DNA of 64,000 nt from Oceanicoccus sp. KOV_DT_Chl (GTDB lineage: Bacteria; Pseudomonadota; Gammaproteobacteria; Pseudomonadales; Dasaniaceae). Below, one piece after another: positions 1 through 64,000 of the stretch. The notes beneath the pieces are model-generated. The model saw nothing but the letters and a program-made list of their open reading frames with translations. It searched no databases and was not told the origin of the DNA. The translations under genes and the position numbers were made by a program. The number at the start of each line of letters is the position of its first letter. The first letter of the stretch is position 1. The DNA lies in assembly GCF_900120175.1 (NCBI RefSeq), contig NZ_FQLF01000002.1, positions 1,364,001-1,428,000 on the forward strand. The letters run 5' to 3'.

Positions 1-57
1 GTTGCACTAAAAATTGCAGTGCTTCGAAGCTGAACCCCTAGCCAGTGAAAATAAGAC

Positions 58-1269
58 TTAGTCGCTACTCTCACCTTCAATATCCTCAACACCCGGTGGT
101 AAATCCATCACCTGAGGTTGACGGCGCCGGCGAGTTTTAGCAGGCACCATTCCGCGCATCGATTCTAACTTCCCAAAACACAATAATTTATCACCCGCTT
201 CCAGCACACGATCTGCACGGGGGTTGGGAATAACTTTGGCACCACGGTACAAAGTAAGGGTATTAATATCCTGATCGCGTAATTTAGTTTCAGTAATGGT
301 CATACCAACAAAATTTGAACCTTCTGGTATATAGATTTCGCTAACCCCATAGCCCCGGCTTACCGTGAGCCGTTGACGCACATCGATCTCCGGAAAATCT
401 ACTTGAGCCGCGATATATTCAATAACCGCACCGGCAACATCAAGCCCGGTACACTTTTCTATACCCTCCAAACCCGGCGATGAATTCACTTCCATAATTT
501 GCGGCCCGGTTGCACTTTCCAACATATCCACACCAGCAACTCGCAAGCCCATAATCTGGGCTGCCCGCACCGCTGTTTCAACATACTCATCCGGTAAATC
601 AACGGCCTCGGCAATACCTCCGCGATGCACATTGCTGCGAAACTCCTGTCCCTGTGCGACTCGACGCATTGCCGCCACAACCCGGTCACCAACGACAAAA
701 GCACGTATATCTTTACCTTTACTCTCAGCCACAAATTTTTGAATCAGCACGTTTTGCTTTTGACTTTGCAACAATTCAATAATCGACTCCGCCGCTTTTA
801 CCGATTCGGCCAACAGCACACCGATACCCTGAGTACCTTCAATTAACTTAATAATAACCGGCGCACCACCCACCCGCTCTATCGCCGGTAGCACATCTTT
901 TTTATCCCGCACAAATGTGGTCCGTGGTATACCTATGTGGTGACGACTCAAAATTTGCAAACTACGCAATTTATCCCGGGAGTTACTAATACCATGGGCG
1001 GTATTGGCACAAAAAATATCCATTTCCTGAAACTGCCTGACTACTGCCGTACCGTAATAGGTAATAGATGCACCGATACGGGGTAATACTGCATCATAGG
1101 CGCTTAATACCTGTTGCCGATAATATAAATCAGGCTCCCCCCGCTGCAGATCAATCGCAAACTTAAGCGTATTTAGCACCTTGACCTCATGACCACGTTG
1201 CAAAGCAGCTTCCTTGAAACGGATGGTGCTATAGGCTTTAGGGCCACAAGATAAAATGGCTAATTTCAT
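58..1269 (-). CDS. rimK: RimK-type glutamate ligase with C-terminal RCK_C-like domain
   Basis: ATP-grasp ligase of the RimK family; the E. coli member adds glutamates to the C-terminus of ribosomal protein S6. The 403-aa product has the RimK pre-ATP-grasp N-terminus (about 1-95) and an ATP-grasp core (about 96-290) with the metal-binding IMEVNSSPG loop (E260, N262). E. coli RimK is about 300 aa. The extra 100 residues here contain a segment (about 305-375, SEIYIPEGSNFVG to AGDKLLCFG) that resembles the RCK_C/TrkA-C ligand-binding fold, then a basic-acidic tail. The domain call is from pattern, not a profile search. The gene stands alone, divergent from the esterase gene across a 332-bp gap. 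Substrate could be S6 or another peptide. Confidence 0.88.
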   Translation of the reverse strand: MKLAILSCGPKAYSTIRFKEAALQRGHEVKVLNTLKFAIDLQRGEPDLYYRQQVLSAYDAVLPRIGASITYYGTAVVRQFQEMDIFCANTAHGISNSRDKLRSLQILSRHHIGIPRTTFVRDKKDVLPAIERVGGAPVIIKLIEGTQGIGVLLAESVKAAESIIELLQSQKQNVLIQKFVAESKGKDIRAFVVGDRVVAAMRRVAQGQEFRSNVHRGGIAEAVDLPDEYVETAVRAAQIMGLRVAGVDMLESATGPQIMEVNSSPGLEGIEKCTGLDVAGAVIEYIAAQVDFPEIDVRQRLTVSRGYGVSEIYIPEGSNFVGMTITETKLRDQDINTLTLYRGAKVIPNPRADRVLEAGDKLLCFGKLESMRGMVPAKTRRRRQPQVMDLPPGVEDIEGESSD

Positions 1270-1601
1270 ATTTTCTCTCTCAATTAACTAGGGGGATTAC
1301 TGGCCGCGGAGCGAGTCAGGCACTGGAGTTGGCTGGTATCTTAACCTGCGCAACAACGTGCAAATTACGATCACGATACACTATTTGCAAGTGAGATGTT
1401 AGCGACGCTCCAGCCGAATTTAAACAACCGAATCAACACAATTTGTTTGATAACATTTGGTTCTAATGAGTGCTGAAGCGGCTAATATACCCAGCTTAAA
1501 ATAGAACAACGATTGCAATATTATTAAAATTATCACTCTTACGCCATTGCCTAACTGATATCCCCTATAATCTGCCCAACATTTAACAAAGACGTACCAG
1601 T
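1270..1601. other. 332-bp divergent intergenic region
   Basis: No gene is seen here. It separates the divergent rimK and esterase starts and must hold both promoters. A TATAAT hexamer at 1566-1571 is a possible -10 for the rightward genes, but no good -35 lies 16-18 bases upstream of it. Confidence 0.4.
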
Positions 1602-2261
1602 ATGAATTTTCTTCCCTGTGAAATTATTGAAACCAGTGACAGTATTGACGCCTCAGTAATCTGGCTGCATGGCCTGGGGGCTAGCGGCCATGACTTTGTC
1701 CCCATCATTCCAGAATTACAGTTACCGGAGCACTTTGGTATCCGCTTTATTTTTCCACACGCGCCCGAAATTCCTGTCACCATTAATGGCGGCATGGTGA
1801 TGCCGGCCTGGTATGACATTCTAGCGATGGATATGGAACGGAAAATTGATACCGACCAAATCCTCGCGTCTGCACAAGCAGTAATTGATCTGGTCGACGC
1901 TGAAATAGCTGCCGGTATTGCCAGCGAGCGTATTATTCTCGCCGGGTTCTCGCAGGGCGGTGCAGTGGTGTATCAGGCTGCACTAAATTATGACAAACCG
2001 CTAGCAGGACTACTGGCACTATCGACGTATTTTGCCACCCATAAGACCTTGCAACCATCAACTGCCAATCAACATATCCCCATCCAGTTATTTCATGGCA
2101 CTCAAGACCCGATGGTGCCTGAGGCGATGGCCCAGCAGGCACTACACGCTCTACAAGCACTAGGCTATAAGCCTGAATACCAAAGCTATGCTATGCAACA
2201 TGAAGTCTGCATGCAGGAAATCAAGGATATTTCCGCCTGGTTGCAGCAACGCTTGGCATGA
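1602..2261 (+). CDS. Alpha/beta hydrolase, phospholipase/carboxylesterase family
   Basis: Cytoplasmic serine esterase of the small carboxylesterase/acyl-protein thioesterase-like family (Pseudomonas EstB/CE-II type). The 219-aa length is normal. Visible motifs are the oxyanion segment LHGLGASG (about 22-29), nucleophile elbow GFSQGG (Ser117), Asp169 in the HGTQDPMVP segment and His200 near the C-terminus, together a complete triad. There is no signal peptide. It overlaps the next gene by 4 bp (ATGA), so the two are probably translationally coupled. The physiological ester is unknown. Confidence 0.9.
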   Translation: MNFLPCEIIETSDSIDASVIWLHGLGASGHDFVPIIPELQLPEHFGIRFIFPHAPEIPVTINGGMVMPAWYDILAMDMERKIDTDQILASAQAVIDLVDAEIAAGIASERIILAGFSQGGAVVYQAALNYDKPLAGLLALSTYFATHKTLQPSTANQHIPIQLFHGTQDPMVPEAMAQQALHALQALGYKPEYQSYAMQHEVCMQEIKDISAWLQQRLA

Positions 2262-2869
2262 CCGGGACGGATACCAGTCTCTTTTATATCCACGACCCCA
2301 TGTGCTCCTGGTGCTGGGGTTTTCGTCCCACGTGGGATGCATTAAAACGCGCCCTGCCAACATCTATTCACGTTATCAATCTTACCGGCGGACTGGCTCC
2401 CGACAGTGATCAAGTCATGCCGATAGCTATGCAACAAACTATTGAAGACTACTGGCACACGATTCAACAACAACTAGGCACTGAATTTAATTTCGATTTT
2501 TGGCGTAAGAACCAACCTCGCCGCTCAACGTATATTGCTTGTCGCGCTGCTATTGCCGCCGACAATCAAGGAGCACAGGATACGATGATCGACGCTATTC
2601 AACAGGCCTATTATTTACGGGCATTAAATCCCTCGGATCGCTCAGTATTATTGCAACTAGCAGCGGAGCTGGAACTACAAACAGAAACATTCACCAGGGA
2701 TTTAGAATCGCCAGTGACCCATGCCGAGTTTAAACGACAGCGCGCTTTAGCCCATAGCCTGCCCATTCAGGGGTTTCCCTCTTTGGTTCTCAAACGCGGC
2801 GAGCAGCTCGCGGGTATTACGCTTAATTATCTTGACGTCAAGCCTATGCTCGATGCCATAGCGGCCTAA
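2258..2869 (+). CDS. DsbA-family thioredoxin-fold protein (FrnE-like)
   Basis: 203-aa protein of the DsbA/2-hydroxychromene-2-carboxylate isomerase thioredoxin superfamily. The N-terminal HDPMCSWCWGF segment holds a CxxC active site (Cys-Ser-Trp-Cys), the helical insertion domain follows, and the cis-Pro region is QGFPSLVL near residue 170. It lacks a signal peptide, so a cytoplasmic location is inferred, as for FrnE-like members. It starts inside the stop region of the esterase gene (ATGA overlap), implying joint expression. No specific substrate can be read from the sequence. Confidence 0.85.
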   Translation: MTGTDTSLFYIHDPMCSWCWGFRPTWDALKRALPTSIHVINLTGGLAPDSDQVMPIAMQQTIEDYWHTIQQQLGTEFNFDFWRKNQPRRSTYIACRAAIAADNQGAQDTMIDAIQQAYYLRALNPSDRSVLLQLAAELELQTETFTRDLESPVTHAEFKRQRALAHSLPIQGFPSLVLKRGEQLAGITLNYLDVKPMLDAIAA

Positions 2870-3016
2870 TAGGTATTATTCCCCCCTTGCTCACCAATTC
2901 AATGCTATGATGCGCCGCTTTCTATGAGCGCCCCACAACAAAAAAGCAAACAGGGCCTAGCACTCAACAGGCATCAGCCTTACTACATTCAAACCTCAAG
3001 CTGAAGAGGACAGTCG

Positions 3017-3523
3017 ATGGTCAAGCCACAAGCATTTTTTATTTATGGATCACTGCTAGATAGCGATGTACGCCGCCATGTGTTTGGTCGCGAACTGGCA
3101 ACAAATGAGATCAAAGCAGCTACTATTACCGGCTTTCAAACCAAAACCTATGCCGGTGACACTTTTCCTATTCTGGTACCCAAGCCTGACGGTTATGTGC
3201 AGGGTGCGGTGTTACTTGCGCTATCTGAATTAGATCTACAGCGGATGGATTTTTTTGAAGGCGGTGAATACAGCTTTGGCACTATAGAAACCCGGCTTGA
3301 AGACGGTAGTACCCAACTGGCACTCTACAATCAACCTTGCAGTAACGATCATCACAATGATGAAGACTGGACTCTATCCTTTTGGCAACAGTACGAAAAA
3401 ACGATATTTCTCACTCAGTGTGAGCGCTATATGGCACTGTTTGGAAAAATGACTATTGATGAGGCCGACGCTGTCTGGCGGTCTATGGTGGATGAACAGC
3501 AACTCGCTATGGCAAGCAACTAG
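3017..3523 (+). CDS. Gamma-glutamylcyclotransferase-like (AIG2/GGACT family) protein
   Basis: 168-aa protein with the GGCT fold signature. FIYGSLLD (residues 8-15) is the YGSL substrate loop and FFEGGEYSF (about 79-87) carries the catalytic-type glutamate. Family members cyclise gamma-glutamyl groups to 5-oxoproline or act on related amides; the substrate here is unknown. A GAGG Shine-Dalgarno sits 7 bases before the ATG. The next gene follows after 14 bp and is probably co-transcribed. Confidence 0.82.
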   Translation: MVKPQAFFIYGSLLDSDVRRHVFGRELATNEIKAATITGFQTKTYAGDTFPILVPKPDGYVQGAVLLALSELDLQRMDFFEGGEYSFGTIETRLEDGSTQLALYNQPCSNDHHNDEDWTLSFWQQYEKTIFLTQCERYMALFGKMTIDEADAVWRSMVDEQQLAMASN

Positions 3524-3537
3524 CCAATAGGCTCAAA

Positions 3538-3906
3538 ATGGTAAAACCAAAAACCAAAACACAGAAAAAAATTGATCATAATATTCAACTGGCACTGACC
3601 AGGGCCTGCGAAGAATTCCTGCAAAGCGTTACCGGGTTTCAATGGTTAACCCATCGAGCAGATTACAGCAATTTCCCTTCAAGCCTGCGAGTTATTTGTA
3701 TTTTCGATAACAACCTGAACCAACAGCATGCCTGCCAGAGCGAGACTTACCGACAGATGCATAAACAGATTCAATCCGAACTCCTTAACATCGGTATTAA
3801 ACTTCCTCAAACAGCAGGGCAGATTATTTTTGACTCTGAAGAGTCATGCAACGGAACCCATCAAGGTAACTGGGCATTGCGGCTAGACAGCCGTTCAATC
3901 AAATAA
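3538..3906 (+). CDS. Conserved hypothetical protein, 122 aa
   Basis: Small soluble protein of a family widespread in Pseudomonas and relatives, sometimes mislabelled Fis-family regulator. The recognisable parts are a basic N-terminus, the segment FQWLTHRADYSNFPSSL and a C-terminal FDSEESCNGTHQGNW region ending in LRLDS. No helix-turn-helix, membrane segment or catalytic motif is evident. It follows the cyclotransferase gene closely. Function unknown. Confidence 0.75.
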   Translation: MVKPKTKTQKKIDHNIQLALTRACEEFLQSVTGFQWLTHRADYSNFPSSLRVICIFDNNLNQQHACQSETYRQMHKQIQSELLNIGIKLPQTAGQIIFDSEESCNGTHQGNWALRLDSRSIK

Positions 3907-4030
3907 ATTTAGGCTGCTAATAATAGGCTACGTCAGTCCACACTTGTTTATATACAGCACATAGTAGAAAATCACGTCATGTCACAGCAATAAGGCAAAC
4001 GCCTTCCCTACATTTATTAATGGTGGAATC

Positions 4031-4252
4031 ATGTTTGAACGCAATTTGGGTAATATTGAACGGGTAATAAGGCTTTTATTTGGCATTGGTTTTGGGTTCT
4101 GGGCATTTAGCCAACCCTATATGAACCCTATTGAATGGTTCGTTATAGCGATCTCCTTAATGTTGATCCTAAATGGTATATTCTCTCGCTGCTTTATCTG
4201 GTGGGCTCTGGGCTTAAATACTTTTAAACCAGTAACTCCAAACTGCGACTAA
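4031..4252 (+). CDS. DUF2892 / YgaP-type small inner-membrane protein
   Basis: 73-aa protein with two predicted membrane helices (about 14-30 and 36-54). The N-terminus NLGNIERVIRLLFGI is typical of the DUF2892 domain, which forms the membrane part of YgaP-type rhodanese proteins. The rhodanese part is absent, as in many stand-alone members. A GGTGG stretch 8 bases before the ATG may serve as ribosome binding site. Role unknown. Confidence 0.8.
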   Translation: MFERNLGNIERVIRLLFGIGFGFWAFSQPYMNPIEWFVIAISLMLILNGIFSRCFIWWALGLNTFKPVTPNCD

Positions 4253-4331
4253 GCATTAGCTGACTTTTTAGTAGCTACTAGCCAATCAAGCACAACCCGG
4301 CCAACAGGGGCTCGCTCAGAACCCCTGCCAG

Positions 4332-5543
4332 CTAGTTATCACTCCGCAACGCCTTAAGGTCCCTCTGCACCCACGACAATAGTGAATCAGCATCTATTGG
4401 ACGTGAAAAATAATAACCCTGTACTTCATTGACACCCAGCCCCACTAGCGCAAGAAAGTCTTCTTTGGTTTCAACCCCCTCAGCTACAGTTCTTAAATTC
4501 AAGTCTTTTGCCAAACGAACCGTGCTGTCAACAATGGCTCTTAATCTGGGCTTTCCCGCCAGACCATTGATAATACTTCTATCCAGCTTCAATTCAGTGG
4601 CGGGAATTCTGGATAACTGTTCAGCATTGGCAAAACCAGTGCCGTAATCGTCAATGGATATAAGAAACCCCTTTAACCTTAAACGTGACAAAATCTGCAA
4701 AGACTTTGCAATATCGCCCAATAAAATATTCTCGGTAATCTCGATAGTAATATCAGCAGGCTTAACGCCATGACCACTAACAAAGTCAGCCAAAGAATCA
4801 ACAAAAGAAGAACTTTCTAGTGATAAAGGCGAGAGGTTTAGTGACAAATTAAAATTTAAGCCTTTATCTTGCCACTGCTTTTTTTGTCTAAGCGCCTGCT
4901 CGAATAACACGGTAGTGACAGTACCAATTAATTGATGTTGTTCAGCAGCCAAAATAAATTTATCCGGTGGAATAAAACCCCGATCGGGATGAACCCAACG
5001 CGCCAGCGCCTCAACACCTTTTAATAACATTCCCTGACAAGTCAGCTTAGGCTGATAGTGCAAAAATAATTGCTGATCATTAATCGCAGCCAAGAGTTCC
5101 TCATAACTTACGCTGTCATCTTCAACCGCAGTAGCCTTTGCGCGCTTATGGCTGGCCAATCTGGTATCGATATTAGCTAAACAAGTCGTAATGACATCTG
5201 CGGTGATCGGTTTAGCCGCCGTATCCAGCACCGTCAATCCCTCGGCCTCAGCCATACTTCCGACACTGGAAATAAGCGAAGCATCTTTTGAACTCAGAAT
5301 TAGAATATTTTGGACAAGGCTCTCTTTGGCAATCTCGCTAATCAATTCAACGCCGTCCATTACCGGCATTTCCAAATCGATTAAAGCAACATCAATCATC
5401 TGGGTGCGCAATAAAGCCAGTGCCTGCTGACCATCATGGGCTGAATAAACTTCCGCGCCGGTCTCTTCACAAAGCATCACTGCGTGATTAGCCTGAACTA
5501 CGCTATCATCAACAACAAGAATTTTTAAACGTTTTTCCGTCAT
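4332..5543 (-). CDS. Response regulator with EAL c-di-GMP phosphodiesterase output
   Basis: 403 aa: an N-terminal receiver domain (about 1-125, VVDDS, phospho-acceptor Asp in IDLEMPVMDG) followed by a complete EAL domain (about 148-395). The VEALARWVHP signature, ITENIL, DDYGTGFA, LKLDRSII and AEGVET motifs are present, so c-di-GMP hydrolysis is likely. It begins 7 bp after cheB and is the last gene of the chemotaxis operon. This suggests that CheA phosphoryl transfer, or a shared input, also adjusts c-di-GMP. It is an addition to the standard che2 gene set. Confidence 0.9.
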   Translation of the reverse strand: MTEKRLKILVVDDSVVQANHAVMLCEETGAEVYSAHDGQQALALLRTQMIDVALIDLEMPVMDGVELISEIAKESLVQNILILSSKDASLISSVGSMAEAEGLTVLDTAAKPITADVITTCLANIDTRLASHKRAKATAVEDDSVSYEELLAAINDQQLFLHYQPKLTCQGMLLKGVEALARWVHPDRGFIPPDKFILAAEQHQLIGTVTTVLFEQALRQKKQWQDKGLNFNLSLNLSPLSLESSSFVDSLADFVSGHGVKPADITIEITENILLGDIAKSLQILSRLRLKGFLISIDDYGTGFANAEQLSRIPATELKLDRSIINGLAGKPRLRAIVDSTVRLAKDLNLRTVAEGVETKEDFLALVGLGVNEVQGYYFSRPIDADSLLSWVQRDLKALRSDN

Positions 5544-5550
5544 ACGTAAC

Positions 5551-6585
5551 CTAATGATTTAACAATTTAGGAATATCATTTAAAGAAGCTATTTGCGATG
5601 CCGCGCCAATGTTAATCGCCTCTTTAGGCATACCGAAAACGACCGAAGACGCCTCATCCTGAGCAATCGTCTCCGAACCAACTTTACGCATGGCCAACAA
5701 GCCCTGCGCCCCATCATCACCCATACCCGTCATTATTACACCCATTGCATTCTTGCCAACATTTTTCGCTACCGAGCGAAACAAAACATCGACCGAAGGG
5801 CAATGACGATTGACTGCAGGCCCCCTAAACACTTTGGCGATGTATTGCGCACCTGAGCGCTGTATTTCAAGATGATGACCGCCAGGAGCTATCAATACCC
5901 GCCCCGGAATTAAACGATCACCACTTTCGGCCTCTTTCACTTCAACCTCACACAAATCATTCAGCCGGGCTGCAAACGCAGCGGTGAACTTTTCTGGCAT
6001 ATGCTGCACAACTGCCAGCCCCTGACACGTACGCGGTAACTGGGCAAGAATAAACTCCAAGGCCTGTGTTCCACCCGTCGACGTGCCAATCACGGCAATC
6101 CGATCGGTCGTGTGTGCCATCCGGGTAATATCTTTAATTGGCTCTATCAATATGTTAGTTGCTTTTGGTTTATATTGGCGGGCAATTTTAGCCTGTGAGG
6201 CAGCGCGGATAATTTGCCAAAATTCTAATTTTGTTTCTTGCAAAAAACCCTGCAACCCCAGCTGTGGCTTCGTCACAATATCGACAGCCCCAGCCGAGAG
6301 TGCCTGCAAGCTCAACTCACACCCTTTAGCTGCCAATGAAGAACAGATCACCACCGGCGTAGGCCGCTCAGCCATAATCTCACGTAAAAAAGTTAAGCCA
6401 TCCATTCTTGGCATTTCAATATCAAGAATAATGACATCGGGCCATTGCTTTTTTAAATGGTTACGCGCAAATATAGGATCTGAAGCGACAGCCATCACAG
6501 TTAAATCTGGCGCTTCATTTAGCACTGAAGACAACACCTGTCGCACTACAGCCGAATCATCCACGATCATTATCTTAATCGCCAT
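5551..6585 (-). CDS. cheB: Chemotaxis response regulator protein-glutamate methylesterase CheB
   Basis: Removes methyl groups from, and deamidates, chemoreceptor glutamates. The 344-aa protein has a receiver domain (Asp55 in [10 protein letters not shown]), a linker, and the methylesterase domain. Its triad is complete: Ser169 in GTSTGGTQA, His195 in VVQHMPEKF and Asp291 in MGDDGAQG. It lies 8 bp after cheD and 7 bp before the receiver-EAL gene, inside the che operon. Confidence 0.95.
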
Positions 6586-6593
6586 TCTGTCTC

Positions 6594-7055
6594 CTAAAGC
6601 TGCAACTCTCGCAGCTTAATAGCACCACTAGTCAAATTGAGCGCAACATGGCGGCTCATATTTCCACCACAAGCTGTATACCGGGGAATCATATCAAACA
6701 AAGCCATCCAGTCCCTGGCTACTTCAATATTTTTACGTCCAATATTAAAAAATTCATCATCAGAAAAAATTGTAGAACCACCAAATATTCCTACTTCGTA
6801 TTCATTTAACGCAGCATAACTAAGCATAAGATTTTTCATCGCTACCAGCGCAAACTCAGCATAGACATACTTTTTTCTGCCTTTTAATTGGGAAGTATTT
6901 GGCAACAAATAATGGCACATGCCGCCTACTTTAAGCTCTGAATGCCAAGCTGTTATTGCTACACAGGAACCTAGCAACGTGCTGATAATTATCGGGGATT
7001 GCGAGAAGCATAATTCGCCGGGCTCAACAATTATATGGTCCAAATTAGTGCTCAT
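6594..7055 (-). CDS. cheD: Chemoreceptor glutamine deamidase CheD
   Basis: 153 aa. Deamidates receptor glutamines. The Cys-His pair is visible in LGSCVAI (Cys about 30) and GGMCHYLLP (His about 48), and the family segment IFGGSTIF is present. It overlaps the end of cheR by 11 bp, a sign of translational coupling. CheD next to CheB and CheR is typical of F7-class (che2-like) systems. Confidence 0.93.
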
Positions 7056-7884
7056 GTTGATAGGCCTTTAGCCGATAAATAGATGGCCTAACCAAGTAGA
7101 AATCGTCAGTAACTCCATGCAAGGATTCAGAATGACTAACAAACAACCATCCATTAGGTTCCAAACATTTTGCTATTTTTCTGAGCAGTTTTCGCTGCGT
7201 ATCCTTATCGAAGTAAATCATCACATTGCGCAGAAAAATTATATTAAACTTACCTAAACTCGAAACTGAACCCATCAGATTAAAGCTTTCAAAATTTACT
7301 CGCCCCCTCAGCTCAGGGATGATACGCAAAAAACCTTCAAATTCAGCAACACCTTTACGACAGTATTTTTCCAAAAACTCTGCTGATATACCGGAAGTTC
7401 GCTGATTTAAATAAATTCCTTTTTTCGCTTGCTGAATTACAGTTTCATTCACATCTGAAGCAAATATTTCCCAGGGATGATAAAAGCAACTAGCTAGCAA
7501 CATCGCTATGGAGTATGCCTCTTCTCCGGTTGAAGCGGCAGCACTCCAAATTCGAAGCGGCCGCCCGGTTGGCACACCAGGTAATAACGACTGTTTTAAA
7601 TATTCAAAGTGGGCGGGCTCTCTAAAGAAATACGTTTCATTGGTAGTAATCAGTTCCAGAGCTTGCTGCAACTCCCGCTTTTCCAGGCGCGAGCTCACCA
7701 TCTGATAGTAATCATCAAAACTGGACAACCCTCTGGCCAGTAACCTTTTAGCTAGGCGGTTTTGCAGTAATGATTTTTTATGAAGCGGAAGAAAAATTCC
7801 TGTTTGTGATTGAATTAAAGCCTGAAACAAAATGAAGGTTTCATCACTAGGCGGCAGTAGTACATCATCCATACCGTCTCTCAA
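7045..7884 (-). CDS. cheR: Chemotaxis protein methyltransferase CheR
   Basis: 279 aa. SAM-dependent methylation of receptor glutamates. It has an N-terminal helical CheR_N domain (about 15-70) and a methyltransferase domain with the SAM loop IWSAAASTGEEAYS, the FASDVNE acidic segment and FLRNVMIYF. It lies between the transmembrane receptor gene (8-bp gap) and cheD (11-bp overlap). The adjacent receptor ends in a sequence resembling a CheR-tethering pentapeptide, consistent with a dedicated pair. Confidence 0.95.
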   Translation of the reverse strand: MRDGMDDVLLPPSDETFILFQALIQSQTGIFLPLHKKSLLQNRLAKRLLARGLSSFDDYYQMVSSRLEKRELQQALELITTNETYFFREPAHFEYLKQSLLPGVPTGRPLRIWSAAASTGEEAYSIAMLLASCFYHPWEIFASDVNETVIQQAKKGIYLNQRTSGISAEFLEKYCRKGVAEFEGFLRIIPELRGRVNFESFNLMGSVSSLGKFNIIFLRNVMIYFDKDTQRKLLRKIAKCLEPNGWLFVSHSESLHGVTDDFYLVRPSIYRLKAYQHEH

Positions 7885-7892
7885 CTAGTTTA

Positions 7893-9548
7893 TTAACTAT
7901 CGAATTTCACAAATTTATCATCATCTTCGTCACTAGCTAGTGTTGATTGATCCTGGTCTGAATCTGCCGACCTTAAAGGCACCGCTGTAGACCGAGTATT
8001 TCTATAATGCTTTAAATTTCCAAGACGAAAATAGGATATGGATTCCTGTAGCTGCATAGCTTGTGAGCTCATCTCCTCTGAAGTTGAACCTAACTGCTCT
8101 GACGCAGCAGCATTCTGCTGCATGGTTTGGCTGACTTGACCAATAGCACTGTTGATTTGATCGACACCCGAGGCCTGTTCCGATGACGCTGCTGCTATCT
8201 CCTGAACTAAATCAGCAGTTTTTTGAATGGACGGTACCATTTGCTGCAATAAAGTACCGGCTAAATCTGCCCGCTTAACACTTTCACTAGCTAGCTCACC
8301 AATATCCTGTGCTGCCACCTGACTTCTTTCAGCCAACTTTCGCACTTCAGACGCCACTACTGCAAACCCTCTACCATGCTCGCCCGCTCTTCCCGCTTCT
8401 ATCGCAGCATTAAGTGCTAATAGATTTGTTTGATAGGCAATATCATCAATAACACTAATGCGCTCAGCAATTTTCTGCATCGCTTCAACGGTTTGTGAAA
8501 CGGCTTCTCCACCTTTACCCGCATCAGCCGAAGCCTGCTGCGCCATACCATCGGTTACACTGGCATTCTCGTTATTCTGCGAAATAGACGCTGACATCTG
8601 CTCCATAGAGGCGGACGTTTCCTCAACACTCGCAGCTTGAATTGAAGCCCCTTTTGAAAGTGACTGCGCCGTTGAACTAACTTCCTCAGCCGCAGAAGAT
8701 AATGAATCAGCGGAACTTCTGACCTCTGAAATAATTTCAGTTAAACGATCTTTCATATTACTGACAGATGCTAACAAGGAGGTGGTATCACCTTTACGTA
8801 ATTCAACTTCAACATCCAGCTGGCCGTCAGCGACTTTCTTAACCATAGCAGCAGTGTAAGCTGGCTCACCACCGAGCAGGCGAAACATATCCCAGAATAT
8901 CCATAGCATTATCGCAAGTATCAAAATAATGGACACAGTCATAATTTGGATAAACTCGGTTCTGGCTGCACTATACTGAGCAGCCACTTCAGTATTTGTC
9001 GATTTAATGAGGCGATTAAATTCCTCTTCCATAGCAACTGATATTTTTTCCATACCTTTACTAGCGTCACGATCAATTCCTTTGACGGCTTTATCAACTT
9101 TTTTTCCAGTCAGCTCATCTTTCGAATTAAAATTTTCTAAAGCGCTACGATATGCTATACCCAGCTTAGCGTGATCTTGTTTAACTTTTTCCAGGTTTTC
9201 TGCGTTCTTGCCAGCCTCTTTACTAAATTTAATTGCCTCAGCCAATGCAAGCTGAACATTGTCTTCTGCCTCATTAAATTGCTTTAAATATTTATCATAC
9301 GTTTTCTTATCATTACCCCTGATCAGAATATTCTTCCACTCCTGAACCTGACCCTTAAATTTTATATGCGCATTTTGTACATTTTGAAAAACATTACCAT
9401 TGCTCTGTATTTTTCCCAAGTTAAGCACGACAAAAGCATCAAACTTTTCCATAGTCGCCAGGGAATATGTACCCAAAAATATCATCGCCATCGCAATCAG
9501 TAACGACAGTATAGTAACTTTCATCTTTAAACTTAACTTGGCTAACAT
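7893..9548 (-). CDS. Methyl-accepting chemotaxis protein
   Basis: 551 aa. Two membrane helices (about 10-30 and 199-222) enclose a helical periplasmic domain of about 165 residues. A HAMP-like stretch follows, then a long coiled signalling domain whose hairpin tip ([40 protein letters not shown]) binds CheA/CheW. The C-terminus (KFVKF, residues 545-549, then DS) fits the x-[HFYW]-x2-[HFYW] pattern of CheR-binding pentapeptides. In P. aeruginosa this slot holds the soluble PAS-receptor Aer2/McpB; here the receptor is transmembrane, so the signal sensed differs. Confidence 0.93.
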
Positions 9549-9581
9549 GAGAACATCCTCTCAAACATATTTAATAGGGTT

Positions 9582-10091
9582 TTAGTCCAATTCAGCTTCT
9601 ACTAACTTTGCCAGTTCACGCATGGATAAGGTTTTATCCGCATCCAGCAACACAATAAAATCATTATCTTTTTTAGCGATACCCTGAATAAACTCTGCTC
9701 GAATTTGTGCGCCGAATGCCGGTGCATCCTCAATATCACTATCCTGTATCTCAGCGACTTCACTCACCGCATCGGCCAACAAACCAAGCGTGTGTTGCTG
9801 GCCATCACTTACCAACTCTATTACCACGATACAAGTTCTCCGATGCAACTCTATCGCTGGCCGCCCCAACCGAACTGCCAGATCAATGATCGGCACCACC
9901 TCGCCACGCAAATTGATAACACCACTAATAAAACGGGGCATCAAAGGCACAGCCGTTACGCCATCGTATTCAAGAATCTCCCGGGTCTTCGATAGCTCCA
10001 TACCAAAAAACTCGCCGCCGATACGAAAGGTAAGGAATTGACGAGCTTCAGAAACATCCATACTTAACAATTCCGAGTGTTCACTATTCAT
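9582..10091 (-). CDS. cheW: Chemotaxis adaptor protein CheW
   Basis: 169-aa CheW/SH3-like adaptor that links receptors to CheA. The conserved segments FLTFRIGGEFFGMEL, VPLMPRFISGVINLRGEVVPIIDL and VLLDADKTL are present. Its ATG overlaps the cheA stop by 4 bp. The 33-bp spacer to the receptor gene shows continued operon structure. Confidence 0.94.
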   Translation of the reverse strand: MNSEHSELLSMDVSEARQFLTFRIGGEFFGMELSKTREILEYDGVTAVPLMPRFISGVINLRGEVVPIIDLAVRLGRPAIELHRRTCIVVIELVSDGQQHTLGLLADAVSEVAEIQDSDIEDAPAFGAQIRAEFIQGIAKKDNDFIVLLDADKTLSMRELAKLVEAELD

Positions 10092-12235
10092 GCAGAAAAA
10101 TCCTCGCGCACACCCTTATGTCTGGACTCCATCAAGACAGCCGAGTGGATTAATTGGGGAATATCCAGAATAAAAGCAATCTCCCCGCCTCCTAATAAAC
10201 TTGAGCCACCGACACCCTTCAATGCCTGGAAAATAGGACCCAGCGGCTTTATAACCGTTTGAATTTCACCATGCAGAACATCGACAATAATAGCCGCACG
10301 ATCATTACCAAATTTAACTACGACTAATTTCTCTGGCTCTGTTTTACTCCCCGCTAACGCGAAGATTGATTTTAAACTCAGGTAAGGAACCAACTCTCCA
10401 CGTAAATTAATGCTATTCCTTCCCGCCACATGCTCAACGGAATTGAAGTCCATACATTCAAGAATAGTCGCTTGCGGAATAATAAAATCGGTACCGTAGG
10501 CCGATACGTGAAAACCATCGATGATTGCTAACGTTAGAGGTAACCGAATACGAATCATCGTCCCTTTACCCGACTCGCTTTCTATCTCTATACCGCCTTG
10601 TAACGACTCGATATTTCTCCGCACCACATCCATACCAACACCACGACCCGACAAGTCAGTGACGGAATCCGCTGTTGATAATCCGGCATGAAAAATCAGT
10701 TGATGAATGTCGTGATTAGATAATTGCTGACTCGCTTCTACAACACCATTATCAATGGCCTTTTGACGAATCCTATTGGTATCGAGCCCGCCACCATCAT
10801 CTCTTACTTCAATCACAATACTGCCCGCATCGTGGTAGGCTGAAAGCTTTAACAGCCCCTGCTCCGGTTTATTGCGCTCTTTTCTTATACTTACTGGCTC
10901 TACACCATGATCAATAGAATTTCTAACAATATGCGTAAGGGGATCGACCAACCGCTCTACCATAGATCGATCGAGCTCAGTTTCCGAACCTTCAAGTACC
11001 AGCCTAATATCTTTATCCAGCCCTGCTGCGGTATCCCGAACTACCCGTTGAAAGCGTTGGAAAGTATCACCTATCGGCACCATCCTTAAATTGAGCGCAG
11101 CATCCTGAATCTGCTCAGTAATAGACCCCATTCCGGTAACAGCTTCCTCCAGGTCATTATTAGCAACACTATCGCAAAGCAGGTCAATACGTTGACGACT
11201 TACTAACAATTCACCAATCAGATTAATTAATTGATCAACACATTCAGAATCAACTCTTATAAACCGGGTAGTACTAGTTCGCTCTTTAGTTTGCTGCTGC
11301 AGCGCCGCACTCACTACTTGTGGCGACACCTGCTGCTGGTCCATTAGCATTTCACCTAATGGTTTCTTGGCGCCACTCTCAAATAGTTGGGTAACCTGAT
11401 CGCTTACTGCATCATCCAGCTCCTTAAGTGTCAGCGCACCACTATTGACTAATATTTCTCCTAGCTTGCGCTGCCCCAAACCAGAAGACTTAATGAGTTT
11501 AATATACTCCTCAATAGCACTTTGCGGTGGTACTAGCTTGATCTCGGCGCCGTCAGCAACAAACATAAACGCATCGTTAATAGCCTCTCGACTGGCACTA
11601 CTTATCAAGCCCAACTCAAAATTAAAATATAATGTTTCGGGATCAAATTTTTCCTTGGCAGGCAAAGTATTAGTAATGGTTTCAAAATACTGAAACTCAC
11701 CCATCGTTTTTAAAAATTTTAAAATTGAAAGGGGGTCCATTCCGTTTTGCAGTACATCTCCACTCAAGCGGATAGATAAATGCCAGCAGCCTTCACTACT
11801 ATTATTTTCTTCATTATCTTCCTCGTCATCCGATGACGGCGATTCCTCTGCAAGCCACGGCCCTAACGCTTCTACCAGCTCTTGCTCAACAACTACATTT
11901 TCAGCCGAAATCTCTACACCTGCAATTACAGCAGCAACATGACTGCCAATATGATCGCCGCACTTTAATAAAATATTCAGTAAATCTTTTTCAATGTTAA
12001 AATCACCATCTCGTGCACGATCAAGGACGTTTTCTACCTTGTGAGTAAAGGCAACAATATTATCCAAACCAAACAACCCGGATGAGCCTTTAATGGTATG
12101 AGCCGCCCTGAAAATTTCATTAAGTGTTTCCGGATCGTTATCGCCATCTCCTATTCTAAGTAAGGCAGCTTCCATCTGCTCCAGTAATTCCTGAGCCTCT
12201 GCAATAAACGTATCTAGCGCCGCATCCATACTCAT
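10088..12235 (-). CDS. cheA: Chemotaxis histidine kinase CheA
   Basis: 715 aa. The Hpt domain has phospho-acceptor His46 in RAAHTIKGSSGLFG. A CheY-binding-like region (about 150-245) follows, then two tandem copies of a LGExL...L..AV motif (about 257-278 and 292-316). After these come dimerisation, HATPase (HIVRNSIDHG, DDGGG, GRGVGMDVV) and C-terminal CheW-like domains. The tandem motif is not part of E. coli CheA and resembles the GspE/MshEN N-terminal repeat. The gene overlaps the STAS gene and cheW by 4 bp each, so the three should be produced together. Confidence 0.94.
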   Translation of the reverse strand: MSMDAALDTFIAEAQELLEQMEAALLRIGDGDNDPETLNEIFRAAHTIKGSSGLFGLDNIVAFTHKVENVLDRARDGDFNIEKDLLNILLKCGDHIGSHVAAVIAGVEISAENVVVEQELVEALGPWLAEESPSSDDEEDNEENNSSEGCWHLSIRLSGDVLQNGMDPLSILKFLKTMGEFQYFETITNTLPAKEKFDPETLYFNFELGLISSASREAINDAFMFVADGAEIKLVPPQSAIEEYIKLIKSSGLGQRKLGEILVNSGALTLKELDDAVSDQVTQLFESGAKKPLGEMLMDQQQVSPQVVSAALQQQTKERTSTTRFIRVDSECVDQLINLIGELLVSRQRIDLLCDSVANNDLEEAVTGMGSITEQIQDAALNLRMVPIGDTFQRFQRVVRDTAAGLDKDIRLVLEGSETELDRSMVERLVDPLTHIVRNSIDHGVEPVSIRKERNKPEQGLLKLSAYHDAGSIVIEVRDDGGGLDTNRIRQKAIDNGVVEASQQLSNHDIHQLIFHAGLSTADSVTDLSGRGVGMDVVRRNIESLQGGIEIESESGKGTMIRIRLPLTLAIIDGFHVSAYGTDFIIPQATILECMDFNSVEHVAGRNSINLRGELVPYLSLKSIFALAGSKTEPEKLVVVKFGNDRAAIIVDVLHGEIQTVIKPLGPIFQALKGVGGSSLLGGGEIAFILDIPQLIHSAVLMESRHKGVREDFSA

Positions 12236-12513
12236 ACAGCAACGTCCTCTTGCGTTAATATTTTCTTTAAGTTTAGCAAGTTCAATACTGAGTCAGCTGA
12301 ATCACTGATTTTAGTAAGCTTTATTGATTTTTCTTCAGCGACAGCGTGGGCGAACAACACTAACAATTGTGCGCCAGAAGTATCAATTTCAACTATACCT
12401 GATAAGTCTAATTTAAGATCTGCAGCACACCATTCTGGCTTAGCAAACAGTTTGGAAAAATCCTCTTTAGCAGTATAAATTGTCATCTCCCCACTAAAGA
12501 TAAGGTATAGCAA
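12232..12513 (-). CDS. STAS-domain protein (anti-sigma-factor-antagonist type)
   Basis: 93 aa, a single STAS domain: the FSGEMTIYTAKEDF strand-helix, then LDLSGIVEIDTSGAQLLVLF, where Ser/Thr phosphorylation usually occurs. Probably a cytoplasmic adaptor or switch protein. It sits between cheY and cheA and overlaps cheA by ATGA. Start is uncertain: the listed start is a TTG preceded by AGGTGG, while an internal ATG at 12486 would cut into the first strand. This gene is extra compared with P. aeruginosa che2. Confidence 0.85.
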   Translation of the reverse strand: MLYLIFSGEMTIYTAKEDFSKLFAKPEWCAADLKLDLSGIVEIDTSGAQLLVLFAHAVAEEKSIKLTKISDSADSVLNLLNLKKILTQEDVAV

Positions 12514-12551
12514 CCACCTGATTTTTTCGCCTTAATTTCCATGAGTAATAC

Positions 12552-12914
12552 TCATATAAGCATCGATACGGCTTTTAGCATTTGCTCAGGCTGGAACGGC
12601 TTAACAATCCAGGCTTTAGCTCCAGCGGCCTGACCTTGCTTTTTCTTTTCGTCCGCACCTTCTGTAGTGAGCATAATGATCGGGGTAAATTTATACTCAG
12701 CTAACTTTTTAACTTCTGTCACCATGGTAATGCCATCCATGTTCGGCATATTGACATCCGATATTATTAAATGAACTTTTGTGCCATTCAGTTTTGACAG
12801 TGCGTCTTTACCATCACATGCTTCAATTACGGTATAGCCCGCCCCCTTTAACGCAATTCCCACCACCTGCCTGACACTGGCCGAATCATCTACTACAAGA
12901 ATTGTTTTTGACAT
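12552..12914 (-). CDS. cheY: Chemotaxis response regulator CheY
   Basis: 120-aa single receiver domain with the full acidic pocket: Asp9-Asp10, phospho-acceptor Asp53 in ISDVNMPNMDG, Thr in MLTTEG, Lys105 in IVKPF. There is no output domain. Located between the first receptor gene and the STAS gene, it is the diffusible output or phosphate sink of this pathway. Confidence 0.94.
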   Translation of the reverse strand: MSKTILVVDDSASVRQVVGIALKGAGYTVIEACDGKDALSKLNGTKVHLIISDVNMPNMDGITMVTEVKKLAEYKFTPIIMLTTEGADEKKKQGQAAGAKAWIVKPFQPEQMLKAVSMLI

Positions 12915-12932
12915 AAATACTTTTTTCCTTTT

Positions 12933-14120
12933 TTAAAAAAATGTAACTTCTGACTCATCCGGAACGCCGGCACTTTCCCCTTGAGTATGCACGTCCACCT
13001 GCTCTAATGTCGTGAATGTTGCCTGCAACTTTTGCAGCCATTCATTAATATCAATATCGGGGACTACTTCTCCACTCCCTGCAGCCGCCTTGTGCTCTTT
13101 CATCAATGCCTCAAGCATATTCATGTCATTAACTACATGTTCTAGAATCTGCCTTACTCGATCCTGAAACTGCAGGGACACTAATACTTGCTCAACATCT
13201 TTTTGAACCCGACTACTTTCGCTGATCATGGTTGCGGAGGATTCTGTCATGCTATTACCAAAACTATTAAAATTCTCTAATACTCCGCGAATAGTTTCCT
13301 GCGACTGCTCCAGCGTCTCTTCTCCTTGCTTGGAAAATTGATCAGTGCTTTTTTGTGCAGCCTGTAGCAAGGCGTTCACCTCATCAATTCTTTCCGTTAT
13401 TCTTGCTCCCGTTTCCCCAGAGCGTGTTGAAAGCGTCCGCACCTCATCTGCGACCACTGCAAACCCTCGACCATACTCACCGGCACGCGCCGCCTCTATC
13501 GCTGCATTAAGTGCTAGTAAATTCGTTTGCGATGCAATGCCTGCAACTTCGTCACTCATTTCTTTCAGATCATCAGTAATAGCAGAGAGCCTACCAATAT
13601 CCTCAACCAGATTTTTTTGCGCCGCAATCGAATCGCGAAGTAATTCTATTAACTGCGACAACTCTTTTTCAGAATGTGCAATTATAGAAACCAGACTACC
13701 TTCAGCAATACTGTCACTGGTAGATTCCCGGGTCGTGGCTATGGCGATTTGTAGACGCTCGTAAATATCAGCAAAGGTTCTGGTAAGATCGTTAATGGCT
13801 TCTTCTGCCTGAGTTTGCGCCAAATTAGTTTGTCGAACCCATGCAGGTAACACTTCAATACAAAGATCACGATAAGCTCCCTGCTTTAATAACTTTTGCT
13901 GTGCATTAAGCTCTTGCTCTGCTTTGCTTTTAGCAGCCACCGCTTGATCAACAGAAAATTGCAAGCGCCGAATATTCAAAAAACTATAGACAAACGCCAG
14001 CAAAGCTATGATCACACTTGTGATAGCTAACATTAATGACGCCTCACCATAGGCCAATGCACAAACTACAATGACAGGGATGCTGCTGCTAACAACAAGA
14101 AGTTGTAGTCCTTTCTTCAT
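12933..14120 (-). CDS. Methyl-accepting chemotaxis protein lacking a periplasmic sensor
   Basis: 395 aa. Two closely spaced N-terminal membrane helices (about 5-25 and 28-50) with almost no periplasmic loop. A coiled region follows, then a receptor signalling hairpin ([32 protein letters not shown]). The tail has no obvious CheR-binding pentapeptide. First gene of the che operon, in the position of cttP/mcpA of P. aeruginosa che2. With no sensor domain it probably reads a membrane or cytoplasmic cue or a partner protein. Confidence 0.9.
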
Positions 14121-14702
14121 AACGATTAAAGCCGGCTTTTTTACGAGATGGATAAAGACTTCTTTTTCTAGCGTAGTTCATTAAAACTAGAAAGCCACAA
14201 GAGCCAACGATTAAGCTAATACCAACCAAGCATTTATTGTTTCATTGTGCTGGTAGCTTATATTTTGATAGTAGTCGAAATAAATTTATTGCGTTATAAG
14301 CAATTCTACTTAGGCTGCACAACTAATATAACTTCTACCTATATCGCAAATAATTATATTTAATTATTTTTTTATTATGATTTATTTCAATAAATTATAG
14401 CCCTATGCGCGATAGAGCATTTCTTTTGTCATTAATAGAGCCCCACTTCTATATTGTAGCCGAGCGATTAACTACGTTACTGATAGGCGCCACAAACTCA
14501 TCCAACCTTTACCCATACCGCGCAGTTAGTGATCACGCTCTTGTCAGACAGACTATTTAACTGACAATACTCATTCGCACTCAGCTTATCGATCACTACA
14601 CCTACTCGTGCTAGTATCCACCCGCTTTTGACAGACCAACTCAATGCTCGCCCAATGGTTACCCGCACTATTAACCCCAACTTAATTAATTAATGATTAA
14701 AG
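14121..14702. other. 582-bp AT-rich divergent gap upstream of the che operon
   Basis: No convincing gene; a 60-codon frame at 14498-14680 (-) has no family features. The half nearest the che operon carries an interrupted inverted repeat, TTTCTAG at 14165-14171 and CTAGAAA at 14187-14193. Very AT-rich DNA lies at 14340-14400. The promoters of both flanking genes should be here, but no strong -35/-10 pair was found. Confidence 0.4.
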
Positions 14703-16335
14703 ATGTTACGACTCAACGAAATTAAATTACCTCTCGATCATCACGACAACGATCTTATTGCCGCGATTTTGCTAAGACTGGGCATCCACCGCGATGAATT
14801 ACTGGGTTATACCGTATTTAAACGTAGCTACGATGCGCGTAAAAAAACCAACATCTTACTGATCTATCAAATTGACGTGACTGTTGAAGACTCCCTACAA
14901 GCAAAAATTCTCGATCGCTTTACCGGAAAATCACTGGTGACACCCACACCGGACACCCAATATAGATTAGTTGCGCAAGCTGAGGCCGCCTTTCCTGCCA
15001 GCCACCAACAGCGCCCTATTGTCATTGGTTTTGGCCCCTGCGGCATTATGGCAGCATTGCTACTAGCAGAAATGGGCCTCAAGCCGATTGTGCTGGAGCG
15101 CGGTCAGGATGTTCGTCAGCGCACCAAAGCGACTTGGGGTTTATGGCGTGAACGCAAACTCAACCCGGAATCCAATGTGCAATATGGCGAGGGAGGGGCT
15201 GGCACTTTTTCCGACGGCAAACTCTACAGCCAAGTAAAAGACAAGCGACACTTAGGCCGGAAGGTGTTGGAAGAATTTGTGGCCGCCGGCGCCCCCGAAG
15301 AAATCCTGTTTGTGAGCAAGCCGCATATTGGCACCTTCAAACTGGTAAAAATGGTGGAGAACATTCGTGCCCGCATCACAGCCCTGGGGGGCGAAGTCCG
15401 CTTCGAACAAAAAGTTGAGCGCATTCATCGTCAGGCACTGGCCAACAACCAAGGACAGGTTACCGGACTAACCCTGAGCAACGGCGAAACATTGCAGAGC
15501 CGCCATATCATTCTGGCTATTGGCCATAGCGCCCGCGATAGCTTTGAGATGCTATTAGCAGAAGGGGTCTATATAGAACCCAAACCCTTTTCCATCGGAT
15601 TCCGTATTGAACACCCACAATCGGTGATTGACCGCGCGCGCTTTGGTGATAATGCCGGCCACCCGATACTAGGAGCCGCCGATTACAAGCTGGTCCATCA
15701 CTGTAAAAATGGCCGCAGTGTCTACAGTTTTTGTATGTGTCCCGGAGGCACGGTTGTGGCCGCCACCTCTGAGGAAGGAGCAGTGGTCACCAATGGCATG
15801 TCACAGTATTCACGTAATGAACGTAATGCTAACGCCGCTATCGTAGTTGGCATTGACCCTGAGCGGGATTACCCCGGCCACATACTGGCTGGCATTGATT
15901 TACAACGACAGCTGGAAAAATTGGCTTTTGAGTTGGGCGGCAAAGATTACAATGCCCCGCCCAGTTAGTCGGTGACTTTTTAAAAGACCAACCCTCTTCA
16001 ATATTAGGCTCGGTAATACCTCTTATAAACCCGGCGTCACCCTCGGCGATTTATCCCAGGCGATACCGGACTTTGCTGTGGCGGCCATTCGCGAAGCTAT
16101 CCCCGCCTTTGATAAACAAATTAAAGGGTTTGCTATGCACGATGCGATCCTTACCGGAGTAGAAACACGCACCTCCTCACCCATCTGCATTAAACGTGAC
16201 AAGGATTATCAAAGCATCAATAGCCATGGTCTCTATCCCGCGGGAGAAGGTGCGGGCTATGCAGGCGGTATTTTTTCTGCAGGCATTGATGGCATTAAAG
16301 TAGCAGAAGCGGTAGCGCTAGATTTATTACCATAA
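14703..16335 (+). pseudogene. NAD(P)/FAD-dependent oxidoreductase, frame-disrupted
   Basis: Homologue of the ~540-aa FAD-dependent dehydrogenase family. The first 421 codons give the N-terminal alpha/beta domain, the dinucleotide loop VIGFGPCGIMAALLLAE (about 102-118) and the glycine-rich QYGEGGAGTFSDGKLY segment. The frame then stops at 15966. The missing C-terminal part (LGSVIPSYKPGVTLGDLS; GVETRTSSPICI; YPAGEGAGYAGGI) is present to 16335 in other frames. One base lost in the C run at 15957-15960 and one in CC at 16019-16020 would explain both shifts, and restoring them gives 544 aa. As written the gene is broken; sequencing indels are a likely cause. Exact substrate unknown. Confidence 0.82.
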
Positions 16336-16421
16336 TTTATACCTTATCCATTTTATTTGCGCTTAATACCCGCTACTCTTGCCGCTAGCCCTTCGAACAC
16401 TAACGGACGCTCCTAGGTGCA

Positions 16422-17333
16422 ATGATTGTTTTCAGAATGATAATAAGCGCATTAAGAAAAACTCTTCTACAATGGCTCAGCGTAGTCTTTTGCCTGTTAG
16501 CATCCAAAGTCGCCGCAGGTACTAACGTACAATCAATCGTCACCCTGCCGCCCCAGTCGGGCCAGGAAACCAGCCACCACTATTTCACCCAACTGCTTGA
16601 GCTTGCGCTACTAGAAACCCGCGCAAAATTTGGTGAAGCCAATATTGTCTATTCTCGCCCCTACAATCAGGCAGGCGGGATGCTGGAGCTAATGCGCGAC
16701 GGCAGCAAATTGGACGTGCTGTGGTCCGGGTCTTCCGCTAGCAGAGAGGAACACTTGCTAGCGGTTAAAATCCCGCTAATGAAAGGATTACTGGGCTATC
16801 GCATGCCGATTATTCGCCAACAGGATGTTGAAAAATTTTCCGCCATTAAATCCATTGCCCAGCTAAAAAAGTTTACCGCGTGCCAAGGCAGGTACTGGCC
16901 AGATAGCGATATATTAGAAAGTAATGGCCTCACCGTTAAACGGTTCGACGAAAATGAGGATATGTTCGTCGCACTCAGTCAGGGCAATTGCGATTACATT
17001 TCTCTGGCAGTATTTGAAGGCCAGGCTGAGCTGGATGCTAGAAAAATTCGCCATACGTCACTCATCTATTATCAGGATCTAATTATTTACTACCCCTTCC
17101 CCATGTATTTTTTTGTGCAGCGAGGCCAACCTGAACTACACAATCGCATTCAATCAGGACTGGAAAAAATTATTAGCAGTGGCCAACTGAATGAATTAAT
17201 GCTTAAACATGCCGCTACTAATTTCGTCTTCCCTCTAGACCTTTGGATAAATAAATCCACCATTATTTTAAAACACAACTCACTAGCACTAGACCCCAAA
17301 GAGCTTCCACCTAAACTATGGATTCTCCCCTAA
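16422..17333 (+). CDS. Periplasmic solute-binding-like protein
   Basis: 303 aa with an N-terminal signal peptide (about 1-30, ending near VAAG). The body is like bacterial extracellular solute-binding family 3-type folds lacking clear ligand signatures: MLELMRDGSKLDVLWSGSS, then YRMPIIRQQDVEKF, and PFPMYFFVQRGQPEL near residue 225. No permease or ATPase lies next to it, so a free-standing sensing or binding role is possible. AGG five bases before the ATG supports the start. Confidence 0.7.
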   Translation: MIVFRMIISALRKTLLQWLSVVFCLLASKVAAGTNVQSIVTLPPQSGQETSHHYFTQLLELALLETRAKFGEANIVYSRPYNQAGGMLELMRDGSKLDVLWSGSSASREEHLLAVKIPLMKGLLGYRMPIIRQQDVEKFSAIKSIAQLKKFTACQGRYWPDSDILESNGLTVKRFDENEDMFVALSQGNCDYISLAVFEGQAELDARKIRHTSLIYYQDLIIYYPFPMYFFVQRGQPELHNRIQSGLEKIISSGQLNELMLKHAATNFVFPLDLWINKSTIILKHNSLALDPKELPPKLWILP

Positions 17334-17525
17334 TCCTATTATTTCTCGCCAACCAATAGTCAACTAACTCCGCACAACCTTATCGCAATCCCGGATTGAC
17401 TGAATTTTTTATTGCGCACTAATGTTTAGCCGCAACTTTTTTGTAATGATTTATCAAGCCATTGGTCGATCCATCATGACGAGTCGTGTTTTCACTACAG
17501 ATAACATCTTCCAATAAGCTATTGG

Positions 17526-19076
17526 CTAATTGCTTACCCAGCTCAACCCCCATTGATCGAAAGAATAAATTTTCCAAACAATTCCCTGCACAAAAATCTT
17601 ATGCTCATACAATGCAATCAATGCACCTAGATGGTAAGCATCTAATTGATCCAACAGTAGACTATTACTGCTGCGATTACCGGCATGAACCTTATGCGGC
17701 ACTAAACGCTCAATCTTTTCCTGAGCGATACCGTTATCCATTAATTGTTTACGCACTGCCGTTGCTGAAACCCCATCCATCAGCGCCTGTGTTTGCGCAA
17801 AAAAATTAGCCAATAAATGTTTATGGTGCAACGGCTCATCGCAACAACCTTTAGCAGAAGCAATAAAATCACAGGCAATCTGGTGAGTACCTTGATGCAA
17901 CAACTGATAAAATGCATGCTGGCCATTTATGCCCGTTTGCCCCCATAGAACAGGACAGGTTGTATATGGCAAAGAATCTCCCTGCCAATCCACTGACTTA
18001 CCATTGCTTTCCATTTCTGCTTGCTGCAAATACGCGGGCAAACTATGCAAGTTTTGGTCATAGGGTAAGATAGCAAGTGTATTTATTTTTAAAAAAGTAC
18101 TATTCCATATACCCACTAAGGCCATCATTACCGGCAAATTATCTGCCAGTTCTGCCGTGCAAAAATGTTCATCCATTGCTTTGGCACCGGCTAATAAATC
18201 TGAGAAGGCTTCAAATCCTAAACCGATAGCGATGGGCAAGCCTATTGCCGACCACAATGAAAATCGACCACCAACCCAGTCCCATATTTTGAAACAATTC
18301 TGCTCTGCAATACCAAATGCCTGTGCCTTATCCACTGCCGCAGTGACAGCCACGAAATGCCGCGACACGGCTTCTAATGGTGCTTGCTGCTGCAACCACT
18401 GTTTTGCTGATGCCGCGTTTAAAAGTGTTTCGCTAGTCGTAAACGTTTTAGAAGAAACTATAAATAAGGTTGTCTCCGGCTTAAGCTTTGCCAGCAATCC
18501 AACCAGCGGCACAGCATCTACACTGGAAATATAGTGCAACTCTACTGGCTGCTCTGCTTGCACCGATCCCGCCAGAGCATCTGTCACCATCGAGGGACCC
18601 AAGTGCGAGCCACCCACGCCTAAACACACCACATCAGTGATCGCCGAATCGCTATAACCGGTGAACAGACCCTGCCGAACTTGTTGCGAAAAATTTTTAA
18701 TACGCTCAAGTTCCTGAGCAATAGCTTGCTGACGCTGGCCCTGCATGCTGTTTGCCTGATCTATAGTGCCCCCAGAGTTTCGCAATGCAGTGTGCAATAC
18801 CTCTCTGCCTTCAGTGTGATTTATCGCTTCTCCGGCAAACATGGCCGACCGCCACGACTCAACATGACTTTCCTGAGCCAGCTGCAATAGACTCGCTTTT
18901 ACTGAATCAGTGATCCGGTTTTTTGAATAATCAAATAAAATACCACAACTAGTTAACGAGTATTTATCAAAACGCTGGCCGTCCTCACTAAACAGTCGTT
19001 TAATTTCCAACCCAGCTGTCGACGCTGCTAACTGCGACAATTTTTTCCAACTAGCCAAATGCGTATGACCCGCCAT
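17526..19076 (-). CDS. pgi: Glucose-6-phosphate isomerase
   Basis: Interconverts fructose-6-phosphate and glucose-6-phosphate. From the ATG at 19076 the product is 516 aa, somewhat shorter than E. coli Pgi (549). Motifs are GVGGSHLGPSMV, the phosphate loop SSKTFTTSETL, the IWDWVGGRFSLWSAIG signature, and QQAEMESNGKS with the catalytic Glu. The open frame extends to 19211 but this start has GAGG 7 bases upstream and matches the family N-terminus. A NagR-type operator overlies a good promoter 77-105 bp upstream, so the gene belongs to the GlcNAc regulon by inference. Confidence 0.95.
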   Translation of the reverse strand: MAGHTHLASWKKLSQLAASTAGLEIKRLFSEDGQRFDKYSLTSCGILFDYSKNRITDSVKASLLQLAQESHVESWRSAMFAGEAINHTEGREVLHTALRNSGGTIDQANSMQGQRQQAIAQELERIKNFSQQVRQGLFTGYSDSAITDVVCLGVGGSHLGPSMVTDALAGSVQAEQPVELHYISSVDAVPLVGLLAKLKPETTLFIVSSKTFTTSETLLNAASAKQWLQQQAPLEAVSRHFVAVTAAVDKAQAFGIAEQNCFKIWDWVGGRFSLWSAIGLPIAIGLGFEAFSDLLAGAKAMDEHFCTAELADNLPVMMALVGIWNSTFLKINTLAILPYDQNLHSLPAYLQQAEMESNGKSVDWQGDSLPYTTCPVLWGQTGINGQHAFYQLLHQGTHQIACDFIASAKGCCDEPLHHKHLLANFFAQTQALMDGVSATAVRKQLMDNGIAQEKIERLVPHKVHAGNRSSNSLLLDQLDAYHLGALIALYEHKIFVQGIVWKIYSFDQWGLSWVSN

Positions 19077-19152
19077 AAAAACCTCAAATTTATTCAGTAA
19101 AACATCGAAGCCCATACCTGCCAAAGACTTGCAATCATCAAGAAGGAATCGC

Positions 19153-19181
19153 ATACTAAGCACAAATGACAGCGCTGTCAA
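19153..19181 (-). promoter_or_regulatory. pgi promoter
   Basis: Reading leftward: TTGACA (19181-19176), 17-base spacer, TAGTAT (19158-19153), about 77 bp before the pgi ATG. The -35 and part of the spacer are covered by the NagR-type palindrome at 19167-19180. Confidence 0.65.
19167..19180. promoter_or_regulatory. NagR-type operator, pgi copy
   Basis: Perfect 14-bp palindrome TGACAGCGCTGTCA with the CG centre usual for LacI-family operators. It overlaps the -35 of the leftward pgi promoter and lies 155 bp before nagR, so it faces pgi rather than nagR. Confidence 0.75.
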
Positions 19182-19335
19182 TTTCAAGCTATAAACACCG
19201 GATACACACAAGGGATACTAATAAATCCCCGAAAACGGTATAGTCTGCGAGTTTTTAGGGCTGCGTGCGCCCTTTCGGCAATACCGCAGTCACTATTTGT
19301 AATAGCAAAGCAATAACATAAGGTAATAGATTCAA

Positions 19336-20349
19336 GTGCGAGCAACCATCAACGATGTCGCCAACCAAGCCGGGGTTTCAATTAAAACCGTCTCGCGGGT
19401 GATGAACAACGAGCCATCCGTTAGCAAAACCACGCAGGAAAAAGTCCTCAAAGTTGTCAAGGCGCTAAACTACCAGCCGAATGCTGCGGCACGTAATTTA
19501 GCCGGCACCAAGTCTTATGCGGTAGCCTTTATCTACGATAACCCTAATGCTTATTACATTATCGATATGCAAAATGGTTTGTTATCCGCCTGTAATGAAC
19601 AGGGCTTTGAGCTACTGATACATCCCTGTAATGCCAAATCCCATGATATCAACGCCGAACTAACCGAAATGGTTAAGCGCTCCAGAGTAGCCGGCTTAGT
19701 ATTAACACCCCCTTTTTCAGAAATGCCCTCGGTAATCGAGACACTGGAAAAACTGGATGTAAAATTTGTCCGCATTCTCTCCGGCTCTGGCCAATCTGAC
19801 GGACGCTCACCTTGTATTTTTATCGATGACCGCGAGGCCGCCTTCGCTATCACCGAACACCTTATTGCTAGCGGACATCAGACTATCGGCTTCTTATGTG
19901 GCGACAAAGGCCACAATTCCAGCCAGGAACGCTTGATGGGCTATAAAGCAGCGCTCAAAAAGCATGGTATTCGCATTGATCGATCGCTGATTTTAGCGGG
20001 AGAGTACTCGTTTGAATCCGGCGTTAATGGTGCCAAAAAATTATTATCGAAGGAGCAGCGACCCACCGCCATTTTTGCCTCCAACGATGAAATGGCTGCC
20101 GGCGCATTATTCGCCGCCCGCCTGATGGACATCGATATACCCTCGCAACTGGCCATCACCGGGTTTGAAGATAGCCCTTTCTCACGCCAGACATGGCCAA
20201 AACTGACCACCGCTCAGCAGCCTACCAGTACTATCGCCCGCAGTGCCGCTGAACTGTTGATTCAAGCCACGCGCAATCAATCCACAGAAAATAATTTCAC
20301 TATCTTTACCCCCGAGCTTATCGTGAGACAATCCACTCAAGCCGAATAA
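19336..20349 (+). CDS. nagR: LacI-family transcriptional regulator of GlcNAc genes
   Basis: 337 aa starting at GTG. An N-terminal helix-turn-helix (TINDVANQAGVSIKTVSRVMN) and hinge (NYQPNAAARNLAG) are followed by a periplasmic-binding-like sugar domain. It sits between pgi and nagA. Five copies of a LacI-type palindrome occur at promoters of GlcNAc genes in this window and nowhere else that I found, so a NagR repressor role is inferred. The effector is probably GlcNAc or GlcNAc-6-phosphate, which the sequence does not decide. Confidence 0.85.
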   Translation: MRATINDVANQAGVSIKTVSRVMNNEPSVSKTTQEKVLKVVKALNYQPNAAARNLAGTKSYAVAFIYDNPNAYYIIDMQNGLLSACNEQGFELLIHPCNAKSHDINAELTEMVKRSRVAGLVLTPPFSEMPSVIETLEKLDVKFVRILSGSGQSDGRSPCIFIDDREAAFAITEHLIASGHQTIGFLCGDKGHNSSQERLMGYKAALKKHGIRIDRSLILAGEYSFESGVNGAKKLLSKEQRPTAIFASNDEMAAGALFAARLMDIDIPSQLAITGFEDSPFSRQTWPKLTTAQQPTSTIARSAAELLIQATRNQSTENNFTIFTPELIVRQSTQAE

Positions 20350-20398
20350 CTTGAACCTGCACTGAAAACCAGCGCTAAAATAAACTGCAGACAGCAAA

Positions 20399-20426
20399 AT
20401 GACAGCGCTGTCTTTTATGCTATAAT
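20399..20426 (+). promoter_or_regulatory. nagAB promoter
   Basis: ATGACA (20399-20404), 16-base spacer, perfect TATAAT (20421-20426), 52 bp before the nagA start. The operator at 20400-20413 covers the -35. Confidence 0.7.
20400..20413. promoter_or_regulatory. NagR-type operator, nagA copy
   Basis: TGACAGCGCTGTCT, one mismatch from the perfect palindrome, lying across the nagAB -35 region. Confidence 0.72.
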
Positions 20427-20477
20427 CCAGCGCACAGCCAACCCATAAAGCGCGAATTAACCGCAGGCTATATCTTT

Positions 20478-21668
20478 ATGAAACACGTAATCACCGGCGC
20501 CACCATTTTTGATGGCCAACAAATGCTGTCCCAACACAGTCTGGTACTTGAAAATCAGCGCATCCACAGCATTATCAGCAACGAACAGATTGATTCCAGC
20601 CTGACCAGCACGCAGCTTAGGGGCGGCACTTTATCGGCTGGGTTTATCGATCTACAAGTGAATGGCGGCGGCGGGCTACTGCTGAATAACGCCGCCACGC
20701 CCAACACCATTAAAACCATGCTAAAGGCCCACCGCAGCAAAGGTGTTTGCGCCATGCTACCCACGGTGATCACCGATACTCGAGCAATAACAGCAGCAGC
20801 TATCGACGCCGTAAGAACGCTCCGCCAACAACAGTACCCTGGCGTACTGGGTTTACATATTGAAGGCCCGTTCTTTAATCCCCAGCGTCGGGGCGTGCAC
20901 CAACAAGATCATATTCGCAAACTGAGCACCGAGGATATTGATTGGCTATGCAACCAAGCTGACATCCCCATCATGCTGACGTTAGCTCCAGAGCAAACAG
21001 AAGCCGGACAAATCAAAGCTCTATCCGAAGCCGGCATTATTGTCTGTGCCGGCCATACTGACGCACTGGCTGCGGATATCGAACGCGCCTTCGCTGAAGG
21101 CTTACAAGGATTTACTCATTTATTTAATGCCATGCGTCCTATGAGCAGCCGTGAACCCGGCGTGGTCGGTGCAGCATTGGCAGATAATGATAGCTACTGC
21201 GGTATTATTGTTGACGGCCACCACAACCATCCGAGCACAGTATTAGTGGCCCACAAAGCCAAGGCGGCAGGCCATCTTTATTTGGTATCCGATGCAATGG
21301 CAACGATCGGCTCCGACAATAAAACCTTTGAGCTTTACGGCGAAACGATTACTGAGAAAGAGGGCTGTTTATTTAATAGCGAAAATCGTTTGGCCGGTAG
21401 CGCTATCGGTTTAATCGACGCAGTGAAAATCAGCCACCAAACGGTTGGCCTGCCGTTGGATGAATGTTTAAAAATGGCATCGCTATACCCGGCGCGCTTT
21501 ATCCAACAGCAACAGCATTTCGGCCATATCAGTAGCGGCCTCAACGCTAATCTGGTGCATTTTGATGACGACTTTCAAGTCACCCACAGCTGGGTGAACG
21601 GCGACATGGAAAGCCACCCGGGCACCGATCATCTAGACAACGACCAGCAGGAGCATAACCACTTATGA
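20478..21668 (+). CDS. nagA: N-acetylglucosamine-6-phosphate deacetylase
   Basis: 396 aa amidohydrolase that converts GlcNAc-6-P to GlcN-6-P and acetate. Motifs are [11 protein letters not shown] (N-terminal metal region), [44 protein letters not shown] and the catalytic Asp in [10 protein letters not shown]. It is first in the nagAB operon and overlaps nagB by ATGA. Deamination by NagB follows directly. Confidence 0.95.
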
Positions 21669-22456
21669 AAGTAGTTATTCTGGAAACCCCACAAGCGGTT
21701 GCCAACTACGGCGCTGCCATGTTTATTCGTCAGTTAACGAGCAAACCAACGTCGGTACTGGGATTAGCTACCGGCTCAACTCCATTGGCGCTCTATCAAC
21801 AGCTTATCGCTGCTAATCAGGCAGAGATAATTTCTTTCAAACAATGCAGCACGTTTAATCTCGATGAATATTTAGGACTGGCGCCGGAGCACCCGCAAAG
21901 CTACCGCCACTTTATGAATGAGCAGTTTTTTCAACACATTGATATTGAGCTAAGCAACACCCACGTACCCAATGGCGCTGCGCAAAATCCACTGACTGCA
22001 GGGGATGAATATGAAGCACTTATTAAAGCTCACGGTGGTATCGATATTCAATTACTGGGCATAGGACGCAATGGTCACGTCGGCTTTAATGAACCGTCTT
22101 CTTGTCTGGCCTCCCGGACACGGGTAAAAACACTGACCCAAGCCACCATTGACGATAACGCACGTTTTTTTAGCGCCGAGGAATACCAACCGCACTTATC
22201 GATCACGATGGGGATTGGCACAATTATGGAAGCGCGCAATGTGGTGTTACTGGCTACCGGCGAATCAAAAGCAGAGGCTATTCAAGCGACGGTGGAAGGA
22301 CCACTTAGCGCATCATGCCCCGCCTCCGCATTACAAATGCATTTATCCACCACCTTGATTATTGATGATGCAGCGGCATCAAAACTTAAAGACAAAGCAT
22401 TTTATCAGCATATCGAACGGGAAAACCAAGCCCTGTTGAAACGACTCTCGCATTAA
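21665..22456 (+). CDS. nagB: Glucosamine-6-phosphate deaminase
   Basis: 263 aa, canonical NagB fold: [16 protein letters not shown] (phosphate loop), FNLDEYLGL (Asp/Glu of the active site) and [15 protein letters not shown] (catalytic His). Converts GlcN-6-P to fructose-6-P and ammonia. This is the classical type, not the SIS-domain NagB-II found in Shewanella. It is coupled to nagA by a 4-bp overlap and followed by a strong terminator. Confidence 0.95.
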
Positions 22457-22462
22457 ACATGT

Positions 22463-22492
22463 AAAAAAGCCCTCTAATAAGAGGGCTTTTTT
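22463..22492. terminator. Bidirectional terminator between nagB and the symporter gene
   Basis: Perfect stem of 13 bp (GCCCTCT core with A6/T6 flanks) and AATA loop. It has a T run in both directions, serving convergent nagAB and the symporter gene. Confidence 0.9.
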
Positions 22493-22515
22493 ATAACAAG
22501 AAAAATACTGATAAT

Positions 22516-24351
22516 TTAATCTTCCAGCCGGTTCCACCAATATTTCTTTAACAACACACAGCAAATAGCAAACACCAACACACTAACGGCCAGACTATCA
22601 AAACGTCTCACCACCAGGAATATTGGAATTACCACCAACATCATCTGCCAGACAATACCTACCAATATATTAAAGGCATCGTAAGAAAAATTATTATTGC
22701 GTTTAAAGTCTGGGTTCTCAGCAATAACCTTTTCGGCAATCGGCCCCCAAAAACCCCAAGGACGAGTTTGCCGATAAAAATTCTTGAGTACTTCTTCATT
22801 ATCAGGCGCGGTCAACAAACATCCCAGTACACTACCTAATATTGCAAAGACAAACAGGAATGGAAATTGCTCAATCGCCAATAAATGCAAGCCCATACTC
22901 TCCAGTAATGGCGGAATAATAGCAACGCCGACCATCCCGCTCAACATACCAAAGAAAAACCCATAGCCATTAAAGCGCCACCAAACCCACTTCAACACAT
23001 TGGAAGCTACATAGCTCCCGTAAAGCAAGCCCACAATCCAGTCTGTGCGCGCTTGTATATTACCGCCAGCCAAACCAAAGCCAACCCCGATCACAACGAT
23101 GCTCGCAGTAACAATATAGCTAAGCCGCATATAAGTTTTATCATCAGCCTTGTCATTGATATATTTACGGTAAATATCATTCACTACATACGCCGAACCG
23201 GCATTAATAAAAGCGGCAAATGTCGACATAAACGCCGCTAACAATCCCGCCAACAATAAACCCTTAAACCCTGGCCCGACATACTCACTGATTGCATAGG
23301 GCAGCACTTGCTCAAAATCCAACTTGCCATTAGTGCCCTCTAAATTACTGGGGTCCATATACACCAGCGCCAGCACAGCAATACCTGCAATCATGAAATA
23401 ACGTGGAAACGACAAAACTACCGGAGTCAGACCAAACATTTTGGCGGCTTCCGACGGTGAACGGGTACCTAGAATGCGCTGCATATCATAACTGGGAACA
23501 GGGCCCGCCAAACTGGCAAACACCCCTTTAAATAACATCAACATAAAAAGAAAACCAAACAGGCCGTAACCATCATCTTCTATTCGCTGGTCTGCTGCGG
23601 GTAATATATTCGACCAATCCAATCCCAATTCCCAGCCAAACCACAGGCTATCCCATCCCGCAGGGACTGCTGCCTGAATCTGTTCGGCCGTGGTAGAAAA
23701 AATGGCAATAAACCCGACAATTAAACAGGCCACTGTCATAATTAAAAACTGCAGCACTTCAGTACCAACGACACTGTAAAAGCCGCCTTTCAACGTATAT
23801 AGGGTAGTAATAGTAATAATGGCCAACGCATAGCTATCTTCATTGCTAATAGCCACACCAGCGATTGAAAATGATAAATCCCATGGCAAAAACTGCGCGG
23901 AAAACTTGCCTATACCTTCAACAAAATACGCCATAAAGGCGATCACAATCACCACCGCAAAAATGACAGTAGCGATGTGCGACAGCCTGCCTCCAATCGA
24001 CTCACCAAAACGAAAACTGATCCACTGGGCCCCCGTCAGAACATTCGACCGTCGCATCCACGCAGCTAAAAAAACCATCATGAAAATCTGATTCCATACC
24101 GGCCACAACCAGGGTATCCATGCACTTTTCAAACCGTATACAAACAACCAGGCTACGGCAATCATGGTACCAGACACATCAAACATGCCTGATGCATTTG
24201 AAAGACCGAGGTAATACCAGGGAATGTCATTACCAGCCAAAAAATAGCTTTGCATATTTTTACTGGCTTTTGCCGACAGGTAAAAACCCAAACCCACTGT
24301 GGCAACTAAAAAACCAATAATAATGACTATATCAATCGTTGCTAAATTCAT
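22516..24351 (-). CDS. Sodium/solute symporter (SSS family), probable GlcNAc transporter
   Basis: 611 aa from the ATG at 24351, with about 14 hydrophobic helices from the N-terminal IDIVIIIGFLVATVGLGFYL onward. SSS features are YFLAGNDIPWYYLGLSNASGMFDVSG and GLLLAGLLAAFMSTFAAFINAGSAYVVNDIY. It belongs to the large sodium:sugar symporter subgroup. The frame continues to a TTG at 24375, but AAAAGAG sits 8 bases before the ATG. It follows the hexosaminidase gene in the nagK-led operon, so GlcNAc (or chitobiose) import across the inner membrane is inferred. Confidence 0.85.
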   Translation of the reverse strand: MNLATIDIVIIIGFLVATVGLGFYLSAKASKNMQSYFLAGNDIPWYYLGLSNASGMFDVSGTMIAVAWLFVYGLKSAWIPWLWPVWNQIFMMVFLAAWMRRSNVLTGAQWISFRFGESIGGRLSHIATVIFAVVIVIAFMAYFVEGIGKFSAQFLPWDLSFSIAGVAISNEDSYALAIITITTLYTLKGGFYSVVGTEVLQFLIMTVACLIVGFIAIFSTTAEQIQAAVPAGWDSLWFGWELGLDWSNILPAADQRIEDDGYGLFGFLFMLMLFKGVFASLAGPVPSYDMQRILGTRSPSEAAKMFGLTPVVLSFPRYFMIAGIAVLALVYMDPSNLEGTNGKLDFEQVLPYAISEYVGPGFKGLLLAGLLAAFMSTFAAFINAGSAYVVNDIYRKYINDKADDKTYMRLSYIVTASIVVIGVGFGLAGGNIQARTDWIVGLLYGSYVASNVLKWVWWRFNGYGFFFGMLSGMVGVAIIPPLLESMGLHLLAIEQFPFLFVFAILGSVLGCLLTAPDNEEVLKNFYRQTRPWGFWGPIAEKVIAENPDFKRNNNFSYDAFNILVGIVWQMMLVVIPIFLVVRRFDSLAVSVLVFAICCVLLKKYWWNRLED

Positions 24352-24428
24352 TGGTAAAACTCTTTTATGCTCCAATCAATTAATGAAGCTATTAAAATAT
24401 GATTTATTAATGTGCTCTCACTGCACGA

Positions 24429-26659
24429 TTAACGCACTACAATCTCATCGATATAAACCGGCATAGCGATCACAGCATTATCTTCTTCACTGAAACCGCG
24501 ATTAGTATTTTCAACGTCTACCTTCAAATAACGCGAATATATTGCTGAAAAAGGAATATCTATCCGCGGCGAAGATTGCTGTATCTGCTGAGTCTCAACT
24601 GCTGCAACAAGCTGCCATTCCTGTTGGTCAGTAGATACCCATAACTTTATTGCCGTAGGCAAATACAAAGTGCGGTATAAACCTGCCTGATAACCGATAT
24701 CCACACCAGATAACTCGGCCAAAGACTCCAGTTCAATAATGGCCGTCAAACCGCTTTCATCAATCGCATACCATTCGTGAAACTGAAATATTCTATCTGT
24801 CGCTAACTGGCCGTTTACAAGTAACGATGCAGTCTGCTCACTTGCTTGTTGAACACTAATCGTTTTCCCTATGGCTTTGTGTGGCACTACAGTCAAACGC
24901 TCATCACCGTAAGCCTTGTTATTGTCTGAATCAAAGGCAATAGCGCGCACTACTGTCATTGCAGTGATCGGTAACGGCAATTGATAGATTTCCGACTGAA
25001 TGGTTGGCTTGCTACCATCAAGGGTATAACGGATTTCCAGCGCAGCAGATGCGACTGATAAGTTGACGCAAAGATTTTCACTTTCTACAGTCGCACTGGC
25101 TAATACTTTACAATCACTCTCAGCTACGGTGTAAGACAAGCCCTTAAGCTGGTTTACTACAGGCTTTAGCCGTTGCTGAAACGAAGACCAACTTTTATTT
25201 TCTACCGCTGACCACAACACTTCAGCCAGCGCAGTCATCCGCGGCAATACCATATACTCAACCCGCTCGGGGTAGACATATATTCTGTCCATACATTAGC
25301 TTGCGCACCTAAGATATTTTTTTGCTGCGCAACGGTTAGACCTTCAGGGACAGGCTCATATTCATACACTTTCTTTAGGGGTGTTAAACCATGAATCGCC
25401 ATTGGCTCATCACAAGATGTCGCTTGATAAAAATCAAAGTACAAAGCATCAACTGGTGTCATCACCACCTGATGACCTTTGATCGCCGCTTGCTTGCCAC
25501 CGGCTATACCCTGCCAGGACATAATGGTTGTACTGCTATCCACATCAGCATCCAACACTTCATCCCAACCGATAAGCTTTTTATCTAACTTTCTGGCGAT
25601 CGCCTCCACCTGCTCAATAAAATAACCGTGCAAAGCTTCGTAATCGTCGGTATTTAATGTGGCCAATACACTTTGGCAGTAGCTGCACTCATGCCAGCGT
25701 TTTTTCTTTACTTCGTCACCACCTATATGAACATACGCACCAGGGAAAAGCTCTGCGACTTCAGCAAGCACCACTGCTAAAAATTCAAACGTTTCAGGCT
25801 TGGCGCAAAGTACATCGGTAAAAATGCCAAACCGGGTTTGCACTTTGAAGTTTTTATTGTCGAGATCACAAGCAAGCTCTGGATAAGCCGCTAACAGTGC
25901 CGCCGCGTGACCTGGTATATCAAGCTCAGGAATGATAGTAATATGACGCTGATCAGCGTAAGCGACGATCTCTTTTATTTGTTGCTGGGTATAAAATCCT
26001 CCATGACGACGGCCATCAAAATGAACATTACTATTAGACGTATGCCCAACGACTGTTTGCTCGCGCCACGCACCTACTTCAGTAAGCTTTGGATAAGCTT
26101 TTATTTCAATGCGCCAACCCTGATCATCAGTCAAGTGCCAATGAAAGACATTCATTTTATGAAACGCAATTAAATCAATATAGCGCTTGATGAATTCCAC
26201 TGACAAAAAATGTCGACTCACATCAAGGTGCATACCACGATAAGCAAAGCGCGGGCTATCAGTGATAACCAAGTAAGGCAAGCTATCGCCTGCCTGATAG
26301 TAAATTTGATTTAAGCTCTGCAGCCCATAAAAAATACCGGCGGTGCTGGATGCTGAAATGGTAACGCCATTATCATCAATAATTAGTCGATAGGCCTCAT
26401 GATCACCCTGCTTTGCAGAAGATTTTAACAATAAGGAAATATTAGCGTTAGCTGGTTCTTCTATTTGCTGGCAGACTTTATCTTTAAAGAGTGAGGCCGA
26501 TATAAACTTGGCCGATGCCTGTAGATCACTGTCATTAGTATAAATATCAATACAATTATTGAGATGAAAAATTCCTGAATAGAAATCCAGTGCACTGGGC
26601 TGTGGTATTAACATAATGTCAGCAGACTTATTCACTATACCTTTCATAGTGTCAGCCAC
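24429..26659 (-). pseudogene. Beta-N-acetylhexosaminidase (GH20), frame-disrupted
   Basis: Releases GlcNAc from chitin oligosaccharides. N-terminal GH20b-like domain, then the catalytic barrel with DVSRHFLS, HWHLTDDQGWRIEI, IPELDIPGHA and the catalytic Asp-Glu in HIGGDEV. The frame ends at 25235 and continues in another frame from the VEYMVLPRMTALAEVLWS segment to 24429, with a C-terminal discoidin-like region. One base lost from the G run at 25269-25272 would join them into about 743 aa. The listed start is a GTG with weak ribosome binding. A lipoprotein leader lies just upstream in another frame (26654-26711). Part of the nagK-hexosaminidase-symporter operon. Confidence 0.85.
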
Positions 26660-26711
26660 AGCCGAAAAATAAAGCTATCATTATTAGTAGTAGCGGAAAA
26701 GCCATTATCAT
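26654..26711 (-). other. Possible lipoprotein signal peptide of the hexosaminidase, out of frame
   Basis: From ATG 26711 the frame reads MIMAFPLLLIMIALFFGCG and then stops. This is a short hydrophobic core followed by a Gly-Cys resembling a lipobox. It ends exactly where the hexosaminidase frame begins. Skipping one base near 26657 fuses it to that protein, which would make the enzyme an outer-membrane or periplasmic lipoprotein as expected for a chitobiase. The required change is +1 (or -2), unlike the one-base losses elsewhere. No strong ribosome binding site is visible. Confidence 0.45.
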
Positions 26712-26794
26712 AACTGAAGGGCAATTCTTTATTGTTATCTACTAACATTCTCGATACCTTATTCTGGAATTTTCTAATATTAATTCAGCGACAG

Positions 26795-27700
26795 CTACAG
26801 CGCTGCCCGCCAAAATTCCATTTCTTTTTTGGCAAAATAAATGGCGCCTGCTTCAGGCTGATCCAACGGACTGGAGAAACGCCCCACCACATCCTGGTCC
26901 ATCCACGGCATTAACCGCTCGCTCAAACCGCCAAGTAACGATAACCGTGCAGGGTTATCGGCAAGCAACTTTCGGGCAATCATACTTAAATAACAGGCTC
27001 CATCACGGATGATCCCAACCGCCACCGCATCATTCTTTTCAGCTGCTTCTATCACCAATGGCGCTAATTGCGCGTATTTTCTGGGTGAAGCGCCTACCAT
27101 TACCTCTACCAAGCCCAACCCTTTAGTACCTAATTTAGCTGATAACAGCTCGGTTAATTGCGTAGCTTCTGCCAACCCATCCTGTGCTAATAACACCGCC
27201 TTCATGGCTTCAAGCCCTAACCAGGCACCACTACCTTTATCGCCTGCTGGAAAACCATGTGCACCATATATAGCCGTTTTGTTTTTGGAATAGATATAGC
27301 CACAGGAACCTGTTCCGGCAACCATCACTGCACCCTCTTCACCACCGTGTGCACCTAGACAGGCTATATGTAGATCTGTAGTTAAAAATAATCGCTTGAA
27401 TGGATGCTGCCATTCTTGCATGACTTGATACAAACTGGGTAAGTTGACACCGGCTAAACCGACTCCGGCAACAACTTGTGAGATGTCATTTTTTTCGAAG
27501 CCTGCTGCTAACAAAGCCATTTGCGCCGATGACTGAATAGATTCTATGGCTTGCTCAATACCATGAACAGGATTTGCCGGGCCGGCAACTGCAGAGCCAA
27601 GCACACGGAATTTTTCATCCACGACTCGCGCTTTACATTTACTACCACCTCCGTCGATTCCAAGATAGATCGTTCGCTCATTCTTAAAAGCAGAGTTCAT
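26795..27700 (-). CDS. nagK: N-acetylglucosamine kinase, BadF/BadG/BcrA/BcrD ATPase family
   Basis: 301 aa ASKHA-fold kinase. It has phosphate-1 loop YLGIDGGGSKCKARV (about 12-26), VAGVGLAGVN, phosphate-2 VMVAGTGSCGY and an adenosine-type LSLLGGLSE near residue 270. It phosphorylates GlcNAc after import, supplying NagA. First gene of the leftward operon with hexosaminidase and symporter. A NagR-type operator lies on its promoter about 110-140 bp upstream. Confidence 0.9.
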   Translation of the reverse strand: MNSAFKNERTIYLGIDGGGSKCKARVVDEKFRVLGSAVAGPANPVHGIEQAIESIQSSAQMALLAAGFEKNDISQVVAGVGLAGVNLPSLYQVMQEWQHPFKRLFLTTDLHIACLGAHGGEEGAVMVAGTGSCGYIYSKNKTAIYGAHGFPAGDKGSGAWLGLEAMKAVLLAQDGLAEATQLTELLSAKLGTKGLGLVEVMVGASPRKYAQLAPLVIEAAEKNDAVAVGIIRDGACYLSMIARKLLADNPARLSLLGGLSERLMPWMDQDVVGRFSSPLDQPEAGAIYFAKKEMEFWRAAL

Positions 27701-27811
27701 TTGACACCTTCAAAGTACTTCCTATTAATAACCATCAATAAACATTTAAACTTAATCGGTTCAACAAACTACCAGTGGCATTTTCTTCGTCACCTGTACA
27801 TTACAGGATTC

Positions 27812-27840
27812 AGACTACGCAATAATGACAGCGCTGTCAA
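27812..27840 (-). promoter_or_regulatory. nagK operon promoter
   Basis: Leftward TTGACA (27840-27835), 17-base spacer, TAGTCT (27817-27812). It begins right after the halogenase stop codon, so nagK has its own start point. The operator at 27826-27839 covers the -35. Confidence 0.6.
27826..27839. promoter_or_regulatory. NagR-type operator, nagK copy
   Basis: Perfect TGACAGCGCTGTCA palindrome between the halogenase gene and nagK, placed over the -35 of the nagK promoter. Confidence 0.75.
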
Positions 27841-29328
27841 TTACAAAGAAGGATCGCTAATCCCCAAAATTTTTGCATGACTGACAAAATACTCAGATAA
27901 CTTTTCACTCATTTCCTTGGCCTGCGCCATTGGCGCCACATAACCCTCTGGAGGTTTATTTAGCTGATCGGGAAACCGCCCCATGCCTGAAAAAATACAA
28001 TACCAACTAGGCAAAGTATAAGCCTGGCTTTTTGCTTCGGCCTCGAAATCAATACCGGAATCCCAGCTATTAATTATTCGCTGTAACTTTTCTGAAATAT
28101 TTTTATTATTCCGATTATCAATCCAGTATTTTGAGTCCTCTCGAGTATTTAACTTGTAGTGGAGAACTATATAATCACGCGTCTCTTCAAATGCATGATT
28201 TACAAGATCATTAAATTTATTGTAGTTTTTTTCATTTTTTTTATACTGCTTGATAAATTCTTCCAGCGTGTATTGAACCAACCCCAGCGCCGTCGCCTCT
28301 AAAGGTTCGATAAAACCTTGAGACAAACCAACTGCCAAACAGTTATTACGCCAGTGATTTTTTATACGTCCTACACGCATCTTTATGTGCCGCGCTTCTT
28401 GATCGGTACCACTATCTCCAATATGCCTTCGAAGCTCCGCCTCTGCCGCATCAGCTGACAGGTAATCTGACGAATAAACATAACCATTACCAAAACGATT
28501 GGTTAGCGGAATCTTCCACGCCCATCCACAACTAAGAGCCGAGGACTGCGTTTCAGAAGGAATATTTTTAAAATCGGTAATTCGGCTAGGAATTGCAACT
28601 GCACTGTCATTAAATAAGTTTTCTGAAAATGAAATAAACGGCTCTTTTAAAGCTTTATTAATCAATAAACCAATAAAACCTGAACAATCTACAAATAAAT
28701 CAGCATTTAAAATACCAACGCAATCCGTCTCCAGATGGCTAATATCTCCATTCACTTCTAACGGAATATCGATAACATTACCCACAACATGAATAACGCC
28801 ACCCTCAATAGCTTTTCTTTTTAAAAAACTTCCTAATAAACCTGCATCAAAGTGGTACGCATAATCTTGTTTTGCAGGTAATGATCCTATGGAAATTGGT
28901 GCTTGGAAATTTCTTGATAAGGCAGCAGCTAAAAAATAATCATCGGGATGAGCTGGCGCATCATAACCTCGACGACGAACTGTGCAATTATGGAAAAAAG
29001 CTTCTGCCATTGGTCCATCCCATTCAGAAAAGAATGGATGGAAATAACTCTCAAATCCACGTTTTGTTGACCACCCAGGAAAACTTATTCCACATTTATA
29101 CGTTGCATTACACGCCGGCATCCACTCTTCTTCAGCAATGCCAAGTTTTTCAAAAAACTTCCGCATATACGGCGTTGACCCCTCGCCAACCCCAATAATT
29201 CCTATATCAGATGATTCTATCAGTGTTACCTTACAGCCTGCATCTTTCCAAGCATGATTAAGCAGCATAGCTGACATCCAGCCCGCCGTACCACCACCTA
29301 CAATCACAATTTTCTCTGGAATCGACAT
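27841..29328 (-). CDS. Flavin-dependent tryptophan halogenase-family protein
   Basis: 495 aa from ATG 29328. N-terminal FADH2 site IVGGGTAGWMSAMLL, the GVGEGSTPYMRKFF segment, a conserved Lys in CNATYKCGISF (matching the catalytic Lys region), FVDCSGFIG, and the halogenase hallmark WAWKIP. The frame runs up to 29394 but that stretch is a terminator hairpin; AAGG lies about 10 bases before the chosen ATG. It stands between the TonB receptor gene and nagK. Family members in such loci are common in marine bacteria, but a halogenation substrate is not known to me, and it may act on something other than free tryptophan. Confidence 0.85.
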   Translation of the reverse strand: MSIPEKIVIVGGGTAGWMSAMLLNHAWKDAGCKVTLIESSDIGIIGVGEGSTPYMRKFFEKLGIAEEEWMPACNATYKCGISFPGWSTKRGFESYFHPFFSEWDGPMAEAFFHNCTVRRRGYDAPAHPDDYFLAAALSRNFQAPISIGSLPAKQDYAYHFDAGLLGSFLKRKAIEGGVIHVVGNVIDIPLEVNGDISHLETDCVGILNADLFVDCSGFIGLLINKALKEPFISFSENLFNDSAVAIPSRITDFKNIPSETQSSALSCGWAWKIPLTNRFGNGYVYSSDYLSADAAEAELRRHIGDSGTDQEARHIKMRVGRIKNHWRNNCLAVGLSQGFIEPLEATALGLVQYTLEEFIKQYKKNEKNYNKFNDLVNHAFEETRDYIVLHYKLNTREDSKYWIDNRNNKNISEKLQRIINSWDSGIDFEAEAKSQAYTLPSWYCIFSGMGRFPDQLNKPPEGYVAPMAQAKEMSEKLSEYFVSHAKILGISDPSL

Positions 29329-29351
29329 CACTCTGACCTTAAGCAGCACAA

Positions 29352-29379
29352 ATAAAAAAGCCGGGGTAAACACCCCGGC
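29352..29379 (-). terminator. Strong terminator between TonB receptor and halogenase genes
   Basis: Leftward GC-rich 8-bp stem GCCGGGGT/ACCCCGGC with a four-base loop, then T6. It lies 110 bp after the receptor stop and only 24 bp before the halogenase ATG, so halogenase mRNA must come from read-through. A smaller hairpin without a T run lies at 29448-29467. Confidence 0.88.
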
Positions 29380-29488
29380 AAACACTATCATCAAAGCATC
29401 AATACTGATTTGATAGACAGGGAGACATAATGAAATCTGAATATATTAGCGGGCATCCATACCCGCTTAAGTACCTTAACGACTAGTT

Positions 29489-32215
29489 TTAAAACTGATA
29501 GTTTAAGCCAACAAAGAAGCGACGACCATTATCAATTTGCGTAGTCGTCATTTCTACGCCATCAGGAGCTACATGATACTGTTCAATAATTTCATCAGTT
29601 AGATTCAATGCCTCTACACGAATAGTCAGATTTTCTGTAGCGAAAATTGACAACTGTGCATCAATACGGGCTTGCTCTTCACGATTGAAGTCACCTGATT
29701 CAGCAGCTCTCTCGAAGTACTCCGAACGGTAGTTATAGTTGATACGTGCACTGTACAGCTGCTGCTCGTAAAAGGCTGAAATATTATAGCTATCTTTTGA
29801 AACACCTGGGAGAGTGATATTTCTTGCTACCAAAGTAGCATCGCCATCAATCAAGGCAGCATCATTTACCGACACACTACCCGCATCGGTATATGTGTAA
29901 TTGGCAGTAACACCAAATCCATTATCCCACATGTGCTGAGCAACTAGCTCAACCCCTTCTAAAGTTACTGAAGGACCATTTTCAGGACGAGTAATCAAAA
30001 ACGTTTCACCATTTATATCATCGGCAAAAGTCGATGAATAAATAAAGTTTTGAATATCTTTCATGAATACCGTAGCGGAAAGCATGGATCCCGACTGGTA
30101 ATACCACTCGATACCCAAGTCATATTGATTTGCAATTAACGGGTCAAGCTCTGGATTACCAGTATCGCCACGACGATTCTCTACCGTTAAATTCCTGGCA
30201 GAAGTTAATTCAAATGGCGCTGGACGAGCCATTGTTCTACCTGCGGAAAAACGCGCCTGAATGTCATCAGTGATACTATACACTGCATTCAAGCTTGGTA
30301 AGAACTCACTGTACTTTCCTTCGAGTTTTGTACTAACTGGAGTTGCAGCTGAAACATCCCATGCACTTGAGGTCGTTTCAGTTTCGACATAACGCACACC
30401 AAAGTTACCACGCAGATTACCCTGCTCGAAGTTAGCCATAGCATAAAGCGAAGTTATATCTTCTTGCACACCATATGAAGCATCATAAACAAACTGGGAT
30501 CCGGTTCGACAAACAGCGGTATCACCATCCACACAAACAGCCAAATCACTAAAAGCCTGCTGCATTAACGCCTGATTAGGCTGAAATACTGTAGTGCTCC
30601 GCTGACTGGTTTCGTCATGATCAATTGTATAACTACCGCTAGCATAATCACCAGCCGTACCCAGGCTAGCACTTAGATCACCAGCTTGGGATGTATTAAT
30701 CATATTGTCTTTAGTGCGCTCTTGAGTAAATTCACGATCGCGATACTTAAAACCGACTTTAATCTGGTTAATCGCTGCAAACTCAACGTCCAAAGTACCA
30801 TCTAACTGTAAATAGTCTTCTGTGTCTTCAGACTCTGTCGTTTGATTAAACGCAGCGGTTAACAACATTTCATCTGTAGGGTTAGCCAACCAAGGGCTTC
30901 GTGAATAATCAACATCAAAGCCATTGCCACCACTGTTGTAGTAATCAAAGTTGGCGCGTGTATCTTGGTTATGAGCAAAAAATTCGAAAAAATTATCTTT
31001 AGCAACACCCTTGCCTGTAGTCGTACCTATTTGGCCGTGCAACTCAAAACCTGCGCCCGTATAAGTACCTTCAAAGTCAATAATTTCTGTCTCAGCTTTT
31101 GAGCCATCACGATAGATATTGTCGTAGGCCATATGGTTGTTCCAGCCCAAATCCTGGAAAGTTTCCGAACCACCACTTACTTCCAGCGAATCAACAATAC
31201 CGTTAGTCACAGTACCAGTAGCGGGCTGATTAGTCAGGAATAAACCCCGAAATGGAATAGCCAGCATATTTTGGTTTACATTATCCGCCTTTAGCTCACT
31301 AAAGAAATAATGAAAATTTGTATCCAGGTTTGCTGTGGGTTTCCACTGTAAATTTACATCAACACCATCACGCTCACGGTTCTGTTCAAAAAGAGCCGAG
31401 CCTGCCGCCCAAGGCGTATACCCTTTCTCAGCAGCGCCTGTTGGTGCGGCAAAGTCATCTCCAAGGCGTGTAACTGACGGCCCAAATACATCTATAACTT
31501 CAGCGGTTTCACGGCGAACTGTGCGTTCTTGATGGGATAACGCCACCATCACACCAAAATTTTCATCGGCATTTTTCCAGCTATAAATACCTGAAAATGC
31601 CGGATCCCAATCTTCTGCCAAATCGTTATATTGGCCTTCGACATTAATATTTAATGTATTGGCCTCCATCTGCAAGGGCTTACGGGTTTTTAATATTACT
31701 GTACCGCCAATACCACCTTCATCTACATCAGCCTGTGCAGTTTTATATACCTCTACACCAGCTATCATTTCTGAAGAAAGCATTTCAAAATTAAAATTAC
31801 GCTCTGCCTCACTCAATACAAACCATTGAGCCGTACCAACAGCTTGACCATTAACCAGAGTGATATTGTTATCTCCATCCAAACCACGAATTGCAATATT
31901 CTGGCCTTCACCAAAATCACCAGAAATAGTAATACCAGGTACACGACCCAAGGCCTCTGCTACGTTTTTATCTGGAAACTTGCCAATATCTTCTGCGCTT
32001 ATTGCATCAACCACTGCGTTAGCAAAACGCTTGGTATTCATCGCGTCATTTAAACTACCGCGAATACCTGTTACCACCACCTCTTCCAGCTGGGCGCCTT
32101 CCTCGGCATTTGCTGCAGCCGCCATTGTCATGGCTAGCAGCGCACTTAATGAACCAGAAACCAACGTTGTTTTGGCGCGGTTCGCATTACGAATTGCTTG
32201 TCTTAATTTGGACAC
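29489..32215 (-). CDS. TonB-dependent receptor, probable chitooligosaccharide/GlcNAc uptake
   Basis: 908 aa starting at GTG with GAGGGG 8 bases upstream. Signal peptide (about 1-37), TonB-box-like EEVVVTGIRGSL, plug domain with FPDKNVAEALGRVPGI, IAIRGLDGDNNITLVNG and GIGGTVILKTRKP, and a long beta-barrel ending in VGLNYQF with terminal Phe. It is the oligosaccharide-type family known as NagP/CtpA-like in GlcNAc loci. Two NagR-type operators flank its promoter, supporting a role in taking up chitin breakdown products. Confidence 0.9.
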   Translation of the reverse strand: MSKLRQAIRNANRAKTTLVSGSLSALLAMTMAAAANAEEGAQLEEVVVTGIRGSLNDAMNTKRFANAVVDAISAEDIGKFPDKNVAEALGRVPGITISGDFGEGQNIAIRGLDGDNNITLVNGQAVGTAQWFVLSEAERNFNFEMLSSEMIAGVEVYKTAQADVDEGGIGGTVILKTRKPLQMEANTLNINVEGQYNDLAEDWDPAFSGIYSWKNADENFGVMVALSHQERTVRRETAEVIDVFGPSVTRLGDDFAAPTGAAEKGYTPWAAGSALFEQNRERDGVDVNLQWKPTANLDTNFHYFFSELKADNVNQNMLAIPFRGLFLTNQPATGTVTNGIVDSLEVSGGSETFQDLGWNNHMAYDNIYRDGSKAETEIIDFEGTYTGAGFELHGQIGTTTGKGVAKDNFFEFFAHNQDTRANFDYYNSGGNGFDVDYSRSPWLANPTDEMLLTAAFNQTTESEDTEDYLQLDGTLDVEFAAINQIKVGFKYRDREFTQERTKDNMINTSQAGDLSASLGTAGDYASGSYTIDHDETSQRSTTVFQPNQALMQQAFSDLAVCVDGDTAVCRTGSQFVYDASYGVQEDITSLYAMANFEQGNLRGNFGVRYVETETTSSAWDVSAATPVSTKLEGKYSEFLPSLNAVYSITDDIQARFSAGRTMARPAPFELTSARNLTVENRRGDTGNPELDPLIANQYDLGIEWYYQSGSMLSATVFMKDIQNFIYSSTFADDINGETFLITRPENGPSVTLEGVELVAQHMWDNGFGVTANYTYTDAGSVSVNDAALIDGDATLVARNITLPGVSKDSYNISAFYEQQLYSARINYNYRSEYFERAAESGDFNREEQARIDAQLSIFATENLTIRVEALNLTDEIIEQYHVAPDGVEMTTTQIDNGRRFFVGLNYQF

Positions 32216-32324
32216 GGTTGTACCCCTCGTATTTATATTTTGTTATCACATCTCTCATGTATGAAGTGTCAGATTGCCCTTGATCGCGAAGATTAGAGCG
32301 CAACCACCCTATAGGGCATATTTC

Positions 32325-32338
32325 TGACAGCGCTGTCA
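32325..32338. promoter_or_regulatory. NagR-type operator, TonB receptor copy 1
   Basis: Perfect TGACAGCGCTGTCA, about 7-20 bases beyond the predicted -10 and so over the expected transcription start of the receptor gene. Confidence 0.75.
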
Positions 32339-32344
32339 TGGAAA

Positions 32345-32373
32345 ACTCTAATTAGATATGACAGCGTTGTCAA
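32345..32373 (-). promoter_or_regulatory. TonB receptor promoter
   Basis: Leftward TTGACA (32373-32368), 17-base spacer, TAGAGT (32350-32345). The -35 is inside operator copy 2. Confidence 0.6.
32359..32372. promoter_or_regulatory. NagR-type operator, TonB receptor copy 2
   Basis: TGACAGCGTTGTCA, one base from perfect, centred 34 bp from copy 1. The pair brackets the promoter. Confidence 0.72.
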
Positions 32374-32474
32374 ATTAAATTTATTACGGTGTTGTTATTT
32401 AAGTGTGGCATTCATCTTTAAAACTAGCAGAATGTAGAGCAGCTATAGAAAGCCATTATAAAAAGAATATTTAA

Positions 32475-32483
32475 TGGTATAAT
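32475..32483 (+). promoter_or_regulatory. Extended -10 promoter for the isochorismatase operon
   Basis: TGGTATAAT, an extended -10 pattern with a perfect TATAAT at 32478-32483, 61 bp before the next start codon and without a good -35. It is over 100 bp from the NagR-type operators. Confidence 0.45.
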
Positions 32484-32544
32484 GCTATACCTTTAGAACA
32501 TTACTGATCTAACCAGCTACAGCTCGCCTCTGAGGACTTTTTTT

Positions 32545-33222
32545 ATGGAAACCACCACCAAAACCGCCAAAGAAATCTTTTTCGAAGTACAGGCCAACCC
32601 CGCCCGGAAGAAATTTGGCTTTGGTGAGAAGGCCATTCTGGTCAATATTGACCCACAAAAGGCCTATACTCGCACCGATCTATTCAAAACCGCCTATGAA
32701 ACTGACCCCAATCAAATGGAACATATCAACACGTTGGCACGCCGTTTTCGCCAGTTGGGCTGGCCGGTTGTCTGGACCCACGTGGCTTATATGGAATCAG
32801 CTGAAGATGCTGGTATTTGGGGTACCCGTACCGACACGCCTGATAGCCTGCAAAATATTAAATTCGATTCCGTGCGCTCAGAATTTGATGACCGCCTGGA
32901 AATTGATAACGTAAAAGACGTCATTTACCTGAAAAAAATGCCCTCCGCTTTTTTTGAAACCCAGCTGCAATCGCTCTGCGTTTGGCATAAAGTCGATACC
33001 GTTATTTTGACTGGAGGCTCCACCTCGGGCTGTATTCGTGCCACCGGTGTTGACTCATTATCGCGCGGCTACCGCACAATTGTTCCTGAAGAATGTGTGG
33101 CCGATAAACACGAGAGTTATCACTACGCCAATTTAACCGATTTATCACTAAAATATTGCGATGTATTAAAAACCGCTGAAGTTAACGATTGGCTAGACGA
33201 ATTAATTAGCAATCAATCATAG
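32545..33222 (+). CDS. Isochorismatase-family cysteine hydrolase
   Basis: 225 aa. Asp-Lys-Cys triad visible: Asp in VNIDPQKAYT (about 36), Lys in YLKKMPSAFF (about 131-132) and nucleophile Cys in GGSTSGCIRATGVDS (about 162). The TSGCIRAT motif is like N-carbamoylsarcosine amidase and related amidohydrolases rather than true isochorismatase. Followed after 43 bp by two CE4-type genes. A joint role in breaking C-N bonds of a ureide or cyclic amide is an inference. Confidence 0.85.
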   Translation: METTTKTAKEIFFEVQANPARKKFGFGEKAILVNIDPQKAYTRTDLFKTAYETDPNQMEHINTLARRFRQLGWPVVWTHVAYMESAEDAGIWGTRTDTPDSLQNIKFDSVRSEFDDRLEIDNVKDVIYLKKMPSAFFETQLQSLCVWHKVDTVILTGGSTSGCIRATGVDSLSRGYRTIVPEECVADKHESYHYANLTDLSLKYCDVLKTAEVNDWLDELISNQS

Positions 33223-33265
33223 TTTTTATTTTCTGTAAAATTTTTGCTTACTGCTGGATAGACAC

Positions 33266-34210
33266 ATGAAAGAAGATCCCGGTTTTTACGATTACTGGCC
33301 CTACGAGAATCGCCCTAAAATTCAATGGCCCAATGGTGCCAAAATGGCTTTTTGGGTAGCCCCCAATATTGAATACTATGAATTGGACCCACCCAGCAAT
33401 CCGTATCGTCAGGCTTGGCCGCAACCATCTCCAGCCTTACCAGGCTACACTATTCGCGACTATGGCAACCGCGTTGGCCATGTTCGCCAAATGGATGTGT
33501 TAGAAAAGTATGGCGTGCGCGGTTCAATTTCATTATCAACCGCACTGTGCGATCACCACCCTGAAATCATCGAGATGTGCAAAGAACGCAACTGGGAATT
33601 TTTCAGCCACGGAATTTATAATACGCGTTACACCTATGGTATGACCGAGCAACAGGAACGTGAGGTCATTAAAGACTCAATGGAAACCATCTATCAACAT
33701 ACCGGCCAAAAATGTGCTGGTTATTTGGCGTCGGCCCTGTCCCACTCAGAACTTACGTTAGATTTATTTGCCGAAGTAGGCACTGAGCTATTTGGTAATG
33801 AGGGCGGTATTTATACCTGTGATTTATTTCATGACGATCAACCCACACCGATTCATTTACGCAGCAATAAAAAATTCGTATCGATTCCTTACTCTCTGGA
33901 AATGAACGACACCATTGCCTACGTCGTCAATAAAATTGAACCCCGTCGCTACGGCCAACAAATAAAAGATAATTTCGACCGGCTTTATCAGGAAGGGGCT
34001 GAGTCCGGCACCATCATGTGTATTCCCACTCACAACTACCAGGTAAGCTGCCCCCACCGGTTAAAAGCCTTCGAAGAAGCACTGGAATACATCACCAGCC
34101 ACGACGATGTATGGGTAACTACCGGACGAGAAATTGCTGAATACTATATTGAAAACTATTACGACGGCGCATTAGCTGATATCAGCAGTAGAAATGGAGG
34201 GGCTAAATAA
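33266..34210 (+). CDS. Polysaccharide deacetylase-family (PuuE-like) hydrolase 1
   Basis: 314 aa NodB/CE4-fold protein of the subgroup that includes PuuE-type allantoinases. It begins with a WPNGAKMAFWVAPNIEYYEL segment and has LRDYGNR-like YTIRDYGNRVG, FFSHGIYNTRY in place of the usual metal His motif, and a late PTHNYQVSCPHRLKAFEEAL. The classic TFDDG motif of chitin deacetylases is missing, which argues against polysaccharide as substrate. Its stop overlaps the start of the next gene (TAATG). Confidence 0.8.
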   Translation: MKEDPGFYDYWPYENRPKIQWPNGAKMAFWVAPNIEYYELDPPSNPYRQAWPQPSPALPGYTIRDYGNRVGHVRQMDVLEKYGVRGSISLSTALCDHHPEIIEMCKERNWEFFSHGIYNTRYTYGMTEQQEREVIKDSMETIYQHTGQKCAGYLASALSHSELTLDLFAEVGTELFGNEGGIYTCDLFHDDQPTPIHLRSNKKFVSIPYSLEMNDTIAYVVNKIEPRRYGQQIKDNFDRLYQEGAESGTIMCIPTHNYQVSCPHRLKAFEEALEYITSHDDVWVTTGREIAEYYIENYYDGALADISSRNGGAK

Positions 34211-35133
34211 TGACTTTAGATAAAGAGTATTTTGACTACCCTCATCGCTCCTACGGCATGGACCACGACCGCTATGACTGGTCAATGCTGACTGATCGCA
34301 AAGCCGTGCAATGGCCCAACAACAAAAAACTCGCATTATGGGTGAATGTTGGGCTGCAATATTTTCCGCTGAATCAACAGGGCAAACCTTTCAAGGTGCC
34401 CGGCGGCATGACCATGCCCTACCCTGATTTACGGCACTACAGTTTGCGCGATTATGGCAACCGTGTAGGCATTTATCGATTTTTAAAAGCCTTTGATCAC
34501 TACGGCATCAAACCGACGTTTGCAATCAATACGCGCTTGGCTGAACGCCTACCTTATCTAATCGATAAGATAAAAGAGCGCGACGATGAAATAATGTGTC
34601 ACGGCTATCATATGGACGCCTTACACTACGGCGGACAGGATTCCGCGGATGAAGCGCAGCTAATAAAAAAAGCCCTTGATGGGCTGCGAGAACTTACCGG
34701 ACAGAAAATTCGCGGTTGGATTTCTCCCGCCAAAAATGAGTCTCACAATACACCCGACTTGTTAGCCGCTAACGGCATTGAATATTTTTGTGACTGGGTA
34801 AATGACGATATGCCTTACCCCTTCAAAACTATTAACGGATCGCTGATTGCGATGCCACTCTCGACCGAACTGGAAGATCGTTTTGTTATCCAAAACAATC
34901 AACACTCGGAAGACTCCTGGGTGGAACAAGTCTGTGATGCCTGCGATTTTTTAATTGCCGAGGCGGAACAGCAGGGGAGCCGCATTCTAGCTCTTAACAT
35001 TCACCCCTGGTTAATGGGACAACCCCATCGCATAGCCAAACTGGAACAAGCACTGGAATATATCACCAGTAAAACGGAAGTCTGGTCCGCCAATGCCGGT
35101 GATATTCTGGATTGTTGGCAAGCGCAGCAATAA
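34210..35133 (+). CDS. Polysaccharide deacetylase-family (PuuE-like) hydrolase 2
   Basis: 307 aa paralogue of the preceding gene. WPNNKKLALWVNVGLQYFPL, SLRDYGNRVG, MCHGYHMDAL (an HxxH-like pair) and LNIHPWLMGQPHRIAKLEQALEYI line up with the corresponding parts of the first copy. The two probably arose by duplication and may form a hetero-oligomer or act on successive substrates. They overlap by one base, with the isochorismatase-like gene upstream. Confidence 0.8.
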   Translation: MTLDKEYFDYPHRSYGMDHDRYDWSMLTDRKAVQWPNNKKLALWVNVGLQYFPLNQQGKPFKVPGGMTMPYPDLRHYSLRDYGNRVGIYRFLKAFDHYGIKPTFAINTRLAERLPYLIDKIKERDDEIMCHGYHMDALHYGGQDSADEAQLIKKALDGLRELTGQKIRGWISPAKNESHNTPDLLAANGIEYFCDWVNDDMPYPFKTINGSLIAMPLSTELEDRFVIQNNQHSEDSWVEQVCDACDFLIAEAEQQGSRILALNIHPWLMGQPHRIAKLEQALEYITSKTEVWSANAGDILDCWQAQQ

Positions 35134-35139
35134 GCCGCC

Positions 35140-36015
35140 TTATTGGGTTTTAGCGTCGCAACGGGGTTGCTGCTGTAATAGCTGCGGCCAGCGTTGCGGC
35201 CAACCATGGTGATGATCCTGATCAGCCACCCTCACTAACCTGGCGCATTGTTGCTGCGGCAATTTGGATAAATAACTTTCCGCAATCGACACCGGTACCA
35301 CCTGATCATCAACCCCGGAAAAATGCAGTTGCGGAATGACTGCCAGTTGCTGGCTAAAATCTACCGGGTTCAACGACTCTCGCATTTCACTGACTTTGTG
35401 ATAATCGGTAAATGCCCGCACATCAATATTAGCGGCGACAGTACGTACCGATACGACATCATGACGATGCGCCGCTAACAACAGTGCTAAGGCGCCGCCA
35501 CCTGAAAATCCAACTAACTCAAGCTGGCTGTTATTAAACTGTTGTTTGAGTTCATCTATAGCTTCATTCAAGCTAGTAACTACGTCGCTCCCATAACTGG
35601 CAATCGTCCAGTACTTTACTGTGCAGGCAGCATCTGCGGCTGTCGGACGGTAATGACATGGCCGCGCCAGATACACGATATTTTCCGCTTGCTGATCGGC
35701 CAGCGCCAATGTTAAAGCGACCGGATTGTGTGGAGTGGGATTAAGGGAAGGTCGATAGCGGGTAATCCATGAATTACCATCGCCCTCAATATAAATTCTA
35801 AGGGGCAATTGCGAGTTATTAATTTTATGATAAACCCGTAAGGTGAAAGGCTCGGTCTCAATATAACTTGCAATAAAACCGGCGGCGGCAGCCTGTTGAT
35901 CAGCCGCTGAAAGTCGTGCCTCAAAATCGGGAGCAGCGCATGAGAGGATACTGACTACAAAAAAAGTAACGGCAATAGTCCGAATAAAACTTAATATGCC
36001 ATCGGATAAACGCAC
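35140..36015 (-). CDS. Alpha/beta-hydrolase-like lipoprotein
   Basis: 291 aa. N-terminal hydrophobic segment ends in a lipobox ILSC (Cys26). The nucleophile elbow is GFSGGG (about 168-173), followed by an Asp region FSGVDDQVVP and a late His in DQDHHHGWP, so a serine hydrolase active site is plausible. It starts 13 bp after the kinase gene and may be co-transcribed with it. Substrate unknown. Confidence 0.75.
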   Translation of the reverse strand: MRLSDGILSFIRTIAVTFFVVSILSCAAPDFEARLSAADQQAAAAGFIASYIETEPFTLRVYHKINNSQLPLRIYIEGDGNSWITRYRPSLNPTPHNPVALTLALADQQAENIVYLARPCHYRPTAADAACTVKYWTIASYGSDVVTSLNEAIDELKQQFNNSQLELVGFSGGGALALLLAAHRHDVVSVRTVAANIDVRAFTDYHKVSEMRESLNPVDFSQQLAVIPQLHFSGVDDQVVPVSIAESYLSKLPQQQCARLVRVADQDHHHGWPQRWPQLLQQQPRCDAKTQ

Positions 36016-36028
36016 GAGTCTGTCGCCT

Positions 36029-39000
36029 TTAAAAAATACCCATTTGACGCGTTAAGCGTTTTTTCTTTTCCTTGGCTTTGAATTCTTCTTCCTGCACCTT
36101 CATAATTGCCACCTGCTCATCCAAGCGCGCTTGCGACATCGACATCGACTCGGCATCAGCAATCAATTCACGACTGCGGTCGAATAAGTTTTTACCGGTG
36201 TAGTAGCTAATGGCTTCAATATATTTATCTTCCAGCCTTACCAGTGCAGGAGCAATTTTGGGATGCTTGGGATCGACTTCCTTGGCGCTGAGAATTTCTC
36301 GATAAACCGCTTTTAATGCATTACGGGCAACATTGTTATCAGCAAACGTAACGGCTTTCAGATACTCTTTATCTGCGGTCGCAAATGCTGCATCTGCCTT
36401 AGCCAGAGCAGCCAAGGCATTATCAAGCTGTTGTTGCATCGCGGCCAACGCAGGGTGTTTCGGTGTTGTAGATTTAACTGTGGATAAATTCAATGCCGCC
36501 TTATTGTACTCACGTTTATCAATTGACTGCTTAGCAATAGCCAATTCGTAATCACTGGTTCTAATCAGTCCTGCTTGCGCAACTCTATTGTCCGGCTCTA
36601 TCTGCAGAATGCGGGTATACATGCCCCGTAATTGATTATTATTGGTTTGTGACGGCGACTTCTCGGTCAGCTGTTCAGCTCGAGCTAACAAAGTGTTCTT
36701 TTCTTTTTGCAAACGCGCATATTCTTGTTTCGCTTTTTCCAAACCCGCTTTTAAAGAACGCGTTGTTGACCCCTGCGGGAAGAAACGCGACAGCGTGGCA
36801 ATATAACCCTCGGCCTCATCTATTTTCAAACCTTTTAGCGCCTTATTAGTATTCGCAACAATCATATCAACTATTTTGTTGCGACCAGTACTCGCTTTAT
36901 TATTAACCGGGTCTAATACTAGTACCTGGGAGAATTTCTCTAAGGCATTATTCCCCAATGGCTCACTTAATCTCCCGGCCTCTAAATCTTTTGCTGCACC
37001 AGCCAACAGCTGTTTTATTTCACGTTGACGCTGTATTTCCAAATCTCGCAAGCGGGCTTTCTCTTCCCTGGCCGCCAATACTGAACGACGCGCAGTGAAC
37101 AACTGCTGACTACTAGGTACCAACTTTTGCGCAATATTCAAATATTTATCTGCTTCTTCAATCGCTTTTTTCGCTAACTGTTCGTTAGCTAAAGCCACAT
37201 ATTTTTCACCAACGTTCTGTAAACCTTCCAACGCATCTAAATTGGAAGGATCCAATTGTAAAACCTGACGAAATTTTTCAACGGCATTGTTTCCTACCGG
37301 TGTCTGCAATCGATCCGCTTTTAAGTCACTGTTTGCGGCTTTTAATAATGCGACTATTTGCTGACCACGGGTTTTTTCTGACTGTATACGTTGCCGCTCC
37401 AATTCTTCTGGTGTTAACTGTTTTTTATTGGATTCAGCCAATTGCTGCTGACGGGCACGCTCTTCGCTTTTATTAATACTGAGCTGGGTAGCTTGTAAGT
37501 CCGGGTGCTGACTATCAATTTGAATAGCCGCAGCCACCAAAGCCCTGGCTCGACTAAAGTTATTATTTGCCGCCTCTGCAATTGATTGTTTCAAAAAGCT
37601 GGCCGCGATAGTTGAAATACCACTTAATGCATCTGCGTTTTCAGGGTCCAAGGCCAACACTGACTGATAGCGATCATAAGCGTTATCACCAATAGGGCTG
37701 GATAAGCGATTATCTTTAATTGCTACAGCAGCCTCGGCCAGCAATTCTTTTACCCGACCTTCACGATCGGACTGTCGGACATTCTGCTGTTGAAATTGGA
37801 ACAATTCAGCACGTAAATCTTGTTGCCGCTCCAGCAATGTTTGATCACTCGCATAAAAAGCAATCTGCGCTGACCGGTTTAACCAATCGGCGGCCACTGT
37901 CTCATCACTACTATCAATCCCTTTTTGCGCATTATCCAAATACAGCGTAATCAACGATTCCATACCACTAATAGCTTCTTCATTGCGAGGCGCCAATGCC
38001 AAAGCGGTGGTGTAATAATACTGTGCACTATCATCGGCCGGTTCATACAAACGCCCATCCGCAAGCGCATCACGTGCGTTTTCCAATAATTCCTGAGTGC
38101 GCTGATCCATAGCAGCCTGCTCTGCATCACTGACTCCTGATCCAGTACTGCCAAACATAAACCAACCACCGGCACCTGCAATGGCTAATACTGCAACCAA
38201 GGCGACAATTAATAGCGTCTTGTTACTTTGTGCTGGCGCTACCGCCCTGGCTTGACGGGTAGCTCTTGTTGCTTGTCGGGTTCTGCCGCCAGTAGTAGTG
38301 CGATTACCACCCTTGCTAGCACGAGTTTTTACCGTCGGCGTTGTACCGGAGCGACGCCGTGAGGAACTTTTATGCCGTTTTAACGCATCCGGAGAAATAA
38401 TCGTAGTGGATGAACTACCGTCTTGAAGATCGTGCTCCAACTCATTTAGCGCATCGATAAATTCCTGGCCGGTTTGAAAACGTTCTTCGGGCGCTTTGGC
38501 CAAAGCCTTATCAATAATTTGCTGGAAATCGGCCACTTCATCCGGAAGTTCAGGAATAGGATCAGTAATATGTTTCAACCCGATCGAGATAGCTGAGTCA
38601 GCGGTATACGGGACATTACCCGTCAGCATTTCGAACAGGATAATACCCAAGCTGTATAAATCTGAGCGACCATCTAACGTTAACGCCTGAGCCTGTTCAG
38701 GGCTCATATAACTAGGGGTGCCGATAATGGTCCCCGTCAAAGTCATATTGGTTTCAGATTCTGTAGAGCGCGCAATACCAAAATCTGAAACCACTGCGCT
38801 GCCGTCTTCACGGAATAAAATATTTTCTGGTTTGATATCCCGGTGGACGAAATTTTTACTGGAAGCGTAGTGTAATGCCGAGGCAATTTGTTGAACAATC
38901 TCGAGGCAATCCGCCAACGGCATGCCTTTAGCCAAACGCTGCTTTAAATCGCCACCACGCAATAATTCCATCGCGATATAATGGCAATCACCGTGCTGGC

Positions 39001-39229
39001 CAACGTCAAACACAGGCACGATATTTTGATGGGACAACTGGGCAACGATACGGGCTTCACGTAAAAAGCGCACCCCGAAGCTGGGGTCAGAGAGTAACCG
39101 CTGGGAGAGAATTTTAACGGCAACTTTTCGCTGAAAATTTTCCTGAATCGCAAGATACACTTTCGCCATACCGCCTTCGCCCAGCGGTTCAAGTATTTTG
39201 TATCCCGGTATTTCAGGTTTGTCTGCCAT
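36029..39229 (-). CDS. Ser/Thr protein kinase with transmembrane helix and extracytoplasmic repeats
   Basis: 1066 aa. Cytoplasmic kinase domain (about 8-270): glycine loop LGEGGMAKVY, Lys39, HRDIKPEN (Asp131), DFG (Asp149), activation loop TLTGTIIGTPSYMSPEQ. A basic Ser/Thr/Arg-rich linker (285-335) and one helix (about 338-359) follow. The C-terminal 700 residues are helical, with at least four repeats of a pattern R-L-x2-P-x-G-(D/N)-N-A...VLxLDPxNxxAxxG near 395, 520, 650 and 775. PASTA domains are absent. Runs with PP2C and FHA genes, the usual kinase-phosphatase-reader set. Confidence 0.9.
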   Translation of the reverse strand: MADKPEIPGYKILEPLGEGGMAKVYLAIQENFQRKVAVKILSQRLLSDPSFGVRFLREARIVAQLSHQNIVPVFDVGQHGDCHYIAMELLRGGDLKQRLAKGMPLADCLEIVQQIASALHYASSKNFVHRDIKPENILFREDGSAVVSDFGIARSTESETNMTLTGTIIGTPSYMSPEQAQALTLDGRSDLYSLGIILFEMLTGNVPYTADSAISIGLKHITDPIPELPDEVADFQQIIDKALAKAPEERFQTGQEFIDALNELEHDLQDGSSSTTIISPDALKRHKSSSRRRSGTTPTVKTRASKGGNRTTTGGRTRQATRATRQARAVAPAQSNKTLLIVALVAVLAIAGAGGWFMFGSTGSGVSDAEQAAMDQRTQELLENARDALADGRLYEPADDSAQYYYTTALALAPRNEEAISGMESLITLYLDNAQKGIDSSDETVAADWLNRSAQIAFYASDQTLLERQQDLRAELFQFQQQNVRQSDREGRVKELLAEAAVAIKDNRLSSPIGDNAYDRYQSVLALDPENADALSGISTIAASFLKQSIAEAANNNFSRARALVAAAIQIDSQHPDLQATQLSINKSEERARQQQLAESNKKQLTPEELERQRIQSEKTRGQQIVALLKAANSDLKADRLQTPVGNNAVEKFRQVLQLDPSNLDALEGLQNVGEKYVALANEQLAKKAIEEADKYLNIAQKLVPSSQQLFTARRSVLAAREEKARLRDLEIQRQREIKQLLAGAAKDLEAGRLSEPLGNNALEKFSQVLVLDPVNNKASTGRNKIVDMIVANTNKALKGLKIDEAEGYIATLSRFFPQGSTTRSLKAGLEKAKQEYARLQKEKNTLLARAEQLTEKSPSQTNNNQLRGMYTRILQIEPDNRVAQAGLIRTSDYELAIAKQSIDKREYNKAALNLSTVKSTTPKHPALAAMQQQLDNALAALAKADAAFATADKEYLKAVTFADNNVARNALKAVYREILSAKEVDPKHPKIAPALVRLEDKYIEAISYYTGKNLFDRSRELIADAESMSMSQARLDEQVAIMKVQEEEFKAKEKKKRLTRQMGIF

Positions 39230-39390
39230 AAATTATTTTCTGTAGCTATCCAGCCACACTCAAGAGATATTCGTTAGTCAAAACAACTACACCCTAACGC
39301 TAATCAGTTGCCAATCCCAGCCAAGTGAACAAACGGTTGATTTTATAGTTTGTACCGGTAAATAACAATTCGACCTAATAAGTAAAAACT

Positions 39391-41251
39391 TTACAACAGT
39401 AGCAATATTGCAGCCGCAATCACAATGACAGTTGCAGCCAGCCCTAACCACAATTTGGGCACTCCGCCTGCTACTGCGCTATCCAAACTATCGATAACGC
39501 GATCAGGAGGAGCTGGATTGGCGCCGCCAGAATCAAATATCAGCTCTACCTCTCCAAAAAACAAAGAGTCATCACTATAAAGTACGCATTCATCAATCAA
39601 ACAATCATTAACAAAACTACCATTGGAGGACCCCAAATCACGCACTAACCATTGATCGTCGATTTTTTCAATTTCAGCGTGGTGTGCGGAGACCGATGAA
39701 GCCTTGATAATAATGTCATTAAAAGGAGAGCGTCCCACCGTCAACAAGTCTTTGTTTAACTTAAAAGAGCGGTCAACAATGGGATCAGTGACGCCTAATA
39801 ATGCAATATTGACCGGGTTTTTAGCCGCCGCCTGCTTGATACGATCAACCGCATCCTGACCTATAGCTTCGGTATCATCCGTACTACCAGGGCTGGCGAC
39901 CATGGTTTTGCTTGTATCGTTCGCTGGTGGCGCCACCAGGGTCTTATCATCGTTGTTATCCGGTACTGGCGGTGCGGCGGCGATTACAGTTTTATCACTA
40001 TCCTCAGGCTGATTAATGGGCGGAGGTGCTGCAACAAGCGTTTTCTCATCATCAGCTGATGACGGTGCTGGTGCGGATTTTTCAGCGGCTACCTTGGCCT
40101 GTCGCTCCTGCTCAGCCTGCTCTTTCTCGGCTTGAGCTTTGGCGGCTTTTTCCTGCTCTGCTTTTTCAGCGGCTACCTTGGCCTGTCGCTCTTGCTCAGC
40201 CTGCTCTTTCTCGGCTTGGGCTTTGGCGGCTTTTTCCTGTTCTGCTTTTTCAGCCGCAGCCTTGACCTGGCGCTCTTGCTCAACCCGTTCTTTCTCTGCC
40301 TGGGCTTTGGCAGCCTTCTCCTGTTCTGCTTTTTCAGCGGCTACCTTGGCCTGTCGCTCTTGCTCAGCCTGCTCTTTCTCGGCTTGGGCTTTGGCGGCTT
40401 TTTCCTGCTCTGCTTTTTCAGCGGCTACCTTGACCTGGCGCTCTTGCTCAACCCGCTCTTTCTCAGCCTGGGCTTTGGCAGCCTTCTCCTGTTCTGCTTT
40501 TTCAGCGGCTACCCTGGCCTGACGCTCCTGCTCAGCCTGCTCTTTCTCAGCCTGGGCTTTGCAGCCTTCTCCTGTTCTGCTTTTTCAGCGGCTACCTTGG
40601 CCTGTCGCTCTTGCTCAGCCTGCTCTTTCTCGGCTTGGGCTTTGGCGGCTTTTTCCTGCTCTGCTTTTTCAGCGGCTACCTTGGCCTGTCGCTCTTGCTC
40701 AGCCTGCTCTTTCTCGGCTTGAGCTTTGGCGGCTTTTTCCTGCTCTGCTTTTTCAGCGGCTACCTTGGCCTGACGCTCTTGCTCAGCCTGCTCGCGCTCG
40801 GCCGCCTGTTGAGCCACACGCTGCCGATCTTCCGCTTGTTGTTTTTCCCTTATCTGTCGGTCTTTCTCTAGCTGAACCTCTTCAGCTGTAGCCATAATGG
40901 TGGCTTTTTCATCTTCCACCGATGGCGGCTTTGACTCAACCACTAAAAACTCGACAATATCAAATCGAATGATATCGCCATCCACCAATAAAGACGTTTT
41001 AATGGGTTTTCCGTTTACAAAGGTGCCATTTGAAGAATCGTTATCTTCAATGGTTAGCACCCCGAAATACTTTTGACTACCGCGTGATGACGCGACACAA
41101 AACCTTCATTGATAATCAGGTTGTTATCTTGCTCGCGGCCAATTTTAAAATTGAACGACACGGGATAAACCTTATTTTTATGATTGCCCGCCAAACCTCT
41201 TAATGAAAAAGTTTGGGTCAAACCTCTAATTTTGGTTTTATCTTCAGCCAT
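39391..41251 (-). pseudogene. Two-FHA-domain protein with 28-aa repeats, frame-disrupted
   Basis: Phosphothreonine-reader protein. N-terminal FHA (FKIGREQDNNLII, VSRHHAVV, then EDNDSSNGTFVNG) and a charged region with nine 28-residue Ala/Glu/Gln/Lys repeats, probably a long helix or coiled coil. A linker holds four KT(L/V/M)(V/I)A motifs. A second FHA (LTVGRSPFNDIII, VSAHHAEI, LGSSNGSFVND) and a C-terminal membrane helix follow. As written it is cut twice: one C too few at 41060-41063, and one G missing at 40561 compared with sister repeats. Restoring both gives a 620-aa protein in one frame. Lies between the phosphatase and kinase genes. Confidence 0.85.
40081..40835 (-). repeat. Nine tandem 84-bp coding repeats
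   Basis: Units begin at 40081, 40165, 40249, 40333, 40417, 40501, 40584, 40668 and 40752. Period is 84 bp except one 83-bp unit containing the frameshift. Each encodes a variant of AEKAEQEKAAKAQAEKEQAE plus QERQAKVA. Units are near-identical, consistent with copy-number change by slippage or recombination. Confidence 0.92.
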
Positions 41252-41279
41252 ACTCTTTTAATAACCTACACTGCGCAAT

Positions 41280-42131
41280 TTATAAAACTCCGCTAGTTAA
41301 TAACCAACCTGCACCAATCAACACCACGGCTGCCACCAACCAGGGCCACAACACCCCACCTGAAACTGTCGGCGATTCATTCTCACTTTTATTAATCGAC
41401 GCCATTTGCAAAGTTTCCTGCCGTGCCAGCTCCTTCATATGTATCGCTAGCACAGTGATATTATCTTTACCCTCCGTCGCTAACGCCGCAGTCACCAGCT
41501 GATCAACAGCCGCCTGCTGATCAGTTGCAGCTTGTAAAATAGAGGCAATGTCTGTGTCACTAACATAATCTGATAACCCATCGGAACACAGTAGAATGAT
41601 ATCGTTTTCGTTAAACCTGCCACGCACCGTCTCTACTTCAACAGATTCCAGCCCCTCCTGCCCCAAGGCCTGAATCACCAAATTACGGCGCGGATGATTC
41701 GCTGCCTGCTCCTCAGTAATCACATGCTCATCAAGCAAGCGTTGTACCAATGACTGGTCATGGGTCAATTGCGACAATTCACCTGCGCTCCACAAGTAAG
41801 CGCGACTGTCTCCCACCCAGGACACCTGATAATCAGAGCCATGCACAAGCAGGGCAACCACAGTCGATGCCATTCCGGGCTGACCAACGCCCTCCGCCGG
41901 TGACGCTTTAACCGCTTGATGGGACATTTGAATAGCGTCTTCCAAACCTTGACCGGCCTGTACTTCAGACTTAATAACATTGCAGACAATCTGGCTGGCA
42001 ACTTCGCCGGCATCCTGCCCACCCACGCCATCTGCCATAATCCAAAGCGATAGTTCAGGGCTGGCTAAATAACAGTCTTCGTTATTACTGCGTTTATTGC
42101 CAACATCCGTTTTTGCGGCGTAAGAAAGCAT
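41280..42131 (-). CDS. PP2C-family Ser/Thr protein phosphatase (Stp1/PppA-like)
   Basis: 283 aa. Metal-dependent phosphatase motifs in order: NEDCYLA, MADGVGGQDAG, VSWVGDSRAYLW, LLCSDGLSDYV and GKDNITVLA. A C-terminal membrane helix (about 263-280) is unusual for small PP2C proteins and would bring it to the same membrane as the kinase and FHA protein. First gene of the operon, 28 bp before the FHA gene. Confidence 0.92.
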   Translation of the reverse strand: MLSYAAKTDVGNKRSNNEDCYLASPELSLWIMADGVGGQDAGEVASQIVCNVIKSEVQAGQGLEDAIQMSHQAVKASPAEGVGQPGMASTVVALLVHGSDYQVSWVGDSRAYLWSAGELSQLTHDQSLVQRLLDEHVITEEQAANHPRRNLVIQALGQEGLESVEVETVRGRFNENDIILLCSDGLSDYVSDTDIASILQAATDQQAAVDQLVTAALATEGKDNITVLAIHMKELARQETLQMASINKSENESPTVSGGVLWPWLVAAVVLIGAGWLLTSGVL

Positions 42132-42257
42132 GCATACAACTCTTATTGGAATGTTAAATTATGGCTTGATTATAGATGGCGACCTGCAGAATTCATAATT
42201 TTGCCTCTTTGCCACCAAACCTGATAACTATTGATAAGCATTTCAATAGGGCATCAA

Positions 42258-42289
42258 TAAAAAAGCCAGCCCTTTATGGGGCTGGCTTT
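42258..42289 (-). terminator. Terminator of the autotransporter gene
   Basis: Leftward stem AAAGCCAGCCC/GGGCTGGCTTT with six-base loop, followed by a T-rich tract, 20 bp after the stop codon. Confidence 0.9.
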
Positions 42290-42308
42290 AAACAGCTAAG
42301 AGTAAAAC

Positions 42309-45190
42309 TTAAAAGTCGTAACGCACAGTTGCCATTACCGACTGACTTGAGTAATCGTCTTTACCAATGTAGTCAAACCCGCCTGAGAAGCTAAAGTTAC
42401 CTTGACTGAAAGTACGCACACGCAATGATGCTTTATACATTTCCTGCTCAGTGCTAGCACCATTAGTGATAAAACCACCGCCACTGACGCCGATAAAGTT
42501 AGAATCCACTTCAACTTCATCACCGATAAAGTCATACATATAATCCAGACTGAATTCTGGAATCCAGGTTACTTCACTCTCAGTGGTGATTGGATAGGCG
42601 AAAGTAACACCAACGCCCGCAATTAATACTTCCATTGCATCCGTATCAACTTCCAGACCCAAGTTATCTGCATTCTTTTCAGTGTAACTATCTTCATCCA
42701 GATAGGTGTAATTCAACTCTACTTTAGGCGTAATAAACCAATTGCCTTCAGTCGCCATCGGGTAACCGCCGCGGACACGAGCTGTATATTGGTCGCCATC
42801 GTGATCGCCGGTAGCAATAACGACCTCTCCCGGCGTTAAATTACTATCGATTAAACGATCACTTTCATATTGGTTAGCCGCATAACCAACTTGAGCATCA
42901 ATATAGTAATCTTCCGCATTGTAGCTACCGTAAACGGCTAGACGAAAGCTTTCGATAGACATTTCATTAGCTTCTTCTTTACCTTCCACATCAGTGTCGG
43001 CATAACTGAACGCCGCACCTATATTAGAAGTTTCACTCAACGGTGCATCAAGACCTAACGCAAAACCAAACGTGTCAGCATCAAAACCATCAACTTCATC
43101 ACGCACGTCCTGGTCCGTTTCGTTATCGTAAGCCTGTACCCAAAAACCGTTAACCGCAAATGGGTCACCCGCTACAGCACCGCTAAATCCATAAGACCCA
43201 CGCAGAGCTGATTGACGGTTGGCAACCGTACCAGCCGCGGCTGTATCCGCAGCCATTGCACCGACCGAAGTACCTTCAATAGTTTCAGGGTCAAGGGTTT
43301 TTAGTGCGCGTGAGTATTGATCATCAGTCAAGCCGGCACCTTGAAGCTCACTAAGCGCGTTACCCAGCTTGGTACCGCCGATATCACTTAAAGGCACGTT
43401 ATTCAAAGCATCGGCAATATTACCTATGTTTTTTCCACCTTCGGTTCCTGGCAGAGGAGGTAACCGGGAACCAAAATCGCTGGCGCCGGCAATAGCAAAT
43501 AATTCCTGACCACGCTGCTCTACAGTAAAGCCCACTACCGGTGAGCCAGTCGTAATGTTGATACCGCTAGCTATAGAAGTATTTGACGTTAATGTACCGC
43601 TCGCACTGACAAATGAAAACTCATCACCTTGCGCAGTCACACTACCCGGAGTTAAACCGACTCGAACTGTAGCACCATTCAAGTTGGCATCACCCTGCAC
43701 ATCCAGCTGACCATTAGCGGTAAAACCCATGCCGGACTCGGCAGTAGCAATAACGGTTAACTGTCCACCAAACGTTAAATTTCCCTCAACCGTGGTAGTG
43801 GTTATACCCTGCCCGTTGGAACCAATGACCAAAGCACTCGCGCCAATAATAGAGCCCGAGGTACCACCATCCGACGCGAACTCACCACCGTTCATTCGGA
43901 CAATACCGTTAATGCTACCGGCGTTGTATAGAGTGTCATTGGCATTTAACGATTCAATCGCCGTACCTGCAGCATCAAGGTTGGTAATCGTGCCGCTGCT
44001 TTCGTTGCGGAAATTAACACCTGAAGCCGTTTCCAATACCACGGTGCCGATACGGTCGGCCACCGGTACCAGTATTTGACCATCCATCTGATTTGTCGTG
44101 TCGCTAATCAAAGTACCGGTATTAATTACTGAACCAGTGATTGTCGGCAAGGCATCAGCTATATCATTGTCATCACCTATATAAATAGCTGCTGCATCGC
44201 CATCCGGTACGCTACTCACATTAATAGTGCCCGCGTTGCGTACATCACCACCGATGAGGACATTATCATTCAGCGCAATACCGTCGAACTCGGAAATTAT
44301 GGTGCCATTGTTTATTACACTACCACTAACTACTGTCTGAAGCGTGCCGTCGGTAAAACCATCCACTTCACCAGCAGTACTATTAATAACCCTGCTGGTA
44401 ATCCGAATACCAGCTGTACCGTACAGGGCATCAATATCACCATTATTTTGAACATTGCCGCCTACGGAAGCTCCTCCCATTACTACCAAGCCACCCAGCC
44501 CCTCGGCTTCTATACGCCCAGCTTGGATAGTGCCAGTATTGACCAGGTTACCATCCAGCGTTCCTGTAAAAACGTCTGAACCTTCGACGAAACCCACTAT
44601 GCTCATACCATTAGTCGCGGCAATTGAACCCGCATTGGTGACGCTACCGTTAACAGTGCCTAATACCACTACCCCGGCCTGCTCAACGCCAGCCTCATAA
44701 GTAGGGTCATCTTCACTTGGAGCTGTACCTGTACCCGTAAAACTACCGCTAGGTGTAATTCGTACATCACCCGTTACGGTGGTATTACCATCGATAGATA
44801 CCCCGATACCGCCCACATAGCCGATTGAAGAAAGAGAACCTGCAATAGTAATATCGCCTATAGTGTTAGGGCCGCCAAATTCAGGATCAACATAAAAAGC
44901 ATCCCAGCCAGCCAAGATATCGCCACCCACCTGTACAGTAAAAGAAGTAAGGTTTATATCGCCACCTTCCAGGAGAATGCCGTCATCATATATACCAATA
45001 CCATCATTAAAGGCATCAACAGAACCATTGCCTGTGACAGTTATCGACGTACTGAGATTATCAAAAGACTGAGTTCCGAAAAAAGAACTATCGATCAACT
45101 CATCACCTTGGCCCTGCGCTGTAGCGGCTACGAGTGAGGCTATCAAAGCCGGCAATAATTTACGGGTGTATAGAGGAGGGGGTTGAACAT
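42309..45190 (-). CDS. Autotransporter (type Va) outer-membrane protein
   Basis: About 960 aa: signal peptide (TRKLLPALIASLVAATAQG), a passenger of repeated short beta-strands (GSVINNGTI, GNVQNNGDI and similar, about residues 40-600), and a C-terminal autotransporter barrel ending in ATVRYDF. The open frame begins with a TTG at 45266 and an unlikely N-terminus. An ATG at 45190 with AAGGA 9 bases upstream opens in another frame and joins if one base is restored in the G run at 45178-45182, giving MFNPPPLYTRKLL. That start is preferred. Function could be adhesion or surface display. Confidence 0.85.
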
Positions 45191-45445
45191 TGTATCTATT
45201 CCTTGTTTTAAAAGCGTTAAATTGAGATAAGCGAAAACCATGCGCAAACATCCTAACGCACGGCAATAGACCAAAATTTTGGTAATAGTTTTTTAATATA
45301 GACCAGCATACCTATGCTATCTAGCCAACAAGGGAAATTAATCATTTTTTCATTATTGGCTATTTAACAGACGTAAGATCAAGCCATTGACCAAATTCCT
45401 ATAAAGTCAACGGCGACACATTATCCACACTTACCCCCACCAAAC

Positions 45446-45461
45446 TGTGACAGTGATCACA
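45446..45461. promoter_or_regulatory. CRP-like binding site
   Basis: TGTGA-CAGTGA-TCACA matches the CRP consensus TGTGA-N6-TCACA exactly. It lies 92 bp before the cysteine synthase-like start and 256 bp before the autotransporter start, within a 362-bp gap that otherwise shows no gene. Confidence 0.6.
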
Positions 45462-45552
45462 AATCACCACCCGCCCTCATCATTCAATTCAGTGATTGCC
45501 TCACACCAATTCCCTCGTTAACATCACTCCCTCAAGCTGAAAAGGAATGACC

Positions 45553-46553
45553 ATGCCCACTCATCCACCCTTACCGACATGATTGGCAATACGCCAATGG
45601 TCTACTTGCGTGAAGTCTCTGAACTGACCGGGTGTGAGATTTACGGCAAAGCAGAATTTCTAAATCCTGGCGGCTCCGTCAAAGACCGCACCGCCCTAGG
45701 CATCATCCGCGCTGCCGAAGCCAAGGGCGAACTGCAACCGGGCGGTACAATAGTAGAAGGAACAGCAGGCAACACTGGCATCGGCCTGACCTTGATCGCC
45801 AACGCACTGGGCTATAAATCCGTGGTCGTGATGCCACAAACACAGAGCAAAGAAAAAATTGAACTGCTGGATCTATACGGCGCAGAACTGCATTTAGTCA
45901 AAGCAACCAGCTACGATGACCCCGCCCACTATATTCACCAGGCTGAAAGACTCAGCAAAAAACTGGCAACGAAAAGCGAGCACGGAGCGATTTGGGCGCG
46001 ACAATTCGACAACCTTGCCAATATGGAGATTCATAATCGCACGACTGGCGAAGAGATATGGCAGCAAACAGACGGCCAAATTGATGGCTTTATCTGCTCA
46101 GTAGGTACCGGCGGTACCCTCGCTGGTGTCAGTACGGCGCTAAAAACACATAACCCCGCCGTGAAAATCGGCATCGCCGACCCGATGGGCTCCTCGTTAT
46201 ATCATTATTACAAAAATGGCGAACTTAAAGCTGAGGGACGCTCCATTGCTGAAGGCATAGGTATCGGTATCATTACCGATAACATCCGCGAAGCTATCAT
46301 CGATATGGCTTTCCAGATCGGTGACGAAGAAGCTTTACCGATTATTTATCGATTACTGAAAAATGAAGGACTGTGCCTGGGCGGCTCGTCCGCTATCAAT
46401 ATTGCCGGCGCGGTGCAAATGGCTAAAGAAATGGGCCCCGGCCACACGATTGTGACGGTACTTTGTGACTACGGCCACCGCTATCAGAGCAAGCTATTCA
46501 ACCCCGCCTTTTTACAACGAATGAAACTCCCTGTGCCTGACTGGCTGACATAA
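45553..46553 (+). CDS. Cysteine synthase / cystathionine beta-synthase-like PLP enzyme
   Basis: About 333 aa fold-type II PLP enzyme. IGNTPMVYL, PLP Lys in NPGGSVKDRTA, TAGNTGIGL substrate loop, GTGGTLAGVS phosphate loop and the late GGSSAIN. It probably makes cysteine from O-acetylserine; a cystathionine synthase activity cannot be excluded. The open frame starts only at 45579, inside the conserved IGNTP strand. Upstream ATG 45553 (AAGGA six bases before) supplies MTMPTHPP and then LTD if one C is restored at 45568-45570. The N-terminus is therefore probably affected by an indel. Confidence 0.85.
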
Positions 46554-46689
46554 ATTTACTCCCCCCGCAACAAAATGAGACAGCTATCGCATAATAGTTT
46601 AATAAAAGAGACTAGCCTCAAAGCTGTACCTAGCACAGTGATTTAACCATAGTCATTTGCATTATTTCAGCTACACTTCAAGAAAGTGC

Positions 46690-46790
46690 TGAGGCAACTG
46701 CCTCAACCAAAAAAACAGTCGCAAATAAAACTGCTTTTTTGTGCATTACCATTTAATGACACGGCGGTCCTAGCAGTTGCAGCTAGGACC
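46690..46790 (+). other. Structured leader with two hairpins upstream of a TonB receptor
   Basis: A 7-bp inverted repeat TGAGGCA-AC-TGCCTCA (46690-46705) and a perfect 9-bp stem GGTCCTAGC/GCTAGGACC (46766-46790, seven-base loop) lie 56-157 bp before the receptor start. Neither is followed by a T run. They do not match the cobalamin or other riboswitches I know. Confidence 0.4.
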
Positions 46791-46846
46791 AATTAGTACG
46801 TTAATCAATAAAGAAAAAACCAATAATATTAACCGGAGATCACACT

Positions 46847-49180
46847 ATGAGACTGTCCCGTCTTATGCAGAGCGGTAAGCGCTCACCTTCCTTTTCACGT
46901 ATTACGTTGGCTGCTGCAGTTGCCGCGGTTAGTTATCAAACCCCGGTGCTAGCTCAGGATGAAATCAATTTAGTGCTGGAAGAGATTATCGTCACGGCAA
47001 CCAAGAAAGACGAGATGCTTTCGGATGTGGCAGAAACGGTTAACGTTATGACCGGCGACAAACTGCAAGACTACAGTGTGTTTAACTTTAAAGACTTGGA
47101 AAGTCTGACTCCCGGCCTGTCTTTAAAGAATTTTGATGCGCGCAACTCGGGTATCAGCTTGCGTGGTACGCCCTATGATCCAGACTCGGCAGCGTCCGCT
47201 ACTGTTGTGACATACTGGAATGGTGTCTCAGTACGATCAAATATTGCCTTTAACCAGATGTTTGATATTGCCAGGATTGAAGTAATTCGCGGACCACAGG
47301 GTACCCTGCAAGGAGCCACCTCACCGTCAGGCTCCATCCAGATTCACACCAAGCGCGGTAATACAGATATTTATGAGTTTGATGCTCGCACTACTGCCAA
47401 CGATAACGATAGCTATATCGTAGAACTTGGTGGCAGCGTGCCACTAATCGAAGGGATTTTGGGCATGCGTATCAGTGGAGTTACCACTGAAAGCGGTTTA
47501 TATGGCCTTGAATCTGCCACCAATGGGCGCGAGGCAACCACAGACACCAAAGCAGGCCGTATCAATTTAAATTGGCTACCGAACTACGATATTGACATCT
47601 CCTTGAATTACGAATATCTGGAACGCCACACCGATGGTATGGAAGCCGTTGAAGGATTCGATACCATCAATAGTGGTGACGCACCGCTAGGAAGCTTTGA
47701 TCGTGTGAGCCTGCAAGAGGGTGCAACTGACGTTCATCAACGCCACGAATTAGTGGTACTGGATGCCAACTGGACCGTAGCTGATCATGTACTGACCTCT
47801 GTCAGTGGTTATCAGGACGTGCTCAATTACGCCAACCGCGATATTGATATCGGCAACACTATTCCCAACTTTTTGCAGGACCAGTTGGTTGATTCCAACT
47901 TTGAAATTTTGACTCAGGAATTCCGCCTGACTAACGATGACCCGGATTTCTGGGAATATGTTGTCGGCCTTTACTATAACCGCTCTCGTTCATTTACCGT
48001 CAATGAGAACCAAACTGTTGTTTTTGCCACACCCACTGGTCCTAATGGCGCCTATGTACCAGGCCTCATTGCCAATTCGTTCTCTGATATTCCGGTCAAC
48101 AGCGAAGATTATGCCTTCTTTATGAATAACAAGTTTTATCTATCCGATGAAACCCGGCTGGAAGTTGGAGCCCGCTGGCAGAAGACCCGCGGCTTCCGTG
48201 AATTGGTTACCGCTATTCCAGCCTTTAACCTCATTCGTGAAGGCATCCCTGATGATCAAAAAAGCGCTAAATCAATAGCATGGACGGGATCGGTGAAACT
48301 GTCTCACGATATTAACGAGGAAGTCACTGCCTACACCTCCATCAGCCGCGGTTTCCGGCCCGGTGGTGCCACCATCTCGCCAACCGACGGTATTGATTCT
48401 GATTCACTTATCTACGATGAAGAAACCAGCAACCAGATTGAAGTCGGCTTCAAATCCACACTGGAAAATGGCCGCTACCAAATCAATGGCGCTATTTACT
48501 ATCAGGAGTTTGATGGTTTTCAAGCCCGGGCTAACAACCTGAATCTGGATATTGATAATGACGGCATCCTTGACACTTCAATTCTTGGCGGCCTCAACTA
48601 TAACGCTGACGCCATTCTAAGCGGTGTCGAACTTGAAGCCACTGGCCTGATCACGGCAAACTGGTTAGTCTTTGCCGGCATCAGTTATAACGATGCTAAA
48701 TTCGATGATGCGCAGGCTCCTTGTGGTAATGTCGGGGATGCAACAACTGAAGGGCAACTAAGACTTTGCTCAGGCAGTGGCCGCTTGGGTGCTGAACCCA
48801 ATTGGTCGATCAGCGCTAATTCTGAATACAGCTTCCCCGGTATCGTCGGCGATGCCGAAGGCTATATTCGCACGCTTTACAAATTTACCGATACTCGCGT
48901 TGATGACAACGCTTCCGTTAACCCAAACCTCTATGAGAAGTTCAGTATCGGTGCCTACAGCACTTGGGATTTGTATGTGGGCTTGCGTCAAGAGTCATCC
49001 GATAATCACTGGGATGTCAATTTCTGGGTGCGCAACTTGCTAGATAAAGAGGCCAAAGAAGATCTTGGTCAGGAAGAAGCTATTGCTACTTCAGCAAGCG
49101 GCACACTTGAATCCGGCTACAGCACCGTCGTCGCCATCCCTGAACGTACCATTGGTATCACGGCTTCTTACGGATTCTAA
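46847..49180 (+). CDS. TonB-dependent receptor
   Basis: 777 aa with signal peptide (about 1-36, ending VLAQ), TonB box EEIIVTATKK, plug domain (FKDLESLTPGL, SLRGTPYD, IEVIRGPQGTLQGATSPSGSI) and a 22-strand-type barrel closing with ITASYGF and terminal Phe. The plug resembles the iron-complex/outer-membrane receptor group (FecA/pesticin-like) rather than the oligosaccharide type at 29-32 kb. CCGGAG 8 bases before the ATG. No transport partner lies nearby, so the ligand is unknown. Confidence 0.9.
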   Translation: MRLSRLMQSGKRSPSFSRITLAAAVAAVSYQTPVLAQDEINLVLEEIIVTATKKDEMLSDVAETVNVMTGDKLQDYSVFNFKDLESLTPGLSLKNFDARNSGISLRGTPYDPDSAASATVVTYWNGVSVRSNIAFNQMFDIARIEVIRGPQGTLQGATSPSGSIQIHTKRGNTDIYEFDARTTANDNDSYIVELGGSVPLIEGILGMRISGVTTESGLYGLESATNGREATTDTKAGRINLNWLPNYDIDISLNYEYLERHTDGMEAVEGFDTINSGDAPLGSFDRVSLQEGATDVHQRHELVVLDANWTVADHVLTSVSGYQDVLNYANRDIDIGNTIPNFLQDQLVDSNFEILTQEFRLTNDDPDFWEYVVGLYYNRSRSFTVNENQTVVFATPTGPNGAYVPGLIANSFSDIPVNSEDYAFFMNNKFYLSDETRLEVGARWQKTRGFRELVTAIPAFNLIREGIPDDQKSAKSIAWTGSVKLSHDINEEVTAYTSISRGFRPGGATISPTDGIDSDSLIYDEETSNQIEVGFKSTLENGRYQINGAIYYQEFDGFQARANNLNLDIDNDGILDTSILGGLNYNADAILSGVELEATGLITANWLVFAGISYNDAKFDDAQAPCGNVGDATTEGQLRLCSGSGRLGAEPNWSISANSEYSFPGIVGDAEGYIRTLYKFTDTRVDDNASVNPNLYEKFSIGAYSTWDLYVGLRQESSDNHWDVNFWVRNLLDKEAKEDLGQEEAIATSASGTLESGYSTVVAIPERTIGITASYGF

Positions 49181-49202
49181 ATAACCGTTAAAGCACTTAA
49201 AC

Positions 49203-49231
49203 AAAAGGCCAGCTAAATAGCTGGCCTTTTT
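49203..49231 (+). terminator. Terminator of the TonB receptor gene
   Basis: Stem AAAAGGCCAGCTA/TAGCTGGCCTTTT with two-base loop and T5, 22 bp after the stop. The insertion sequence begins 12 bp further on. Confidence 0.9.
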
Positions 49232-49250
49232 AATATTTGCTCTGTCTCGT

Positions 49251-49274
49251 CCTTAATGTGTTTACACATTAAGG
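49251..49274 (+). promoter_or_regulatory. Hairpin sequestering the orfA ribosome binding site
   Basis: Perfect 10-bp stem CCTTAATGTG/CACATTAAGG, loop TTTA. The right arm contains the AAGG of the orfA Shine-Dalgarno (49271-49275). Transcripts entering from outside would fold and hide it. Confidence 0.6.
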
Positions 49275-49282
49275 ACTTATTT

Positions 49283-49675
49283 ATGAATACCTCTACACTC
49301 TCCACCCGAAAGCGTACTCAACGTGATTACAATCTTGGCTTTAAATTAGCCGTTATTGACCAGATTGAAAAAGGCGAAATGACCTATAAACAGGCTCAAG
49401 ATGCTTACGGTATTCAAGGTCGAAGTACGGTACTGGTTTGGCTTCGCAAACATGGTAAATTAGATTGGTCATGTCCTAGCGAGCTACCCATGAGTCAATC
49501 CAAAGAAACCCCTGCCCAACACATTAAACGCCTAGAACGAGAGTTGAAGGACGAGCGACAGCGCATCCTTATTCTCGAAGGTATGGTCGATATCATGGAG
49601 AAGGAAACTGGGGGTAAGCTTAAAAAAAAGCCTTTATCCAAAGAGCTAGAAAACTTCAGGCCGAAGGCGAAGTAA
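49283..49675 (+). CDS. IS3-family transposase OrfA
   Basis: 130 aa. Helix-turn-helix DNA-binding protein (GFKLAVIDQIEKGEMTYKQAQDAYGI, VLVWLRKHGK) followed by a leucine-zipper-like coiled region. The frame is open from 49256, but ATG 49283 with AAGGA 7 bases upstream is the natural start. The A-rich codons at 49622-49630 form the shift site into OrfB. Confidence 0.9.
   Translation: MNTSTLSTRKRTQRDYNLGFKLAVIDQIEKGEMTYKQAQDAYGIQGRSTVLVWLRKHGKLDWSCPSELPMSQSKETPAQHIKRLERELKDERQRILILEGMVDIMEKETGGKLKKKPLSKELENFRPKAK
49624..49630 (+). promoter_or_regulatory. Programmed -1 frameshift site A-AAA-AAG
   Basis: In the orfA frame the heptamer reads A AAA AAG, a canonical slippery sequence. A -1 shift continues into an open frame to 50493, giving the OrfAB fusion transposase. 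Confidence 0.8.
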
Positions 49676-50493
49676 GCCTGAGCAAAGCCTGTAAGCTCTT
49701 TGGAATAACACCGCAATCCGTCTATCAGAGCGAGAAACGACAGCAACAGCGGCGATCAGCATTAGCGCCCGTAAAGTCGCTAGTGCAACGTATAAGGCGC
49801 CTGATGCCTCGAATTGGTACACGTAAATTATATGAGCTGATCAAACCGGAATTGGAATCGCTGGGCATCAAGCTGGGGCGCGATGCGTTGTTTGATTATC
49901 TAAGAGCACACCGGATGTTAGTTAAGCCTAAACGCAGCTATACGAAGACAACATACAGCCAGCACTGGATGAAAAAGCACCCTAACTTGTTTAGCGATAT
50001 GTCAGTAGAAAGGCCAGAGCAGGCATTTGTGAGTGATATCACTTACGTGGAAAGTGACGAAGGCGTGCACTATCTATCGCTGGTTACCGACGCCAGCTCA
50101 CGCAAAATCATGGGGCATGAGCTCAGTCATGCAATGAAGGCCAGTGATACGGTCAAAGCCCTTCAAAGAGCTGTTGCTAATAGGGCAACGACCAGGCCAT
50201 TGATTCACCACTCAGATCGGGGATCACAATATTGCTCTGCGCTGTATCAAGAAGAATTGAGCAAGCATGGCATCAAGCCGTCCATGACAGACGGATATGA
50301 TTGCTACCAGAATGCATTGGCTGAACGAGTTAATGGTATTTTAAAGCAAGAGTTTTTACTTTATCGGTGCAAAACATTTGAAGATTTAAGAGTGTTAGTG
50401 GCAGAATCCATCGACACTTATAATCGGTTCAGGCCACACTTAAGCCTTGGTATGAAAACACCAGAAGAAGTGCATAAAAAAGCGGCTGCGTAA
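49626..50493 (+). CDS. IS3-family transposase OrfB (rve integrase domain), -1 frame
   Basis: Catalytic part of the transposase, expressed as OrfAB after the -1 shift; an internal ATG lies at 49804 and the first possible alternative start is a GTG at 49783. Reading from the slip gives helical KAFIQRARKLQAEGEVS and SVYQSEKR segments. The HTH_21-type region (MPRIGTRKLYELI) follows, then the DDE catalytic set: Asp in FVSDITYV, Asp in IHHSDRGSQY, Glu in NALAERVNGILK. The RFRPHLSLG motif near the end is typical. No internal stop. Confidence 0.92.
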
Positions 50494-50504
50494 ATCAGCC
50501 GCTT
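50474..50504 (-). terminator. Leftward terminator at the end of the insertion sequence
   Basis: Stem AAGCGGCTG/CAGCCGCTT, seven-base loop, followed on the minus strand by T6. It overlaps the orfB stop codon and would end transcription coming from the PilZ gene, shielding the transposase from antisense reading. Confidence 0.65.
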
Positions 50505-50557
50505 CAATCAAAAACCGTCAATGTATTTTAGGACGAGACACTCCTGTAAAAAACCCC

Positions 50558-51349
50558 TCAAGCCACGATCAATTGCGACTCTACCTCGGCAGAATATTTA
50601 ACCCGCTCTCTTTGCACCCGCATAATTGACCGCTCCAGAATACGCTGCTCCTGAACCGGTAAATCCAAAAACTCGGCACCAATCACTAACTTATGATCAT
50701 CCGCTGGATCAACCTCAACACTGCGCACGGTAACGCCACAGTCCACATTAATACCTGCAAAATCAAATACCAAATGATCAAAACGGTCATTGTAGTGAAA
50801 TGCTAAATCGTTGGCGGCACTCGCCGTTTCAATTTCTAGCGAAATACCGGTGCTGGAAACATTCCTGAGTCTGCCACAATAGGGCTGCTGATCAGGACCA
50901 ATAAAATGCGAATCAATGGCCACATTCCTAATCGGCAAACGATAAGCACTACGACGCTGATCAGTTTCTATATCTTTAGGCATTGCTAACACATAGAGTG
51001 GTGCATCATTATGCAAATAGCTCTCGGTAATTACCGAATCAAATTTTATTTTTCTACCTTGTTGCAAGCGAATACTGAGCTTTACTTTTTGCCCAGCCAA
51101 ACCGGTAAAGCCAACGGGGAATAGCTCATCAATCAATACCGTCCGCTCTTCAGGATCCAGCTCTAGAATCATACTTTGGTAAACCACCTCATTACCCGCC
51201 ACCATGACTTCGATAAAGCTGCGATCACGCTGGGCGCGATGCAGCTGCAGGTAAGTTTGGTTTAACGCCAGATCGACTTTACCTGGCGAAGCGTTATTAC
51301 CTACGCCTCTACCATAGTCTCTTAAACGATTTAACAGCGCTGTAATCAT
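50558..51349 (-). CDS. PilZ-domain c-di-GMP-binding protein
   Basis: 263 aa. N-terminal YcgR-N-like beta domain (about 30-130) and C-terminal PilZ domain (about 131-245). The c-di-GMP motifs are RRSAYRLPIR (RxxxR) and NVSSTGISLEIE ((D/N)xSxxG). It probably acts as a soluble receptor adjusting motility or surface behaviour. It is monocistronic and convergent with the IS. It pairs thematically with the EAL response regulator in the che operon. Confidence 0.88.
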   Translation of the reverse strand: MITALLNRLRDYGRGVGNNASPGKVDLALNQTYLQLHRAQRDRSFIEVMVAGNEVVYQSMILELDPEERTVLIDELFPVGFTGLAGQKVKLSIRLQQGRKIKFDSVITESYLHNDAPLYVLAMPKDIETDQRRSAYRLPIRNVAIDSHFIGPDQQPYCGRLRNVSSTGISLEIETASAANDLAFHYNDRFDHLVFDFAGINVDCGVTVRSVEVDPADDHKLVIGAEFLDLPVQEQRILERSIMRVQRERVKYSAEVESQLIVA

Positions 51350-51605
51350 ACGGTCGACCCCATAGCAACATCATTAGGAATATCGGCTTATTGGACAATA
51401 CCTTTAACCGGGTTCCTGCACAAGCCTATGCAGAAACAGCAATGCTGAATAGCAATTTTACGCAAAGGCATAGACCAAGGTATTATATAAACACCTCAGA
51501 GTATAATTGTCTTACTCAAACTGCCACGCCAGTGCCGTTGAGTGTAGATATTAAGCAGCAATTCATTGCAACTTAGCTAGACTTATTATTTATTAGATAC
51601 GACCA

Positions 51606-53984
51606 TTGGCAGAGTGCTTTTTGTTATTACGCGTCTTTCTGACATTCTTGACCACTCTCAGCCTGATGCTCTCATTGCATGCCGGGGCTCAGATCTCCAT
51701 CAATAAAAATACAGCGGTTCTGCTTCATACTGATCAATCGAGAGGCTTGGGTTTATCAATCTATTATCTTGAAGACAAAGAGCAACTGCTTGACCCCTTA
51801 TCTATTCTCGACAATACAGATCAACTGCCCTGGCAACAATCGTCCGATCCTTCAGTCACTATTGGCAACATCAACTCCAGCTATTGGCTTACTACAACGA
51901 TTCAAACACCTCCGGTTAATCGTGACTGGCTGATTACTATTGAACATTCCATGATAAATCGCGTTGACGCATGGATAGTGCACAATAAAAGCATTATCGC
52001 CCACCACCGCCTGGGAGCTGAACTGCTGTTCTCGGATCGACCCTTTGCGCACCCCAATTTTAGTATTCCTATAAGCTTGCAAGGCAATAGTGAATACCGC
52101 TTATTATTTCGCGCCACAATGAATGGGGTGCTGGATTTTCCTGTCACTGTTCGCACCACCGAAAAGGCGGCTGAAGAATTATCGCGGGCTAACTTGAGAC
52201 TGGGAATTTATTACGGTATTGCGTTAGTCATGCTACTTTATAATTTTGTTATCTTTATCTACAGCAGGGAGATTTCATATTTATTTTATGTGCTTTTTAT
52301 ATCTTCATTAGCTATTTTTATGGCCATCATAGAAGGCAGTGCTTTCCAGTATTTATGGCCCAACTGGCCTCAATTTAATAGTATTGCGTCACCCTTATTT
52401 GCAGGTCTAACTCAACTCACCGCCACGCTGTTCACTCAGGCGTTTTTAAATGTACGACAACAAAGCACCAGGCTCTTCAACGTATTGGCCGGTCTCGCGA
52501 TATTAAATTCACTCGCCATAATCGCTGCAATAATATTTAGCAGTGATACGGCCTTTACCATTGTTGCAACTTCATCAGTCTTGTCATTCCCGATACTGCT
52601 TTTTGCAGGTGCCTATATGTGGCACAAAGGTCAGATTTACGCTAGATACTTTACCCTTTCATGGGCGCTGCTTTGTTTTTTCTGCGTTTGGATTACCTTT
52701 GTCGCCTTAGGCATCGTCACTTGGTCAGTTAATAATATTTGGGAAATGTTCCGTATTGCCAGCACAATTGAAATGGTATTACTGGCTTTAGCTTTAGCCG
52801 CACGCATTGACTTTCTGGCCCGCGAAAAAGAACAAGCTCGTGCCGAAAGTCAGGCAAAAACTCAATTTATCGCCCAAGTCAGCCATGAATTACGCACCCC
52901 AATGAATGGAGTGCTAGGTATGTCTGCGCTACTGCGTGAATACTTAACAGACAAACAAGCCATTCACTACAACAACATTATCTATCAATCCGGTCTGGCA
53001 TTACTCGGCACCATTAACGATGTGTTAGATGCGGCTAAAATAGAAGCTGACAAATTGGAAACAGAGAAACTACCTTTTAGTCTGCGCAGTCTTTGCGAAC
53101 AATCACTATACATTATAGAGCCACAAGCACTGCTAAAATCATTAACCATAAATTCGACAATTGACGACGCGACACCACAAACCGTTTCCGGCGACCCGAA
53201 TCGAATTCGACAGATTTTATTGAACTTTTTGAGTAACGCTGAGAAATTTACTACCGATGGCTCTATAACGCTAAGCGTAGAACCAAGTAGTGGTGACAAC
53301 ATTAAAATCTCAGTCACTGATACCGGGCAAGGCATTTCCAAAAAAGATTTAGCGTCTCTATTTGAGCCCTATAAGCAATATCAAAAAAGTAATAACAATC
53401 ACTCAGGCACCGGACTCGGCCTTTATATCTGCAAAAAACTGTGTGAAATAATGGGTGGAACCATTGGTGCCAGTAGTAATTTGAGCGAAGGTTCTTGCTT
53501 CTGGATTGAATTACCATTACCCGCCTCAAGCCATACACCAGTGCCTTTAGCCGGGCAGATTCAGCAGTCATTAGTACCTAACCAATCGACTGACAACTTA
53601 AACATCCTCATTGCTGAAGACAACGTCGCTAATCAAATGGTAATCGAAAAAATATTACAGAAAATGGGACACACTACCACCATTGTCGAAAACGGCAGCG
53701 AAGCTCTCTCAGCAATAAGCAAACCTCAACACCACTATGAATTAATTCTTATGGATTGTGAAATGCCGGTTATGGATGGTTACGAAGCCACAAAAAATAT
53801 TCGGCAATATGAACACCAGCAAAACAAAAAAGCGATGCCCATCATTGCATTAACTGCTCATGCGATGCAGGAATACCGGGAGCGTTGTATAAGCTCAGGA
53901 ATGAACGAAGTATTAACCAAACCAGTGAACACACTAAGCTTGCAGCAAACACTAAAACGCTATGCAAAAATTATTAAACAATAA
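51606..53984 (+). CDS. Hybrid sensor histidine kinase, 7TMR-DISM type
   Basis: 792 aa. Signal peptide (about 1-30), 7TMR-DISM extracellular domain 2 (about 40-170), seven membrane helices (about 190-400), HisKA with HELRTPMNGVLG, HATPase (NFLSNAEKF, DTGQGI, GTGLGLYI) and a C-terminal receiver (IAEDN, phospho-Asp in LMDCEMPVMDGYEA, Lys in TKPVN). DISM domains usually bind carbohydrates or small ligands outside the cell. Start is TTG; the signal peptide fits. No Hpt or regulator gene is adjacent. Confidence 0.9.
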   Translation: MAECFLLLRVFLTFLTTLSLMLSLHAGAQISINKNTAVLLHTDQSRGLGLSIYYLEDKEQLLDPLSILDNTDQLPWQQSSDPSVTIGNINSSYWLTTTIQTPPVNRDWLITIEHSMINRVDAWIVHNKSIIAHHRLGAELLFSDRPFAHPNFSIPISLQGNSEYRLLFRATMNGVLDFPVTVRTTEKAAEELSRANLRLGIYYGIALVMLLYNFVIFIYSREISYLFYVLFISSLAIFMAIIEGSAFQYLWPNWPQFNSIASPLFAGLTQLTATLFTQAFLNVRQQSTRLFNVLAGLAILNSLAIIAAIIFSSDTAFTIVATSSVLSFPILLFAGAYMWHKGQIYARYFTLSWALLCFFCVWITFVALGIVTWSVNNIWEMFRIASTIEMVLLALALAARIDFLAREKEQARAESQAKTQFIAQVSHELRTPMNGVLGMSALLREYLTDKQAIHYNNIIYQSGLALLGTINDVLDAAKIEADKLETEKLPFSLRSLCEQSLYIIEPQALLKSLTINSTIDDATPQTVSGDPNRIRQILLNFLSNAEKFTTDGSITLSVEPSSGDNIKISVTDTGQGISKKDLASLFEPYKQYQKSNNNHSGTGLGLYICKKLCEIMGGTIGASSNLSEGSCFWIELPLPASSHTPVPLAGQIQQSLVPNQSTDNLNILIAEDNVANQMVIEKILQKMGHTTTIVENGSEALSAISKPQHHYELILMDCEMPVMDGYEATKNIRQYEHQQNKKAMPIIALTAHAMQEYRERCISSGMNEVLTKPVNTLSLQQTLKRYAKIIKQ

Positions 53985-54024
53985 CCACTAATCAAAACTG
54001 TGCACGAACTTCAGCCAAGGATCA

Positions 54025-55200
54025 TCACAAGCCCGGCGAATCTTCGATAATGCCTAACATCACCTGCGCCGCATCAATATAGGTTTTTTCATTAATGAAG
54101 GCATGCTGAGTACCTGTATACAAATCTCTAAACGCACGCTCCAAGCGACTACCTTCTCGAATAGCTGAAGTACCCGCAGCCAAATGCGCCCACTGCACTA
54201 TTTCTCGACTGGCCTCAGTCGCATACGTTGCTGCCATCCGCATTTCAGCACGCATCAAGGGCGTTAACTCAGCACCACTGGCAGTCTGTTTTTCCACATC
54301 ACCAAATGTTTGCTCAACCAATAATTTTGCCGCACGCCACATCGCTTCGTGATGCGCCATATTGCGTTGAAACGTTTGCTTGTTCGCCAGGGTAGTAGGG
54401 TCACCCATTCGGGTTTTATCTTTGGCCAACTGAACCACATCATCAAGCATGCTGCGGGAAACACCCAGCGCCCAGGCAGCATGACCACAAGCAGTTAATG
54501 GCATGACTCCCAAGTTATACATATGACCACCGCGCTTGGCTTCGCGGGTAAACAATGGAAAAATTCGATGTTCTGGTACAAAGACTTCCTGTGCATTGTA
54601 ATCATAGGAACCGGTGCCTTTTAAGCCCTGCACATGCCAATTATCGGTGAAGGTAATTTCATCACGAGGGAATACAGCGACGAACATTTCAGGCAAACCG
54701 TCATCCCCAATCTTCATTTCGCCGTCGTACAACGGAATAAAACCACCGACCACATATTCTGAATGCCCAGTCCCTGAACCAAAATTCCAGGCCCCGGAAA
54801 CAGTATAACCACCCTCGACTTTGGCCCCCGTCCCATTAGGGAAAAACTGCCCCCCCATGGTGATTCGATTGTCGTTGGCAGTAAAGACTTCTTCAAAACC
54901 CTGGTCGGGTAAATACGCTGCCGCAAATGCCGTCGACGGAAAATTGGCAATGCCAATCCAGCCCGCCGACCCATCCTGACGCGCCAGCTCAATCCAGGTT
55001 TCAATTAATTCGGCATAGCCAGGTTCAACTCCTCCAGCCACTGCAGGGTTCATCCACTGCATCAAACCGCTACCCCAAAGCGCGCTTACAATTGCTGGCG
55101 ATAACGTACGTAACTTTTCAGACTCTGCTGTATTATCGGTGACGACCTGCTCTATCGACTTGGCCATAGCCAAACCGGTACTGGGTGAAGGGGAGTTCAT
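54025..55200 (-). CDS. Acyl-CoA dehydrogenase-fold flavin monooxygenase/dehydrogenase (HpaH/HsaA-like)
   Basis: 391 aa ACAD-superfamily protein of the type-2 group, which contains two-component hydroxylases and thiol/sulfur monooxygenases rather than classical acyl-CoA dehydrogenases. Seen: RQDGSAGWIGI (N-terminal helical domain), YTVSGAWNFGSGTGHSEY (beta-barrel FMN region), a helical C-terminus with ASREIVQWAHLAAGTSAIREGS, and RAFRDLYTGTQHAFI. No reductase partner lies beside it. Aromatic or alkyl substrate unknown. Confidence 0.8.
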   Translation of the reverse strand: MNSPSPSTGLAMAKSIEQVVTDNTAESEKLRTLSPAIVSALWGSGLMQWMNPAVAGGVEPGYAELIETWIELARQDGSAGWIGIANFPSTAFAAAYLPDQGFEEVFTANDNRITMGGQFFPNGTGAKVEGGYTVSGAWNFGSGTGHSEYVVGGFIPLYDGEMKIGDDGLPEMFVAVFPRDEITFTDNWHVQGLKGTGSYDYNAQEVFVPEHRIFPLFTREAKRGGHMYNLGVMPLTACGHAAWALGVSRSMLDDVVQLAKDKTRMGDPTTLANKQTFQRNMAHHEAMWRAAKLLVEQTFGDVEKQTASGAELTPLMRAEMRMAATYATEASREIVQWAHLAAGTSAIREGSRLERAFRDLYTGTQHAFINEKTYIDAAQVMLGIIEDSPGL

Positions 55201-55344
55201 GGTAAAACCTCAAAGATGTTTATTATTAAGCTGGCAGCCACTATAACGAGATTTAACTACAAAGTTTATTAACAGATCTTAAGGTAAAACGAGGGCTCGC
55301 CATTAACAGCGAGCACGAAAGAGAAAGGCAGCAAAAAGCTACAT

Positions 55345-55533
55345 CTAATAAATACCGGACATCCGCGCCAGTGCAATACTAAATATACTCAAGCCAGTAA
55401 CAATAACTAATAAGATCACCAGTAAACGCAACGGCCGAAAGGGTTTGCGTTCCACCGAATTAACGCCTTTCGACAGGAATTCATCCACCTTGGCCTGATC
55501 TTCAGGGTAGAGCTTATTTTCATTGACCATCAC
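55345..55533 (-). CDS. DUF3094 small membrane protein
   Basis: 62 aa. N-terminal YPEDQAKVDEFLSKGVNSVERKPF is typical of the DUF3094 family seen in Pseudomonas and relatives, followed by one membrane helix (about 37-56). Two adjacent ATG codons make the start uncertain by one residue. Function unknown. Confidence 0.8.
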   Translation of the reverse strand: MMVNENKLYPEDQAKVDEFLSKGVNSVERKPFRPLRLLVILLVIVTGLSIFSIALARMSGIY

Positions 55534-55622
55534 ATATTGCCCGCCAGTTTAAAAACCGCATTATGACAAAAGGGTAAGCCGCTGGCGAGGACCGTCAACG
55601 GCCACAGAGTTTAATCAGGACA

Positions 55623-57418
55623 TTAATTGCAAATAAACTCGTCTACCGAGATAGCCATTAGATTTTCCGCACCGGAGAGCATCGCCTGCTTATGGCTTTC
55701 AGTTCTGGGCAATAAGCGCTGAAAATAAAACCGGGCCGTCTTCACTTTGGCACTGTAGAGCGGATCATCAGAGCCCGCCGCAATTTTTTGCAAAGCAACC
55801 TCTGCCATTTGCGCCCAAACGTAGGCAAAAGCGATATAGCCTGAGTACATCAAATAATCGACAGACGCAGCGCCCACCTCATTAGCATCCTCCACTGCTT
55901 TAGCCCCCACATCCATCGTCACTGCACCCCATTCTTTATTCAGCACAGCTAATGGCTCAATAAACTCTGCCAACTCGGCGTTATCTTTATTAGCCTCACA
56001 GTATTTATGAATCACCTTGGTGAAATTAGCCAATACTTTGCCGCCGCTACCCAACACTTTACGCCCAATTAAATCCAACGCCTGAATGCCGGTAGTTCCT
56101 CGTAAACTGTAGAAATTCGATTATCCCTGGCAATACGCTCCATGCCATGTTCTGCCACATAGCCGTGACCACCAAACACCTGCACCCCCAAATAAGTGAC
56201 TTCCTGCGACGTTTCCGTACAAAACGCTTTTGCTATCGGGGTTAATAATTCCAATAATTGATTTGCTGTTTCTTGCTGGGACTCGTTACCATATTTTGTT
56301 AAATCAACCTGCTGCATCAACCAATAGATAAAGCCGCGCTGGCCCTCAACAAACGCTTTTTGCGTCATCAACATGCGGCGCACATCCGGATGAACGATAA
56401 TGGGGTCAGCAGCGCCATTGCTATTTTGCGCGCCTGTTAATGCCCGCATTTGCAATCTTTCCTGCGCGTAGCTCAAAGCCCCCTGAAAAGAAATTTCACC
56501 CATCGCTAAACCTTGCAAGGCGGTACCCAATCTTGCGGTATTCATCAACTTGAACATGATTTCCAAACCGCGATTCTCTTCACCTAACAATACCGCTCTG
56601 GCGCCGTCGTAATTCATCACGCAGGTTGCTGATGCCTTTAATCCCATTTTCTTTTCGATGGAACCACAAGTAATATTGTTAAACGCCCCCATGGATCCAT
56701 CTTCTTCCACCCAGTACTTGGGTGCGATAAACAAGGAAATACCTTTAGTCCCTGCTGGTGCCCCTTCGACCCGGGCAAGGATGGCATGCACAATATTTTC
56801 GGTTAAATCCTGCTCACCGCCAGAAATAAATATTTTGCTGCCTTGTAGCGTATAAGTACCGTCAGCATTTTTCATCGCCTTGGTTCTGAGTAAACCTACA
56901 TCCGAACCACAGTGGGACTCAGTCAGACACATGGTTCCCGCCCACTCACCGCTCAGTAATTTAGGTATGTAACGTTCTTTCTGCTCAGTTGTGCCGCCAT
57001 TAATCAAACAGGTCACCGGTGCTAACGCCAAACCACCGTACATACTAAAAGCCCAACTGGGCGAACCGACCATCTCTCCGACCACTGTACCGATAGAACC
57101 GGGCAAGCCCTGGCCGCCATCTTCCGCTGCAATACTCAAAGCCTGCCAACCACCTTCGCCCCACTGCTTAAACGCTTCTTTGAAACCATCAGGGGTCGTG
57201 ACTTTTCCGTTTTCAAATTTGCAGCCCTGCTCATCAGCATTAGCAGCCATTGGGCTCACTACATTTTCTGCAAACTTGGCTCCCTCGCTAATAATCGCCT
57301 CCGCCAAATCCATACTCACCGCTTCACAACCCGATAACCCTGAATAATGCTGCTCGCTATTCAAAAAATCGTTAAGCACAAAATTGATATCACGCAGGGG
57401 AGCTTTATAGTCTGGCAT
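55623..57418 (-). pseudogene. Acyl-CoA dehydrogenase (long FadE-like type), frame-disrupted
   Basis: About 598 aa when joined. N-terminal MPDYKAPLRDINFVL, flavin and substrate motifs MCLTESHCGSDVGLLRT, GSKIFISGGEQDL and the catalytic region EVTYLGVQVFGGHGYVAEHGMERIARDNRISTVYE, then the C-terminal extension domain (LDLIGRKVLGSGG). The frame breaks right after TVYE. Restoring one base in CC at 56098-56099 yields the conserved GTTGIQALDLIG and one open frame. Start chosen at ATG 57418, with GAGG six bases upstream. It probably catalyses the first step of beta-oxidation. Break likely an indel error. Confidence 0.88.
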
Positions 57419-57548
57419 GGCAAACCTCAATAAAAAAGCAGCGGATGCTGCACAAATAGACAGTGAATATTAAACGCCAATACTGATACAGCTTAGCGAG
57501 AAACTAAATGACAAAGGGGGGCAAAATTGTTGTAAATAGACAGGCGAA

Positions 57549-58339
57549 TCAGGCCAACTGGTCGAGTACAGAACCGACATTTTGATTGCGCTGCACATTA
57601 TCCAAAGTGACCAGCTGCTCGCCTAATTGGGTACTGCGACGGGCTAACGCTCTAAGCTCTTCTAACCGTTCTTCTCTAGCGGCTTTATCCCGCTGCTCTT
57701 GCTCACGCTGCTCTTCCTTCAGCTGTTCATCATTACGGGATTGAGAAGACTGCTCAGCTTGCTGGGCGCGCTCTTGTGCTTGTAATTCAGCAAGATCAGC
57801 TTGAGCCTGAGTTGAAATTTGACTGGCTTCAGCCGCAATACTGCGGTCTTGAGGAGATGGATTGGCAGGAGCAAGCGCTGCCCTGCGTACCTGTTCTGCT
57901 GCCGCCAGTGTAGCTCGAGGATCATCACCACCCGACGGCAATGAAATAGGCACTTCACCGCCCACCGCGTAATTTACCCGTCGGGGCCACGCTCAAAAGT
58001 AAAACTAGGGGCACCGGCATACTGACCACCAACTGATGCATGTGCTTGCTCGTGAGCACGCACCTCGCGATCACGGGATGCCAATTCACGAATTTGTTCC
58101 TGATCTTGCAGCTGCTGCTCTTGCTCGCGACGCTCTTTAACACGATCCTTTTCATCGCCACTGGCACGGGCCTCTTCTTCCTTATCAAAAACCGCTGACT
58201 CAGTAGCCGGCTGCTCAACGGGGCTAAAGACCTCTTCCTTGGCGTCAGCATTTTCCAGACCCACAGCCTGTTTGCCCACAGGGCTGAAGGGCGTGACGAC
58301 ATTGGCAAAAGCCGTTGTATTGATAGCTACGTTATTCAT
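57549..58339 (-). pseudogene. Putative metalloprotease, SprA/CJM1_0395-like, frame-disrupted
   Basis: About 263 aa when joined. An acidic, Glu/Gln-rich N-terminal half runs into REVRAHEQAHASVGGQYAG, which contains a HExxH-like HEQAH zinc motif, then FTFERGPDG. The stop at 57974-57976 interrupts GPDG(V)[12 protein letters not shown]; one base added to the C run at 57977-57979 restores it. The C-terminal half is a long charged coiled coil. The family is known as a small conserved protein in proteobacteria; activity is not established. Confidence 0.75.
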
Positions 58340-58383
58340 TCCGTTATTTCTTCATCGCTCTACAAACAAAAAAACCAAAGCCA

Positions 58384-58677
58384 TCATGCCTTGGTATTGA
58401 TCAAAGTCCCTAACACTTCATCAGCAGTGCGTACCACCGCTGTGGATGCCTGCACTTGCAACTCACTGACTTTTAACTGCACCACTGATTCGGTAATACT
58501 GGCCAAAGCATCATTGCTCTGCGCACCGCTATCACTCGCTGGCAGTGGCGCCGGTGGGTTCACCGGATCAGCGGCCTCACTGGTCGTAGCACGGGCAATA
58601 TCCTGAGCAGCCTGACGAGCCGAATTCAGACCGCTTTGGACACCTTGTAAGCCTGCTGACAATACAGAATCAACCAC
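58384..58677 (-). CDS. Conserved small protein beside the SprA-like gene
   Basis: 97 aa, Ala/Gln/Ser-rich, with a Pro-rich middle (VNPPAPLPASDSG) and a C-terminal helix ITESVVQLKVSELQVQASTAVVRTADEVLGTLI. That helix resembles the C-terminal rod helices of flagellar rod/hook proteins, a resemblance only. Located 44 bp before the metalloprotease-like gene and probably co-expressed. Function unknown. Confidence 0.65.
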   Translation of the reverse strand: MVDSVLSAGLQGVQSGLNSARQAAQDIARATTSEAADPVNPPAPLPASDSGAQSNDALASITESVVQLKVSELQVQASTAVVRTADEVLGTLINTKA

Positions 58678-58773
58678 ACTAAGTACCTCTCAATTCTCAG
58701 TAATTCACTGTCGTGCGCGAAGCCACCACAGCGTAATCTGCACGCACTCATCTAGCCTGCAGACGCACCAAAC

Positions 58774-58800
58774 GCCCGTCAATCAGATGGATTGACAGGC
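58774..58800. terminator. Possible terminator downstream of the biotin operon
   Basis: Hairpin GCC-x-GTCAATC/GATTGAC-x-GGC with five-base loop, about 100 bp after the bioD stop. It lacks a strong T run, so it may be Rho-linked or another structure. Confidence 0.3.
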
Positions 58801-58900
58801 GCCGCTTAATCTTGATTATTATTTAAGCAAAAAAAACGCTAATGTTCCATCGACTAGTGCCGATACGGCACTATTACCCAAGATAATTTAGCTATAACTA

Positions 58901-59590
58901 TCAGCGCTTTATAACCAAATCTATATTCAAGTAGCTACTGGCAAGATCTGCGCGAGGCTCCGCAAGCCGAGGAACCTCACCAAGACAAGGGGCCCTCAGC
59001 AGTGATTTGAGGGTATTTATGTTCTCTTGGTAGCAAGGCATCTCAGCATCCAGCTGATTTGCCACCCAGCCCGCCAGCGGCACCCCATCATGAGCGATAG
59101 CCTCCGCGGTCAGCAAAGCATGATTGATACAGCCCAATTTCATCCCTACCACCAGAATAACCGGGGTGTTGAGCTCCTTGGCCAAGCCAGCCATTGTTTC
59201 TCTGGCATTCAGCGGCACCCGCCACCCCCCCGCACCTTCGATAAGGGCAAAATCTGCCGGCTGCATTAAAGCGCCCCGGCAAAAACCCACTAACCGTGCC
59301 AAGGATAAGCGCTTGCCCTCTTGCTCGGCAGCAATATGGGGCGCGATGGCCGCTTGCAATGCGACCGGGTTTACTTGTTCATAGGGCAACGCTATTGACA
59401 TGGTTTGCTGTAATAACAGGGCATCACTATTGCGTAATCCCTGCCCGGTTTGCTCACAACCAGCCGCTACCGGTTTTAACGCCAGGGTTGATAAGCCTTG
59501 CTGGTTTGCTGCGTGTAAAATCGCCGTCGCTATCAAGGTTTTACCAACATCGGTATCGGTACCGGCAATAAAAAATTGGTGTTTACTCAT
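58901..59590 (-). CDS. bioD: Dethiobiotin synthetase
   Basis: 229 aa from ATG 59590. P-loop FFIAGTDTDVGKTLIA at the N-terminus, a Lys in LALKPVAAGCE, and the EGAGGWRVPL substrate/ATP segment. It closes the ureido ring using CO2 and ATP. The frame continues upstream to 59620, but MSKHQFF is the family-like start. It overlaps the end of bioHC by a few bases. Last gene of the biotin operon. Confidence 0.92.
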   Translation of the reverse strand: MSKHQFFIAGTDTDVGKTLIATAILHAANQQGLSTLALKPVAAGCEQTGQGLRNSDALLLQQTMSIALPYEQVNPVALQAAIAPHIAAEQEGKRLSLARLVGFCRGALMQPADFALIEGAGGWRVPLNARETMAGLAKELNTPVILVVGMKLGCINHALLTAEAIAHDGVPLAGWVANQLDAEMPCYQENINTLKSLLRAPCLGEVPRLAEPRADLASSYLNIDLVIKR

Positions 59591-59600
59591 ACGCTCATGC

Positions 59601-61196
59601 TCAGCTTTGCCCAATGACATCGCTCAATAGTGGTTTACCCAATACGCCATACCAGACTTGATAACTGGCTGGTAACAAGCCCTCACTATTGCGCTGCTGT
59701 TCGTAACCCTGCATAAATGCCTGCATTCTTTGCCTGCCCATTAAGCCGACTGGACGACCACTATTAACATTATGTGCACCAATACCCTTTAACTCCCAGG
59801 TTAATTCACGCAGTGACGAGTATTGCAAAGTAATCATCTCCTCTAACCAGGCGCTATTATGTTGATTATCAAAGCCGGCCCGCTTGATCGCCACCAGCAA
59901 CAATTCTTTGGCCGCAAAACGATTCACATGCACATAATCATCCACCACCGACCACGCGCTACGTAATTCATGCAAGCTCTGAGGACCCAAGGTAGAAAAA
60001 ATAAAACGACCGCCGGGTTTAAGCACCCGAAAAATCTCCGAAAATAATTCAGTATTATTTTCACACCATTGGATAGCCAGACTGGAATAAATTATATCGA
60101 TGCTATTTGCGGCCAAGGGTAAACTTTCCGCATCAGCACACAACCAATTACCAAGCTGGCGGGCCGAACTATATCTGACCATACCTTCAGCCAAATCCAA
60201 ACCAACAATATTGGAACCTGGATAATGACTTTGTAACTGCGGGGTAAAAAAACCTGTACCGCACCCCAAATCAAGTACTGTCTCTGCGTTTATTTCAGGC
60301 AAAAAATCCAGCAATCTTTTGCCTACTAGACGCTGAAATTCTGCCACACCATCGTAGGTCTCTGCCGCACGACTAAACGATCGGGCAACCTGCTTTTTGT
60401 CACGAGCTAATGAAGATGCAATATTTTTTTTAACAAGAAACTGTTGGATTTTATCCAAGGTTGTTTGGGCATGACTGATAAAAAATGCATGGGGAGCTGA
60501 TTCCACTGTTTCGATATCCAGTGCCAAATTAGAAAAATGTTCAGCAACTGCAACCGGGACCAAATTGTCATTTTCACCAAACATCATCAAGGCCGGCAAA
60601 GTTAAACTATTAATATCGGCGGTAATATTTAACGACGCGAGCAAATCCAAAGAGGAACACAGGGTGCCATCAGTAACTGGCTCAGCTAAACTCCTGATCG
60701 CTTTTAATAACGTTTTTTGCTCACCCCCTCCTTGAATCTGTAAGCCCATAAAACGACTCAGCGCTTGCTGAGGCTTTGCGTTCAATGAAGTATGAAATTG
60801 CTGGAATACCGTTTCCGGCATTGCCCACGGCCATTGTGCATCAGCAACAAATTTTGTATTCGTTGCCAGCAAAATTAATGCTGTTACTTTTTCCGGGTGC
60901 TGAGCTGCAAGCTTGACAGCCAACATTCCCCCCAGTGAATAACCCAGGTAAATACCACTGCTCGGCGCCACATTAATAATTGCAGCCACGATTGCATCGT
61001 ATTGGTATGGCACTTTTTCATCGCTACCACCATAACCTGGCAGGTCAATTAAATGCAGATTAAAGCGCTGCCGTAGTAACGGCAACCAGCCTTGCCACAC
61101 ATTGGAACCCATACCCCAGCCATGCAGCAACACCAGATCCAAAGCGGTCTCTTTGTTTTCCAAAGCAGCTAAGCGAGTGCAATGTAACGTCACCAC
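59601..61196 (-). CDS. bioHC: Fused BioH-BioC: pimeloyl-ACP methyl ester esterase and malonyl-ACP methyltransferase
   Basis: 531 aa. Residues 1-255: alpha/beta hydrolase BioH with LHGWGMGSNVW, nucleophile Ser in GYSLGGM (about 87), Asp in FGENDNLVP and His in APHAFFISH. Residues about 270-531: SAM methyltransferase BioC with VLDLGCGTGFFTPQL, GLDLAEGM, IYSSLAIQWCEN and RFIFSTLGP. BioC methylates malonyl-ACP to start pimelate chain growth; BioH later removes the methyl. The fusion puts the first and last enzymes of that branch in one protein and is known in Saccharophagus-type bacteria. It overlaps bioF by 7 bp. Confidence 0.93.
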   Translation of the reverse strand: MVTLHCTRLAALENKETALDLVLLHGWGMGSNVWQGWLPLLRQRFNLHLIDLPGYGGSDEKVPYQYDAIVAAIINVAPSSGIYLGYSLGGMLAVKLAAQHPEKVTALILLATNTKFVADAQWPWAMPETVFQQFHTSLNAKPQQALSRFMGLQIQGGGEQKTLLKAIRSLAEPVTDGTLCSSLDLLASLNITADINSLTLPALMMFGENDNLVPVAVAEHFSNLALDIETVESAPHAFFISHAQTTLDKIQQFLVKKNIASSLARDKKQVARSFSRAAETYDGVAEFQRLVGKRLLDFLPEINAETVLDLGCGTGFFTPQLQSHYPGSNIVGLDLAEGMVRYSSARQLGNWLCADAESLPLAANSIDIIYSSLAIQWCENNTELFSEIFRVLKPGGRFIFSTLGPQSLHELRSAWSVVDDYVHVNRFAAKELLLVAIKRAGFDNQHNSAWLEEMITLQYSSLRELTWELKGIGAHNVNSGRPVGLMGRQRMQAFMQGYEQQRNSEGLLPASYQVWYGVLGKPLLSDVIGQS

Positions 61197-62350
61197 GCAA
61201 CCTCGGCTAACGCTGATAATAATTCTTCAAGTTGTTGTACAGTATGCGCCGCCGTTAAAGTAATTCTTAACCGGGCAGAATTAGCAGGCACTGTCGGCGG
61301 ACGAATCGCACTAATTAAAAAACCTTTTGCTGCCAGCGCGTCGCTGATGACTAACGCCTGCTCACTACTACCAATTAATAATGGCTGAATAGCTGTATCA
61401 GAGGGCATTAGCGGCAAACCCAACGCCTGCGCTTGCGCCTTAAACAAGCCGATTAATGCCTGCAAATGTTGACGCCGCGCGGCATCACTTTGAATAATTT
61501 TTAAACTGGCCAAACTGGCTGCAGCTACCGCCGGCGGTAACGCCGTGGTGTATATATAGGACCTGGAAAACTGAATTAAAGTTTCGATTAAATCCTCACT
61601 GCCCGCTACAAACGCGCCGAAGCTGCCAAAACTTTTACCCAGCGTTCCCATCACTATTGGCAGCTGTTGCTGGTCAAGATTGAAAAACTCTGCACAACCT
61701 GCACCCCGCTGACCTAACACCCCAACACCATGCGCATCATCCGCCATCAGGCAGGCATCGTACTGCTCAGCCAACTGTGACAATGCCTGCAACGGCGCTA
61801 AATCGCCATCCATACTAAACACCGCATCGACCGCAATTAACTTGCGGCCAGCGTCAGCTTTTTGCAACCTGGTTTCAAGACTCGCAATATCATTATGCAA
61901 AAAACGTTGAAAGCGCGCGCCAGATAATAAACCCGCATCCAATAAAGACGCGTGATTCAATTTATCCTGAAAAATGAAATCATTTTTACCCAGCAGCGCG
62001 TTGATTACGCCGAGATTAGCCATATAGCCGGTTGAAAATAATAGCGCGCGATCGCGACCCAAGAAAGCTGCCAATCGTTGCTCTAATTGATGGTGTAAGC
62101 TGCTGTGTCCACACACCAAATGTGAGGAGCCGCTGCCCACGCCAAATTCAGATGCCGCTTGCTGAAAAGCGTCAAGCACATCAGGATGATTGGCCAAGCC
62201 CAAGTAATCATTACTACAGAAATTAATATAGGTTTTACCCTCCACCACTACTGTAGCGCCCTGAGCAGTGGCTAGCTCCCGGCGCTGTCGGTAGAGGTGA
62301 TTGGCTTTGCGTTCAGACAGGGCTGAACTTAAATCACTAAAGTCAGCCAT
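61190..62350 (-). CDS. bioF: 8-amino-7-oxononanoate synthase
   Basis: 386 aa PLP enzyme joining pimeloyl-ACP/CoA and alanine. NFCSNDYLGLANHP, SGSSHLVCGHSSLHHQLE, DDAHGVGVLG and the PLP lysine in MGTLGKSFGSFGAF are all present, and length is normal. Between bioB (30-bp gap) and bioHC (overlap), in the biotin operon. Confidence 0.95.
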   Translation of the reverse strand: MADFSDLSSALSERKANHLYRQRRELATAQGATVVVEGKTYINFCSNDYLGLANHPDVLDAFQQAASEFGVGSGSSHLVCGHSSLHHQLEQRLAAFLGRDRALLFSTGYMANLGVINALLGKNDFIFQDKLNHASLLDAGLLSGARFQRFLHNDIASLETRLQKADAGRKLIAVDAVFSMDGDLAPLQALSQLAEQYDACLMADDAHGVGVLGQRGAGCAEFFNLDQQQLPIVMGTLGKSFGSFGAFVAGSEDLIETLIQFSRSYIYTTALPPAVAAASLASLKIIQSDAARRQHLQALIGLFKAQAQALGLPLMPSDTAIQPLLIGSSEQALVISDALAAKGFLISAIRPPTVPANSARLRITLTAAHTVQQLEELLSALAEVAW

Positions 62351-62380
62351 AATTGATCAGCAATAAAGTTACCAATAAAA

Positions 62381-63451
62381 TCAGGCTTGGGCGGCGTTAT
62401 AAAAGTACTTATCATTTTCCGCTTGCTGGATTTGCTCACGCAAGCGGTCTTCTTCGCCGTCATCACAGCGCTGGGCATCGCGCGCTTCTGGTTTGATCCC
62501 CAGTCGCTCAAACAACTGCAAATCTTTATTCGCTTCGGGGTTAGCGGTAGTTAATAGTTTCTCACCATAAAAAATAGAATTAGCACCGGCAAAATACGCC
62601 AGCGCATGCATTTCTTCATTCATTGATTCACGGCCCGCCGATAAACGCACATGGGATTCCGGCATTAAAATCCTCGCCACCGCGATAGTGCGAATAAAAT
62701 CAAAAGGATCCAACTCTGCCTGATCAGCCATTGGTGTGCCTTCCACTTTTACCAACATATTGATCGGAACCGATTCAGGATGTTGCGGCATATTAGCTAA
62801 TTGAATTAATAAACCAGCGCGATCTTTTACTGTTTCCCCCATGCCAACGATACCACCACTACACACTTTAATACCGGCTTCACGAACATTGGCCAAAGTG
62901 TTTAATCGATCAGCATAGGTGCGAGTGGTGATGATATCCCCGTAAAATTCTGGCGATGTATCAAGGTTGTGATTGTAATAATCCAGACCGGCCTCTTCTA
63001 ATTCAGTCGCCTGTTCAGCGGTCAACATCCCCAATGTCATGCAGGTTTCCAAACCCATTTCCTTAACCCCTTTCACCATCGCGGTGACGTAGGGCATATC
63101 TTTTTTCTTCGGTGAACGCCAGGCCGCGCCCATACAAAAACGGGTGGCACCGGTATCTTTGGCCGCTTTTGCTTCCTGCAATACTTTTTCCACTTCCATC
63201 AGTTTTTCTTTTTCCAACCCCGTGTCATAGCGATTACTTTGCGGGCAATATTTACAATCCTCGGGGCAAGCGCCAGTCTTTATCGACAGCAGCGTACTGA
63301 CTTGTACTTCATTCGGATCAAAATACTGCCGGTGGAGGGTTTGCGCTTGAAACAATAAATCATTGAATGGCTGTTCAAACAGTGCCTGCACCTCTGCTGA
63401 AGTCCAGTCGTGGCGAAGAGCGTGATTAGCTGTAGTCATTTGGGCTGTCAT
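62381..63451 (-). CDS. bioB: Biotin synthase
   Basis: Radical-SAM enzyme inserting sulfur into dethiobiotin. [11 protein letters not shown] holds the CxxxCxxC motif for the 4Fe-4S cluster, and [16 protein letters not shown] and the late RLSAGRE supply ligands of the second cluster. About 356 aa from ATG 63451, which has GTGGA 7 bases upstream; a GTG at 63463 and an ATG at 63439 are alternatives. First gene of the operon, expressed from the promoter at 63559-63586 under a BirA-type operator. Confidence 0.96.
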
Positions 63452-63558
63452 CAATAAATCCACATAATTAGTGCGCTAGAGCGGCTTACACCACACCGGT
63501 AACACTCAGGATAAAGGAACGCTGGCATTGCCACTGGCAAGGCCTTAAAGTGAGCGCA

Positions 63559-63586
63559 ATCATAAGGATTATGACTTCGCTGTCAA
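63559..63586 (-). promoter_or_regulatory. bioB promoter
   Basis: Leftward TTGACA (63586-63581), 16-base spacer, TATGAT (63564-63559), about 108 bp before the bioB start. The -35 coincides with the left half of the BirA-type operator. Confidence 0.7.
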
Positions 63587-63611
63587 CCAACAAGGATAGA
63601 TATGGTTAACA
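63581..63611. promoter_or_regulatory. BirA-type biotin operator
   Basis: TGTCAACC (63581-63588), 15-base spacer, GGTTAACA (63604-63611). Enterobacterial BirA boxes read TGTAAACC-N15-GGTTTACA; each half differs by one or two bases and the spacing is the same. It covers the bioB -35 and, at the other end, the ATG of comF. Confidence 0.65.
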
Positions 63612-64000
63612 GATTTTTCCACTCAATCAAGCCGCTACTTACCTTAGGCCAGCTAAGCCAGTGCATACTCTGTGCCGCCCATGGCCAACAACAACTGGAC
63701 CTCTGCACCGCTTGTGAACAAGAACTACCTTGGCTGGGCCACCATTGTCAGCGCTGTGCGCTACCACTCAGCCAGCCATCAGCAAAGGAATGCGGCCTAT
63801 GCCAACAGCACCCGCCGCCATTTGCCCGCACCGTTGCCAGCTTTGCCTATGGCCCACCCATAGCCCAGATGATTAGCGGGCTTAAACACAATAAACATTA
63901 CGGCTATGGTAGAACGCTATGTTTTATAAACACAAGAATGATAGCAAGTGCTTACTTACACAGTCAGTTACCCGACCTCATCATGCCCACACCGCTGCAT
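63602..64000 (+). CDS. comF: ComF-family phosphoribosyltransferase-like protein, 5' part
   Basis: First 133 codons, running off the window edge. Zinc-ribbon pairs CILC (residues about 21-24), CTAC, CQRCALPL and CGLC, then the SFAYGPPIAQMISGLKHNKHYGYGRTL segment typical of ComF. ComF proteins act in DNA uptake or related roles in naturally competent bacteria. The PRPP-binding C-terminal half is outside the window. Divergent from bioB. Its start codon overlaps the BirA-type operator. Confidence 0.88.
   Translation, partial: MVNRFFHSIKPLLTLGQLSQCILCAAHGQQQLDLCTACEQELPWLGHHCQRCALPLSQPSAKECGLCQQHPPPFARTVASFAYGPPIAQMISGLKHNKHYGYGRTLCFINTRMIASAYLHSQLPDLIMPTPLH

Follow-up and report, generated by a model that had tools for sequence, protein, structure and literature searches.

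A flavin-dependent halogenase as a candidate accessory of the TonB-dependent receptor in chitin-sugar loci

The N-acetylglucosamine (GlcNAc) locus of Oceanicoccus sp. KOV_DT_Chl carries a flavin-dependent halogenase gene behind the gene of a TonB-dependent receptor, and on balance we favour the reading in which the encoded enzyme, BrvH-like and catalytically competent, acts as an accessory to a receptor for chitin oligosaccharides or GlcNAc. The recurrence of such enzymes in chitin-sugar loci, in several gene orders, points to an accessory role in nutrient uptake and not to antibiotic synthesis. With a subclade linked so tightly to a single receptor type, a single operator and a single sugar, the question of the substrate becomes accessible to a directed experiment: if the receptor is the substrate, proteins of the outer membrane would be subject to a new kind of modification, and if it is not, the locus still supplies a physiological condition under which the product can be sought.

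In the open-access literature, we found no report in which halogenases of this family are connected with TonB receptors or with GlcNAc loci (an earlier report in a subscription journal is possible), and such a link is absent from the consulted passages of PMC8269204, PMC5945002, PMC7336383, PMC2996990 and PMC11870441. Passages of PMC11337851 describe raised halogenase transcripts, assigned to Colwellia sp. MT41 and to phages, and a separate TonB receptor signal, the two not being joined; PMC3377617 and PMC3684763 are, in the passages at hand, on PrnA, though they mention both “tryptophan halogenase” and “TonB-dependent”.

A halogenase gene within a predicted NagR-type regulon

The window, by which we mean the whole stretch of 64,000 nucleotides that was analysed, holds on its minus strand, in this order, the receptor, a terminator, the halogenase, nagK, a GH20 hexosaminidase and a sodium symporter. 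The features of the locus are as follows.

19336–20349, plus strand: LacI-family regulator, presumed NagR (operator at 19167–19180)
20478–22456, plus strand: nagA and nagB
22516–24375, minus strand: sodium:solute symporter (PF00474)
24429–26659, minus strand: GH20 beta-hexosaminidase in two overlapping frames (26659–25235 and 25292–24429)
26795–27700, minus strand: nagK, N-acetylglucosamine kinase (NF046058 equivalog)
27826–27839: NagR-type operator upstream of nagK, directly past the halogenase stop
27841–29328, minus strand: flavin-dependent halogenase gene (PF04820, 495 aa, EPLEATAL subfamily)
29350–29379, minus strand: intrinsic terminator in the receptor–halogenase gap, an 8-bp stem with 7 G-C pairs and a T-tract
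29448–29467, minus strand: second hairpin, without T-tract, directly behind the receptor stop (from the fold of 29470–29329; role putative)
29489–32215, minus strand: TonB-dependent receptor gene (TIGR01782 profile match), the partner of the halogenase
32325–32338: NagR-type operator 1 upstream of the receptor, a perfect TGACANCGNTGTCA
32359–32372: NagR-type operator 2 upstream of the receptor, a perfect TGACANCGNTGTCA overlapping the -35 element of the promoter-like site 32373–32345

All scanned neighbours of the halogenase in the window are sugar genes, and genome-wide it is the only PF04820 gene, against 59 plug-domain matches. Its likely start is the ATG at 29328–29326, preceded by AAGG at 29340–29337; the ORF ends with its stop at 27841, and an alternative longer frame from a TTG at 29394 would cross the terminator. 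Position 29379, the end coordinate in the initial annotation, marks where the terminator stem begins on its 5′ side; the gene itself most likely starts at 29328. A UnbV/ASPIC gene of the source genome was rejected as a member of the locus, lying about 1.36 Mb away from the halogenase.

The palindrome TGACANCGNTGTCA, which we take to be the NagR-type operator consensus, occurs four times in perfect form in the window (19167, regulator; 27826, nagK; 32325 and 32359, receptor), each time at a nag promoter. With up to two mismatches there are seven sites compared to 1.8 expected, the three imperfect ones lying at 20400 before nagA and, outside the locus, at 51332 and 63572; at the same stringency, the window scan gave no operator between receptor and halogenase. 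Operator 2 overlaps the TTGACA of the promoter-like site 32373–32345, which has 10 of 12 matches. The consensus was found repeated in related nag loci: L065, L069, L083 and L101 each have two perfect boxes in the interval from receptor to regulator, and near the receptor start, with one mismatch allowed, two or more boxes are present in 10 of the 11 loci L145–L155, L155 having one. The presumed NagR is 52–60% identical to the LacI-type regulators encoded in 11 nag loci of Alteromonadaceae, and with an operator before its transcription unit, the halogenase locus is predicted to belong to the regulon of this LacI-type NagR.

According to passages of PMC2996990, the nag regulon of Shewanella and other Alteromonadales comprises a LacI-type NagR, a novel Nag kinase and a TonB receptor, omp-Nag. 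The window shares these three components, and its NagK model is named after SO3507, whereas no halogenase is mentioned for Shewanella, the word “halogen” having no occurrence in the main text of PMC2996990. The label “NagP-type receptor” that had been given to the window receptor is a misnomer, since NagP of Shewanella is described as a sugar permease and the receptor is listed there as omp-Nag (PMC2996990).

Catalytic residues and a short C-terminal loop

The description of the gene as an intact flavin halogenase with WxWxIP and FAD motifs between the TonB receptor and nagK holds. The PF04820 match scores 423.5 bits (cut-off 21) and extends over residues 6–457, covering positions 1–450 of the 458 of the profile; the FAD motif GGGTAG comprises residues 11–16 and WAWKIP residues 269–274. 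G11, G13, G16, W269, W271, I273 and P274 are unchanged in 44 of 44 aligned halogenases, as are K78 and E344, which align with the Lys and Glu of Th-Hal. Their counterparts in PrnA are presumably K79 and E346. A third published halogenase motif, Fx.Px.Sx.G (Gkotsi et al, via PMC7336383), is not matched in the window enzyme, which has F339 and P342 but A345 and A347. BrvH and Xcc4156 likewise depart from it, the last position being Ser in BrvH (PMC7336383), Asn in Xcc4156 and Ala in the window enzyme.

The structure model (pLDDT 93.9) matches Xcc4156, PyrH, PrnA and BrvH about equally (Z 42–46), and among the first 48 fold matches listed nearly all are titled halogenase, so that structure alone does not tell the substrate. 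BrvH from Brevundimonas BAL3 (Z 42.8) and Xcc4156 from Xanthomonas campestris (Z 45.6) have the same fold, and where the structures align they are about 36% and 29% identical to the window enzyme, respectively. PrnA, RebH, PyrH and Th-Hal have the fold, the FAD and WxWxIP motifs and the Lys and Glu in common with the window enzyme; the tryptophan halogenases differ in genomic setting and in a C-terminal insert. In the alignment with PrnA and BrvH, the C-terminal stretches of the window enzyme and BrvH are almost gapless, whereas PrnA has an additional insert of about a dozen residues, so that the insert of free-tryptophan halogenases is absent from the window enzyme. In PrnA, residues that bind tryptophan lie in this insert.

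The short C-terminal loop is the same in BrvH, and according to passages of PMC7336383 the catalytic lysine of BrvH and Xcc4156 is exposed to solvent owing to their short loops; by analogy, a bulky or polymeric substrate is plausible for the window enzyme. As of 2018–2020, no natural substrate was known for BrvH or for the Xanthomonas halogenases (PMC5945002, PMC7336383, passages). The FAD fold of the window enzyme starts at about residue 5, leaving no room for a signal peptide, and the enzyme is thus probably cytoplasmic.

Conserved pairing with the receptor in chitin-sugar loci

Among 147 Alteromonadaceae genomes, we found the receptor in 11 and the halogenase in 10 at the cut-offs used, nine genomes having both (Fisher p = 8e-12). 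Within the loci, receptors and halogenases were located with profiles iterated from the window genes, which may miss distant receptors, so that receptor counts are lower bounds. The window receptor shares 43–52% identity with the receptors of these nag loci. The pairing that the initial annotation had asked to be surveyed across genomes turned out to be conserved, as 10 of the 11 orthologous receptor loci hold a halogenase beside the receptor or its regulator, with 13 enzymes in all. The gene order is variable: the halogenase follows the receptor in L147, L150, L151 and L155 and the regulator in L145, L149 and L153, and L146, L148 and L152 each have two halogenases of the same clade in the nag locus, one behind the receptor and one behind the regulator. 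A position behind the LacI regulator is also seen in L065, L069, L083 and L101 (5 bp apart in L065). The locus L154 has the receptor and operators and no halogenase; its genome, G500, contains three PF04820 genes elsewhere. Judged from gene content, the pairing is conserved though patchy.

Additional genes accompany some of the pairs. FG-GAP/UnbV proteins are encoded behind the halogenase in L147, L150 and L151, and L155 encodes, at 12275–14248 on the minus strand, a protein whose helical domain resembles that of vanadium chloroperoxidase (a weak match, E 2.8e-7), next to an FG-GAP/UnbV-ASPIC protein. Vanadium-chloroperoxidase-like and FG-GAP/UnbV-ASPIC proteins likewise stand beside the receptor–halogenase pairs of L043 and L047.

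Receptor type and halogenase switch together

A nag locus of the same genus (genome G005) has the order receptor, nagK, hexosaminidase, symporter and nagB without a halogenase, and no PF04820 match was found in G005 genome-wide. Compared to the window, nagK is 63%, the symporter 85% and nagB 82% identical, the receptor only 37%. The locus of G077 is ordered like that of G005, the PF04820 matches there being weak and partial; in G051, SapC and cupin_8 genes lie behind the receptor in place of the halogenase and one full PF04820 gene is located elsewhere in the genome. Receptor type and halogenase thus appear to change as a unit while the catabolic genes stay.

Across the 12 loci with all four genes, halogenase distances correlated with those of LacI (Mantel r = 0.87), NagK (0.80) and the receptor (0.65). 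Co-evolution specific to the receptor, whose r is lowest, is therefore not supported over co-inheritance of the locus; the higher values for LacI and NagK indicate that the halogenase is inherited with the locus and not with the receptor alone. As the comparison of loci stands, the link between halogenase and receptor rests on adjacency and the joint swap.

A terminator and predicted read-through

The strong terminator that had been noted before the halogenase start was confirmed: its 8-bp stem begins at 29379, ends at 29360 and is followed by TTTTTTATTT, the fold of 29390–29345 has −17.7 kcal/mol (z = −3.8 versus 200 dinucleotide shuffles), and 23 bp separate the end of the T-tract from the ATG. 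It is singled out by this stem and not by its site class, as the scanned 10 kb contain seven terminator-like sites versus 8.7 in shuffles, no enrichment as a class. A separate promoter between receptor and halogenase was also looked for, and the consensus scan gave no promoter-like site on the minus strand from 29489 to 29328. The nearest such site, with 9 of 12 matches, lies inside the receptor gene at 29556–29528, and the scanned 10 kb hold seven promoter-like sites altogether, below the 23 in shuffles. Taken together, the terminator, the missing separate promoter and nagK's own operator make read-through from the receptor promoter the simplest predicted source of halogenase expression, which is the reading of the initial annotation.

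Read-through had also been thought to give few halogenase copies per receptor. In favour of this, terminator-like hairpins are present in 23 of 49 receptor–halogenase gaps of the wider family (2.4 expected from dinucleotide shuffles), compared to 3 of 19 same-strand gaps between receptors and other genes (1.0 expected; Fisher p = 0.016). Convergent gaps have them in 2 of 5 cases (0.3 expected), halogenase–halogenase gaps in 0 of 14, a weak control since these gaps are short (median 12). The gap sets omit the loci L112–L144, which duplicate others. As a fixed rule for the chitin-sugar type, however, the proposal failed: of the seven closest receptor–halogenase gaps (L146, L147, L148, L150, L151, L152 and L155) a single one, that of L155, contains a terminator-like site, by which conservation of the terminator across the closest loci was rejected, and several enzymes lie behind the regulator. 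The receptor–halogenase gap of Microbulbifer L082 also holds a terminator-like site. Across the family, the distance from the end of the T-tract to the halogenase start ranges from −2 to 109 bp, leaving scant room for a promoter in some gaps, not in all. Attenuated read-through would thus be a recurrent, not a fixed, device.

The wider family of receptor-associated halogenases

In the best 80 loci of 590 confirmed matches from a scan of species genomes for relatives, the residues around the catalytic Glu split the halogenases into three kinds. EPLESTGI comprises solved tryptophan halogenases such as Th-Hal and most actinobacterial rows, EPLEATAL is the subfamily of the window enzyme, and EPLESTSI forms a second group that often stands in tandem with EPLEATAL, a common arrangement in the best 80 of 590 being receptor, then EPLESTSI enzyme, then EPLEATAL enzyme. 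These best 80 of 590 loci contain 57 EPLEATAL enzymes, 22 of which lie behind a same-strand receptor (8 directly, 12 via another halogenase and 2 via a cupin_8 protein plus a halogenase). For another 15 the flank contains a receptor in some other position, for 19 no receptor was found in the flank (up to 8 kb), and one enzyme is at a contig end.

Within the order, 16 of 95 genomes contain a halogenase relative, counting the genome of the window, and the closest other is 50% identical; within the class, 8 of 369 genomes have matches with E ≤ 1e-100, again counting that of the window. At E ≤ 1e-160 the receptor search of the 369 class genomes returned the window's own only, with at most two candidates scored per genome, so that absence is not inferable from this count; at E ≤ 1e-100 the 95 order genomes gave three others (38–40% identical).

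The first halogenase tree had 67 of 137 entries (the EPLEATAL type in loci numbered L032 and above, seven outgroups and two enzymes of the order; the EPLEATAL-like rows L009, L029 and L031 were left out), the second 87 rows after four near-duplicates had been dropped and L145–L167 added; the partial halogenase of L101 is in neither, and both trees were built quickly, with no bootstrap. In one 23-row clade (SH-aLRT 96; quick tree, no bootstrap), the window enzyme groups with the 13 Alteromonadaceae enzymes, the remaining members being those of L065 (Alteromonas), L083 (Aestuariibacter), Microbulbifer L081 and L082, Burkholderiales L032–L034, L040 and one of the two of L156, the other being a long branch outside the clade. 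The receptor tree, whose deeper joins carry long-branch warnings, contains subgroups matching those of the halogenases (L147/L150/L151/L155; L148/L152; L146/L149/L153; L081/L082/L156; L032–L034).

SapC and mostly cupin_8/JmjC genes follow receptor and halogenase in L010, L013, L014, L019, L023, L027 and L031, and in L158 SapC/cupin_8-type genes replace the halogenase behind the receptor, as if oxidative enzymes (halogenase, cupin_8/JmjC) were exchangeable as receptor accessories. Near the pair of Microbulbifer L082 are genes for an N-acetylmuramoyl amidase, an NlpC/P60 protein, a GH3 enzyme, an epimerase-like MR_MLE protein and an RpiR regulator, and the locus looks like one for muropeptide use; L081 resembles it in gene sizes.

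Possible substrates

In the course of events that we propose, an inducer (GlcNAc-6-P or a relative) would relieve NagR repression, the receptor would then be made in quantity, and the terminator would pass a fraction of the transcripts, giving a catalytic amount of halogenase. The enzyme would stay in the cytoplasm, obtain FADH2 from a reductase encoded elsewhere, together with O2 and halide, and, through K78 and E344, modify an electron-rich aromatic group that belongs to a bulky substrate. As the leading candidate for this group we regard an aromatic side chain on the receptor polypeptide prior to its export, and as the second an aromatic molecule entering with the sugar.

In its specific form, namely that an aromatic residue of the nascent receptor, with Trp269 as the candidate, is halogenated or hydroxylated before export and that this tunes ligand binding at the surface, the proposal is an unlikely one. 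SapC and cupin_8/JmjC proteins would, if receptors are modified at all, be further receptor-modifying enzymes. At the position of Trp269 (numbered from the first codon of the window receptor ORF), all 21 aligned same-type receptors with a halogenase in the locus have Trp, as does L154, and three related receptors without halogenase have Arg, Thr and Arg; the rows of L065, L069 and L101 are near-identical in this alignment and the contrast amounts to few tree events. The receptor model (pLDDT 82.9) matches BtuB, Fiu, Cir and other TonB receptors (Z 31–36), matches that say nothing on the ligand, and has Trp269 near the start of a long barrel strand (266–291), presumably at its outer end. A role in sugar stacking accounts for the Trp269 pattern equally well, and as a target common to the whole family the residue was rejected, not being Trp in receptors paired with other halogenase clades. 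The alignment makes Trp269 a candidate for the first place to look for a modification site.

A precedent for a receptor relying on a cytoplasmic oxidative enzyme is CciT-CciO of Caulobacter, a co-conserved pair of TonB receptor and cytoplasmic 2OG/Fe(II) dioxygenase under one regulator (PMC11870441). CciT strictly requires CciO yet reaches the outer membrane without it, by a mechanism given as unknown in the passages cited (PMC11870441). The window pair is alike in joining a receptor with a cytoplasmic oxidative enzyme, in co-conservation and in the single regulator; the Caulobacter pair differs in enzyme family, in serving iron and not sugar, and in having no halogenase.

The substrate might instead be a small aromatic compound imported with or attached to the sugar, the reaction being catabolic or detoxifying, which we regard as possible though rather doubtful. 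Catechols and the tyrosyl or bromotyrosyl groups of cuticle are examples of such compounds. The halogenase sits in the regulon of the sugar, and both the FG-GAP/UnbV proteins of some chitin-sugar loci and the weak vanadium-chloroperoxidase match in L155 hint at halogen or redox chemistry; BrvH, moreover, halogenates indole weakly, its natural substrate being described as unknown in passages of PMC5945002. Yet a close relative in Microbulbifer L082 is found with murein amidase, NlpC/P60, GH3 and epimerase-like genes, other subfamily members lie beside unlike receptors, which makes one shared small substrate unlikely, and no gene of aromatics catabolism was recognised among the scanned window genes.

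That the enzyme simply halogenates tryptophan or indole for secondary metabolism and is in the locus by chance is very unlikely: the Pfam family name and the fold shared with tryptophan halogenases (Z about 41–46) would suit it, but the placement is conserved in orthologous loci, the scanned neighbours are sugar genes and the tryptophan-binding insert is missing. A role connected with uptake, which the initial annotation had considered conceivable, is a better reading than one on free tryptophan. Loss of halogenation, which would leave a flavin monooxygenase or a flavin sensor in the regulon, is quite improbable. It could draw on A345 and A347, which replace the Ser and Gly of Fx.Px.Sx.G near the halide site (motif from PMC7336383), and on the position of the halogenase behind the regulator gene in several loci; the catalytic Lys and Glu are nevertheless unchanged in 44 of 44 members, and BrvH brominates (PMC5945002) although it deviates from the same motif, with Ser for Gly (PMC7336383), as passages of both papers describe. 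We retain the competent, receptor-accessory halogenase as the favoured reading.

Minor observations

The GH20 frame is broken at 25235–25292 of the window and, elsewhere in the gene, also in the same-genus genome G005 (L157:11954–12014); true loss, recoding and sequencing error are all possible causes. At 7986–7989 of L032, the halogenase ORF and the stop region of a histidine kinase gene share four bases; in L034, about 155 bases separate the end of a histidine kinase gene from the halogenase downstream. The halogenase of L037, titled a Klebsiella pneumoniae MAG, is nearly identical to that of the uncultured gammaproteobacterium L036 (branch lengths 0.02), and L037 is possibly a mislabelled bin.
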